A stretch of DNA of 64,000 bases from Acephala macrosclerotiorum (lineage: Eukaryota > Ascomycota > Leotiomycetes > Helotiales > Mollisiaceae): contig MU119290.1 in NCBI GenBank assembly GCA_014904845.1, forward strand, positions 62,001 to 126,000, written 5' to 3'. Both the position numbers and the translations under genes were made by a program. Shown in pieces: positions 1 to 64,000 of the stretch. The notes beneath the pieces were generated by a model. The model ran no database searches. It worked only from the letters and a program-made list of their open reading frames with translations, and was not told the DNA's origin. The first letter of the stretch is position 1, and each line of letters opens with the position of its first letter.

Positions 1-298
1 GATGTTGGTGGAGGGGAAGAAAGCAGATGTGATATTGTTGGATTTGAAGAAGGACATGATGTTCACTCCGCTTCATAAGGAGCCTGAGCAAAGGAGAAGG
101 ATGTTAGAGAGTCATTTGGTGTTTGGGTGTAATGGGTCGGCAGTGGAAATGGTGATTGTTGATGGGAGGATTGTGGTTGAGGGAAGGAAGGTGCTGGGAG
201 TAGACGAGGAGCAGGTGAGGCTGGATATGGATGAGTTGTTTCATGAGTTGGTAGCTTCGATGCCAACAGTGACGATGGAGCGAGAAAAGGGGCCGTGA
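1..298 (+). CDS. Amidohydrolase / metal-dependent deaminase family protein, C-terminal end (partial)
   Basis: An open frame enters from the left edge and stops at 296-298. The visible 98 residues contain the C-terminal beta-sandwich signature of the cytosine-deaminase/chlorohydrolase-like amidohydrolases: GKKADVILLDL, then ESHLVFGCNGSAVEMVIVDG, then RIVVEGRKV. In that family this sandwich packs against the metal-binding TIM barrel, which would lie outside the window. Known relatives hydrolyse or deaminate purine, triazine or thioadenosine-type substrates; the substrate cannot be told from the tail. The true start is upstream, so the methionine at position 2 is internal. Confident for family, not for substrate. 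Confidence 0.8.
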   Translation, partial: MLVEGKKADVILLDLKKDMMFTPLHKEPEQRRRMLESHLVFGCNGSAVEMVIVDGRIVVEGRKVLGVDEEQVRLDMDELFHELVASMPTVTMEREKGP

Positions 299-1221
299 GG
301 TGGCTATATGACTCATATAATAAGCGTCGACTTTGCCATACTTTGGACAAACCTTAAACCCTAGTCTGTGTACTTGATCAATAAGATTGTACCTAGGTAG
401 ACTTGGCTACTGGGGAGCAGTACGTGACTCCTTCCTTCAACCTGAGAGATGGTTGCTGTAGTTACTCGTTGGATTGAGGGGGCAACGGGAAGCTTCTCAC
501 TTTGCTCAACAGCCATTCCCTTCGACCTCTTGGCTATTATTCCTTTCATTTCGTGGAGTGTTTTTCTCCATGCCGTAAACCGTCATATGCATAGCAGAGC
601 GAGCGCATGCCATTATTCACCGTTTCAACTACACTGCAACCCACTCCTGATCTTGTTTGCATATTAAAAGGTCTTTTCACAAAAACTTATCTTCATCCTT
701 AAGAATAGATGATAAAGGTAAATACTGTCAAGCTGCATTGCACCACTTACTATTAGGGTGGTCACGTGTTTAATGTTATATATATCCTCATCTCACCGCT
801 AGACAGGAACAGACATCATGAATACACACTTTACACCCACACCATGGCCTTTGCCTGTGATACTTACCCTGCCGCCTGCAATTAAAACCCACGACCAAGG
901 AACGTGTCTCTTAATGAGACTCTGTCCGGATCACATCTAACTTCCTTCTTGAGAAGAGGCTTGTGTACTTTTTTCCGGAAGGTCGCCACTTCAAGTCGAG
1001 AGGGAAGCCACAGGGGCTACCAGCCCAGTCTTATCCTAACCCTCATATTGTTGTCCCCGGCTCGACGGACGATCCGTGTACTCAAATTCCACAGATTCCG
1101 GAACTGTCTTCCTTGTCATGACGGCAGCATATCCAAGCGCGCCCCAGAACGGACCCCTATTCACACTGTCAGATTTCTTTCTTTCTTTCTTTCTTTCTTT
1201 CCAACATTTCTTGGGAAGAAC
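299..1221. other. Intergenic stretch with a TTTC microsatellite
   Basis: No coding sequence can be supported here. The only structure seen is a run of seven TTTC units at 1174-1201. The stretch lies between the 3' ends of the amidohydrolase gene (+) and the small membrane protein gene (-), so it should be mostly 3' UTR and terminator sequence of both. Confidence 0.5.
1174..1201. repeat. (TTTC)7 microsatellite
   Basis: Seven uninterrupted TTTC units are visible. Confidence 0.95.
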
Positions 1222-1715
1222 TCACACAAAGACCGCCAACCTCCAAACAACAGCCCAAACATACTTCACCCCACTCGACCTACCACCCACCTCAAACCCG
1301 GACCCCGTGATCGTAACAACCAAGACAAAAACCACGAAGTAAAGCGACTTGGCAAGCTGGATCTTGAGAAAACGTGATGCGGTGAGGTAGGCGAGGCGGG
1401 AGGCGTAGGAGAATTCGTAGAAGATCGTGCAGAGGATGAGGAGTTGGGCGATGAGCATTAGAACTAGTGTTGCGATGCTGTTATTCAGATTTTAGCAAGT
1501 GTGGTTAGGGAATGAGGAAGGAGACAAGGAGGAACGTTGGCATACAAAGTCCAGGGCAAATGTTTATGTCCGCCAGTAGCACCGAGCGCGAGGGCGAGAA
1601 TCGCGGTCCAGAACTCGAGGAAGAGGATGATGCATAGTTGGGCGATCCAGATGAGAACGAGCCAGAACTTGCTCCATTTTGGATTTGTCGTGGGGGCGCC
1701 GAGACTGATAGGCAT
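1222..1715 (-). CDS. Small orphan multispan membrane protein
   Basis: Two exons, 1715-1546 and 1477-1222, are separated by a 68-nt intron with a GTATGC donor, a CTAAC branch site and a CAG acceptor. The join is in frame (a codon split 2+1 gives Phe57), and the product is 141 residues. Strongly hydrophobic segments lie at about 17-47, 57-82 and 98-116, with very few charged residues, so it should be an integral membrane protein. The start is the first ATG (1713-1715), followed by the short polar segment MPISLGAPTTNPKWSKF. The overall look recalls MARVEL-like or other short tetraspan proteins, but no family is recognised. The in-frame intron supports a real gene. Confidence 0.6.
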
Positions 1716-2200
1716 GATTGCAGATTTTCGATATCCAGCTTGAGGATCTTGACAAGGTTTTTCTTTTTTAAAATGAGGCTGGAATAAGGTTGATCGAAAA
1801 GTTTAAGCTGTCCAAAACGACGAAGTCGTGCTAGATATGAGAATTGAGTGGGAGGTCATGTTATGCGCAGGGTCCAAATTTGGCTGCGGCAGAGCCTCGT
1901 GTGCTGCCAACAGTTGCGGCACAGCTGCAGCCTTCACTGAATACGAACCAACTCTGGAGTTCTGGGGACCCGGATAAACTGACCCTTGAAACACATCTCT
2001 CATGAAGCACTCCCACTCGGTGAGCCAAAATATCTATTGGATACGAAATGCAGAGTCGCTAAACCGTCAACATGAAATGGGATAGTTGACGGGAGCTGCT
2101 CATATCGAAAACAAAACCGGTCACACACGGTGAGAGAAAGCAGTGAGAATGAGAGAACAAATCAAAAACTCGCAATGAATGAACGTTCGTACAGGTGGTG

Positions 2201-3451
2201 CTACAAAATTTGCCCATGCCGCCTCGAACTCTTCAACCTCTTCTGCCTCTTCCTCTCCTTCATCCCCAGCGCGATAAACACAACCCCATTCCAGAACCCG
2301 CGTAACGAGCCCGTCGAACCCACAGCAAGTAGAAGCGGGTAAGACACAAAGTTCGGGTTAATCAAAGCACAAACGCGATTCGTTGTTGGCGCAACCCAGA
2401 CTGCTAGCAGTACGACGAAGAACATCAATGGCATGAGGATGTATTGTCTAAATGATACTGGCGATTTGTGGCGGGGTGTTCGGGATATGGCGAGGCTGTC
2501 GGACGGACTTAGGTGAGGGGTGGGTTCTATGGATGGGATAGAGGCCTTTTCGTTTCTGTCATAGGCAAGATGTGCTGGCTGTGGGCTGGCATTGGTTACG
2601 GCGGCGTGGAACTCGTTGAAATGGGCATCGTTAGCGGACGAGAGTGTGTCCAAGGTTATGCCGATGGATTTGAGCACGTGCTTTTGCTTGAGAATCTCGA
2701 TGCCAACGAGAGCATACAGCACCATGATGATGAAGATCATGAGCCTAAATAAGGGGGAAGACAGAGGTCAGGGTTGCATTCGAGAAATTTGATTTCGAAG
2801 AGACTTACCAGATAGGCCCATAGTAGAAAACTATTCTGAAGAGCACCCATTTCGGAGCGATCGAGCACCAAAGCTGTAAAGGATATTGTGTTAATAGTTT
2901 GTTTTTGTTAGCTCTAACGTTGAGGGAGACTCACTGTGACACTACCATACATCGGGCCTTTCTCCGGTGTGCGGATGAAGAGGAAAGTTGTAGCAGGGAT
3001 GAACACAAGCGCCGTAATGATACTAATATACCATATCTCGAGCTTGCGTAGGTCTCCAGCCTCGTACTTCCAGAAAACAATAAGGAAGACATCGCAAGCC
3101 ATGGCGAGTGTCCACATCACATCCGCTAGAGGAAACCTGTGAGACTAAATGTTAATGATCGCGTGACTCGCAAGGCTGTCATTTCTCAACGTACATTTGC
3201 ATCATGAAGCCTTGGAACTGGCACAAGGCCGAGTGATTCCCAGCATCAGGCCCGCTGAGAGATATCGTTGTGGCAGTGACATCGAACAGATTGTAGAAAG
3301 CATTGATAAAAATGATGCGATGAACAGGATTGCGGAACTGCCGCGAGAAGCAGAAAGTGCCAATAATGGTAGCTATGCCGATAATAGAGAGGACAGAAGC
3401 CGAGCGTTCAACAATGGCCAGAATGTGGAGTTGATGCTCTGAGAGTGTCAT
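2201..3451 (-). CDS. cAMP-receptor-like G-protein-coupled receptor
   Basis: Four exons: 3451-3195, 3136-2935, 2873-2809 and 2744-2201. All three introns (58, 61 and 62 nt) are GT-AG and keep frame, giving 355 residues. The start is the ATG beginning MTLSEHQLHILAIVERSAS; no in-frame ATG lies upstream in the exon. Features of the fungal Dicty_CAR/cAMP-receptor-like class are clear: the ERSASVLSIIGIATIIGTF helix 1, the FMMQMFPLADVMWTLAMAC helix 3, LWCSIAPKWVLFRIVFYYGP in helices 4-5, a long Ser-rich third cytoplasmic loop (about residues 210-270), then helices 6 and 7 ending in WNGVVFIALGMKER. Such receptors sit in the plasma membrane and signal through heterotrimeric G proteins. The ligand is unknown in fungi. 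Confidence 0.87.
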
Positions 3452-4532
3452 AGCGAAAATTGCTACCTCCGCCCGAGCATCTGGCAACCGGATCGGGGGA
3501 GCTTATCTACGAAGTCTTGGTCCTACATTGAGAAATTGGCGATCAAAAGTATTGAGCAGTGCCAGCAATCTGTGCCGATAGCATTTATTTGGTGGTGAAT
3601 GACGTGCTCGCATATCTTACATAACGACCAATACATCCCTCGTCAACTTACAAAAAACATCGCAACTTTCTCAGAACACGTCTGCGATATCAAGCATACT
3701 GCTGTTTATGCCTATGCCTGCTGCGCGATGGATTGACTCGGCGATAGAGTAATATGCAGCATTACAAGAGCCTCGTCCTAGCGACGACGAACATTTTTGA
3801 GGTTGATGTCTTGGGGAAGGCGGGGCGTAAGTGAAAAAAAAGAAATGTAAGAACAATTGGAAAAGGAAAGTCCACTCTGGCTCAGCCACGAATTGATCCC
3901 CCCTATGAATGGCATATGCCCGTCCCAAATGACGTGACTGGCAGAATATATTTCACAAAGGGCGCCCCAACCACGGTTACAAGAGCCACTGAAGAATATG
4001 CAATTCATGAATGGCTGCATTCCATTTATGAGACGCATCATGCGTAGACGTAGTATGTCAGCTTCAACCCTTTCCGGCCTTTTGGAACGCCTCGGCCCGG
4101 ATCGACCTCGGTGGGGAAGTATCTGGATGGATATCCCCCACGCGCACGCGACCGCGTCCAGACTGTCGGAATGAGCACCATGAATAAGCAAATCATGCCA
4201 GCCAGGGTCCTAGGTAAGCACGAGTAAAAAGCCTTCGATTGACCATTGCGGTTTGTTTGTGTGTTGATGCGAATAGAAGCTGGGGTTATGAGGATCTCGA
4301 ACCCATGAATGACTCTCACCCGTGAACCAGAACGTCAACCGCTCCATTAGGTCGAGGCAGAGTGGCTGACATCGAAATGAAGTCGCACGGAACTGGCAGG
4401 AGCTGCAGATAATAGAAGCAGCCACAAGTGAGAGTATGCAGTGAAAGCCAACAAGCTGAGATTGGGTATCCTATCATCCCACCAACGCCATCCAATGCAT
4501 TTTGATACACAATACAATGCACAATACACTTA
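3452..4532. other. Intergenic region with a tRNA-like promoter relic
   Basis: No coding gene is supported. The stretch holds the upstream region of the GPCR gene and the 3' flank of the IleRS gene. The only structured signal is the tRNA-like A-box/B-box pair at 4292-4349 on the minus strand, listed separately. Confidence 0.5.
4292..4349 (-). pseudogene. tRNA-like relic (Pol III A box plus degenerate B box)
   Basis: Read on the minus strand, TAATGGAGCGG (4349-4339) fits the tRNA A-box consensus TRRYNNARNGG at every position. GGTTCGAGATCC (4303-4292) is a B box with one extra base. No acceptor stem or good T stem forms, so this is at best a decayed tRNA or the head of a tRNA-derived element. 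Confidence 0.3.
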
Positions 4533-7500
4533 CTATACAGCATCCTCACATCGTTTACAAAGCTCGTCCTCTGCAGGCGCAACATATCTCCAGCACCTAG
4601 GACATTTATTCTCCTTGGGCGGCAGCACCCAAGCCGTGGCCTTGCCTCCTGGCATATCGAATGTCGCGGAGTATTTCCACTGTCCATCGACGTTGCCATC
4701 CAGCTCCACAGACGAGACCACGAAGATACCCTCGAGTTCGTCGGCGTACCGCTCAAACGTACGTCTCGTAATCGATGAACTTCCATCCTCTGGGAACTGC
4801 AAGACCACGGAAGATTCCAAGGACGATCCGATCATTTTGTTGGCCCTTGCTTCCTCTTGAGCTACTTTGATAGCTGCATTTGCGTTCAACAGCAATGGTA
4901 GGTCCGCGATGAGGGTCTCGGAATCGACCAATTTCTCAGGTGAAATGATCAGATCGCCAGGCGTTCGGTGGAACGGGTGAGTCTGCTCTTCTGCTTTCAT
5001 CCATTCTGGCCGATGGTCCCATGCCTCCTCAACCAGATTTGGTGTGATCGGTGTTAACATTCTTAAAAGACCATGGAAGATCTCCTCCAAGACTCCACCC
5101 CCATCACCGCAGTAAAGTCTGTCTTTCATCGCTTCCAGGTAGAATGCAGAAAGATCAGTGCTGATCCATTTGTTGATAGCATTCACGCCCTTGTAGAATT
5201 CAAAATTGTCGTAAGCATCTGCAACCTCCTTCATCACTGCAGCGAGTTGAGCAAGCGCAATTTGGTCGAGCTTAGTAGTAGGTGCAGTCCGCGCCGAAGC
5301 ATGCACTGATCCTAAGAGCATTTTGAGGGTCATTCGATATTTGAGGAGTGCGGAATGGTTGAACTGCAGGACAGGTTGGCCGATAACTACATCGCGAGTA
5401 TAGTCGCTACTGGCCACCCATAGACGAAGGGCATCAGGGCCAAGGGATTGCGCGACTGCTCCGCCTCCCTTCTTCTTGATCTTGACCTGTGAAGGGTAAG
5501 CGGTGTGAAGGGCAAATTACATAAGAGACTTACAGGTGGAAGCAATGACCCATCAATGATCTGGCTAGGAGCGATAGTATTACCAATAGACTTGGACATC
5601 TTCTTTCCCTCTTGATCAAGTGTGAAACCATGAGTAATTAAAGTCTTAAACGGAGGCCCTTCCTTGCCAAACGCACTTGTGTAAGTCAACAGACTCGATT
5701 GAAACCAGCCTCGGTGTTGGTCAGTGCCTTCCAAATATACATCAGCTTGCTGGTCTGTTTGTGACCACGATGTGCCACTGTCAAACCAGACATCCATGGT
5801 ATCCTTTCCTCGTCTGAAAGTGCCTTCCAATCCAGGAACAATCCAAGCTGGGTCATCTGGTGCATCTGTCCACCAAGCATCAATGCCTCTCTCCTCAATG
5901 GCAGAAACAATGTGGGCAACACTTTCGCCAGTGAGCACCGCAACGCCTTCCTCATTGTAAAGTGCGGGAATGGGTACACCCCAGGCACGTTGCCTCGAGA
6001 TGCACCACTCACTTCGTCCCGTTACAAAGCTTTCCAGTCTGGATTGGCCAGTATGAGGGATAAATCTGACGTCTTGCAAGTTCCGCAAAGCATCATCTTT
6101 GACGTGCCTAACATCCGCGAACCACTGTTCTGTGGCTCTGATGATGACGGGAAGTTTGGTTCTCCAGTCATAGGGATACTTATGCTTATACTTGTGAGAT
6201 AAGAGCACCTTGTCGCCAAGATATTTCAACATCTCAGCGCTGCCTCCGTCCAATACCGACTTTCCTACAAAAGAATCAGGATCGTCTGGGACAGCTGCGG
6301 AGGTGAAGCGTCCTAGGTCGTCGACTGGGGCAGCGGCTTTGATACCATGTCGAGTACAGACTTCGTAGTCATCCATCCCATGCCCAGGTGCAAGATGGAC
6401 TAGACCAGATCCAGACTCGGCCGAAACGAAATCTGCATGAATGACAGGTTGCGATTCCTGCTCTTTGCCTCGGAGAACGTTCACATACTGAGAGCCAATA
6501 ATATCCCTGCCCCAGATACCGGCCAAAATCACTTCGAAGGAGCCAGAAGCCTCTGTTTCTGAATTCGGGGTCTTGTATAGCAGTTTCTCGAGCGCGGCAA
6601 CCCGTGTACTAGCGATGAGTAGATAAAACTCTCCATGCTTGACAACAGAGTACTCCAGCTCGGTATGAACAGCAATAGCTCTATTCGCGGGTAAAGTCCA
6701 CGGAGTTGTCGTCCAGATAACAGCATTCAGCGACTGCCCCTCAGGAAGCAAAGAGTGGACACTTTCCGGCACCTTTGTCATCGGGAATCTGACATACGCT
6801 GCCGTCGAGACATGATCATCCTTATACTCCAACTCAGCCTCCGCAAGCGCCGTTCTCGAAGAAGGTGACCAATAGACCGGCTTGTATCGTCTGAAGATCA
6901 ATTCACGCTTCACCATCTCTTGAAAGACGCCCAATTGCTTGATTTCAAACATTTTGTCCATAGTCTTCCAAGCTTTGTCCCAATCTGCCATCACACCCCA
7001 CTCTCGGAAACCTTTCATCTGTTCCTTCACTGTTTTAGTTGCTAACGATCGAGCGGCTCGTCGGATGCCAATGGCATCGAGGGAAGCGTCGCCATCTTTG
7101 GCATTCTCTCGTTGTTTCTCGAGGGCTTTGATTTCAATCGGGAGTCCGTGGCAGTCCCAGCCTGGAACGTAGACTACTCTCCGACCTATTGGCCTCCATG
7201 TCAGCCCCTATGCTCTCCCAATGACAGACAATTTGGCCCTTTAAAACTTTCCGTACCTTGCTGTAACTTAACTCTACAGATGATGTCCTTCAGAATCTTA
7301 TTCAAAGCATGCCCAACATGCAAACTCCCATTGGCATACGGCGGTCCATCATGCAACACAAACGGTTTCTGGGCAGAGCGTTCACGGCTCTGCCACTCGT
7401 AGAGGTCATCGGAACATCGCTTTAGGTATTTGGGTTGATCTGCTAACTGAGGTCGAGGGCTGCGAGTCGCATCAGCAACAATTCTTTCAATTGAAAGGTA

Positions 7501-7581
7501 TTTTGCAATTGCTTACGGAAATGAAGATTTTGGTAATCGTAATGTCGAAGACCAGGACTTTGTCGGAGGACGTACTGGCAT
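4533..7581 (-). CDS. ism1: Mitochondrial isoleucyl-tRNA synthetase
   Basis: Four exons: 7581-7517, 7459-7257, 7185-5534 and 5486-4533. The introns of 57, 71 and 47 nt are all GT-AG and in frame, giving 957 residues. It charges tRNA-Ile with isoleucine for mitochondrial translation. The class I HIGH motif is HVGH at residues 69-72 ([22 protein letters not shown]), and KMSKS is at 618-622 ([11 protein letters not shown]). The C-terminal zinc-finger cysteines characteristic of bacterial/mitochondrial IleRS are at 935, 938, 950 and 953 (CPRCWRY...CKRC). The Arg/Ser-rich N terminus ([19 protein letters not shown]) fits a mitochondrial presequence. Length is close to the yeast Ism1 class. The next gene upstream on the same strand ends 328 nt before this start. 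Confidence 0.95.
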
Positions 7582-7909
7582 GGTCTCGAATCCACCACGG
7601 TCAGTCGCATTTTTTTGGTCGAGGCCAGTCATTTTGGAAGGCGTGTTTCGGGTGCCTTAGTTTCGCATGTTTTGGTCAGGCATCAACAATAGAGGGCGAG
7701 TCGAGGGATCTTATAGACGGACATTTGAGTCATTGAAGTTCAGATGTGACAGTATTCAGCTCATTTGACTCACTCCTTCCTTTCGGGGTAAATAGTATCC
7801 TAATCTCAGTCCTAATACTCCGTCCGCCATCACCTGTATATCCGATGCCACCCAGGAACTCCTGCCAATGTACAATGCTTCTTCAAACCAACCAAAATCT
7901 AAATGCATC

Positions 7910-9509
7910 TCAGAAAACTGTGACTCCGCTCACTGTCCCGTTCTTCAATACCTCAAACACCAATCCTGGAAATCCAAAAAGAGTTGTGTTGCCCAATCCT
8001 CTGGTATCTTCTGTACCAACCGGGTCGTTCCTCTTGCCACCAACACTGTCTTCCCATCCGCCCAATAATTCACAGCTGCTGCCGGGACTATCACCCCAGT
8101 CACGGTTCAATACCATGCCGCGCTGACGAGCTCTTGCCTCCTCTGCATTCTTGTAAATGCTCTTCCATTCATCGTGCAATCTCTGTTCTACATCCTTGAA
8201 TAGTGACTCGGAATTGATAATATTTCGACCCTTCTTGGACTTCAGGTATTGAATCTCCCACCGACACCGTTTGTGTCGGTTGAATGGATATGAGCCTGGG
8301 ACATTACCATGCAAGATCACCTTGGTAGCTACCAACTGACTTGACGCATCTGCTGGGACAATACCCTCCGCCACGTCTTCTATCGGTCGTTTCGACGGTG
8401 GACATTGTGACGGGGTGACAGGAGTGGAGAGTAAAATGTCGAATCCATGGTAGAAGTAGTTGTAGAAGCATTCTCCCGAAACATTCCCGACCACCTCGCC
8501 TTCCTCATTCTCGTCATCAGAGTCATCAGTTGCGGTATGGGCCGAAGACTGGTCCGTATCGGTAGAGTCGTCCCTGACCTCACTTCCATCCCGCCTCTGT
8601 GTTCGTGATGCAGGTCGAGCCTTGTGGATGGACATCCGCTGATCGTTCTTTCGATATATCGCATCTGGTGGGCCGAGTATCGAAACAAGTTCCTGTGGGG
8701 ATGTCAAACCTAGCTGGATCCAAAATGGGGGAACACCGTCTGGCCGTACAAGCTCGACCCGACCTGCCCCATGTATCCTGACTAGTCGCACTTCGTCCGG
8801 CACAGGCTCTCGGCCCTTCATGAGTACAGCGAAGACCTCTCGAGGATCCATCGTCTGTGCATATAATCGTTCTCGAGCGTTTGGCCAAGAGTCTCCCTTA
8901 AAGATTGCCATCGAAGCTGCCGGTTGGGCGTTGGCGGAGGACAAGACCGACACGAAATCTTTCCTTGGAGACCAAGACGAGCTTTTCAGAGGGAAAGAGA
9001 AAGCTATTCCTGGGTAGGAGAGCACATAGAGTCCCATCCCAGTCTCATCTCCTCCCTCTGGCTCGATGTACTCGCCAGGGAATGTAGGACCCAGCAGCCG
9101 GTTGTAAATATGCCGGAATGTCGGCCCTGAGAAACTTTCCGCTTGAGCGGTAGCTGTCTGCGCGGCTGTTGGCGGTCTCAGCACATCTTTGTCTTTGTAC
9201 ATGAGGTGGCTTTTGGTGAAGTCCAGCACTTCGATCAATCGTAACCGTTGCTCCGGTCCATCGAATCGTAGTCGGATGCCATTTGTCGGCAGATCCAGTA
9301 TCACCGGCTCCGAAACTGGCACAGACTGCTCGAATACCAGATCTAGCTTTGGAAATCGTTGTGGCTCGGCTTTCAGTCGTGTGAGAATATCGTGGAGGGA
9401 AGCTCCCAGGACTGTGACGGTGTTAGCTGGAGCCTGCACTGAGACGATCGAGCTTACCAATGAACCCAAGAGCCTGTCCTGGGAAGATCTGGGCAGTATA
9501 CGTCGACAT
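7910..9509 (-). CDS. UPF0183 (PHAF1/C16orf70-like) family protein
   Basis: Two exons, 9509-9458 and 9411-7910, with a 46-nt GT-AG intron; the product is 517 residues. The chosen start gives MSTYTAQIFPGQALGFI followed by VLGASLHDILTRLK, the usual N terminus of fungal members. A further in-frame methionine at 9638 is possible but gives a low-complexity Ser/Ala extension. Family landmarks: LPTNGIRLRFDGPEQRLRLIEVLDF, PGIAFSFPL, the SPQELVSILGPPDAIYRK block, and the C-terminal NTTLFGFPGLVFEVLKNGTVS. The animal homologue takes part in autophagy-related membrane recruitment; the fungal role is not established. An acidic Ser/Asp linker (SDDENEEGE) interrupts the conserved core. The gene is divergently paired with the kinesin gene. 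Confidence 0.88.
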
Positions 9510-9910
9510 GTCGATTGCATTTGCAGCAGAGGCAGACTCCTCTGTTCTGCTCTGTGCGATCGTGTCGAGGCTTGCTGAGGTTGCTGAGGTTGCTGAGGTC
9601 AGGCTGCTGAACAGCCGCCTTGCGAGTTGGAGGGGCATCGTTGCTTCGCCAACGTGTGGAGGCCGCTATGATTTTGTGCCGGAACCTGCGAAGAGGTCAA
9701 CAATTTCAGATATCGATAATCTTCGAAAACAAATGTACCCTCGCCGTATCGCTAATATTCGTGAGTATTTGGAGAATTCCACACGTCCTTATTGAGTCAA
9801 CACGTTTAGGCGACACGTCGACTGGATCAAAACAAAACGCGCATGATTCGCTGCACTTTGGAGGAATCCCAACATCAACAACAACGAAAACGAAAACATT
9901 CTACAATCGC
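9510..9910. promoter_or_regulatory. Shared divergent promoter region (UPF0183 gene / kinesin-5 gene)
   Basis: About 400 nt separate the two divergent start codons, so both promoters must lie here. A stretch of TTGCTGAGG repeats (about 9575-9601) lies in it. No core promoter element could be fixed. Confidence 0.5.
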
Positions 9911-12900
9911 ATGGCAAGACTTCCACGGCCGGCTGTCGCGCCATTAAGAAAGACAAGCAGCATGCGCCCGCCACCAAGACCTTCCGCCGCAACGGCAAGA
10001 TCACAATCAGCATCCGCTCAATCTCGGCACGACCGGTCCGGCGCAATATCACCAGCAGAGTCTGTCGTGTCAGTAGCTACTACAGCCGGAGGAACGAAGA
10101 GAAAAGAACGAGATTTCGAGAATGACGAAGGGGAGACAAATATCAATGTCGTGGTACGATGTCGGGGACGAAACGAGCGCGAAGTTCGGGAGAACAGCGC
10201 TGTTGTATTGTCAACACAAGGCGTGAAGGGAAACAGTCTGGATCTCTCGATGGGACCAAGCGCGCTCAGCAACAAGACATATCACTTCGACAAGGTCTTT
10301 TCCTCGGCTGCGGATCAGGCCATGCTATACGATGATGTTGTAACACCAATGTTGGATGAGGTAGGTGTACGATGCTCTATTGCTGATCCTGGTGTTAATT
10401 TATTCTAGATGCTGGCTGGATACAATTGCACAATCTTCGCATACGGCCAAACTGGCACAGGAAAGACGTACACGATGTCCGGAGACATGAACGATACATT
10501 CGGAATGCTTTCAGATGCAGCAGGCATAATACCTCGAGTTCTACACTCCCTCTTCCGAAAACTCGACATCGATGATGCAGAATCTTCGGTCAAGTGCTCT
10601 TTTATCGAGCTATACAACGAAGAACTTCGCGACTTGATCTCTCCGGACGACAAGGCAAAGCTGAAGATCTATGATGAAAAAAACACCAAAGGCCATGCAA
10701 CAACTATCGTCCAAGGAATGGAGGAATGCCACATCAAGAGCGCTACCGAGGGTGTGAAGTTATTACAGCATGGCAGTCACAAGCGTCAAGTTGCAGCAAC
10801 GAATTGCAATGATCTCAGTAGTAGAAGTCACACGGTTTTCACTGTTACTGCATATATCAAGAGAACGGCAGAAAACGGCGAGGACTATGTCAGTGCTGGA
10901 AAGCTCAATCTGGTGGATTTGGCAGGCAGTGAGAACATCCAGCGAAGTGGAGCGGAGAACAAGCGGGCCGCTGAAGCTGGCCTGATTAATAGGAGTTTAC
11001 TGACTCTCGGTCGTGTTATCAATGCTCTTGTTGACCGAAGCATGCACATCCCATACAGGGAATCAAAGCTTACCCGACTTCTCCAAGACTCACTCGGTGG
11101 ACGGACAAAGACTTGCATCATTGCTACGGTGTCCCCTGCGAAGAGCAATCTCGAAGAAACAATCTCGACCCTGGACTATGCTTTCCGAGCGAAGAACATC
11201 CGGAACAAGCCTCAGATGAACCAGATGATCAACAAGAAGACTCTATTGAAGGAATTCACGTTTGAAATCGAGAGGTTGAAGAGCGAGCTTATTGCAACTC
11301 GACAACGAAACGGCGTTTATCTTACGAACGAGAACTATGAAGAGATCACGTTGGAGAGTGAGTCGAGGAGGATTCTTAGCGAGGAGCAAGCGGCAAAGAT
11401 TGAAACGATGGAGATCAATCTTCGGAACAAAGTACAGGAATTGTACTCGCTGACATCAAACTTCATGACCTTGAAGAAAGACAATGAGGCTAACAAGGCG
11501 ATTCTGGATGAAACAAAGGGTGTTCTTGAGCAGACCGAGTTCGTCCTCACCAACACAAAAAAGAACTTGGCCGAAGAGACAATGCTACGAAGAGCACATC
11601 AGCGTACGGAGGAGCAACTCATTGAGGTTGGGGGCCAGCTCATCTCGACCCTGGGAAAGACCGTTGATGATGTCAGTGGGCTTCATGCGAAGAACAAGAG
11701 GAAATCCGACGTTCAGTCGCTGAATAGGAATACTTGGGGCCTCACACAGGCACAAGTCTCTGAAGTCACTAGTTTGGTCGAGGAACGAGTTGATGAATTC
11801 CGTTCTCAACAGCAGGAATTGATGGAAGCTGTTTCTGAACGCATGCAATCATTCGTAGCCGGTGAGCTAGGCAAACTTGCTTCTACTCAAGCTTTCCTCG
11901 AGGATAATGTAGCTTCATTCGAAGGATCCGAAAAGGAGGTTGCTGAACAAACCGCAACTTCGAAGGAAGAGATGGATGCTGTGCTCGAAGAAATCAAGAC
12001 TCTCCGAGAAGATGTCAAGACTCGAGTTGGGGAAGGGCTTCAAGGCCTTTCAGCAGCCGCCGAGCGCATTTCAGCGGAAGTGATCAGTGAACTTGGTGCT
12101 TTCCACACCCAGCTTCACACATCTTACAGCTCGCTTGGTCGCGACTTCAAGACGCTCTTTGAGGACCTTCTCAAGCATGTCAATGCACAGAAAGCCGAGG
12201 CAGATGCGTTACGACAGCAGCTCAACACGGCCAGTGAACTTGCTATGCAATCAAATGTTGCTGCATCTACACGGCTTGACGAGGTTCTACGAGAGGAACG
12301 AGAACAAGCCGCCTCAGATCGTCAGAATCTCTTGTTGCAGATTACTAACTTGATCACGACTCAAGGCGAGGCCCAAGATGCACGACTCGGATCTAAAATT
12401 GAGGAGGTCCGAAAAGATGTTTTGGCCTCCAAAGAAAGCTTTGAGACATCTCGAACGCAGTATAACAATGGCATGGATGCCTGGAATGGGAAGGAGGGTT
12501 CGCTCGTTGAGGAGGTCCTCCGATCACGAGAGACATTGAAGAGCAAGTTGAAGGAAGACTGGGTGGTAAGCTGTCATGCTCAACCGTTATTGAAGACTTC
12601 GCTAACTCGACTATCAGGCTGCTAACAAGCACAACTCATCCCTCCAAATAAGCACGAAATCTGTTCATGCTGAGACAGTTCGTATTGTAGACGAACAAAT
12701 GAAGGATATCGAAATTCAGATGCGTGCCCTCGACGACTTTGTCACCAGAGCTAGATCGCAAAATGCTCAGCATCATGACAGCCACGTCCAGTCACTGCAG
12801 AATCTTTCAGGCACTGTCAAGTCTTCGTATAGCAACATTGGCTCGCACTTCACGTCAACATACGACCGAATCCGTGACCTCGGTGAGGAGATGTCCACCA

Positions 12901-13529
12901 AGACATCATTACTCCAAGAGAATCTCACACCTCTCGACTCGGTGCTTCGCCAGCCTCTCAGTCAGCTTCGCGAGAACATCGCTTCCACCACGCTCGCGGA
13001 ATACCAACCTACGGGCGAGACTCCTCAGAAGGTTCAGTACACATATCCGACAGATCTTCCACGAACAGACGCACACGAAACCCTCCTTGCTGCAATGCGT
13101 AAACCAGCAAGCCCTCGGAAGAGTCCAAGCAAGAGCATGAGCTGCATGGTCCCAGTCGTCTTCAACGACGCCGACCAACCCGCTCGCCGCCTGTTCTCGC
13201 ACTCCCTCGGACCCGCTTCCCTCCGCCCATCACCGCCTGATGCCGAACGACCTGACACGAGTGGAGGCACTAGGCTGAGGGAAGTAGATGCGAACGCTAA
13301 CGCAGCTCCTGCCACAAGCCCAGACACCGAGATGACAGGAACCCAAATCCCGAATTTCAAGAGAAGCATGTCAGCAGGGGGAGGAAAGCTGCCAGTGTTG
13401 AAGCATAAGAAGAGTGTAGTTACTTTGGAGGGGAGAGAGAATGTTAATCCGAATGCGGCAGCTTTGCAGCAGGTGCAAAGTACGGGGAGGAGAAGGAGTC
13501 CTAGGATTACGACGAATGGTTCAGCTTAG
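9911..13529 (+). CDS. Kinesin-5 (bimC/Cut7/Eg5-type) mitotic motor
   Basis: Three exons: 9911-10360, 10409-12565 and 12618-13529. Introns of 48 and 52 nt are GT-AG and in phase 0, giving 1172 residues. The motor domain occupies about residues 80-430: P-loop GQTGTGKT at 163-170, switch I NDLSSRSHTVF, switch II LVDLAGSEN, and the neck HRESKLTRLL-like block reads YRESKLTRLLQDSLGG. A long coiled-coil-rich stalk follows. The C-terminal bimC box is visible as TGETPQKVQYTYPTDLPRT, with a Cdk-type Thr-Pro at Thr1004, the residue whose phosphorylation directs spindle binding in this family. These motors are tetrameric, plus-end directed and slide antiparallel spindle microtubules. The length matches Aspergillus BimC. 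The start follows the spacing seen in relatives, with an 80-residue Pro/Ser-rich head. Confidence 0.95.
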
Positions 13530-16500
13530 AGTTTTGTGTTGATGCCTAAGTCCCGGATAGAAGATTGAGGAAGGGAGATTTTAAACTTGGTTGAGGATGC
13601 TTCTATAGATGGGCTAGAGAGAGGGTGGCAATGGTTGTACGACTTTATGTTCTGCTTTACTATTTTGCTTTCACTCATGGAGTTGCGGCGCCAGGTCATG
13701 ATTAAGCGATGGTCTTTGTGCAGGTCATTTCCTGCTGTTGGCTGGCTGGTATGAATTATTTTGCTGTTTGTTTTCTGCGCTGTTTTCGATGGGATGAGGC
13801 TGGAGTAGAGAATATTGTATAGTGTTAATGAACTTGTTTCTCTCTCTATCAAATTATTATTACGTTCGGTGACATTAAGTCATGCGTGGGCTTTCGCAAA
13901 GGGCAAAGAGCGTGCCGTAGGGCCGTTTGCTGATTTGGAGACAGATGAGAAGCGAGTGCTGCTCTGCCCTCACCAGCGCTAACCCTCATCACTCGAAGGG
14001 ATGTGTGAACAACCCAAGCAATCAGGATTATGTAAGATCGTCCCAATAGGGTTCAATCCTGTTCAAGTGGGTTCATAAACGCTCAACGCTGTTAAATATC
14101 TCGTTTGCCTGAGACCCGCAAGGTTTGCCCTTGCAGTCAATGTAGATGTATATCTGATTTAATTGAAGTGCGGCTAACTTCATTCTTCGAGTAATAGTCG
14201 AGTCTAAGAAATACGATTCATTGTTGTCATTTGCGTTCTGCTGTTAATCCATGGAAGTGGTTCCTTGGTCGACTTGTGGAGTTGTGGTTAAATCTTGCTG
14301 AGAAGGAGATGGAGGAGCAAACACAATGTAAGCCCAACGTGCCAGAGCACCCAAGTCAATGGTTTAGGAATATAATTGCGACGAGTTGGCTAATCTTTAC
14401 TTGGATGGTCGGTTGAATGCAGTATCCTGTCGCATCGAGAAGTAAAAGAAACGGAGAAAGAGAACATATTTATTATGCGAGACGTTAGAGATAAAGTGGG
14501 GAGCAAGGGCTCAATCGTTCAAGTTTAGCAAGAAAGAACCTCCTTTCCGGGATGTGGAGTCTAGGTGGGATCTGTATTCACTTTACTAGCAACAAACTGC
14601 GAGGCTTCAAGCTGCAAAACGCCCAATGAAACTTTTCAGTTGCCGTCTATCACCCTTCATTCTGCCACCACTTAAGTGCAGCTAGGAAATTCTTTCCTGT
14701 GAAGCGTCAAGTCGAAGGATCACGAAGTGCCAATATCTTAACTAAGATGAGTGCGAGGCGTTTTCTGTAAAGCGAATCGGTAGTAAGGAGTTATCCCAGC
14801 ACGTCAAAGGCAAGATGACTGGAACTAAGACAGACAGACAGCGCCATCAATAGACGTGTAGCATTCTCCATTACATTTCACGACGTCTCGCATGCTCAAT
14901 AAGACGATCGAAAAGTCCTCTTGATCTAGTAAGTATCTTTGTCTTTCATTTCTCTAAATGTCAAAGGTTATTCTACGTGAGAGACTCGTTGTCATTCCTT
15001 TTACTGTTGTCCTCTATTCCCACGACTGACTGGCCTGATGTCGCGCGGTTGCGTGTGAACGCAGTAGTCTTTCCCGTCCAAAATCTTGGTTGTTGAATCT
15101 GTTCATATGTCATAGCAGACTCAAGCAGAGTCTCGTTCCAACCAACCTTGATGAGACTTCAGCCATGTATCCTTGTTTGAGCCATCGTGTAAATTTGCAA
15201 GATAAAGACTTGTTTATATAGGTGCCGTTTACATAGCTCAGAAAGAGCAAGTCAACTACCACTTCGAGTCCTGTCAACAAGTGAATACTGAACCCCCACT
15301 TTAATCTAGAAATGAGGTACGAATCTCCGTCCATCGCATCGTTTCTCTCTGACCCAAAATCACGGTCCTCTTTCTCGTCTTTTCAAGCTATAAATTCATC
15401 AACAGAACCTCCATCTGCTGATCAAGACACTAGCAGCTAAGATTGAGAGACTCAATAGACGAGAGCTGGGGGTTGGTATGGGTTGGTCTAGACAATCGAA
15501 ACTTCTTTGCTAGAGGCTGAAATGGTTGGTAGTAGTCGTTGGATTGTCTGTGTGAAAGGCGTGTGAAAGGCGTATGATAGGGGTTGTGAAAGGAGGGGGT
15601 TTCTGTTGTCATACCGCATCTTGCCGTTATTTCTCAAAGGAACTTTCCTTCGAAGGAGTTGAAGCACACCCACCCACTTGGGAAGGAGATGCATGGAAAT
15701 GACACGCGATGGAAGACAGAGGTGCCAGACTGCTCAACTTGCATACTCGGCACGTTTGCTAGGTGGAGATAACCGTCACTTGGGTCGGTAGGACTCTCAT
15801 TGCTTGGGTATTAAGAACTAGGTAGGAAAGGATGACCTGTATTAGGATGTTGTTAGAGAAGAACCCCAGAGTGCGGGAAACAAAAAAGAAAAAAGGTACG
15901 CCAATGAACCTCTTCCTTGAAAAACGGTTCGAATGCTTTTTTTTCTTCTTTTCATCGAGCTCTTCGTCGTATCCTGATATAGAGGTGCTTCCTACCTTCC
16001 TTTCTATTCGCAGACGTCGAGAATTCACTCGTACTCGGCCTTTTCCGAGGAAATGGGAAAGCCACAATCTCAATCCCAGTCCTTGTCTCAGTGCCAAATC
16101 TGCAAGGTGCTTCTAGCTCTATTCTTTCTCTCCACACTAAAGTCATCCTGAGACATGGAGGCTTTGAAGAGCGGGAAGCGAGACGCAGGGATGGAAATTG
16201 AGGCTTTCTGCAGCGGGATTACTGATGACATTCGTAATGTCCGTCATTGGCATGGGTCTTGGGAAGTTGAGGAACACAAGATCTGAGACCGATACACAAT
16301 GACATATCGGCTAGATTAGATCTAGATCTGATGGCGGCTAATGAGTGGAGTTGAGGATCAGATTATCTGATGACTGTTGGAGGGCTGAGACATGCATTCT
16401 TTCTCTACAGAAGCGAACGTCGCTGCCTGTTTGGCCGAGATCTGGATTTGATGGTGGCCAATGACCATATCTCGAACTGAGACTATTAGAAGAGTTTTAG

Positions 16501-18640
16501 CTTTACCGCACCGAAGGATCTCACGATGTCTTACATCTGCCTCAGATGAAATTGAGACACTGTGACAGGCCACTCACCACGTGGAATCATGGAAAGATCC
16601 AAGGGAAGGGCCGTGGAGCCGATGCCCCTCCTCGGGACCACCTCTCTTCAGCCGCAGATACGATGTTGGAAAATGCATGGCGGGAGAATCTCAGCTCAAG
16701 TATGTTGGAATATGAGGTGGGGAGATCGTTCGAGGCTCGTGAGTTCAGGGAAAGATTGATGGCAATTTCCGAGGGAGGGTGCGAGAGCCGGCGAGGGACT
16801 TAGCGTTCGAGTCTGATCACCTGAAGGTTTCGAGATAACGCATCTTTTCCCCGGGATCGGAACTTTGCGAACACGGCAAGCAGCTCGTCAATATCTTGGC
16901 GAAAGGTAAACTTTGACAGCGCGCCAGATGCGCCTCCTTTCAAACCCCCATCCTCGAGCTCGCCTTTGAATTCATGCCCATCTCAATCTCAATCGTAATT
17001 TCATCCAAAGCATCACGGACACGTACGCCTTGACGATCTTCCATCCGTCCAAATCACGATGCCGTAGCTACCCGCAAGCCCGAGAAAACAACACATGTAC
17101 TGCATTTTTTACAGTTTGCAAAACTGGGGCTGTTGAAATCAGGAACCATAGCGCGGGGTATGAAATCCGATCCCACCCCGCCCCAGCGCATCGAGAAATT
17201 TTGACTTTACCATACTCAAATATTCTTGATTGAGTTCGCCACGGACCTTTTTAAACTTAAACTTTATATTCTTTAGTGGGGATGGAGGCTTGGGAGTAAG
17301 TGTGAACTTGTTTGCTGTGCATGGTTCGTGACTTCACCGGTATGAGGGGGAAGGGAGGTCAGATGATGGATGTGCTCGTTATCTGATCTGGCGCGGAGGT
17401 CGTGTTCATGGGTGTTTGGTTGAGGATGACGGATTGAAAGGCGTGGGATAGGGGAAGACGGTTTGAGAGATCAATAGTCAACAGGTACGCACGTGAAGAT
17501 TTAAAAGTATTGGATGAGAATAACGTCAAGAGAGCGGTGATCGAACCCAAATGTGCCTACTAACTCCAATCCCCCATCACCACTTTGGCATCCCACATCT
17601 TGTGAAAATGATCAGGTGAGGGCTCGTCAACTGCAGCTCGTTACGAACGAAAAGGGGGGTGAACCAGGCAAACTATCAGTCAACCTTCTAAAAAGGAACC
17701 AGAAATAAGGTTCGGACCTCGTCACCTAGGAAATAGTTGACCTGTTTGTCGGTGCTAAGGGTCCTGCAGTTTCTTCTGTGAAGGGGATAGAAGGGATAGG
17801 CACCATGGCAAGTGTTCGTAGGAAAGGTGTGTGGGATGGATGAATGGAGGAAAGAGGAAAGAGGAGGGAGAGGTTGGAAGAAGACGCTCAATGAGGTAAT
17901 TGTAGCGGTAAGAGCGCGTGGTCACATGCTATTCATTCGGTTAGGAAAGGGGAGAAGGTTGTGAGAGTTTTCAAAGAGAGCGGTGAATTGTCGGAGGGAA
18001 AGTTTATTATGGTCACCTGCTCTATGCTTTGAATTCTCTGACATTTGTGTGGTTCAAGGAGGGCTGTTAGAGATTGAGAATGTGAAAATGGGAAGAGTAT
18101 GAGGTAAGTTGAGCGGTGAAATCCCAGAAGTTGAGGCTTGGGATAAGTTCCTGCATGCTCAGTCAGGAATGCTTTGAGGTGAGTTGTTCGAGAAGAACGG
18201 GAAACAGAGATAGAGTTGCAGATTTAGATTTCACATGTGAAATATCTTCGATGATAAGGACAGGATGAGGTAAGTAAAGCGGTGAAACGGCGGGGAAAGG
18301 CGGTCAGGGTTGGATTTCCTATTCTTGATCGATGGCAACAGATTCAAATGCGAGAATGAAGCTGTTGATACCTCAACACCGAGTAAAGGTGGGCTGACGT
18401 GGAACCAGCTAAAGGAAGAGAGATCCTGCAGCTAGGTAATGAGATGCACGTCATATGCAAGACGGGAGGATACTGCATGCTGTCCTGTACAGGTCTTGAG
18501 GATAAGGTGTCACGGGGAGTGATTGTCGGGGAGGAGCTTTCGGGCAGTGATGCCGATATGCCCGATGCGATGCATATGATGGGGATATGGAGTAGAGGAA
18601 GTAAGCGAGTCTCAAAGAAAGTTAGCGTACGGAGAACGCG
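13530..18640. other. Gene-poor intergenic region
   Basis: About 5 kb with no coding sequence I can support; open frames are short, unspliced and of low complexity. Around 17.9-18.3 kb a motif close to GAGGTAAGTNNAGCGGTGAAA recurs imperfectly (about 18099 and 18266). A polypyrimidine/polypurine patch lies at about 15940-15960. Confidence 0.4.
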
Positions 18641-18656
18641 ATCAAAAGTCTGGGTT

Positions 18657-18968
18657 TACAGGGTATGTACCCTGTAATGCCCCCCGTAATGCCTGTAGCA
18701 CAGTAATGTCTCGCTCAAGGCCTGTAATCTCCCTTGATTGGCTTGCTTGAGGCATCCTGTACTCCTCCTCTGGGCTTGAGAGCCTGTTCTTTACAGTGAG
18801 TTCTATGGACATGGCTTGAGATCTTATAGGGCAGCTCTGTAGAAATAGCTTGAGATCTTATAGGTCAGTTACTGCGCTGAGGCGTATTTACAGTGAGTTC
18901 TGTGGACGATCAGCCTTCAGGGCATGGCTTGAGACATTACGGGGCGGTTACAGGGCACATACCCTGTA
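18657..18968. mobile_element. MITE-like element with about 35-bp terminal inverted repeats
   Basis: The left end starts TACAGGGTATGTACCCTG and runs on to TAATGCCCCCCGTAATG; the right end, read in reverse, starts TACAGGGTATGTGCCCTG and runs on to TAACCGCCCCGTAATG. A TA flanks each CAGGG end, which fits a Tc1/mariner-type target duplication. Inside, subterminal direct repeats are seen: GCTTGAGATCTTATAGG twice and TTACAGTGAGTTCTRTGGAC twice. There is no coding capacity, so it would be non-autonomous. Weak similarity between the flanks (CGGAGAAC on both sides) suggests that the true ends may lie 15-20 bp further out. Confidence 0.72.
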
Positions 18969-21900
18969 GACCGTGTTCTCCGGCACGGAACACGGGAAAA
19001 GCAAGCATACAGTAGCGGGGAAGCACGGGAAGAATCTTCTAGAAAGAAGAAAGCCAATGGTTGAAACAAGATGTTGCGCATAACTCGGAAAGATCAGAAT
19101 TGAGACGATCTGGAGAAAGGGGGGAGGGGGATAGGGCGGTAAAGAAAACAAATTCCTGAAGCAAAAGAGAGTTCAAACTTATGTACGTCCTTATGCAACT
19201 TTCACCTGGTATCTGAGCGCATATAAAATCAGGGGTAGAAAAGTAAGAGCCGGCTTGGCAGACGATTTGCAAGCATACGCCGATAGATGGCTGAATATCG
19301 GGCGGGATACCGCTAGGTAGCTGTTTGATAGGCGAAGTGATATCAGGATTGCCCGGTGCTTGACGGCCAGGAGCAAAGGAGTTAGGTATGTTTAGTTGAG
19401 GTGTTTTTGAGACGGGAACTAGGAAAGTATAAAAAGACACATCTCGGGATGCCGAGCGCCGACAGCTATAGTAGAGGGCCACAAACCGAAGTGCCTTGCA
19501 GTTGCGCACTGCAGCAAGAGTATACGGTCATTGGACGTGAGGATACGAACGGGAAGTTGGGAGCGACTGATGTTCCAGCTCGATTGGGTGATTTTGGATC
19601 CACTGGTGGCGCGACTTTCATCGAGATCGTGCGTGAGATGCGCATTCGTTGCCTTGAGGTTACGTTGTATGCTCTCGCACTTGGTCGTGTTGCACGTTGG
19701 AAGTTGCGAAGGTTTGCGATGCGGGGACGCACACGCAGGGTGCCAACTCTAGGATCCTTTTTGGGCTTGGGCTCGGGTTTCGCTGCGAGCTCGGACACCA
19801 GGAACAGAGATGGAAGATGAGCGCATTGCCATCTTTCAGAGCGGGGTTTGAACGCCTTTAATATTAAACGTCAATGCTTGTCTTTGCGATATTGCGACGA
19901 AATCGTACGACAGTTGCATTTCGGGGTCCTGGGGAAGTGGGATGAGAACAGGATACAGAGCAATGGAAGTGCCGGTTTAGTGGAGAATGCACTCCGGCAT
20001 TGAGAGCAGCGAGCCTGAGCGCGAACATCGTATGGGAGAACGGTTCGTCGAGTTTTGGTTGCTTCTTCTCGGTATGTGTTACCGGGACGTGTAGCAGCGT
20101 CCTGCACTTTGGAGATGCGAGTCATGGGCATTCGATTGATCAGCGTTGCTCTTGTCTCTGGCTGACATTAAATTTGGTGGCTGTGCTTGTCAGATCGTCT
20201 CGAGCTAATGTAAGTTTGATTGTTTCGTCCAGAGCGGAATCTTGATAGAGATCGAGATGTGAGGTGATTATCTGGGGGTGATTTTCGGATTTGCCGTGAA
20301 GGAATCAAGGACTGCCGGGAGAGGAACGCCACGGAACGCCACAGAAAGGTGGCGCAGAGAGCAGAATTCTTCGTGCCATTGTGTCATGCGGACGGTGTGA
20401 GGTAATAGGATATGGCGAAAAGATGCAAGAGAGAAGGCTGAACGCTGTTGAAGAAAGGCTGAGACCGACATGCCTGCCGCTGAGGAAGTGGGTCCGTGGC
20501 TGATTGGTGGCGCCTTGCTGCCGCTCTTCCCCTATCCAATCCGGACATGGAATGGATTGGACTCCTTCTAAACCATCAAACCCAAGAACCACCAACGCCA
20601 TCAAGTCGATAGTCAATCAATGTTTCAATTTACGGGTCTGCCCCATTCGCCGCTGACAGCTGACCCTTCTATCCGCCCCCAACGAATCAGTAGCTGGCCT
20701 CTGCTTGATTACGGTCTTGGAGTTTGACACCGCTTGCACTTACTTGCGTGTTGGAGAAGGCTGACACCGGTCTATCGGAGTGATAGCCTCGAGGCGAGCA
20801 CGTCGACGCGGTGCCCAGTCCGTGCGCCAGGATCCAGCTCATCCAATTCGCCCTCAAGGGCGCGGTGCACAGACCCAGATCTTCGGTAAAATCACCGATT
20901 GACTTTCACAAGCTAGACCATCCTCAGCAAGAACGCCTCCCACTATGGATCGGGAAGTTAAGGAATTAGATTGGAGCCGAACACGGAAATATTGACACCC
21001 GAAAGAGGCGTTTCCGAAGACGTCGTTGACTTCACCCGATCGCGGACTTGCCCGGGAAAGAGCTTATGCGGCGGAGCTCTCCAATCATCGGGATGAGGCT
21101 CTTCCATCAACCTTTGATGACATCCAACGGGTTCTGAAGGCAACGCAAACAACGCACTTCCGCGACCGATTCAACGAGGACGTGGCATAAAGCTTTGATA
21201 GTTTCCTTCATCGCCGACTCCACCATCAAATCCGTGGTCTTCATACCATGACGAGTTACAGTTGTCGAAGGAACGAGCAGATGTGTCAGAACGGCGATGT
21301 CTTCATCTCGCATCGAGCGTCTCCAATCTGAACCTCCCTGGTCGCGCGTTAAGCGCAATTATGGGTCACTCCGGCGGCAATTTGTGTCTGTCGACTCAAG
21401 ATGTGTACAGCTAGCGAACCGTTTGACTCGGCAGCCGGCCGGGATGGTGGGGCAAGGACGCATCAAACATGGCTGGGTGGACATCGAGCCCCTTGGATTT
21501 CACAGGGAGAATCTCTGGATGGGGTTGGTCAAGAAAAGACGGTGAACTCTCACGGGATGAAAGAATATTCCTTCTCAATGGGTGCCCTCCCCTGTAGGCG
21601 CGTGGCATTGACGTGTTTCTTCAACACCATCCCTTCAGATGAAACTCGCCAGAATAAACCATTCAACACTGGCAATGGAGCCGAACACATGGCAAGGCTT
21701 GCAACGGCTATCGAGGGCATCTCTGCAGGCATGCAACATTCTGGTCGATATGCCTTGATCTGGCTTGGCGGCTTTTGTAGATATCTTGGCGTCAGAACAA
21801 CCTAGGTTCGTTCGGACGGGTCGATCTGGAATATGCAAACTCTCTTCAGATTCAAAATCCTGATGGATATTCTACGGGTGTTCGATCAGCAGGTTTCGTT

Positions 21901-23961
21901 TCGGGATTTGTCCCTTATTGTCGTTGAAGGACGAGATCATGTCGTCACGTAATCGCTCTGGCTGGGAATTGATGCTGCTGGTGTCTCAGGGTTAGGCTCC
22001 TGTCCACGTGTATGCAGGCTAATGCAAGTAAACTTTCCCTCAAATGCTTCTCGAAACATTCGAAGAGCAATGCGAATCGCTCGCAGCACGTTGGCACCCG
22101 GTCGAAGTCAATCGAAACCGAGGGTGGCCCCTGAGTAGTGCTAGCCCATCTTTGAGCTGTGGGCATGCCCAAGCAAGCTGGTTCTTGGTGCTGCTAACAA
22201 ATCAGATCCCACGCCATGAAGGATTATTTGGCATGACGCTCTCTGTGCAAGTGTTCATACGTGGACTATCGCGTCCTGGCCCGACAGATGCCGGCCCTAG
22301 TTCCTCGTGATGGCACATGCGCAGATATGCAGATGGATGGCTTCAAATTCGCCAGAACAGGATGGTTCTGCCTTTTTCCACCCCCTGATGAGACTCACCG
22401 ACCGTGTCTCCCCTCTTGTTCACCGTCCCCAAGCATGACTATACGTGGACATGATTGGAAAACAGTCCACCAGGTCCATCAGGATGGGAGGGGGGGCAAG
22501 GATCTGCGCTAGAGAAGCGAGGGCCAAGCGAGAATGTACAGTCAGGCAAGGCGCAAACTCTATTTCGCGAGGATGGCAATGTGGCTGCTGAGAACCAATT
22601 GATTCCCTTGTCATGGTGGCGGCAGTGGGGACAAATCGGGACTGGAGACTGGAATGGGTGCAACACTTGTTTCCAGATTTTTGGCCTGCAGAACATGCAG
22701 CGCGCAGCAGCTGTGCAGTTGTGGTGCGGGCGCGCGTGCGGTGGTGGTGCCTGTGAGCAGTGAGCAGTGAGCAGTGAGCAGTGAGAAGGTTTTTCCCTTC
22801 TTTTTTTTTTTTTCCCTTCCCCTTCCAGCAAATTTGAACCTGCGCCTCGACGCGCACGTATTCCGCCTCCCCTCTCGCCTGTCGCTTCAGCTCCCTCTCC
22901 TACCCCAGAGCAGCAATACCCAGAATCGTGCTAGCGTCGATGAGAGGAACCTTCGATGGTCCCTGTGTGTGGCGTGAGGGTGTGAGGAGGTGAAGATGTG
23001 AGGGAGGAACTAGGGAACGGCGACGACTTGGGACAAGCCTCACGGTCGGTAGAGATTGCGATTGACTTCTTCACGATGCACGCTTGGGTCTGCGGTGTTC
23101 CTATCCTTGCCCAGTCCAGTATTATCCCCGTGCAGGACCCATTCTGCTCGCTACACGATCTTCGCGCGCTTGCCCTGCCCTGCCCTGTCTGTCCGGTCCC
23201 TGCCTCTGCCACGCTCCATCTCTCCTCTCTACTGTACCTACTACCACCTTGGCAAGTCCCGAATCTCTCCCTTCCACCCCTCGTCCCTGCTTGCGCTCGC
23301 GGTCCACCGCCCACCAACCATCAAGCACCCATCATCAACCAACAACACCAAATGCAAACGCACTTCCTCCCACCACGACGCTCGCTCCATACGTGCTCGC
23401 TCACATCGGCTCCCATCGCTGTCCGGCAGCCCTGACCACGCTATAGCTCGACCACTATTATTCTGATCGCAAGCCGCCAAAACCCAAAACCCACATGGCA
23501 TGGCACCGCGTCTAGTATCTTCACTAGCTATCGCTCCCCTTGATCCCTTACGCCCATGACGCTCCTAGACTCCAATGGGCATAATTCCATCAATCCCACA
23601 GGAACCTCTGACCATCTGAGAAGAGGAGGCAGCTCCGAGTCCGACACTGGCACTACCGCTGGGGGCTGCTGATCTTCCCGAGGATTCACCACCACTTCTA
23701 ACCCAGTCAACCACACCAAGAGCTAACCGTCAACATCACACTTGGTCCATGATTCATGTCCCGACATGTGCGAACCTCACCGTGTGCCACTTCATACAAG
23801 ATCAAAGCGATAGAACCCCGTCCCTCCCCCAGAGATATATATCCACACTGGAACAGATATTCCGGTCCTGCCCCGCAACACAATACGAAAAGCCTCACCA
23901 CCCCGTGCTCATAGCCCCATTATTCACCCTGCACGTCCCTCAAGAACCGGACAATTGCCAT
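18969..23961. other. Gene-poor region and long 5' flank of the bZIP gene
   Basis: No supported coding gene. Contents: a tandem heptamer repeat at 22754-22784, a T-run at 22801-22813, and from about 22.9 kb a C/T-rich strand typical of a fungal 5' UTR/promoter leading to the bZIP start. A longer protein start upstream at 23749 is open in frame but not favoured. Confidence 0.4.
22754..22784. repeat. Tandem TGAGCAG repeat (four copies)
   Basis: Four perfect 7-nt units followed by a partial one. Confidence 0.95.
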
Positions 23962-25697
23962 ATGCGTGTCGACATTGACCAACATCAACATCCACAACCA
24001 CAACCACCGTCTCCGCCTCCACTGGGTCATGATTCAGCTGTCATTGACATGACCAGTACCACCGCCGAGACGATGACAAGCACCAGTTCCAACAGCCCGA
24101 TGCCCATGGAGGAGGAGCCACGGAAGAAAGGTGGGTGACAGATGCAATCTCTCCTTCGATCCAGCAGATGCTAACTAGCACAGGCTCTCGTGGAGGAAAG
24201 AGATCAGTAACACATCTGAGCAAAGCCCAATTGGCACGAAAACGCGCAAATGACAGAGAGGCGCAACGAAACATCCGTCAGCGGACGAAAGAGCACATCG
24301 AGAACCTAGAGAGGAAAGTCAAGGAGTTAGAGGCAGGCAGTCGGTCCGGCAGCATGGAGAGGGTACTGCAGCGGAACAAGGAGCTCGAGGACGAGGTTGA
24401 GAAACTGCGAGCCCAAATCTCCGCTTCCCATGCCTCGACCCCTCCATCGCAGAGCATACAAGAGATACCAGAAGAGCTGTTGATACCACAAAAGGTGACG
24501 TTGGATTGGATGCCGGAGTCGGCGGCAGCCTCGTGCACATGGCCTCAGTCAGTTCCTCCAAACATTCCGCCCTCCTTGAATGAGACGAATGCTGAGATCC
24601 CAGTGTCGAGTGCGACGTACCCACCCACGGAGGCGGCGCAGGAGGTCACGTCAACAGCACATATGTACCCGGCTACGAGTACCACCATGGCGTACGACGA
24701 AGAAGCATCGCAGACATTATACACGCCCAGTGCGATTCCTATATGGGAGGATCCAATTGTTTTTGGCCAGCCCGAAACGAGCCAGAATCTTACGAAACCG
24801 GTTCCCCAATGGGCTCCATTTCACCCAGCTTTCAACCAGCCCTCTCGGTTTTCAGACCTCCAACAGTCGTAAGTGAATTTGGTCTCTAAAATATCACCTA
24901 GCTTCCTTCTCCTCGTGCGTTGTAGCAAAACAGGAGCTGACTCCCGAATCAGTGGTTTCAATGATATAATGAGCCATCCCTCCTACAACACCACATACAA
25001 CACGACATGTTGGCAAAATCAGCCTTCAATCTACGCGTGGCAGATCTCCACCAAACTCAAGGCACCCGTGACATACGTCGACAACTTAATGTTCAGTGTC
25101 ATCCATTCTCAACGCCACCTGGCAATCACCGCGGAAATGACCGGCGACGAACTACTCGGCCCCTCCTTCCCACCAGTCCACCTCCTCTTCAACTACCCCG
25201 GGCCCGTAGAAAAGAAGCCCTCAAACCTCACCGAAGTAATGGCCCGCTACTCCGCCGTCCTCTCTAGCCGCGGCTTCGCGCTCATCCCCGAGAAACTCGC
25301 CTCATTCATGTGCATGTACCGCTTTGTACAGTGGCAAATCTCTCCAAACTACCAAACTTACCAACGCCTCCACGAATGGCAAGCTCCTCGCCCCTCTCAG
25401 CTCATCATTCCTCATCCAGCTTGGATGGATCTCCCGCCCTGGGGCAAGTTCCGCGAGATGGTCATTGAGAATCAAGGGAAATATGATAATGTCGAGTTTC
25501 AGAACGAGTATGCGTCAAATTTGAGCGTGAATTTTCCGCATGATCCGATGAAGGCGTTGATTTTTGAGAATGGGCAGATTACTATCAGTCCGGTGTTGGA
25601 TAAGCATCTTTCCGATATTAGCAATATGTCGATGAAGAGACCGTTTGCAGATAAGTATCCTGAGTTTGCGGATGTTTGTCGGTTTGATGAGGTCTGA
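23962..25697 (+). CDS. bZIP transcription factor with DUF3425 domain
   Basis: Three exons: 23962-24130, 24184-24868 and 24926-25697. Introns of 53 and 57 nt are GT-AG (first branch site CTAAC) and in frame; the product is 541 residues. The basic region is at about residues 75-92 (KRANDREAQRNIRQRTKEH), directly followed by a leucine-zipper-like coiled coil (HIENLERKVKELE...LEDEVEKL). The C-terminal half is the fungal DUF3425 domain, with VIHSQRHLAITAEM, ARYSAVLSSRGFALIPEKL, MYRFVQWQISPNYQTYQRL and PHPAWMDLPPWGKFREMVIE. It should be a nuclear DNA-binding regulator; targets are unknown. The N terminus is Pro/Gln/Ser/Thr-rich. An alternative in-frame start at 23749 would add 71 residues. The gene sits alone between two multi-kilobase gene-poor stretches. 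Confidence 0.9.
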
Positions 25698-28600
25698 GGT
25701 GCGGGCTTGTTGGTGGTGGAAAGAGGAGGATTCGCGTTACGACGATAGGGCAGCGTTGAGGTTTTCATTTTCGTTTGCACGCAACAATTTTTCAATCATG
25801 GGTGGCGTATACATACTTTTGGAGTTTTGGATGGCTACAGCCTACTTGGGAGGCAAAGAGTGGAAATATGGGTATACCCTCATCCGCATACTCGGCGGAG
25901 GCGGTATTTTGATTTCATCATATAGGTTTTCATTGTTGATTTGAATTTCTTTATATACTTGAGCGACAAACCTGGGTCTGGCGTCGATACGGGATACACT
26001 CTTTCGGGAGAATGGGCTGTGGGCGTCGAGGACTTTTGGATACATATACCATCTCATGTACGGTAATTAGGTTTAGATTCTTATTTTTGTCTTTACATAT
26101 ATAGGATTGATGAGGTGGAATGGTACGAAAGGAGATATTTAGAGAGCAGGAGGAATTAGGATGAAGTGGCAGAGGATATCAGATTGGAATGGACTTTTTA
26201 AGTACATTTGGATAGAGGAAAATATCAATATACATCTACATTTTGGATATTTTCAAGCTCTTCCTCCCCCTCGCCATCATAATCATGCCCTTTTCGTTTC
26301 GTCGATTAGTCCTCAACTGAGACCCTCACAACTCCATTTCGCAACAACACATTATCTTTACCATCGAACAACGAACACTCAATGACGTCTCGCCTCACCT
26401 CCCTATCTCCATCATCCATCCATCCATCCATCCACCCATTCACATAAGTGGACCTTGTCAATAACGCGTCGCTTCTTTCCATTCTGCCACCCATCAACCA
26501 TGCAGCCAGCCAGCATGCATGCATGCATCATCTCAAAACCCCTCTCAAGGGTCTAAATCAACCTTGTCTACCCGCCAGATCCTCGGCATAAACCCACCCA
26601 GTCACCCACGCACACACCTTCGTACATACATACAGATATTAGCTCTTTCCGCGTAGTGTCCTGTGTGCACGGCAGCGAGCGGGACCGAGTCGGTCCCCAA
26701 AATCTGGATAGAGTGGGTCGGTCGGTAGTGGGTGGTGGGTGGAAAATACCTTTACCCTGAAAGATGTCGTCGGTCGTCGGTCAGTCAGTTTAGTTTGTTC
26801 CTGCAGCCCGTTCGAGGCTGACATGTTTTTTTCTCTCTCGTGGCCGTTTATGGCAATTTTGGTAGGTGTGGGTGCGCGTCGAAGAGAGGGAAGGTGTGGT
26901 GTGCAGCAGAGGGTGGAGACGGGAGGGTGTGCTCCGTTTCGGGGGCTTTTCCGTGAAGTGCGAGTGGAGTACTAGTACAGGAGTAGTAGCGCCGGAGGAC
27001 AAAGTGCGTGTATTTTTGGATTTTTGTGGATAGGCAGCAAGGGCCAGATGTGGAATTTAATGGAAGGAAAGGAAGGAGACTCGTGGGGGCTTAAAGTTTC
27101 CCGGGATGGATTTTGGGATCTCGGGGGTCACGGGGTTCTGGACTGGAACGGTGTGAGAAGAGGCAGGTGAACGCGGAAGGACCCTCGGATTGGATGTTTT
27201 TTTTTTTTTCGGATGTGGTTGTTTTACACCGTAGATTGATGGGCGGGGCAGGTCGGATGCCGGATGTTGCACCTTGCCATGTTTGATGCCCGGTGGTGTG
27301 GTTTTCGATGCGATGCGAAACGAAACGAGTGGGACTCAGGAGGTGAAGGATGTCGGTCACGTGGCGGAGATAGCCTCCGTGGTGAGTGTTCTTTGAGCCT
27401 TGGCTTGCCTGGTCTTTCCCTTTCCCTTTCCTTCCTTCCTCATGTCCCTCCTCCCTTCCTTTCATTTCTTTCTACCAAAACACGGCACAGTTTCCATCTC
27501 TTTCGTCGGATATCACGTTTCTTACTTGAGAGTACGTCTAGAATGGCGATGAAAGAAAGGACTTCGACGTGCGAGTGACGGTTAACCATACATCCTTACA
27601 AACATTCGAGGATTCCGACATCTTTATTCTTCATTTGTGGAGCGGGTGAGGATACGAAGCCCTTACGATTCTGAGTTCGATAGCTTGTGAGTCCTTTCAG
27701 CTCTGCCTTCTGACTACTTTAAAGTTTTGAGTAGCTAGGTTAGTGTAGTTGTACAGGGGAATTAATAGCGGATTGAGATCTCACAGTCAAATCCTTTGGT
27801 CAAGTATGAGAGACTTGAATCTTATGCTTGGGTCTAGCCTTGAATCCAGCTGGTGTGGAGGATCGAGACGCTTGGGAGGTGAAGCACACCTACCGGGCGT
27901 ACTTTTCGTTTTCTTTGAATCGATATCAAAGGAGAGGAGATCTTAGCTTATCGGGACGGATTTATATTTTCATATCTTATGTTCTCTAGGCCTCGACATT
28001 GGAAGGCTTGTGGCAAATTTCCTGATTTTGAAGGGTTTGTTTTTGATTATCTAGGCGTTCAAGTTCAAGTTTCGAGAAAAAGTTGAGCTGGAGAGGTTTT
28101 TTTTTTTTCCCCCTTGCAAGTTCTGGCATGTGTGCGGATATATCTTTGTTGTCACAGAGTTCTGTTGTCAAGCTATGGTCCAAGTTCAAGGTACTAGATA
28201 AAGACAGAAATGAGGTAGAGGTTTGAAGCGAGGTTAGGTTCGAGTCTCATTCCCGCTAAGAGGGTTGTCACATGGTTCGAGTCTAAGTGGACCAAGTTTT
28301 GAGATCAGAGTGAGGTTGCTCACTGGTACTTACAAATCTCTTCAAACTTTCACGTGTGCCAAGTATTGGTCTTCAGCCAAGCTTCAAGTTTGGCAAAATG
28401 AATGAAGAATGATCCATACAAAAAGTTGGCTTCACTAAAGGAGTCGATCTGCTTCTTAGAGACGAAATGGAATTTCGTGAAAGACGGTTCTCAGATGTGG
28501 AGAGATGTGAATTGCTGTTTAGTCTTACAATTTCTCGCTTTTTAGGGGTTGAATAACTCTCAACCTAATTCCTTTGAAAAACACGCCATAACACGCGTAC

Positions 28601-30062
28601 AAGTCTAGAATCCGGACAATATGTGATACGAAAGTCCGACAACGTGTCCGTTACGGTCTCCGATCCATGTGAGTTCACTGGAGATGGTTTATCAGGGCTT
28701 CTCTGACTAAAGGTGGGCGATACTTCAGTACCTTCTATTCAAAATGCCTTATCAAGGAGTTTACTGTCAAATGTTGTGGCATTGTCGTATTTTCGCGTGC
28801 GGTGGATGATGGTAGTATGGTCATAAAACTCATGACTGCGGATGTTAACTCGAAGTCTGCCACTATATAGCGCTGGGCTTAGCTAATAGTGGAAAAGAAA
28901 GCAGGGAGCATCTTCCATGTTATACAAAGCAGAACAGGAGGTTTGTTTGATGGACATGATAGGAGGGTCGGGAAACCTATAATTTGAGATTTGATGTGGT
29001 GTCTTGCTTTGAGATTCCAATCTGGGAAATTTGTTTGAGTTTCTGTTCTACACGTCGTTCTAAATTGAATCTCCTCGGGCTCTTTTATACTGGAATCGTG
29101 ACATGCATCACATGGTTCTTCTTATTTTCGTCGATATTTAGGCAAGATACTCTTGTATTTAGATGTTCCGTATTCCCCAAGCTTTTGGTCAAGAAGAAAT
29201 CTGATATCGGTCTGAGAGAGGGAGGGAAGGGGTAAAACCTCTAGTTCTACCAAATAAGAATCAGATATCTTAAGCTACCTAGCTTGTGCAGCGATTGGGC
29301 TATCGTCGGTCGTGGTGGTGCCTCCATAGCCGCAGGGATCTCGTAGTCCAATCCTTATTTTTTGGACATTTACTCTGCAGCTGTGAAATGTATTTGATTA
29401 TCCCAGGAAGAAGAATTCGTGGAAAGAAGCGGGGAGAAGCCCCGTTGTGATCGAGTCTATGATCGAGTGTGTTGTCATTTGTTATTTCAACCTCTTTACT
29501 TTGTTCTCGGAGTCGAGATCTATGCCCACTTATTGCTTCACGACAGTTCTATTTAGAGCGTCATTTATACCAAGACTGAAAGTCAAGGGGGAAAGATTCA
29601 GGGTTGAATTTAGCAATACATGATTTCTGTAGTATGAGAATTTTGAGAAGTCTCAGAGAATGATGGAAACTGTGCCTGGGAGAGACGTCACCTAGATGAT
29701 AGCATTACTTGCCTGATTATAATTTATGCATCACTGTTAAGCTGCTTAGAATTGCTCTATTTCTAGCCTCTTCATGAGTTGTCAAGCTTTCAAGTTGGGT
29801 GACCTAGAAGGACGAGTAAACATCCGAGTCTCTGACGATGTCATGAACAATTGATGAAAACGTTTTAAGCTTTGCCATTTGGATTAAAGTAACGTTTGGA
29901 CTACTGGAATCTGGGACGACACGAGGGACTCATCCTAGCCTTCGATCTGGATCCAAACGCAGGGCGAGGTGTCCAGCGTACACATGACTGAGAAGTCAAT
30001 CGGCCAGTCACCATCTCCCTCACAGGATAGACTTCGGTAGGAAAGTCCTTTGGAAGAGCCAA
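25698..30062. other. Gene-poor intergenic region
   Basis: No coding gene supported. Simple repeats (ATCC)n at 26414-26433 and GCAT/AGCC units at about 26505-26530 are present, together with several T-runs (27190-27202, 28099-28108). Confidence 0.4.
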
Positions 30063-30759
30063 TTAAAGCTCCCCAACATAGGCCAGGTTTTTCGGTAAGA
30101 CTTTCATTATGCATTGCAGGGGACAACCTTCACCTGCCATCAGAATGCACGACACAAGAACCCAGATTTGCACCACAACTCGTCGTAAAGTAGGATCAAA
30201 ATTGCTCAAGAGCGATTCCTCATATGCTAAAATAGTCTCTCAAATTGAGTCGAGTAGTCGCTCAGGAATATGGTCTACAAGATGGCCGAGAGCGCCTAAA
30301 GTAAGCCATAAGGGCAAAATTAATAATCCCGGGCATCCAGCCAGCAATAAGAAACTGAGCTGGATGTTGGACCATCGCCAGTGATAATCCCCTTGCTGCT
30401 GCGAGATGTAATTACAGGCAATTTCTATTTCCCACCACCGTTCAGGTGTTGATAGAACGGTGAAGGACACGAATGGATTAATTAGTCCATTGCGTGAACC
30501 CCAAGCTTTTGCCTCCTTACAGCAGCATCTTCAGATCCCCCTCCGTCAGACTTTCATGCAATTCGCCCTTCCCCTCTTCGAACCTAGTGGAAATTTCTCT
30601 TGCATCGCTTTCCGTGACTGGAATTTCAGGTTGCTTTTGCTACACTGGATCATCCGAAGACTGTCCGGCACTCAGATCCAGCCATTTCGTCAGGTACAGG
30701 ATCAGCTCTTTCTTGATGGAGTGAAAGGCTCCAATTTCACAGACTAGATGATGGAACAT
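30063..30759 (-). pseudogene. Decayed gene for an unrecognised membrane protein
   Basis: Read on the minus strand, a nearly continuous coding-like frame runs from an ATG at 30759 but is broken by TAG (30640-30642) and TAA (30517-30519). A frame shift near 30500 follows, then a TGA (30240-30242), and the frame ends at a TAA at 30063-30065. The fragments read like real protein, e.g. HHLVCEIGAFHSIKKELI, then STPERWWEIEIACNY, then the hydrophobic segment LSFLLLAGCPGLLILPLWL and, after the TGA, another hydrophobic patch (VVVQIWVLVSCILMAG). No family is recognised. The several independent lesions argue for decay, not for introns, because no GT-AG pair removes them cleanly. Confidence 0.45.
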
Positions 30760-30973
30760 ATTCGTAGAACTCGTCTTGGCGACACGCCTGCTCTTTCGCG
30801 AGTCTTTCGTCAAAGAATCGAGCGTTTAGCGAAAATCTAGATCTCCCGTCGATGCACCTTTCGTCAATGGTCTATGCTTACAAAGTTTGTCTTGTAGCAA
30901 GGTATCAACATTCGCCAGATCAACGAGCCCTTCGACCTGCCAAAAGCTTAGGTACAAAAGACAAGTTCATCGA

Positions 30974-31479
30974 CAGTGTTGGTAATCAGATAAATCTATC
31001 ATATCTCGAAGGTCTATAGATATATATCTGTATCTACGGAGTATCTAATAGATAGATATCATTGAAAACCTGTAGATATATAGATATATCCGAGATATGA
31101 ATTCTTTACGTGAATAGAGTAGAAAAATTCTTACCGGCCGCTTCCAGGAATGGAGCCTAACACAATGAAATCCACAATCCTCTCCACTACACTTATAAAC
31201 GTGCCAATACAGTGCCTTAATTGACTACTAAGCTTCCCTTAGTATGGTATTTAAATGTGTAATACTCAAACTACCCCTCTTTATCCCCAATAAGAACTTG
31301 TAAACTGGGCTGAATAACTTATTTGGAATTACTTCTACCTATCTTCATATGACTATAGATACGCTGTGGATATCTGCGATATCTGGCAAAACTATAGCCA
31401 GATGTCTGACAGATTTGTAAGGTTCACAGATAGATATCTGCGGTGTATCTATCAAAGTCGTATCTGATTAACAACACTG
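30974..31479. mobile_element. hAT-type MITE with target-site duplication
   Basis: A 506-bp element starts CAGTGTTGGTAATCAGATA and ends with the near-perfect reverse complement (one mismatch in 19). It is bordered by an 8-bp direct repeat, TTCATCGA at 30966-30973 and TTCATCGG at 31480-31487 (7 of 8 match). CAG-starting ends with an 8-bp duplication are hAT hallmarks. The interior is dense in short palindromic GATATCT/AGATATAT motifs, as in hAT subterminal repeats. It has no coding capacity, so it would move only with a transposase supplied from elsewhere. Confidence 0.88.
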
Positions 31480-31651
31480 TTCATCGGAACACACCCTTGC
31501 CTCGTGGGTCTGTCTCCGGGTCAGTCCTTGCGGTTTGATGGATTGCACTTCCAAGCCAGCAAGAATCTCCAGAGGAACACCAAAGTCTTCGCCGAGCCTG
31601 TGCTCCTTCATTGCTAGTTATACGTAGTTGAAATGAGAGGAATAATTGAAC

Positions 31652-32154
31652 CTATGCAGAAAGAGAAGGGATCCTTCTCTTGGTGGACCGGTCTCCATGG
31701 CACATGCCTAATAAGCTCATTCCCCTTACCCTAACTGCCATGGGGTGATCTATACACTCACTACGGTGGACACGCTTGCATTCATGGCATTCATAATGGT
31801 TCTTCGTGCTACGTGATAGCGGTATAAGGAGGCGGACTCGCTCTCTGGACCTTGCGGGGTTCCAGTATATGCCTTGCGCTCTGAATACCTGCTCTTTGTA
31901 CACTCAATCCTTTGTGGACATGCCTTCCAACATTTCTCGTGCTGCTTGCTGAAAGCTTGGTGGAGGGCTTTGTTGCAGAGCGCAAGACAAGCGATAGCAC
32001 GAAGTGGCAAGAAGCTTGCGATTTCGTCGATCATCTCTGGTGGTAGGTCCAGGAGATTGAAATTCTGAGATTGGCAGGTGACAAGGTCGAGGCGAAGGAT
32101 TCGCGGGGACTTTGATATGGACGTCCTTCTTCGAGCTGACCTGACTTTTGCCAT
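31652..32154 (-). pseudogene. F-box protein gene with a frameshift
   Basis: From the ATG at 32154 the frame encodes a basic N terminus and then a clear F-box: FNLLDLPPEMIDEIASFL, PLRAIACLALCNKALHQAF, ending QHEKCWKACPQRIEC. In this frame the protein soon becomes unconvincing and stops at 31750. A second frame over the same DNA carries what normally follows in fungal F-box proteins of this kind: RERVRLLIPLSRSTKNHYECHECKRVHRSE, with a CxxC pair, then stops at 31652. The simplest reading is a small indel between about 31930 and 31850. F-box proteins recruit substrates to SCF ubiquitin ligases. An unseen intron bridging the frames cannot be excluded, but no good splice pair was found. Confidence 0.6.
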
Positions 32155-34122
32155 GACCGAGTCCGGGCGATGAACTCTTAACCTCCATCCTGCAGATTTT
32201 TGAAACTGAGAAGGCTCTGGTAAGAGGAGATGAAATTGTGAGATTGCAAAGGCGGAAATGTAGTTGGGGCCAGATATGCCACCTGAAATATGTTTAAACA
32301 AGTAAGATTTTTTTCTTCCTCAGATTAGATGTTCTTTTTAAGCCCAGCAAGGAACAACCGTGGAGGAACTGAGTACCCGCAATATCCAACTGTTGCAATC
32401 CAGAGATAGGGGCTACTGGAGAATCTTATGGAAGAACAGATGCTCTCAAAGGGCTTTGGTGACACCGCGTATTGGGCACCTTGAGAGTTGGCACGACTGC
32501 AGCCTTTATGGATTTCCGTCGGACTCCGTCTATAAATGAAAGGTTGGAAGAATTTGGGAAGTGAAATCGAGTGACAAGGTGGACGAACCATGCAACAGCT
32601 TACGAAGCGGAACATAAGGCCACTGGCTGTCTAATCTCCTGCAGTTTGAGAGGTTTCCTGGAAGGATAGACTACCTCGAACTTTGGTCAGCTTTTGAAGA
32701 AAATTCCAAATCTGAAAATCGAAGAGAAAGAAGAGACTGGACAGGCCGAAGGACTCTGGGACCAGGTGGACCTTGATTATTGTAGATCCTGGTTTCTATC
32801 GAGGAAGGTCGTTGGGGATACTGAGTAAGGATATTAGTTCAATATGCAGTGGAAAAGACGAAACTGGAGTTTCCATGACGAGCTTCATATCCCAAGATCC
32901 GAACTCAAGGAAACAGTGGTCGACGCTTGACAGTTGATGCGAGTCGACCTTACTCCAACTCATCATCGCCGAATTGTCGAATATGGTAGCTGATATTTGA
33001 TTCGTGTGTTTCGGCCAAGGAAGTGCTCGACAGATTGTGCCGACCGATCCAATATAACAGTGACATTCGACATGTTGGGGCTGATTAGAAGGATAAGGAT
33101 CAGCCTATGGTCAACATGGAAATGGATCCATCCATCCACGCCTCCGACCCATCCAATAGCATGACCGTGCTCGTAAAGGATATGCTTGACTCTCAGGTCT
33201 CGCATTCATTTCGTCGCTCGCTCTGTTACAAACGCATTTGGCTCGATTGCAGAGGTTATCTCCCACTCTCCACCGGAACCGTCGAGTCTCCGTCCCCATC
33301 AATCATCCAGAAGAAGTTCTCACTAGCCGTTCCGAAATGGTCCAGGCTCAACAAATTCAATGTTAACACGCTGACTTGAAGTCTTGATGGCGAGTGAACG
33401 GTGCGAAAACATGTGTGTCATGTGATGCCGGCTAGCACCGCTGCTCAATCGAAGAGCACAAGCCAGAAAATGGTTCAAAGGACGTGATTGACTGAAAGTG
33501 TTCGCAAGAGTTCTTGTGTGCGGCAAAGGTGCCTTACGAGAAACAGGGGGGTGAACATGATAGACGAGTTCGAGGAACGGGGTTTGCATCGTGGAATCGT
33601 AACGGTGTCGAGTGCGTTGACAAGGCGACAGCCCCTAGCCGTTGATGTATGTATCAAGCTCCAGTAATTCGGCATCGCAGGATTGTTAAAGGTCATTGCC
33701 GATATTTGAAGAGTCGTTGATTGAAGAAGGTTTTGAGACTTCGAAACAAAGATCCTTCTTGACGCTAAGCTGTATTTGCTTACAGTCACGTGGCAGATCT
33801 CAAACAGTAATAACTTTCTCTAACATATTGCCATCGTAGAGCTATCTTCCGGTTCCTGAAGTTTGGGATTGATCAATGCTAACTATATACGTGTCTGAGA
33901 AGAACGGAGAGTTATCATTGAGTGTAGTACAAGAAAGATAATTCGCTAAGTTTCAGTGAGCTATTGAGGACCCCTAATCTCCAATATATACCACAATGAA
34001 ATAAAGTCCAAAACTTGAACAGAAAATAGGATTGCGTGCAAGTCCTGACCAAGCTTAAGCGACCTCACAAAGTACAAAAATCCCCCAGACCAGCATTTCC
34101 CAAGCACCACTTCCTCTCTAAT
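32155..34122. other. Intergenic region without supported genes
   Basis: No coding frame with convincing protein character; only short unsupported open frames on both strands. Confidence 0.4.
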
Positions 34123-36431
34123 TCATTCCTTGCCACTTGCTCTCCTCCTCCTCTTCTTCTCCGTCATCGGCTCCCAAAACAGTTTTCTAGCATGCGCATC
34201 GTCATTATCCTCTTTGTTTTCTTTGTCTGCACAAGTCAGGGTCTTGAAATCTAGGGGTGTGAGAAGTTCGACTTACAGAATTCTTCATCCGCGGCTTTGA
34301 GCTTCGAGAACGTGCTCGCGAGACGTTTGTTATTTCCAAAAGTGCCAAGATGGTCCTCGAGACGCCAGCCTGGGGAGTAGGGTGATATAGAATCGCGATA
34401 TACTAATCTATGACCCGTAATCATGGCTTCATACATGACTTTCTGCTTCTCCCTCCGTCGGTCCACGCCCACTATCATCACATTAGAGATGCCTTCGGGA
34501 ATGATGGGAAGCAGGATGGCAACGTACCATCATAGAGGATGACTTCGTAGTGCTTCATCAGCTTCCTGTACAACAGAGCTAAACGCCATAAACACAAGCC
34601 AATGACAATGACATCTTCCGGTGGTTTCATTATCGCGTCATCGAAGCATTTGAATAATTCCGTCTCCGTGGCCTCCATTGCATTGACAGCAATAGACCGA
34701 AGCTGCCCTCGTGCAGTAAGTGACAGCATTTGCTGTATGCTGGTGTCCGACTTGCGGAAAAGTGGTGAGCCATGCAATTCTAAGTCCGCAGGATAAATTG
34801 CTGGATGCGTTCCGTGAAGCCAGAAGGCGAGACTTATCATTCGGATGGTTAGGTTCACCAGGTTGTGCTGTAATCGTCAATACTTCATTCGACCACTCTT
34901 GCGAAGAGAGACAAACCTGTGGCAGAAATGGTATTGTCCTGCAGTATTCGAAGAGAAATTTGTCTCGCACCGGAGGCTCAAAATCGGGAAGCTCCCTCGA
35001 GAACTCTGCCATTAGATTTCTTCCCCATGTATCAAGGGTATCAGCAGTTGGTAAGGTTGAATCTTCTATCCGGTAGGACGGGACTATCTCGCGGTCATCT
35101 TCAGACCTCGCCCTGCGTCTTAAGCCATGACTTGTGAACTCGCAATCTTGAACGTTCACAGAGAGGGTAGCATCAATCGGAAAATAAGCACAAGGATGGT
35201 CTTCAGTTCGAACGAAATGCCCAATCACAATTGTACGTTTCGAATCATCCAGCTTTATAGGGACATTGTAATTTCTCTTGGCGGTGTCATAGAGATCTGC
35301 GAATGTTAGTATTGGGAAAATATTGGGAGCAAGAACACAGACCTGGGATGCCTTTTCTGTACTGCTGCAGATCTACTCGGAAGCAAATACCGGAACCTAG
35401 CTCTTTCCTCTCTAACATGTATTCACAACTTGGAAGTAGCTTTTCGCAAACCGGACACTGCCTCCCAGGATCAGACGAACACTAGAGTCATTTAGTCCGG
35501 GCACTCGTGATGTAGTTGGGAGACCTTCCTTCTTCTTCTTGAGATAGTGACACAGAAGACAGGCTTTCGCGGCACGAACAGCTTTCGCATCCTCTTTCCC
35601 TTCGGTTGTGAGTTTTCGGTGATCGCCAGTCTTTCGAGGGGATTGCAAGACGAGCGGACCAAATTCTTTGACTTGAAGCAATTCGACTTCTTCATCATCT
35701 CGATTTTTCGGTGGGGCGGGAAGAATGCGTGCTTGTCTTCGAGGTTCCTGGGAATGTCCTGATAGGAAAGGGTCGTCGAAATGCGTTGGCACGTCAAAGC
35801 CATTCTCGTCGCCTTGGGTTTTCTCATTTGAGGAATGAAGTGGCTGATCAGGCAAGGCATGCCAGCTATCAGTCGACGAGCTCTGGGGTGTATACACTAC
35901 TACCATTTGTAGCGTTGGACTGGGCCCATTCCTACCGAAGCTTGAGGAGGTCGTGGACATGCTGTTTCTCTCATGTTGATGAGGTAGTGAAGCGAAATCG
36001 TTTGCACCAAAGTGAAGTGTGCCGTCATTCGTACCCAGGCTTGACGAAGGTGTATGAAAAAAGCCTTCTGAGCTTGAGCTTGTATAAGAACCCCGGCGAT
36101 AGCCTTGCTCATTTCCTCTTCTGGGTATTTTTGCGTTTTCGACCAAACCCGGGTCAAGTTCAGGGATGTAGCGTGAATCAGATGAATGGGATGCAGGTGG
36201 AACACAACCGACAACCGGTACTGGTGGTAGCAAAGATGAACCGGTCGAGTTGACTACCCATTGTGAGAGAGGAGATAAATAGTCTCGCTCATTTGTTGTC
36301 CGAGGCCTTGCATCTCTGCTAATATTGTACAAGCCTTTGCATACATTGCCAGGAGTCCTGGGGACATAACTGAATTCAGTTCCATCATGTAACCGTTTTC
36401 TCGCAGTGGGGGTGTCGATTGTCGATAGCAT
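34123..36431 (-). CDS. Zn2Cys6-type transcription factor with a broken exon junction in the zinc cluster
   Basis: Six exons: 36431-35525, 35481-35343, 35296-34917, 34867-34528, 34471-34277 and 34226-34123. All introns are GT-AG, and junctions 2-6 hold frame. Combining exon 1 (KACLLCHYLKKK) and exon 2 (CSSDPGRQCPVCEKLLPSC) would give a perfect C-X2-C-X6-C-X7-C-X2-C-X6-C binuclear zinc cluster. The only visible donor, however, lies seven nucleotides past the third lysine codon (AAGGAAG then GTCTCC), which leaves one extra nucleotide and shifts frame. The N-terminal 280 residues are Ser/Pro-rich and disordered-looking. The C-terminal part is conserved-looking (LDDSKRTIVIGHFV, HNLVNLTIRMISLAFWLHG, DVIVIGLCLWRLALLYRKLM), and the end is basic (EKKRRRRASGK). 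It is probably a nuclear regulator, unless the frame break is real and inactivating. Confidence 0.7.
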
Positions 36432-38124
36432 AATGTTGTCCCTGTGGCGCAAGAGCTGGGACAAGACCGATTACTGATTTACGATATTGAGAGTTAAGAT
36501 GCGGATGATAAAACAAGGCTAGACTGTAGGGTAGGTTGGCCAACTTTCGCAGAATCGGGAGCGAAAGGATATATGTACGACATAATTGAAGTTGGAAAAG
36601 GTGCGCGACCACCGGTAAGGCGTCTGACAAGGCTGAAGCCAAATGCCCTTTTCTGCAGGACATCCTAAGCGAGTCAAAGAGTGTGCCTCGAGTGGTGCGC
36701 TAGTTGCCGTGCTGTAAGAAATGTCTAGCACGTTGTTTAGCTTTGACGAATGGAAATCTATCGGTGAGGATGAAACTTATCGGCAAGGAAAGACAAGGCA
36801 GCTTTCGACAAAAAGGAGAGTCTGGAATCGGTCCTTTGGGGTCCTCAGTTCGTAACACAGAGATCCTGCATCCTTTCAAAATCTGGAATCGTGTGTTGTG
36901 ATTGCTATTGTTATTGCAGGACTGTAAATAGGGTCTGAGTGATGTTTGGTGGATCTAACACGGTGCGATGCGAACGCCCTCGTGCTACTCGGTGAGGGTA
37001 GTTGGGACAAATCCGCTACTCGCCCTTGGGAGTGACCAATCATGTCGTTTCGGTGTGAGATTGGCTATTGCTGGATCCTCGTGCCGCTACGGAATTGAGC
37101 AGTCCAGACTCTACTCCAGCGTTTCGGCGAGAAGTTTTGGCTAGAACCGTATATCTACACCTGCTGGATCCTCTTGACGTGGCATCTGGAAATTCCGTCA
37201 GGTCTTCACCGAGACCTTCTCACTGGACATCAGCGAAACTTCGCGGGTCGTGAATTTGTAAATTGTAGTTTCGGCGTGAGAACCTGATGCCAGATAGTGG
37301 CAGGAAGCTGGGATTCTAAGTTGTCCATGGCTTATATAATCTGTAGTCATTCGCAATGTGATTCTGAGGTTGCTATTGCCCATTGAATCTAACTCCAACT
37401 CACTAGAACCCATCGAAGCACACTTTATACCGTCAAGCATAATGATGGCGAGTTCCTATAAGCCACCGTATGACCCATCGAAGCTCTGGTTGGGAAACGG
37501 CTATACTTCTCTTATGAGCTCCAATGGTGGGAGTAGTCGAATACCCTCGATACCACTCATCTGATTCGATGCTGATGAGGTATAGGAGCGTTTGGGGCGA
37601 TGTTCTGGCCGGACACCGGCGATGTTGCCACTGAGCATCAACAGTCGAATCAAGAGACATGGTCGACAAACGCTGACGCAGGCTCGAGCGACGAAGCAAA
37701 GATTCATCAAAAGAATGCGCAAAAACAGACACACATAGAGGCAGGAAGGAATAGACAGAAGAAGAAGCGATGACCGAAGTGACAGGGAGAAGGGGAAGGA
37801 CTCAAATTGATTAGAACGTGAAGAAGAGCTGGCGAGCAGGATGCTATCCGAAATGTGTACATGTACATGCTGTATGAATAGGACTTTTGGCAGCTTCATT
37901 ACGATTGAAGGACCATTAGATTGATCATAACAAGCAAATGATTGATGAGAGACAGGAAGGAAACTGTTTTTGATTGATCTAAAAAAAACTTTGATCGCAC
38001 GTGCAACCCAGCCTCCTCAAATTCGCCAGACCGCCTTTCCTCGTTTTCTGTCCTCCAGAATCAAGCTACAATAGAAATGTAAATAAGCATTCCTCTGCCA
38101 GTTCTATTAATAGAAGCACCATCT
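36432..38124. other. Intergenic region upstream of the tRNA pair
   Basis: No coding gene supported. It contains the promoter side of the Zn2Cys6 gene and, at its right end, the upstream element of the first tRNA-Ser. Confidence 0.45.
38080..38089 (+). promoter_or_regulatory. TATA-like upstream element of tRNA-Ser(AGA)
   Basis: TAAATAAGCA lies 36-45 nt before the tRNA start. The same ten bases occur before the second tRNA-Ser gene. Confidence 0.5.
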
Positions 38125-38205
38125 GGCATCATGGCGGAGTGGTTATCGCGCTAGCCTAGAAAGCTAGTTCCTTCGGGAGCGCAGGTTCGAGTCCTGCTGA
38201 TGTCG
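38125..38205 (+). tRNA. tRNA-Ser (anticodon AGA), intronless
   Basis: An 81-nt cloverleaf is complete: acceptor GGCATCA pairs with TGATGTC (one G-U), and the D arm is GCGGAGTGGTTATCGC. The anticodon stem is CTAGC/GCTAG around loop CTAGAAA (anticodon AGA). The long class II variable arm is TTCCTTCGGGAG, the T arm is GCAGG-TTCGAGT-CCTGC, and the discriminator is G. The A and B boxes are intact. An oligo-T terminator follows at once. Confidence 0.97.
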
Positions 38206-38209
38206 TTTC

Positions 38210-38213
38210 TTTT
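38210..38213 (+). terminator. Pol III oligo-T terminator of tRNA-Ser(AGA)
   Basis: TTTT four nucleotides after the discriminator base. Confidence 0.7.
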
Positions 38214-38446
38214 GCAAATTTTTGCATCCAGCTTTTGTTTTGGGTTCCAAAGCCAAAGACTTTTGGACATTCTCAACTTTTCGGTGCCGAAGACAGTGCC
38301 GGCAAGATAGGCGAGCTGTTCGGCTAAACTCCACTCCTCCCTCACTTCATTCCACAAAGAGACTGGCGTTGAGTTCTCCATGGTGGTGAGACCTGGTCTT
38401 TTACTTTTCTGCTTCACCCGGAGGTAAGGAATGGTCCGTATAGATT

Positions 38447-38456
38447 TAAATAAGCA
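38447..38456 (+). promoter_or_regulatory. TATA-like upstream element of the interrupted tRNA-Ser(GCU)
   Basis: TAAATAAGCA, identical to the motif before the intact tRNA-Ser, ends 29 nt before the 6-nt 5' exon GGCACT. Its spacing fits transcription starting before that exon and not at the A-box exon. Confidence 0.5.
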
Positions 38457-38490
38457 CTTCTACACTAACAACAACGAATCAAAAGGCACT

Positions 38491-38541
38491 GTAAGTTGGA
38501 TCAATTCGTCATTTACACAGCCAATTCTAACATTCTTAAAG
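38491..38541 (+). other. Spliceosomal-type intron in the tRNA-Ser(GCU) acceptor stem
   Basis: 51 nt, donor GTAAGT, branch-like CTAAC at 38527-38531 (10 nt before the end), terminal AAG. It falls between acceptor positions 6 and 7. Size and signals match the protein-gene introns in this window. Confidence 0.75.
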
Positions 38542-38572
38542 TTGGCGGAGTGGTTAACGCGATGGCCTGCTA

Positions 38573-38592
38573 TGAGTTTACTCAAGCTGTTC
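38573..38592 (+). other. Canonical-position tRNA intron in the anticodon loop
   Basis: 20 nt, inserted one base 3' of the anticodon. It contains a TGAG/CTCA hairpin and an AGC that can pair with the GCU anticodon, as in ordinary nuclear pre-tRNA introns. Confidence 0.8.
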
Positions 38593-38612
38593 AGCCATTT
38601 CCTTCGGGAGCG

Positions 38613-38661
38613 GTAAGCACTCTATACTCTCGAGATTTGAATCAGAACTGATAATATGTAG
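38613..38661 (+). other. Spliceosomal-type intron at the variable-arm/T-stem boundary of tRNA-Ser(GCU)
   Basis: 49 nt, donor GTAAGC, branch-like CTGAT at 38648-38652 (9 nt before the end), terminal TAG. It separates the first base of the T stem from the rest. Confidence 0.75.
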
Positions 38662-38693
38662 TGTGTTCGAATCACACAGGTGTCGGAAACTTC

Positions 38694-38699
38694 TTTTTT
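38694..38699 (+). terminator. Pol III oligo-T terminator of tRNA-Ser(GCU)
   Basis: TTTTTT eight nucleotides after the discriminator, in the same TTCTTTT...TGC context as in the first tRNA gene. Confidence 0.7.
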
Positions 38700-39049
38700 G
38701 CTTAAATTCAGTTTTTTGGTCAACTCTCTCTTTTTCTTTGCCCCTCTCTAGCTCGCTTCGGTTCCGCATTCCTAGCTGCAGCTTTACCCGCTATCCTTTC
38801 CTATTTTGCAGCTTGACGCGTTGTTGACACGGAACACTCCATCGATCAAACTCTACGCATGGAAAGTCAGCACCTTGGAGGAACCCCCTCCCATAGACTG
38901 TCAACATTCTGTCTCCACAATTTCGTATCATCCTGACAATGTTGAGTACCACTGCACCCAAGAGAAACAACCTGGCAAGTTGTCGCGTTGATCACCCCGC
39001 CAACTTTTTATACAGTGTTTGTCTGGAGTTGCATTGGGGTTGCTTTAAT
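38700..39049. other. Short intergenic stretch
   Basis: Lies between the tRNA terminator and the Sam37 stop codon. Nothing coding is seen. Confidence 0.5.
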
Positions 39050-40529
39050 CTAAGAGACTGTCTCTACAGCTCTCACACCATCCTTCTCCACCTCAATGTC
39101 TACCTCTGCTATTGGCGCACCGTGGCTGTAGTTCCTCTCCGTCATCCTCTCCATCTGCGCCTGAGCATCCATCTGATTCGCTAGAAAAGACAAAGCCTCA
39201 CCCGCTTCTCCAAAGCTTTCCAACCCTTGACTCTTCTCCTCTGGTTCTTCGTGCCCAGGGAATGAGATCAAGCCTTGCTGAAACAGATATCCCCCTAAAA
39301 CTCCCAACCCCGCAATTAAACCTCCAATAGCATACAAGTATCCCCAATGCGAATCCTGCGTCCCTTCATCGGGTGTTTTTCCTCCATGCTGCCTCATCCT
39401 CGTATTCCTCCTTAGTTGTCCAAGAACTGGTATCGAATCTGCCATGCTAGACACGAAGGCACTGCCCACTGCCGCCGTATTTCTATTCTCTGGCGCTTTC
39501 CACGGAAGGTGCCCTCTCCCTCTCAACTTCCGTAATCGTACATCCAGCTCCGACTCTCCAAGCTTTGTCAAGAACGCATCGTTCAAACTGACATTCTTGC
39601 TGAAGACTGTATCCCTCATTCCTTCTGTCCATGTACATAATCCAGGGAACTTCGTCCGCATCATCTTCGATAGCCATGCTTGAGGTAGCTCTGGGATCAG
39701 CATTAAGGACAAATATCCCAACGCCAAACAATCTAGACTCGAGAACTGAGTATTAGAAACAAAGAATTGTTTCTTGTCTTTCAATCTCTGTAATGGCTCC
39801 AGAAAATCTGTAGTTAAAGCATCCAGTCTGATACTAGCACTAGCCTCTGGCGACGCAGCAAGCAGACTTGACACCGTATTCTTCGGCCTCCTCAAACTAT
39901 CCGGTATAATCGATTGTTCATGCGACGGCTTCCCATCTTCCGCATCAATATCCAAACTTGAAAGACCAAGATGTTCCGTCCTCTGCTTCGCAGCAGCTCG
40001 TATCGCAGGCGGGGTAAGGTAAGGGAGGGGAAAAGACTGGATCGTATTATACAACGGTCGCGTTACCTCGCTGTAATTCTGCGAAGAAACGTAAAGCGAT
40101 AAATCGAGGAGGGGTTGGCCATGCGATTCCACGAAAGAGGAGAACCTGTTCTACATCAGCCACCTATTCATCTAGTGCCAACACAACATACGCTATACAA
40201 TCCGCACCTTCTTGTTCTGGTAATCCGGCGTCGAGAACCCATTCCCCAGCTGACATTTGTGCGATGTAGTGGAATATATTGCGGAAGCCACCAATCCATA
40301 TCTCGCCATTTCGAAGTGCGGGGAGCTCATCTATTCTAGGTCAGTGAGGGCAAGATAAGCTGAATGCAGTCGGACGCGTACTAGTTGGACTGAGTGCTGG
40401 ATCACTGCTTGCTATCAGCTGCCACTTCCCACGAGGAACAGCTTGCTGCAGATACGCAATTGCAGCTAAGCAATGCGCGTCCAGAGATGGCAGACCAAAG
40501 GTTGGTCCCCAAACATGCAATTCGAGCAT
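39050..40529 (-). CDS. Mitochondrial outer-membrane SAM complex subunit Sam37/metaxin-like
   Basis: Three exons: 40529-40382, 40330-40192 and 40145-39050. Introns of 51 and 46 nt have GTACGC and GTATGT donors; the product is 460 residues. The start MLELHVWGPTFGLPSLDAHCLAAIAYL is the typical N-terminal thioredoxin-like (Tom37) domain of metaxins. It is followed by LRNGEIWIGGFRNIFHYI, the ADCIAFSSFVESHGQPLLDLSLYVS block and a GST-C-like half (DCLALGYLSLMLIPELP). A predicted transmembrane anchor lies at about residues 364-385 (YLYAIGGLIAGLGVLGGYLF). In fungi Sam37 helps to release beta-barrel proteins from the SAM complex and couples it to TOM. The acceptor of exon 2 was taken at GAATAG and not at the CTAG just before it, because only that choice avoids a stop. 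Confidence 0.92.
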
Positions 40530-43500
40530 GGTGTTGAAAAGGAGGTGGAAATTGGCTCGTAATAGCGACAATCAAAACAAGCTTTCAGAGTGTCTGACGC
40601 TACACCGGATATTCGTATCGTATTCCAGTGTTTCATGCAATAGGTACAGGCGACATGTTCTACGGCATTGCAGGCCGCGTGCTGTTGTGAAGCGTTGCAT
40701 CACACAAATTACTCTGCCAAGCAAAACCCAAAACGCCAATCTCAGCCTCGTCTTCACGTGATCTCATTTCCACCTCGCACCTTTTTCTGGCGAGGCTTCC
40801 GTTCTCTTCAGCTGGTCTTGTTCATCCCCGCACCCAAAACGCGGCCCTCCCGCGCTTAGCCGTGCCGTCTCCTCGTGGCATCATGTTGACCGCTGCATTC
40901 ATCCAAGCAATCATTTACTGTTTCCGTTTTGTCGGGAACACAAACCCACCAGTTACCGCCGTGCCCGCTCCTCCTGATACTTGAGATGGGGTGGATACAA
41001 AAGGGGCCAAGTTGAGTAGTCGAGTCGCGACAAGCGCAGTTTTCATCAAGCCGCACACAGTTCCATGTATGCTGGCTTCGTATCGCGGAGCTGTTGGGAC
41101 GTACAGGATGCACGACATTATCGTGAAGCATTCAGGCACAATCTGCAGTTACTGGAAACCAGTCCTAAGACACCCATTCAGCTATTCCTGCTCCGCTTTC
41201 TCTTATCAATAATCAGCAGAACTAAGCCCTAAAAGCACGTTTCCGAAAATATTGATGAGAGCAAAGTTCCTGTTATCCGGCTTACTATTACCAGTCTTCC
41301 CCATTCTTCAGACTTTCTTCTCATTCTTGCTTACTACCATTCCTGCATCCGTGGTGGTTGCAGATGACAACCCACCTCCTGACGATCCTATCTGATCACT
41401 AACTCGTTAATCGAAACTCAGGGCACGCAGGTATCATGACTGCATCCATCATATCCATTCACGCATCATGCCATGTCCTGCTTATCTTCACGGGGCGGGT
41501 AGCGAGAGGGGAAACGATCATCCAGGGGTCTTGGTCTTACATTTTTCGTATTATTTCGGATTCTTGGTCTTACAGAAAGATTTGCGGAGCGTCCGACATC
41601 CATCATGTCTGATGAAGAAACTGAACCGAGAATCGATGCGCTCGTCCATTTCCAATATTTCTTTTTGCGGCATCCGATCCCCGCTCTCATCTGAATTTGA
41701 ATTATTCAGCTGAAACCCTTGTGAGTGAGACAGATCGGGTCTGGATCACCCGTCTCGTTAAACCATTGAATCTTGAATTAGAAGTTGATCTGAAAGCCAC
41801 AAAATTATAACGCCTCGACTATGCATCCGGAGACGGCTCGATAGGGGATTCATAGACGACGGGGATTTCTCGGGAGAGAGGTTACCGAGATACTTCCAAA
41901 TATTCTTTATATGCATAGTGGTATTGTATCAGTAACTCCATACCGCATTTAGCAATCCCATACTTATAAATCGCATGACTTGATCCCAATCTCAAGAGCA
42001 TGGGGGAAGAAAGATCATACCATCTCTTTCTCAACTCTGGCATGAACCGAGCAGGGGGGCATTGTAAAACGCAACCTCCCCTTCTCAAGATCTTACTCCC
42101 GTAGAAGTTCCAAAATCTGGTAGGGTTATATTGCGAGCAAGTTATCAAACCTCACCTATAAACGAGGAATGTTACGCGGATGACTGCAACTTCAAACGCT
42201 GACGCTGACGCCGGGAGATGTGATGGCCGATCAGCTGAGCGCTTCCAGAAACAGTGGCAGTGACGTCCTTATCACAATTGCGAGGATGTTTGAGTATCCA
42301 TGTCAATATGGCGCTTACAGATGTAGGATTGTGGATGTTGGATCAAAGAGGGGTAGGCTTAATGACTATCGGTCAGGGAAAAGAATGGGCGCAGGTGATT
42401 CTATCTTGGGAGTAAGTTGGGTGTGTATATTGAGATAGGATCAATTGAGCGGTGGAAATCTAATTGGGGAACTAGGAAATATAAGGAATGTTTATCACGG
42501 GCTAAAGTTCCTAATGTGAAGTGCGGGGTGGATTGCGCGTGCACGCGAATTCACAAGTGTGTGAAAGTGGGTGTAGGAAGAATTATATTAATTTGTTTTC
42601 TGAGCCTCTTGCCAAGGCTTCTTGAGACATCAATAATTATTGTAGTATTGGTAAAAATGTCATGAGACGTATGTATGCAAAAATGCATTCCAAAGCAGAT
42701 CACTTCCTGTCATGAGGAAGAACTGATACATAAAAATCCGTTGCAGATATCCCAATCTTATCTCCGTCCCATGAAAGAAATGCCCGGGAATGAAGTATCC
42801 TCCCAATGTAAATGCATATCCATATCTATGCCCCTTCCCAATGAGGATTGTCCCGGTCCCGGTCCCAGTCCCTGATCTTCCCTATATGCAGCCCAAGAAA
42901 ATGTGGAAAATGCCGATGGTGCTATAAAGGGACCAAGGATGTTGAAATCGACGGGATATGTTGTTGTGAAACGATAAGCGCCGTATCCTAAGGTATGATG
43001 TACAGATGAAATACCAGAAGCCCAAAGCAAGTCGTATCGAATTCGATTAGAGCAAGTATGCCTGCAGTCGAGCCTGCTCGGACCGCGATGCCGCTAAGAG
43101 CAAGAAACCCCGGGCGAGAAACTCGGTCGAGAAGGCTGAAGGATGCGGTAGTTAGAGTTAGGTAGATAGCTGCCATTGCTGTGCCGCATGCGAGAAACCA
43201 ACATCGAGGTGTCCCGCAGGTGATTCGAAGACTAGGCTGAGTCTGGAAGTGAGATCATGTGGCAGGAATGGTGGTGTCCAATAGTGCTGCCAAATGCAAG
43301 ATTTAGGCATTTACCAACGCTGGAGTTCGCATCAGGTGGAATATGCATATCAGCCCAAGGCTGCTGCGGATGTTTCCTTGGGGGCCAAGATAGTTGATTA
43401 GGCGTCTCGTAATCGGTGAGATCATAGGAGTAAGGCAGGGTAGAGTATTGCTTGGAAACCATCGTGGTGTTTTGCTTGTTGCCTTGAGATCGCATGTTGA

Positions 43501-46500
43501 GTGCCAATTGGTGAAAGGTCGTTGCCTGACTGTTGGACAGGAAAGTCCAAATCGCAAGATATAGATACCGGGCTGAGTTGAGTTGCTTCGAAAAGGCTAG
43601 AGGTAGTTGAGGTAGAGAGTGAGGCTCTACTTTGGGAGGGGAGGAAGAGGACGGCTTGGTGGTGGGCCGGGGCAAGGAGGAAGTTGAGAAGGACGATGGG
43701 CAGGCATGTTGATGGTGTGTTATAGGTAAACTGAGAGCTCGAGGATGCGTTGAGGAGTTTTCCTGCTTGGAAGCTCAGGAAGACGATGAGGTTATATAAG
43801 TGATGAAGACGGTGGTATGTTGAGTGGTTGCTTGTTTCCTGATATATATGTTTCTTCGAAGTTCAGGAGTAGAGACGACACGAGTTGAAACTTTGATGTA
43901 GGTTGAAGATGATCTGATTCTTTCTTCCAGAGCCGTTCCCCTTGGGGGTCTGGGAGCTTTATGTATTCCAGGCGGTCATCTGGGGAAATTTGCCCATTAC
44001 TCACCATGTTCGGATCGGCACCAGCGTGCTCACGACTAGGTTTGAGTTGTGCTCACCGGCCTACGCAAGAACGCCCAAAATGAAACACGATAGCGTGGGA
44101 GGCCTGTAATGCAGCGTGTGCAGTTAGTGTTTTGGCGCCGAAATAAGGGACGACCAGGTGTTTAGCACGGATGGGCTTGTGGCTCCACGGCGCCAACGAC
44201 AGCAGGGCACAGGCCTGACGGTTAAGGAGACCAAGGACAGGGCCACCACCGACCAGTACCCGAATTGGCATGGCATGGAACAAGTTCAGGGAGAGAACAG
44301 GGAGGTTACGCTCGGCGCAGGCTAGAGACAAGGGCTGCAGTGCTAACGATACAGTGGAGTCAGCTCGCGATCCCAGCTCTTTGGAAGTCAGCTGGCAGAA
44401 TCGCGCTGGAAGCAGTTTAGTCCTGGCAGAAAATGTCAGGCTGAACATTATTGCTCCTTGATGCCCTGAACAATATTTCGTTTCCAAGGCACTCGCTGGT
44501 CGCCGGTATTAATAGACACTAGTGGCTCTATTGCCAGCCTTATCGAAATATACCTCCAGCATTGCAGAATAGATGTATTACAATCTTGATTCTCACGCTG
44601 ACCGCCGTGTATGACGGCAGCTCCTCGTGTGAGACGACATCATATGATGCATCGTTTCTGGATTTGACGATGCCAACTGTACGGCCCCGAGGTGGGGGTG
44701 CAACATCTAGTTGTGGTTGAATTAGTGAGTGAGCTACCGGTACTCGTTTGATATAAAACTCGTGAAGCCAAGAAAGGAAATGCCGAGGCGCCCGCAGGAC
44801 CGAAGACACAACACCAAGAAGATACGGAGTTGACAATTTCGAAGCCATGCCGGCTGATGCCACCCACCATTAGGTGATACTCGAATGTTTTCGTTTGTTC
44901 CTGGCCTCGCCTGGCCTAGACCATCTTGGACCTGTGTAACGTGTTATAACGTGAATCTTACCGTAACCGTGCCCGTAAATGCGAATACCTTCGTACGTGG
45001 CCTTGACATTAGCGGGATTGAATAAATAACTCTGCATAGGAGGCTTCTACCCCGAGGACATCGGGCGTGCGGGCGTCTGCATGCCATCCACAGCGACCAG
45101 GCAGCCGTTCCCAGCACAGTCTGATGTTACATTGTACAACACATTTCATGTCATAACGGACCCGAAACTACGCGAATATGGAGTTGCGAGAAGAGACAGA
45201 TGCCTTCCGGGCCTTTGGGAATAGAGCTGGATCAGGAGGTGGTCTGAGCAAACTTCCGGATATCTCGACCAAGTCTTCAAGTTCCCAAGAGTCTAAAGGA
45301 GGGCAGTAGTGTCGCAAAGGAATAAGCACGTACTTTCTCCAATCGAATCACGAATGCCATGGCATGGCATACGTCACAAGACCGATCGAATTGACTTTCT
45401 CAGCCATGCATCCACACCACCATGAACCAGTCCACCGGTGAAGCCGGACCTCCTCCGCAACTCGCGGATTTTCGAGATACTTCGCATTGCTTTTGAGCAG
45501 CGATCCGATACATGAGATCTCGCAGGATTCAAAAGCAACGTGAGGCGCTCGTTACTCTCAGAAGTCGGTGGGTTTCTCATCTTATCTGAGCATGACCATG
45601 TCGCAAAGATCTGGTCAAATGAAGCCTGATGATACAAGGCTGAGGCTCATCTGACGCTCTGCGGGAATGCATTGGGCCCCTGCATCTGTTCATCACGCCC
45701 CTGGCCTCACATCATCTCTGCTTCACCATGTCTCCATGCTTCATCTCATCTCTCATACACGACTCCACAGATAGAAGCATCATGTTCTTTCAGGCCTTTG
45801 TACCGAGCAGATCATCATGCCTTCATTTTTTCGTTTTTCAACACTTTGTTCCTGAGTCCGTCGTGACGATCTCCGATCCACCTTCCCGTCCCTCTAAGAT
45901 GCATGGAAATCTTGTCATTGGGTGGTCAGCACACCCCCTTTGAGGAAAGAAACAACGACGTCGACGGATATTCGGAGCCAGAAACATTCCTTATTTTCTT
46001 GTTTATTCGGTCCGTCAATCCATCTGCATGCAGCCTCATTGAGATCTAGAGCAATAGGGCGTGCATGCTCGTAAAAGACTTTCTTCTGCCCCGATGGTGC
46101 ATACCGGCAACCATCCCAAGAGCCATGATGCCATTTGATTCACACATGCCAATTATCAATGGAATTCCATCGATCCGGTACCCCAACGTCTCCTGACACC
46201 CGACGATGCCGAATAGGGTTCACCGCCTGCACTGGAGGGCAACTTTTCGCGTTGTCGAATCGATGTAGTAGCATGGCAATTTGTCGAGACAAGAGCCAGA
46301 GCTATGAATTACGAAATCCTTGAAGACTTCCATAGAAGATGTCCAACTGCGTCACCAAGATCGTGAAAGTCTCAGGACACTATCCGCTAGAATGGCACTT
46401 CGCCAACAATTCTTTGGGTCGGGACTTGTCCAGGGGAAGATATCGATCAGCTGGTCCCAGGGCGGTGAACAGGTGCGATAGCGCTGACCACCAAACGGTA

Positions 46501-49500
46501 AACGGTCGACGGTGCGCAGGCCTAGAAATGCCGTCACAAGGCTAGTGAAAGTATATCCACCAGAGCCCAAGTTGGGACTCCCAGCAGCCTTGTCGAGCCA
46601 ACTATCGGGAAATACATTGAAAACAAGATGAAGGTATGCGCTTCTTCCCTTCAAAGCCTTGAGATCTAGAATCAGTGTTATAGTTTTTTCAGTGTAAGAT
46701 ATTGAACGATGGTTTCGGATTCCCTACAGAGGTAGCCCTCTCCAGACCAGTGACGCCGGCCAGTATGAATAGAGTTGAGCAATGGTCAACGGCTTCAGCA
46801 GTCGCTGTGTAAACTCTGCAGTACACGGCCGTCAACGTTACTTCGCGGCAATGCATGCTGTACTAATCATTGGTGCATAGGGTTACGGGTAGAATGCAAA
46901 CTTCATCGTTGTTTCAAAGCATCCGTTCGTTCGTACTTCGCACTCTAGCGAACGACACCGTCGGAGAATTTCAGTCCGAGCTCTCAACCATCGTCAACCT
47001 CAACCTCAACTACGAACCCCATCCCGCGCCATAACCACCTCGTGTCTCCGAATAGAAGCAGACCAACTTCAATCTCGTCTATCAGCCTCGAGTATCGAAT
47101 ACAACCCCGAGGCCTGTCACCGCCCGCGATGGAGCTGGCCCCTGACCACAATCTCAGCCCTGAAATCCTGCATCCCCAAAATTCAGAAACGAGGATCGTG
47201 ATGCAGGGGATGCCATGCGTCGTCTCATCTTCTGGAAGCAATTTCGAAGCATCTGCCCCAGCCAGCCCATCTCGCTTCTGCACCTGCATACGCACGCACA
47301 CATCAAAAGTGCAGAAATAAATCTGTGACTCCACATCAAATCAAATCTCTATCTCTATCTCAGGGGCCCCCTTTCTTCCCTTTCTTGCTGCGACGTTGTT
47401 CAAATGAAGCGAAATGCACAAGTACCTAAGGGGTAGAGATCTGTCCTCACGATGTGGCGAGGATCAAATGATCAAATTTGCAATGCGACGCTCAAACCAG
47501 CGCAAAACAGAGGAACATCGGACGAAGGATCTGAAACGCGTTTCAGGACAGTGAGAGCGGTGCGTGATCTGATCTGATCGTTGACGTCACGAGGTCCTGT
47601 CGCAGAGCCCAACAGCTCATGCCATTATTGTTTTTCTCCTTTTCTGGAATGAGTACAGTATCAAGATTCAAGACCACGAAGACGCCTCGCAAGACGAGAG
47701 ACATTGTGAGATTTGAATGTCTCAGCTTATTTCACAGGACAGCGGATTGGCGTCACCGTTACATTTGCACCTCCTCGGGGCTTCTCTCCCTTTGTCTCTA
47801 TTAACTCAATGTAACAATCCTCATCTACCGATGCGGCACCATCCCCTCTCACCTCGGAAACTTTGAATGGACATCTCTCCGATCATCCCGCCTCCGAAAT
47901 CGTGAGTTCATTTCCCGACTTCACCACAAACTCTATGCACGTTATACCTTCACGAAACTCTCTTTTGCCACAATTCGTCTCGTCCAATCACTCTCTCTGG
48001 GGGCATAAACGACAAACTCTTTCTCAAAAGACAAACGATCACAGACCTTCGCACCTCAGCACTCGAATAGTCGACCTGCGGATGCGTGCAACACACACAT
48101 AAACTTTCGCCTCTCGTACATAGACTTCATACCAATCACACATTTGGGCTTCATTATTCAAACTCCAGCCAGGGTTTGATCTTCGACTGCCAGAACTTTG
48201 CACAGATCCAGACCTCGTTCTCTTGCTCGGCGCGCTCATTGCCTTTCGGCCATCCTTTCCCTTCTCGTCTTTAAGCGCCTACTCTTCGGTCCGGAACTCG
48301 AACTTTGAACTTTGCTCTCCCCCATCACCACTCTACCCGAGTCCGAAAACTCTCACAAACTCTCAACTACAGTACCAAAGTCCGAAAGTTTAATACATCT
48401 TCAGTCTGCCATCGAACCTTGCACAAGAACGGACAAGAACCCAAAGCAGCAGAACATCAACTAAAACAAGAAGAGAAGCCAGAACTTAAATACAATGTTC
48501 CGTGTTATAGCTCGAATTCTCGAACAACGAACTTTGATCCTCGCACCCAACTGTCGTTTTCATCCAAGACTACGACTTAATCCAAAGTTTCCCAAACGAA
48601 AAAACCCAACTCCAAGAGACCACACTTGAAAAGGAAGTTTATTGATTGAAAATTTCTCAACATCATGAAATATGACACCGACCATCGTCACATCCGTCCA
48701 CCCCAACCCATCGTCCCCTTCCAGAAAAGAAAAGAAGAAGAAAAAAGACAAAGCTTCCTCGTCTCTCAAAACCCCGATACCAAAGTGGATATCCTGTCCA
48801 CCGCGCGAAATTCGACCCTAGCCATCGTGAAAAGTGACAGTCGTTCTCGTCCACCACTCTCCACATTCGACCCCTTCAGACTCGCCTAAGGCCACGTGGC
48901 GCAAGGATAATTTTGAATCATCGCCACCGGCTCTTGGCCTTGCCCCTGACTAATACAGGGACCAGGGGCTCCTCAACTCCGAGGGATTTTGGTTTGGTCT
49001 TTTCCGAGGGCGGTGAGGGAAGAGTATCAGGAGGCGAGGATCAGATGACGTAATCTTCGACACCAATACAAGAAATTTTCTCCTTAACATCGTGAGAATT
49101 TCCCACGAAGGGTAGGAGAAACCGGACAAAAGACCTTTCTTGGATGGGATGTAAGGGAGGGCCACTTATGATCATCAGACCGGTGTTCTTCAGATCGAGA
49201 ATCGTGGAACACCCGAAGAAGGAACGGAAAACGGAGGGCGGTGAATTCATTTTCTTATCAAACAACAGCGGAGAATTACTCACACTCTTCAAATCTCCAA
49301 CTACTAACCAATTTGGCCAGGAAATTTTTTGATGATACGGGTCTTAGTGTTGTGCGACCTCGGCATTTCCCCTTAAACCTTTCTGCCTTCTCGCTTATAA
49401 GGAGTGAGTGATTTGGGTTCACGATAATTAGCGGATTATGACTGAATTTCGGAGATTTTGAATCAAGAGATTGATATCAACGGAAATTTTCTGAGCCATC

Positions 49501-50797
49501 AGGGAAATTTGTTGTTTGAAGAAAATAGAAAATTTTCTTATGTGTGACAACAACCTCCGCCCCTATTCTCAGCACTTGTCGGTCAGAAACACAATCGAGC
49601 CTCAAAATGGATGGTGATCAGGGTAAACAGACACATCTCACCTCACCTCATGAGGGCATCCAAAACCAAAACACATTTCCTTCCCACCAAGGCTTCTTCA
49701 ACCCTGGGAAGGCGGTGAGAGGGATGTTTGCTGCAAGACATCGGAGTTATGCATACGCGGACCAGGCTCACCGTTTTGGAGATTTGTATTTCGCGCTTCT
49801 ATGCATCGTGAAAGCGGGAGCAGCAAGGCTGATGACATGAGGTCAGCGTACCTCGCATAGCATGTTGCAGGACTCAGCCTCCCTAATAGGAATCAGGCTT
49901 CATAAAAAGGTCACTATTGCATGTTCATGACACCAAAAATAAGAAGAATCGGGTGTATACTCTCCGTTTGGATACGCGCTCAAGACCGAGAATAGGGTTT
50001 GATCACGATGTGAATTGCATGGTATCCCAGTTTGCGGGATAAGAGTTGAAGCAAGAAGAATCTATTCGGGTGAAAAAGTCTTGATGTTGGGGCAAGGTCA
50101 GGACGAATGACCCCGTTTGTCGACTTTCCCTTTCCCTCACCAACTCGGCAGACTCGGACTCTTCAAACGTAGTTTTGACTTTCCAATAGAACACAAAGTG
50201 AGCGGCTGCACTGCTGAAAGAGGCATGTCCTTTCGCACATCTGATTGCGTGAAGCGCCCCGCTTTGACATCGAGGGAGTTTCACGAGACGCTGAGCCGCC
50301 TCATCGCTTCCCTTGGTGATCACTCACCACCGACACCGATACACGACGAGCAGTGCGGAGAGAACGTCCAAGAAGAGACATGCTTCCAAATCATGATATC
50401 GTGCCTTTACGGGTAGGCGACTCGGCAACCTATTTGCGGGTACGAGTTTAGTTCGGTGTGGGGGAGAGTTTGTTTGAGCAACATTCGAAACAGCAACCCC
50501 CGCTATTGATCATCTGTCAAAGACGCAGATGAACGGGAAGACCGAGAAAGGGGCAACATCACGCGTGATGCAATGCTTGTCCGTCGCAAGATGTAGATTG
50601 AGTGATCGTCGAGCCATAAAACAAGCTGACCTGAGATGGCTATTTTGGACCATGCCATGGCGAATTGATGGTGGGATGCTGATGGCCCCTCGACGCGTGT
50701 TCCCCGCCTTTGCTATCACCTCATACTGGCCATGCTCAGCCATGGCACGTCTCAGGCGGAAGGCGCCGCGGCAAATCTTCCGCGTCGCGAATGTCAT
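40530..50797. other. Ten-kilobase region without convincing genes
   Basis: No gene could be supported. Weak candidates are minus-strand fragments at 42758-43557 (hydrophobic stretches, but frames do not join by good splice sites), a 102-residue minus frame starting at 44848, and a 46-residue signal-peptide-like frame at 41255-41395 (+). The segment 47.8-48.7 kb is C/T-rich, like a fungal 5' leader, but only short frames follow. No terminal inverted repeats were noticed. Confidence 0.35.
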
Positions 50798-51671
50798 TCA
50801 GGGCCCATCGTCTTCTGGTGGTGGCATTTGCGTGGAAGCGATCCAATCCTCCATCATTGCTGAATTGCCAAGAGAATTCGCAGGGCCTTTGCCCTTCTTG
50901 TCTTTCCGTTTGACCACCAAGCAGAGGACGCGGCCGTAGATCGCGAAACCATCATAGGTTGTATCCATTGCCATTTTCTTCTTGTCGTCCCTTTCGCCCT
51001 CGGCAGATGTCTCTTCCTCATGTCCGTCCCTCCTACGTTTCGGCAGAGGCTCAAAGCCTGGGGATGATTCAGGTGGTGAGTCGTTGGTTGTAGCTCTTGG
51101 CCGTTTGGATCTTCGAGGCCCAATATCTTGATCGACGAAGAGGCCATCGCTCTCTGATGATGTGTCCTCCATGGACGGCAGATCTTGTAGGTTTACTCCA
51201 TCTTCTTCGCTGTTCTCCCTCATTATGACAGGGACATCTTCGACCTCGATTGCGGTATCATTGGTAGCTCCGGTAAGCTTAGAGGAGTTTGATTGCAGGT
51301 TCCCTTTGCCCTTGTCGCGGAAGTGCTTCTGCTTTGTAAGGAGAGAATGTCGCGTGCTCATCTCAGTCAAGAAAATAGAGACCTCGAAATCCTCTGCTAA
51401 ATTCAGCAATAGCTCTAAGACTGGGCAACACCTGCAGACCTTCCACGACAACATCCTTCACTCCCTTCTTCTTGCCACCTTTCTTGCTGCGCTCGTTCTC
51501 TTCGCGGAGCTTAGGAAGGACCAGCGGTCGAACGCTCTCAATGACGCGAGGCAGAATCGGATTTCTGGAGTTAAGCAGCCAGCTCTCTGCCAATGCCGGA
51601 TTGTCAAGGTAGATGCGACATTCTAGGACCGAGTATTTCGTGATACGCAGGTATCTGCGGATAGGCGCCAT
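50798..51671 (-). CDS. Conserved fungal protein of unknown function, probably nuclear
   Basis: Two exons, 51671-51440 and 51393-50798, with a 46-nt GT-AG intron; the product is 275 residues. The N terminus MAPIRRYLRITKYSVLECRIYL followed by VIESVRPLVLPKLREENER reads as a conserved folded module. It continues across the intron as VVVEEDFEVSIFLTEMSTRHSLL. The middle is acidic and Ser-rich (EDTSSESDGLF) with basic clusters that look like nuclear localisation signals (RRSKRPR, PKRRRDG). The end has a second conserved-looking block (YDGFAIYGRVLCLVVKRKD) and AMMEDWIASTQMPP. I recognise no named domain. It is divergent from the NADH dehydrogenase gene, about 660 nt apart. Confidence 0.82.
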
Positions 51672-52333
51672 GGTGAGGACATCAGAATATTATTTTGTGA
51701 TGTTTGTTGATTCGTCGATGAAGAAGTCTGGCAGCCTGGCCAGAAAGATTCCAAATGGCAGCCTTGCGAGCAAGGTTGTTCGGGAAGTCCCATGCCAACT
51801 TCAACATCAGCACATTCACGCACACCAGCATTCATACAAATATCGAGCACGTCTTGAGATTTCACTCTTCTGTTATTCTCTTCAAAAGCCGCGGACACCA
51901 AATTGAATTTTCAATATGTCATCAAGGATATCGATAGGCTTTTGTGTGGAATTCCGCATGATAGGGCAACGAGTGTCGCTCTCCCGCATGTCCGAATCCT
52001 TGGCTCGGTCAACAACCTCCTCCACGCACCTTCTCCAAGACATTTGAACTCTATCCACATGCTAAGAAAACAACTTCTCTTTTATTGCCTTCACATGTGG
52101 ATTTTATCCTTTTCCCCGTCACATGAAAGCTTTTATTTGCACTTTGTTGATTAGAAGAGGGGAGAGCTGTGACCTCATCCAATCTCAGCGAGCGGGCACC
52201 GTACACCGGGAAGAGTCGGAGTTGAAATCCTCCCTGTAAAATCCAGTCAGACACTCAAATTTTGAGAGTCATCGAAGTGGATTTTCTATAAGTTCGTTTG
52301 AAGGGTGGATTCTTCTTTTCGTTGGTGTCAGAA
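51672..52333. promoter_or_regulatory. Divergent promoter region (conserved nuclear-looking protein / NADH dehydrogenase)
   Basis: This stretch lies between two divergent start codons and must contain both promoters. No core motif was assigned. Confidence 0.45.
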
Positions 52334-54216
52334 ATGAATTCGATTATAAGTTCTTCGGCAAGAAATCCACGTGCTCTAGGAAGGAGTCCTGTTTTGAAGC
52401 AGCTCCTACGAAGGGGTGTATCAACGCAAGAGCTTGATGCTACAAAAGGAGGCAAGTTTGGACATTCTACAAGCATGAGCGGCTACTGACGATTTGCAGA
52501 CCGTGAAAGAGTAGTCATTTTAGGATCAGGGTCAGTACCCTACCCCAATATCAGACTTCTTACTCACCTATCCCAGCTGGTCCGGTTTCGTCCTTTCAAG
52601 AGAGCTCGATAAGAAGAAGTTCCAAACTGTTGTTGTATCACCCAGACCCTACTTCGTCTTCACCCCACTCCTTGCCTCAACAGCAGTGGGCACTCTGGAA
52701 TTTCGGACCACTGTCGAGTCCGTCAGAGCAAGGGGAAAAGGCGTTGAGTTCTTCCAAGGTTGGGCGGATGATGTAAACCTCAACAAAAAGACATTGCAAA
52801 TCGAGGATGCAACAGTCAGGCGGCCATTACACGAGTCGGGAAGGAATTACCACGCCGCAAGCTTAACAGAAGCTGACCAAACTCATCGCGTCAAGAAGAA
52901 GGGCCAGATTTTCGACTTGCAATACGACAAGCTTGTCATTGCCGTTGGATGCTACAGTCAAACTTTTGGGACTCCAGGCGTTAGAGAGAATGCTTTCTTC
53001 TTGAAAGACGTTGTTGATGCAAGGAAGATTCGGAAGAGAATCCTCGAGTGTAAGTCAGCTGATGCCCCTTGTGGCACTTTCTAACCTCGGCGTCAGGCTT
53101 CGAGACTGCAGCACTACCTACAACATCCGACAAGTTACGAGATCAGTTGCTTAATTTCGCCGTAGTTGGAGGGGGCCGTAAGTTCGATCCTCTCACATGC
53201 AAGCTGCTTGCTGACAATTACTAGCTACTGGAGTTGAGTTTGCTGCAGAACTCTTTGACCTTTGCCACGAAGATCTTCGAAAACTCTATCCAAACCTCAT
53301 CCCCCACGTCAAAATCTCAATCTACGATGTCGCCCCGAAGATCCTTCCCATGTTCGACAAAGGACTCGCAGAATACGCCCTCAACCTCTTCAAGCGTGAT
53401 GGCATCCGAGTCAAAACAGAACACCACATCCAATCCCTCCAACCCGGCTTACCAGGATCAAACGACCCTGATGCAGATGGAGGATGCTTCACTTTGAAGA
53501 CTAAAGAAGATGGCGAGATTGGGGTGGGAATGTGCGTCTGGTCCACAGGTCTTATGATGAACCCATTCATACAGAAGGCTTTGAGCGATGTGCACAAATA
53601 CCCCACTTCTTCTGCTTCACTCTCAACCGAAGTCGCAGCCCCAGAAAAGAATAAGTGGTCCTTGAAACGTCATCCCAAAACCGGTGGACTCATGGTCGAC
53701 GACCGCTTCCGCGTAAAGCTCATTCCTAGAAATGGTTCACCACCAGCTGAAAACGCACCCGAAGCTACGATGCAAGATGTCTTTGCCTTAGGCGATGTTG
53801 CTGTCCTGGAGAAAGGCCGGCTGCCAGCGACGGCACAGGTCGCTAATCAGGAAGCGAAATGGTTAGGGAAGAGGATGAATAAGGGAGACATGGAGAAGGG
53901 TGGCTTCAGTTTCAAGAACCTTGGTGTTATGACATATTTGGGGAATATGAAGGCGATTATGCAAGCTGAGGGTGGGACTGAGGTTAAGGGGTATGTTTCC
54001 TCCCTAGTTTTGATATTGTGTTGCTGACGAGAATGCAGAAGGATGGCATGGCTGATTTGGAGAGGTGCCTACTTGACGCAGACTGTGAGCTGGAGGAACA
54101 AGTTGCTGATTCCCATTTACTGGTATGTACCAACCTCGCATTCTTGATGTTGGAAATAATACTGACAATCTAGGTCAATCAACTGGATCTTCGGACGAGA
54201 CATTTCTCGGTTCTGA
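52334..54216 (+). CDS. Alternative (rotenone-insensitive) mitochondrial NADH:ubiquinone oxidoreductase, NDE/NDI type
   Basis: Seven exons: 52334-52451, 52500-52530, 52577-53049, 53097-53177, 53225-53990, 54039-54122 and 54174-54216; 531 residues. Introns are 46-51 nt. The first is GC-AG (donor GCAAGT); the others are GT-AG. Two dinucleotide-binding folds are visible: the FAD site VVILGSGWSGFVLSREL (about 44-60) and the NADH site FAVVGGGPTGVEFAAEL (about 228-244). Also seen are the quinone-side block ATAQVANQEAKWLGKRM and the membrane-binding C terminus AWLIWRGAYLTQTVSWRN...WIFGRDISRF. The Arg/Ser-rich N terminus fits a mitochondrial presequence. It oxidises NADH and reduces ubiquinone without proton pumping. 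There is no EF-hand insertion, so it is not the calcium-binding subtype. Matrix or intermembrane-space orientation cannot be decided from sequence. Confidence 0.94.
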
Positions 54217-55223
54217 TGTCTGAGCTGTTATTAGCAATTGCTTCTTCGAGAATGTCCGAAATCCTTTGTAGCGATATTGTAACTTTTAAACTTTGCTTTG
54301 CACTCGGAGTCTCGAACGATCAATTCCTTTCCAGTGTCTAATGCTCCGGTGGTCGCTTCTTTGTACAAATCTTCCCTCGATGAATATTCATCTTTGTTTT
54401 CAGTTCCAAACGTCACATAGTTCAACCCCGTCCTAGCCAGGTATAGGCGAAACGGTCTTCTGAAAAGCAAGGTCTTGACGGCCGGGGAGCATTGACAAAA
54501 AAACCCTGTCAGAGCGGACGAAGAGCAAAACTACATTCCCTATTGTCGCCATGTTTGTTTCTCATGTACATAATACCTGCGGTGGTGGTGACAGAGACGC
54601 CAAGATAACTACCAAAGGAGCAGGTAGTCGGGAATCGAAGGGTATGGAGGTCCTTGTTTGCATTACACGCACGAACGGAAGTGTCTTCGTTTTATACACA
54701 CGTTGCAAGCGCACCTTTAATAGAATCCCATCTATAAGTCATCCAGGAGTTGCAGGGATGGTTTTGCAACTTAGCCTTGTCTGAATTTTGACACTTTGTC
54801 GTGCGCTCACTTTTTTGTCTGCCTATTCGTGCATTCACCTGGAAGAGAATGAGTCACAAGGTGGCTTGAACACTCACAAGCCTCGATTAGACAGTATAAA
54901 ACGTAGCTCTAAGAGTCGTGTTCTTCCCCTTCAAGACAACCTCATCGACTAGCGATCGCGTTCAGTTTCTGAAGAACCTAGGCTTTAAGGATGTCCATAC
55001 TTGCGTTGATGGCGCAGCGTACCTGTTATGGATGGGTTGACACCAACAGCTGTGATGGACAATCAATGGGAAAGTGGTGGGCGAAGTTTCATTGCCTGTG
55101 TTTCGATGGATGCAGTTGGAAGTTGACGGTAGTCATACAATACGATAACGAATCAACTACCTTTCGTCGAAAGCCGAACTATAATTTGACAGTCACTTGC
55201 TTTGCATAGCGATCATGCTTTCA
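54217..55223. other. Convergent intergenic region
   Basis: About 1 kb between the 3' ends of the NADH dehydrogenase and GNAT-like genes. No supported coding sequence. Confidence 0.5.
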
Positions 55224-56000
55224 TCAAAGCTTCACACGACTTCCTAACGTCTTCAAGCTCGCAGCAATCTTCTTTGCATCAATATATGCAACCTGCAAAA
55301 CCTCATCTCCCTCGCCCCTCAACAACCCCCTATAAAAATCATTCATCACCCGATCCCGATGCCAATACTGCTCATCATCCACATCTTTTCTAAATACCTT
55401 CCCCTCTCCGCTATTACTCCCGCGAAAAACGAACTTCTCCTCATCAAACACCGCTGTGGGCGAGATCAGCATCTTACTCCTATGTTCTCGATCGATCTCT
55501 CGCGCAATCGTAAGGTCCGTTTCTTCCGGTGATGTTTTCGAAGGCGAAGGAAAGACATCCGAGAAAAAGTTGGCGATGTGAACAAGAGAGTTGGGTACTT
55601 CAGCCAAGCTCGTAATCCAGAGTTTTGAGTTGGGTGGAAGGCTGGCATAGACGGGGAGAATGAGCCGGGTGAAGAGTTGGACGAGCATTCCTTTTCGTCT
55701 GAGTTCTGGTGCGATGACTGTGAGCCCTGTGTGAAGGACTTCTCGTTCGTCTGGTGGTAGCGAGGGAATGGGGATCAGGACCGCGGAGGTAAAGGCCAGG
55801 AGAGGTCCATTTCCGGTGGTGGTCTTGAGATGGGCGGTAACGACCACTTTATCGTCTGCATTTGAGAATATTTGATAATTGGGGAGAGGATTTAGGGAGA
55901 GCGATGCGAATTGTCGAAGTTCGTTCACCAACTCGGCAGTCTTGGTAGCGGGGTATGTCAAACCCGGTCGGTCGTGGATAGTGAAGATGAGATCCTTCAT
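55224..56000 (-). CDS. GNAT-like acyl-CoA N-acyltransferase domain protein
   Basis: A single exon of 258 residues starts at an ATG (55998-56000). The segment PLLAFTSAVLIP followed by TGLTVIAPELRRKGMLVQLFTRLI resembles GNAT motif A: a beta strand and then the acetyl-CoA pyrophosphate loop with R-x-x-G. The next segment, LWITSLAEVPNSLVHIANFF, looks like motif B. The C-terminal third (EKFVFRGSNSGEGKVFRKD, then DDEQYWHRDRVMNDFYRGLL) looks specific to fungal relatives. Substrate unknown. The gene is compact and AT-rich at its 3' end. The existence of the gene is firm; the family assignment is by motif shape only. Confidence 0.68.
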   Translation of the reverse strand: MKDLIFTIHDRPGLTYPATKTAELVNELRQFASLSLNPLPNYQIFSNADDKVVVTAHLKTTTGNGPLLAFTSAVLIPIPSLPPDEREVLHTGLTVIAPELRRKGMLVQLFTRLILPVYASLPPNSKLWITSLAEVPNSLVHIANFFSDVFPSPSKTSPEETDLTIAREIDREHRSKMLISPTAVFDEEKFVFRGSNSGEGKVFRKDVDDEQYWHRDRVMNDFYRGLLRGEGDEVLQVAYIDAKKIAASLKTLGSRVKL

Positions 56001-56303
56001 CCTCGACTTTTCAAAACTTGCGAATTGATTGATGTCTCATTTGTCAAAGCTGCAGAAGTTGATATAGATGATAATTCTAGGTTTCCATGAAATTATTAAT
56101 CAGCATGCAGTATGACAGTCAGCCAACAATATATGCATACCCGGGAAGCTGAGGCTGTCAGCAGTAGCTTAGCACCGCACACCGTCCTTCTCCTCGTCGG
56201 AGAGGAATGGAGCTCTCCATTCGGATGCAAGACTTCATTCTCCGCGGAAGTACACAAAGCGAACAGACATTGTTGAACCCCATCCTCGTCGACACTGCTA
56301 CCC

Positions 56304-57267
56304 TCAAAGCAAGGAAATCTCCTTCAGAGTCACCAATGTCTTCTCTCTAACCTCACCTAGTATTCTCAGCATCGCATCCTCCTTCGTTTCTCCCTCTTTT
56401 AGATTAGTGCTGACTGGATCCAAAACATTGACTCTGATAGTCCCACTCCCAAAATGCTTCTCCGGGACATGAAAAACATGAGCACAGTTCGCAACCACGA
56501 TGGGTACCAAAGGCAAGTTGCCAGCCTCCATAGCAATCGCAACAGCTCCTCTCTTGAAAGGCAGTAGTTCTGCCTTCTTAGAGTAACTTCGAACTCCTTC
56601 CTAGACGAAGTTCAATTTCAAGTCCTACAATGAGGGGCAAGAAACTTACAGGAAAAATAACAAGATTCATATTCTCACGGCGCAACATTTCCGCAGCGTC
56701 TAAGATGATCTTCTTGTTCGTGAGCCCAGAGGATGCCGGTGGATCGACAAAGATCGTTCGATATAGTCTCACGTACAGACCGAATACTGGCATTTTTCTG
56801 ACCCTCCATACTGCGCACGAGACTGTGTGGGGTTGCCAAAGCTGCCCAGAGTTAACTCCTAGTTATGTTGAAATTATCAAGATAAAGCTCACCCGCGAAG
56901 CAATCAAGACATCAATTTCACTTTGGTGATTGATGACAAATACAGCTGGGCCTTGGGAACTTGTTCCACCCCATCCTCTCAACTTTTCCTCTCCCTCGAT
57001 CTCCAATTTGATACCCACTAGAGGAGCAGTGATGTGCCACCATAGCCTTGAGGTAGTGTGTTGAGCCAAGTCATGGCGGCCGAGAAGGGTGAAGATGCAA
57101 AGTGCAACAGAGCTGTAGATGGCCGAGAGAAAGATGGTCACGCCAACATAGGCGAGGAAGAGATTAAAGCGGAGAGGATTGGGAAATTTGAGGAGGACGC
57201 GGGAAAATATGAGGGAGAATAGTACAATTCCTACTGCAAAAAGAAGAGCTGTGAGAACTATCTCCAT
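56304..57267 (-). CDS. 1-acyl-sn-glycerol-3-phosphate acyltransferase (lysophosphatidate acyltransferase)
   Basis: Three exons: 57267-56893, 56841-56650 and 56600-56304. Introns of 51 and 49 nt are both in phase 0, giving 287 residues. The acyltransferase catalytic motif NHQSEID is at 113-119. After it come the lysophosphatidate-binding-type block (PVFGLYVRLYRTIFVD), motif III FPEGVRSYS at 188-196 and motif IV LPLVPIVVAN. Two N-terminal hydrophobic segments (about 3-25 and 36-62) anchor it in the ER membrane or lipid droplets. It would acylate lysophosphatidate to phosphatidate for phospholipid and triglyceride synthesis. Odd point: motif III is normally FPEGTRS, and here the Thr is Val. Length is near yeast Slc1. 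Confidence 0.9.
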
Positions 57268-57582
57268 TGTGGGTTTGACGGTGAAGAATAAAGAAGTGGA
57301 GGAAGGTGATTGAGAATGGTGTCACTTGTTACTGTGCTCGAGCTGCAGATATGGGGAATGGGTGCTTATGTCAGCTTGCATGGAGTGCATGTAGTGCAGC
57401 GTATGCCCTGTCATCGGAGGAAGAGGGTAAAGAGGGTAATGTTTGGCTATTTGGGAAGTCGAAAGTCAGAAAAGCTCCAAGACACTCTGAGCTTCATGAG
57501 TCGGCTGAGTGAGCTAGCTCCGACACAGCCAAGTACACCTCGAGCTAACTCACCCTGAGGTTATACCTTTCGACCTCGATGA

Positions 57583-58118
57583 TTACTCCAAGAGAACAAG
57601 TCCCGTCAAGAATGCATCAACCCAAGTTGAAAACGCAGCAAACAGCGGATCAATCAACCGATCAAGAACCCAAATACACCCATTCTCAGCACAAAGGCCT
57701 CTCTCAACCACCCCCGCATTATTGACCATCACTACTGTACCAGCAGCAGCCTGCTTAATCCCCATCTCCAGGAAGCTCACGCTCATCATCTACATTCCCG
57801 GGGCTATATCCGCCGACTTCGTATCTCCAGCCAACAGACCATACCTCAGTAGATACGCACTCAATAACGCATTTCTCGGAGCCGTCATCGAGTCCATGGT
57901 TCCATCTGGAAGAGCGAGAAAGCATTATTCGATGGGGCGAAGAAGACTTGGGATGCGTCGCCAGGTTTGGTAAGTGACAATCTCATCAGGAAGTCCGGAT
58001 CAACAACACCCAACACAGTGTTCAACGTTGAAAGCCTCTTATCACTTGCCAGAAATGGCGGGGTAATTTCTACCCCGCACTCGCTAAATTCCATGCGGCG
58101 TTCGCTGCCCCTCAACAT
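57583..58118 (-). pseudogene. Fasciclin (FAS1) domain gene, frameshifted and interrupted
   Basis: On the minus strand the first frame gives DKRLSTLNTVLGVVDPDFL and SQVFFAPSNNAFS, the first part of a FAS1 domain. At about 57911-57921 a single missing base shifts the coding sense to another frame, which reads LPDGTMDSMTAPRNALL. That frame then meets a TAG at 57790-57792, after which VMVNNAGVVERGLCAENGCI and WVLDRLIDP complete the domain. No signal peptide is seen at the start. FAS1 proteins are secreted or GPI-anchored adhesion-type proteins. Two separate lesions plus the missing head make this a pseudogene. Confidence 0.75.
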
Positions 58119-58399
58119 CTTTGGGGATATGCAATGCGCTTGCTAGACAGCTTTCACGCCTCCAGGCATAACAGTCAACCTACACACTCCCGTGGTACAA
58201 TCTTTTGGTTTTCTCTCGGATACGGCTGTTCCAATTCCGATGAACACTCAAATGACAATAAGATCTTTGAGCTCTTAGCAAAAATCTTCTAATATCGCTT
58301 GCGTTCTCGTTTCGCTTTTACGTGGTTTGATCGGTTGTTCGTGATATCAAAAGAAAGATCGAGTTCGACGATACTTATTCGCTTAAACAATTATTTAAG

Positions 58400-58630
58400 G
58401 GTGAGGTTAGAGGATGAGTATATAGACCTTTTTTGGGGGGGGGGGAAGCTTTCCTAATTAAAACTTTTTGATGTATTAATGATTATTAATAAATTATATA
58501 TTTTTATTTAAAAACATACATGGATTTATTCTTTTTATATTTTGCTCGTATTTAATTATAATTCTTTATAAAACAATTAATCCAATTGATTTTTTAATTA
58601 AGTTCAAATTAAAAAAATATATATACAAAT
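58400..58630. other. AT-rich island with an 11-G tract
   Basis: After a run of 11 G at 58435-58445, about 180 nt are almost purely A and T (for example around 58475-58520 and 58585-58625), in sharp contrast to both flanks. No gene is seen. It lies between the fasciclin pseudogene and the PDDEXK_12-like gene. Confidence 0.6.
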
Positions 58631-58768
58631 CCAGCTCGATTATCACTCTTGTTTGACCGTCCTCATCCCTTTAGCTGGTTTCGTCACCATTGGGAACAAG
58701 AAAGAACGTTAGCTACAAGCCAAAGCGCTCAAATGAGAGTCCTGGTAGGCTCATCAATTCGTACTGTA

Positions 58769-60244
58769 TTATCTTAATCTATCTAGCACATTCCTACACA
58801 ACCACGCCCAATATTCTCCCTCCAACCACCTCTTCACGTTCTGAATTAAGGCTATTAGAATCAAGATCTCAGTGTGACTGCCCGTGCCAGCGTTTAATAA
58901 CCGCCAGGGACCAAGCACAATCTGTGAGATAGGACACACGTTAGTGATGGAGTGTCAACGATGCGCAGAGCGCAGAGCGGAGGAGAAAGGGAACTTACCA
59001 CATTCCCACTCGTATCCTTCCACGAAATATGAAATTTCCAATCATGACCCACAACCGTCCAGCCTAAGAATGGCGACAACTCCTCGTCCTCTTCAAGATC
59101 TCTTCCACTATCACTTCTGCCAAGTGCCCTCAATCCACGCAGTCGCTCCAATCCCGCGGCACACCAAATTCCCAGCTGTATGATTGCCTCGTTATAATCT
59201 CCTCCCCGTTCCTTGACCTCTAGACAGCAAACCAGTGGCACTGTGCTCGTATAAGCGTCCGTCATCTGGCTGAGAGCCATGTCTGGGTTCGCTTTGTGCA
59301 CAGGCTCGATAGCGATTGCCACCGCCGGGTGGTCAGAGGAGAAGGCGAGTGCAAGGTCTGCTTTCTTCGCGAAGGACTGGGATGCATGTTGGGGAAGGAA
59401 GGCGGCGTCGATGGATTGTGTCTGGATACTATGGACGCGTAGCATGGAGGAATCTTGGCCGAGCTCTGCGGATTCGAGAACGTTGTTTACGACTTTCATC
59501 CATGCACTCTCGTCGAGGTGATTGTCATAGCAGCGGCGCGCTTCATTGTATATCTTGTCTGTCGTCTGCCAGAGGGCATCGGTGTATGAGGCCGGTCGTA
59601 CAGTAGTAGCATCTTCGAAGAGATGGCTTAATGCTCCGAATGCTTGGGATCCTTCGAACTGGTCGGGATCCGCGGCTCTGAGTCGAGTCTGCACCGGATT
59701 AGCCATGGAACTGAGAATTGAAAGGAAACACAACTACCTCGAGACTGTAAGGAATCACCTCACTCGACAGCTTCGCTATGAGTATGCTCCTTAACCGTCT
59801 TACCGCAGGCGGCTGTTCCAGTCTAACATCGGGCTGGCAAACTCGCAATGACGGTGTTGCTAGCTTTAACTGACTCAGTACTTTGCGCGTCGGACTAGGG
59901 GAGCGCTGTCGAGTTGATGGCGGAGTTGGATATAAGATGGGCCGGTTTTGAAAAGAAGTGGCAGATGTGGTTGTCGCTCTCGTCCTGGTTGTTTCTCCGC
60001 TCGCATTTGAGGCCGTGTCGCTGTTCATGCTTCTATTCCGCTTTCGCACCTGTGTTCTTCCGCGCAATGTGAAAGGATGTCGCGAGGTTGGGGAACTAAA
60101 TGTCGTTTGTGATGAGAGGAATGGAAGTGGTACTGCTGGATCTTGATCCTGCTGATTATACAGCTCGGCGGGGTCAAACCAATCACCCGCAGTCGCCAAC
60201 CAGGAGCTGAGATAGCTGGGAGGATCGCATTGCTCCGATTCCAT
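58769..60244 (-). CDS. PD-(D/E)XK nuclease-like domain protein (PDDEXK_12 type)
   Basis: Three exons: 60244-59738, 59688-58999 and 58921-58769. Introns of 49 and 77 nt are GT-AG; the product is 449 residues. The first 165 residues are Ser/Pro/Arg-rich and look disordered. The second exon carries the nuclease-like core: LRAADPDQFEGSQAFG, ESAWMKVVNNVLE, ADLALAFS (putative catalytic Asp at about 280), then PLVCCLEVKERGGD with the E-x-K pair at about 326 and 328, and EAIIQLGIWCAAGLERL. The ending FLGWTVVGHDWKFHISWK and, after the last intron, EYWAWLCRNVLDRL are typical of the family. These proteins are numerous in Pezizomycotina, often in variable regions. Their biochemical role is not established. 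Confidence 0.87.
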
Positions 60245-61281
60245 AATCTCTCAGAGCAAGGGAGCTGAAGGTGGGAAAGAGCTAGATGGGCACAATGTCT
60301 GCGCTATTCATAGGGAGGCTAATCGTGCCAGATGCGTCGTGCGCAGTATTGTTACTCATATGAGATTATTGACGTGAGGTGGTGTTTCTGCCAGTTTTTA
60401 CCGCCCGAGTTTTGTTGCTATGCCAACAATGCAGGACGCGAGCCCCCGTGGTTGCAGTTTCTCCGTGGGTGAGGCTTGTGCCCTGGAGAATGGGCCTTGG
60501 GCCACGCGGTGTACGAAGTACTAGCTAGGATCCTTGACGAATGCCCTTTTTTGCGATATGCAACGAAAGTCGGTTTCGTGGAACCGGGTAATTATTCCGC
60601 TCGACCCCTACATTACTAGTACCTCATAGTGGATGTCAGCGTCCATAAGGCATTGGATCTTGGTCGATTACAAGACGACAAGTATTCAGAAGTCGTACAC
60701 GTCAATCACGATAAACCGATATCAAACCCTCGGTGATCCAAGAACCTCAGAACAGCAACTCGAAATCCTGGCAATCAATCATATGCCTTTACACTCTGAG
60801 CAATTTCTTGCCCTTCTCAAGAGCGACGATCTAATAATACTGTTTTTTCTTAGATTTCGTCAAACAGCGAGCAAGCCTCGCCCGGGCAAGATCGAAACAT
60901 GCTTTCGATAAAAGACTTTTAAAGATGGGACGTCGTCGTAATAGTAGATAAGCAGCTCGGAGTTCCTGAAGAGTTTATAGTGCGAGCGATCGAAATTATT
61001 CGATAGTACGCCGAGGAAGATATTTGTGTTTTTCCAGGCTCTATAGCGAGCCAAAGAGAAATTCTGATTCATCATTTCGTTGATACAACTGCAAAAAACA
61101 TATCCGGCACTAGCTGATGATCGCAGACTGTCTCGAGTCTCGTGTCACACCCAAACGCCGACTACATTCGACCACTTGTCATCTGGAAGTAGATTTTAGA
61201 CCCTGATAAAATTGCACGTTGATAAGGCATGTTGAGCTTCTTGGCCGCCTCATTGAAGTAAGTTGGGATCCTTTTGGTGAC

Positions 61282-61415
61282 ACAACGTATCAGGCCAAAT
61301 AGCTGTAGCGAGACTGGGGCGGGAAAGGGTGTTTAAACCGATTTGGGTGATTTTCTGGCCTGTGCCAGCCTGGAACACCCTGGTCTCGCTACAGCTATTA
61401 GGGCAGATACGTTGT
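61282..61415. repeat. Short inverted-repeat (hairpin) element, about 134 bp
   Basis: The left arm ACAACGTATC...AATAGCTGTAGCGAGAC is matched in reverse at the right end, with only a few mismatches over about 31 bp. The arms enclose about 70 bp. It looks like a very short MITE or a solo palindromic relic. No target duplication is evident. Confidence 0.65.
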
Positions 61416-61541
61416 AAGGTTGAAGTGAGGCTGAGGCTGAGGCTGTGAAGTTAGGATGCATGGATGCATGCAAGATTGCGAATGCGCGAGCACGTGAGTG
61501 GCTTTAGAAGTCCCCTTCAATGTATAGTTTCATAGGAGTTA

Positions 61542-61802
61542 TCCCCTCAGCGGCGGACTCGCTTGCCACTTTTAGCGTCAAAATACAACAACTTGAAAGG
61601 GTCGCATTAGGGGTGTACTTGATATCCAGAGAGGCAGCTTTCTCTCAGTAATAGAGCTTCTTCGAAAGTTTGTAGGCTGCTTTTTAAATATAAATATCTT
61701 TGCTCTCGAACTCGTTGTGTTGCTCAGTACAGAGGGTCTGATTTAGCGAGAATGCGCTCGGTAGAAAAATGACGCTAAAAGTGCCTGCCGTCGCTGAGGG
61801 GA
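61542..61802. mobile_element. Tc1/mariner-type MITE (261 bp) with TA flanks
   Basis: The ends TCCCCTCAGCGGCGG (left) and, in reverse, TCCCCTCAGCGACGG (right) are flanked by TA on both sides. A second matched block, CACTTTTAGCGTCA, follows in each arm, offset by an 8-nt indel. There is no coding capacity. Confidence 0.8.
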
Positions 61803-62595
61803 TACCCCGAAAGGATCCCAAGATCAGTCTGCATTTGTAAACAGCAATCGTAATATACTAGCTGTTTTCACTACGAATATAATAAGAAATACTTCGAGCA
61901 TCAAAAATTTAAGTGAGAGAGGGCTTACTTACCAACTCGGACGCCGTGCATGAAAAGGCCGGTAGGACTGATGTCTTATTGAGAATTGTAAGCAGTGGAT
62001 CAGCAGCTATGAAGCCACCGAGATATATGACTGCCGAAATGAAGGCAAGTGCAGCCCCTATTTTGGCATGATTAGAAGGCGGGGCATGAAGCCGACAAGT
62101 GGGCCATCATCCCAAACACTTCTTATAACGTGAGAAAACTATGTTTTGACATCCTAAACTTATTTTTATTTCGAACGTTATCTTACACTTTCATCAAATA
62201 ACCCTGCAACAATTACTGACTCGATAGCCTTTGAAGTTGAGGCGAAAAGTCAAGAAGCGAGCGCTTTAAACCTTGCTGCTTCTTTTCTCTGCGTCTTCTT
62301 TTTCGGTAGAGAGATTTGATTGTTTGGAGCCACAATCGAATTTTAAAGCTTAGGATTTTGTTTATCCAGCTCCTTTCGCCGTCTAGAAAAGGGAAATTTC
62401 GACATCCGAGGGTGGTCACGTGCCAGTGGCTGCATGCTCTTCTTTGGAGAGATGGCGCTGAGGATGCCGGGTTTGAGGGAAATTAAATACCTCGAGTAAA
62501 TCTTGACCTTCGATGGTGGATTATGGTCTTACTGAGGGGACATCTCATGGGCTTGATCTTTGCAAAGGTGGTGATCCTCCCGCTCAAACCTACCT

Positions 62596-64000
62596 TCAGA
62601 TCAGAGTAAGCTCCTTGAGCTGCCACCCAAGACCTTTCTCTGTTGCATCATTCTCCTTAGAGAAGATATGCGCTAACCCTACCCTCTCAAAATATCCTTC
62701 TCGAGCCGAGGGTTGGATAATCAGTGCGTAGAAATCTTGCCCGCGGCCAGACACATTGTGCACGCCCCCAATCTTCCTCGACCAACCAGAAATCAGAACC
62801 ATGCTATAATGAGCTTGCCAGATTTCGGAACGCATGTACCCCGCCTGGCTCCCAAGATCAGAGCGGCCACTCAGGTTAATTGTGCCATATTCATCTGTGC
62901 ATAACCATGATTCTGCATCTTCGTCCCATTCGACTTGGTTCCAGGAGTCGGCTCGGCGCCAGAGTCCGCTCATCTTCAATTCCGCATACATGATTTCTCC
63001 GTAATTCTGAGCCATGTCTCCCACGGGTCGGCGAAGTGGAGTCGAGGGTGCGCGTAAGATTCTCACGCGCTGGCCTTTGAAATCGTGGTCCGCGTCATAT
63101 ATGAGGAAAGATAACTTGCCGACGATCGACGCCCAGCTCCACGTCGGAGCACGATATGGTGTAGCTCTTTTGGCTTCCTCAAGGAGATCTGCAGCCCACA
63201 AGAGACCATGGTGGATGTTTCCGATAAACAGACCGGCAACATTCTCATCCTTCAATCTTAGCGTGAAGGCTTGTGTCAACCCAGCAAGGGCTGGGAATAT
63301 ATCTGAAGGACGTGTAAGCTGCCTATTAGAATAGTTGCTAACAACTTCGTACCATCTATTGTACCAGACCTCCGAGGCGTACGCTGGTTGAATCACCGCA
63401 AGTTCTCCTTGCAATGTGAGGAACTTTTTGCTGAGATGCCAGTCCCAATCCACTGACCATCTCCCTTGAACAGCTGTAGGTAGTGGATTCATGTCTCCTT
63501 CCGCGATAATAGTCCCGGCACATGCCCAAAAGATCTGCTGCAACCCGAAATGGATGGTCCGAGGGGAAAGCAAGTTCTCTTGAAGCACCCACCCGCGCTT
63601 CGAGAGGACACTAGCTTCGCCGTACAAACTGATTGTCCAATTATCGAGGAGGGGAAACACTAGTAACTTGTCGTCGGCTTGGCCAGCTTTTCTTTTCCTG
63701 ATGGGAAATGTTGCAAGAAGGCGATTGGCAGTTCTGGGTTTAAAGATGCCATCATTGGCATGCCGAGAAGTTTCAGCAGCAATGTTTAGGATCGAGTATC
63801 GATACACTTGAGCCATCTTCGAGGATTCCTCAACCCAATCTTCGTCGGAGTCTTGAATAATACAAAGCGAGTCGATCCACAAGTGCTGAATTCCAAGCTC
63901 TCTAGTTATGCGGACAGCATCTGCAAAAGTCTTTGGCATACTTTCTATGGGAATTCCATTCCTATGGCGCTCGATGGTAGTTGTAGTTGTAGTAAGTGAT
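62596..64000 (-). CDS. HET domain (heterokaryon incompatibility) protein, N terminus beyond the window
   Basis: A single open frame enters from the right edge and stops at 62596; about 467 residues are visible. HET hallmarks: MPKTFADAVRITRELG, HLWIDSLCIIQDSDEDW and SKMAQVYRYSILNIAAE, followed by the RGWVLQENLLSPRTIHFG block, the region with WYNRWYEVVSNYSNRQLT and the RAPTWSWASIVG motif near the C-terminal part. Such proteins trigger cell death on fusion of genetically different hyphae, or act in related non-self recognition. No stop or frameshift is seen in the visible part. The codons continue upstream (ERHRNGIPIES), so the methionine at 63939 is internal. Confidence 0.92.
   Translation of the reverse strand, partial: SLTTTTTTIERHRNGIPIESMPKTFADAVRITRELGIQHLWIDSLCIIQDSDEDWVEESSKMAQVYRYSILNIAAETSRHANDGIFKPRTANRLLATFPIRKRKAGQADDKLLVFPLLDNWTISLYGEASVLSKRGWVLQENLLSPRTIHFGLQQIFWACAGTIIAEGDMNPLPTAVQGRWSVDWDWHLSKKFLTLQGELAVIQPAYASEVWYNRWYEVVSNYSNRQLTRPSDIFPALAGLTQAFTLRLKDENVAGLFIGNIHHGLLWAADLLEEAKRATPYRAPTWSWASIVGKLSFLIYDADHDFKGQRVRILRAPSTPLRRPVGDMAQNYGEIMYAELKMSGLWRRADSWNQVEWDEDAESWLCTDEYGTINLSGRSDLGSQAGYMRSEIWQAHYSMVLISGWSRKIGGVHNVSGRGQDFYALIIQPSAREGYFERVGLAHIFSKENDATEKGLGWQLKELTLI

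What the first reader, a model, noticed from the sequence alone, without database searches (positions are those of the whole stretch)
38485..38685. tRNA-Ser(GCU) gene carrying two spliceosomal-type introns plus a canonical tRNA intron
Removing 38491-38541 and 38613-38661 (GTAAGY...CTRAY...AG, 51 and 49 nt) and the 20-nt anticodon-loop intron leaves an 81-nt tRNA-Ser with every helix paired, including the acceptor stem whose first six bases lie 51 nt away. The insertions resemble this genome's protein-gene introns and not bulge-helix-bulge tRNA introns. Nuclear tRNA genes normally carry only the anticodon-loop intron, and their Pol III transcripts are not known spliceosome substrates. If expressed, the gene implies either spliceosomal processing of a tRNA precursor or a novel ectopic tRNA-intron pathway.
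Basis: partly seen in the sequence, partly recalled or inferred. Interest (0 to 1): 0.93.

Follow-up and report, generated by a model that had tools for sequence, protein, structure and literature searches.

The report
Fungal tRNA genes with spliceosomal introns
In this root-associated fungus several transfer-RNA genes are interrupted by short introns that look just like those of protein genes, so making these tRNAs probably needs the splicing machinery normally reserved for messenger RNA, which would be a new way to build a tRNA.

Summary
The window is from the helotialean fungus Acephala macrosclerotiorum. All three tRNA-Ser(GCU) genes found in its 69.7-Mb genome carry a 47-51-nt GT-AG intron after nucleotide 6; two carry a second one in the T-stem. 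Exons match except for paired changes in the anticodon stem, while introns have diverged. Only the spliced forms are called tRNA-Ser(gct), 3 of 3. Five tRNA-Glu genes carry 53-58-nt GT-AG introns at one T-stem site; a sixth has none and equals the spliced form of three. All ten introns have a branch-site-like motif 9-10 nt before AG, like both introns of the neighbouring protein gene; 0 of 10 has a bulge-helix-bulge core. The Ser genes keep the promoter element of U6 and other tRNA genes at normal distance from exon 1. Best reading: Pol III pre-tRNAs spliced by the spliceosome. Against it: no RNA evidence, no relative searched, 5 of 10 acceptors are AAG, and two intronless tRNA-Ser(ACU) genes exist. 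Ten literature searches listed no earlier report.

The parts
38439..38456 (+). TATA-like upstream element TATAGATTTAAATAAGCA, shared with U6, SRP RNA and most tRNA genes of the genome
   Evidence: Exact match, 46 nt before exon 1; at most 4 mismatches upstream of 28 of 30 tRNA genes at 32-64 nt, median 45
38485..38490 (+). tRNA-Ser(GCU) exon 1: nt 1-6 of the acceptor stem
   Evidence: Pairs with 3' end of exon 3 only after splicing; identical in C76 and C183
38491..38541 (+). Intron 1, 51 nt, spliceosomal type: GTAAGT..CTAAC-10 nt-AG (AAG acceptor)
   Evidence: same site in 3 of 3 genes
38542..38612 (+). Exon 2: rest of acceptor 5' strand, D-arm with A box, anticodon arm, variable arm
38573..38592 (+). 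Ordinary 20-nt anticodon-loop intron between nt 37 and 38
   Evidence: ARAGORN (it places the junction one nt further, 38/39); present in C183 (19 nt), absent from C76
38613..38661 (+). Intron 2, 49 nt, spliceosomal type: GTAAGC..CTGAT-9 nt-AG (TAG acceptor), in the T-stem
   Evidence: same site in C76 (51 nt), absent from C183
38662..38685 (+). Exon 3: T-arm with B box, acceptor 3' strand, discriminator G
38694..38699 (+). T6 run, Pol III-type terminator

Best explanation
These are functional nuclear tRNA genes with U2-type spliceosomal introns. Shown by sequence: the introns and their signals, recurrence in paralogues, conserved exons with paired changes, an intronless tRNA-Glu paralogue equal to the spliced form, and a Pol III-type promoter element and terminator. 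Inferred: Pol III starts about 18 nt upstream of exon 1 and transcribes both introns; the spliceosome recognises GTAAG and the branch site and removes the 47-58-nt introns in the nucleus; only then can the acceptor and T stems form, after which RNase P and RNase Z trim the ends, and the tRNA-splicing endonuclease and ligase remove the separate anticodon-loop intron. Decoding of AGC serine codons and part of glutamate decoding would then depend on the spliceosome.
For: Ten of ten introns read in full are GT-AG, 47-58 nt, with CTRAY (nine) or TTAAC (one) ending 9-10 nt before the end; the neighbouring protein gene has introns of 51 and 46 nt with the same spacing. Spliced forms are recognised as tRNA in 8 of 8 genes, unspliced in 0 of 8. 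3 of 3 Ser(GCU) genes found have intron 1; no intronless Ser(GCU) among the 6 and 16 hits of two pattern searches. The three mature Ser(GCU) forms differ only at three anticodon-stem pairs, each by a two-sided change. Intronless Glu gene C14 equals the spliced form of C73, C313 and C144. The upstream element stands 46, 42 and 42 nt before exon 1, as in ordinary tRNA genes, so intron 1 lies inside the transcript; T-runs follow 8-11 nt after the genes; no TTTT inside the three units from the predicted start. No BHB core in 10 of 10.
Against: No RNA data. 5 of 10 acceptors are AAG (counted), although fungal U3 introns use YAG in all but one case. The absence of TTTT in ten introns is weak: it occurs in 5.8% of shuffles. 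Two intronless tRNA-Ser(ACU) genes might read AGU, so the GCU genes need not be indispensable for every AGY codon. Intron 1 moves the A box about 50 nt away from the TATA-like element. The census is by similarity (up to 3 mismatches) and a more divergent Ser(GCU) could be missed. U6 and SRP RNA genes of this genome show no intron.
Confidence: 0.83

Rival explanations
1. Ectopic tRNA introns removed by the tRNA-splicing endonuclease and ligase, as in red and green algae and nucleomorphs, with GT-AG ends by coincidence.
For: Introns outside the anticodon loop are known there; many nucleomorph introns have no defined BHB motif (PMC3978253, passages). These genes also carry ordinary anticodon introns.
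Against: 0 of 10 introns has the 4-bp central helix; the best reach 3 of 4 (one geometry tested). GT, branch-site-like motif at 9-10 nt and AG are kept in introns that otherwise diverged, which endonuclease cutting does not require.
Confidence: 0.07
2. Dead or dying copies: introns inserted into tRNA pseudogenes that are not expressed.
For: No expression data. Damaged Ser- and Glu-like fragments do exist in the genome: L040, L115 and L055.
Against: All three full Ser(GCU) genes found carry intron 1; exons are identical apart from paired changes while introns diverged; promoter element and T-run are kept; three intron-bearing Glu genes have exons identical to an intronless one.
Confidence: 0.05
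3. The spliced tRNAs are made from longer Pol II transcripts (capped, spliced as usual) and not by Pol III.
For: Spliceosomes act on Pol II transcripts co-transcriptionally; the A box is displaced by intron 1.
Against: The U6/tRNA-type upstream element lies at the usual distance and a T-run follows directly; neighbouring large ORFs lie on the other strand.
Confidence: 0.04
4. Assembly error.
For: None found; raw reads were not available.
Against: Site-specific introns of different sequence occur on eight contigs: C89, C76, C183, C73, C313, C144, C11, C96.
Confidence: 0.01

Closest known systems
U2-type spliceosomal introns of fungal non-coding RNA genes, e.g. U3 snoRNA (PMC5832005: passages and section 3.2 read)
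   Same: GT-AG, RCTRAY-like branch site, short introns; copies with and without intron in one genome, also in Leotiomycetes
   Different: Host is a tRNA; branch-to-acceptor distance 9-10 nt against an average of 15; half of the acceptors AAG; two introns per gene; introns split the acceptor and T stems
mRNA-type introns in U6 snRNA genes of some yeasts (recalled, not read here)
   Same: Spliceosomal intron in a Pol III gene
   Different: U6 is a spliceosome part; the U6 hits of this genome are uninterrupted
mRNA-type intron in fungal nuclear 18S rDNA (title seen in the reference list of PMC11782384, passages)
   Same: Spliceosomal-type intron in a structural RNA not made by Pol II
   Different: Pol I transcript, not tRNA
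Canonical eukaryotic tRNA introns (anticodon loop 37/38, endonuclease and ligase)
   Same: One such intron is also present in the window gene, in C183 and in the Glu(CUC)-type genes
   Different: The inserts in question lie in the acceptor and T stems, are 47-58 nt and have GT-branch-AG signals
Ectopic BHB-type tRNA introns of algae and nucleomorphs (PMC3978253, passages)
   Same: Introns outside the anticodon loop of nuclear tRNA genes
   Different: No BHB core in 10 of 10; spliceosomal signals

Membership tests
U2-type spliceosomal intron | GT at the 5' end with GTRWG-like donor, AG at the 3' end | tested here: met
   10 of 10; nine GTAAG, one GTTAG; acceptors five AAG, three TAG, two CAG
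U2-type spliceosomal intron | Branch site near the acceptor (fungal RCTRAY, 6-36 nt, PMC5832005) | tested here: met
   10 of 10 have CTRAY or TTAAC ending 9-10 nt before the end; same spacing in the neighbouring protein gene
U2-type spliceosomal intron | Removal by the spliceosome through a lariat | not testable with these tools
   No RNA data
Canonical tRNA intron (anticodon loop, TSEN) | Position between nt 37 and 38 | tested here: not met
   Ser introns after nt 6 and in the T-stem, Glu intron in the T-stem; the separate 20-nt intron meets it
Ectopic BHB tRNA intron | Bulge-helix-bulge at the junctions | tested here: not met
   0 of 10 with a 4-of-4 central helix in any allowed register
Functional nuclear tRNA gene (Pol III type 2) | Cloverleaf with intact A and B boxes, upstream element, T-run | tested here: met
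   Ser; seven-sequence alignment all 161 cells paired, 13 of 23 pairs with two-sided changes
Functional nuclear tRNA gene (Pol III type 2) | Expression and aminoacylation | not testable with these tools
   No RNA data
Group I or group II intron | Ribozyme core | not tested
   No dedicated test; 47-58 nt is far too short for one (general knowledge), and Rfam at gathering score listed none in the window

The most novel reading that the evidence does not exclude
A new class of nuclear tRNA intron: spliceosomal introns are spread through Pol III genes of this fungal lineage (tRNA-Ser, both tRNA-Glu isoacceptors, probably further B-box genes and an unassigned Pol III-type RNA family), and the spliceosome is an obligatory tRNA-maturation machine acting on uncapped Pol III transcripts before RNase P, tying splicing capacity to decoding of AGC and glutamate codons.
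Probability: 0.65. Interest if true: 0.95.

Novelty: new variant of a known kind. Interest (0 to 1): 0.91.

Why it matters
Textbooks keep two splicing systems apart: the spliceosome for Pol II RNA, endonuclease and ligase for tRNA. Genes that need both in one precursor make the rule that Pol III pre-tRNAs escape the spliceosome directly testable, offer natural paralogues with and without the intron, and warn that gene finders miss them (ARAGORN called 0 of 8 unspliced genes). They would also show introns gained in some of the most constrained RNAs of a cell.

Tried and rejected
Pseudogene, endonuclease/BHB, Pol II transcript and assembly error were weighed (see rivals). I suspected that the pattern hit at C9:132922 is a tRNA-Pro because its T-arm resembles L093; a DNA search with the L093 tRNA-Pro(AGG) found only itself, so C9 is unassigned. 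A DNA search with the C96 tRNA-Glu(UUC) found only itself, so C27, C79 and C173 are unassigned too; that search also shows how easily split exons are missed. Pattern scans of viral and GTDB contigs for a Ser(GCU) gene with intron 1, or for its D-arm/anticodon segment, gave 0 in four scans; no eukaryotic relative could be searched. A statistical scan for short introns in the window gave 77 hits against 78 expected in all, with 36 against 23 at 45-64 nt; it was too blunt and the annotated neighbouring gene was used instead. A second genome-wide pattern, for introns just upstream of the A box, did not complete. The RF00005 search scored only 63 of 2302 candidates, so the census of ordinary tRNA genes is a lower bound.

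Full report
ORIGIN. The protein read from window 39053-40150 (minus) is 100% identical to a protein recorded as BDZ45DRAFT_654884 of Acephala macrosclerotiorum, whose longest contig is 195,646 bases, the length of contig C89 that holds the window. The species is a helotialean ascomycete, Mollisiaceae. The genome held, G000, has 69.66 Mb in 778 contigs.

THE GENE. The finding's coordinates are exact: exon 1 38485-38490, intron 1 38491-38541, exon 2 38542-38612 with a 20-nt anticodon-loop intron at 38573-38592, intron 2 38613-38661, exon 3 38662-38685. Unspliced, ARAGORN sees nothing; with both GT-AG introns removed it reports tRNA-Ser(gct), 81 nt plus the 20-nt anticodon intron. Intron 1 splits the acceptor stem after nt 6; intron 2 splits the T-stem after its first base.

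CENSUS OF tRNA-Ser(GCU). A DNA search found two relatives. Pattern searches with up to 3 mismatches gave 6 hits for a 21-nt 3' segment and 16 for a 19-nt 5' segment. The same three genes are in both lists; the others are tRNA-Ser(AGA) x3, Ser(UGA) x1, Ser(ACU) x2, the fragment C88 (L040), and eight 5' hits without a GCU anticodon. C76 has both introns (47 and 51 nt) and no anticodon intron; C183 has intron 1 (50 nt), a 19-nt anticodon intron and no intron 2. The three mature sequences differ only at three of five anticodon-stem pairs, each time on both sides. In an alignment of seven Ser tRNAs all 161 cells of 23 pairs are standard and 13 pairs show two-sided changes, reached by none of 500 shuffles (related sequences, so not a probability). 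Introns have diverged: interior identity at the same site is 0.61, 0.51 and 0.52 (intron 1) and 0.64 (intron 2); only C89 against C76 exceeds nearly all shuffles (2 of 200 and 0 of 200 as high), so those two still show common descent.

tRNA-Glu. One unit found by the promoter element (L106, C73) is tRNA-Glu(CUC) with a 53-nt GT-AG intron in the T-stem. A DNA search found four more full-length relatives and a fragment: C313 (54 nt), C144 (53 nt) and C11 (58 nt) have an intron at the same site; C14:194113-194190 has none, and its 78 nt equal the spliced C73, C313 and C144 (C11 differs at 5 of 78). Spliced C11 reads anticodon TTC. C96, an Rfam tRNA hit with a long insertion, is tRNA-Glu(UUC) with a 55-nt intron at the same T-stem site. 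So 5 of the 6 full-length Glu genes read have it; ARAGORN recognises 5 of 5 spliced and 0 of 5 unspliced. The Glu junction can slide over four registers, one of which is GT-AG.

WHAT KIND OF INTRON. The ten introns read in full (five Ser, five Glu) are 47-58 nt, GT...AG, with CTRAY (nine) or TTAAC (one) ending 9-10 nt before the end. The neighbouring gene, whose protein is recorded, has introns of 51 and 46 nt (window 40331-40381 and 40146-40191) with CTGAC and CTGAT 9 nt before the end; this is a comparison with two introns of one gene only. Shuffles of six introns gave all signals at a rate of at most 2e-5. None of ten has the BHB central helix; the Glu introns reach 3 of 4 pairs. None contains TTTT, against 2.3 expected, but zero occurs in 5.8% of shuffles. 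Against the reading, five of ten acceptors are AAG, while fungal U3 introns have YAG in all but one case.

TRANSCRIPTION UNIT. The element TATANATTTAAATAAGCA is found (at most 4 mismatches) upstream of 28 of the 30 tRNA genes fetched from the Rfam search, at 32-64 nt, median 45; for the three Ser(GCU) genes it lies 46, 42 and 42 nt before exon 1. Both U6 genes checked have it 28 nt before their start (C261; C37) and the SRP RNA match starts 29 nt after it. So intron 1 lies within the transcript, although it moves the A box about 50 nt further from the element. T-runs of 6, 9 and 4 follow 8-11 nt after the three genes, and no TTTT lies inside them. The four U6 hits and the SRP RNA hit are uninterrupted.

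HOW WIDESPREAD. A genome-wide pattern GTAAG..CTRAY..GTTCRANTC gave 30 hits against 14 for the reversed control. Six of the 30 were left out of the next step because the printed match was cut at 80 letters. Of the other 24, 18 pass a loose test (AG near the B-box pattern, branch-like motif 6-13 nt before it), among them the window gene and four of the Glu genes; given the control, several of the 18 are chance. Seven have AG directly before GTTCGATTC: the four Glu genes and C27, C79, C173, whose isotypes I could not read. Of 85 exact places of the upstream element I examined 50; an unassigned family, L066/L078/L102/L103, has GTAAG..CTAAC..AG (48-53 nt, motif 9-10 nt before the end) in 4 of 4, and the scan was positive in 7 of 50 rows (two rows are one unit) against 27 of 780 control segments.

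MECHANISM. Most likely Pol III makes the precursor, the spliceosome removes the 47-58-nt introns, then RNase P, RNase Z and the tRNA-splicing endonuclease act; with intron 1 present the acceptor stem is split by about 50 nt, so splicing should come before 5'-end trimming. Every step after the gene sequence is inferred. The ACU paralogues, which share the acceptor-stem 5' strand (GGCACTT in C30), show both sites empty; whether introns were gained by the GCU lineage or lost by the ACU lineage is open.

KNOWN OR NEW. A 2026 review treats tRNA splicing as spliceosome-independent (PMC13149111, passages); ectopic algal tRNA introns are described as BHB-mediated, many nucleomorph ones without a defined BHB (PMC3978253, passages); spliceosomal introns are common in fungal U3 genes (PMC5832005, section 3.2); an mRNA-type intron in fungal 18S rDNA is listed in the references of PMC11782384. 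U6 introns are recalled. Ten searches listed no report for nuclear tRNA genes; the library lacks most subscription papers and states that it holds no bioRxiv preprints. I file it as a new variant: known intron type, new host RNA class.

Noticed in passing
L029 (C17:233425-233505) and L034 (C30:193023-193104): Two intronless tRNA-Ser genes with anticodon ACU, close relatives of the GCU genes. A34 in a two-codon box is odd: as inosine it could also read AGA (Arg).
   Followed up: partly
L066, L078, L102, L103 (first 220 nt after the upstream element): Unassigned Pol III-type RNA family with a GGGTTCAAATCCC box; all four have GTAAG..CTAAC..AG of 48-53 nt at the same position, perhaps another spliced Pol III RNA. 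No Rfam match at gathering score.
   Followed up: partly
L059-L109: Most of the 50 examined places with the exact upstream element are followed by units that ARAGORN does not call; of 40 such loci given to Rfam only L074 (SRP RNA) matched at the unit. They look like several families of unknown Pol III RNAs or SINEs.
   Followed up: partly
L105 (C72, minus strand, 54 nt after the element start): A further unit with GTAAG..CTAAT..AG (58 nt), but this one contains TTTT.
   Followed up: no
window 38984-39002 (minus) = L055: A degenerate tRNA-Ser-like stretch (TTGGCGGGGTGATCAACGCG, preceded by AAAAAG) on the opposite strand about 300 nt downstream of the gene, probably a remnant copy.
   Followed up: no
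window 38124-38206: Ordinary tRNA-Ser(AGA) gene 278 nt upstream of the finding on the same strand.
   Followed up: yes
L106, L111-L114: These tRNA-Glu genes also carry a very short (7-nt) canonical anticodon-loop intron.
   Followed up: no
L040 (C88:149830-149850): 3' half of a Ser(GCU)-like gene with a paired T-stem change but no recognisable 5' part.
   Followed up: partly
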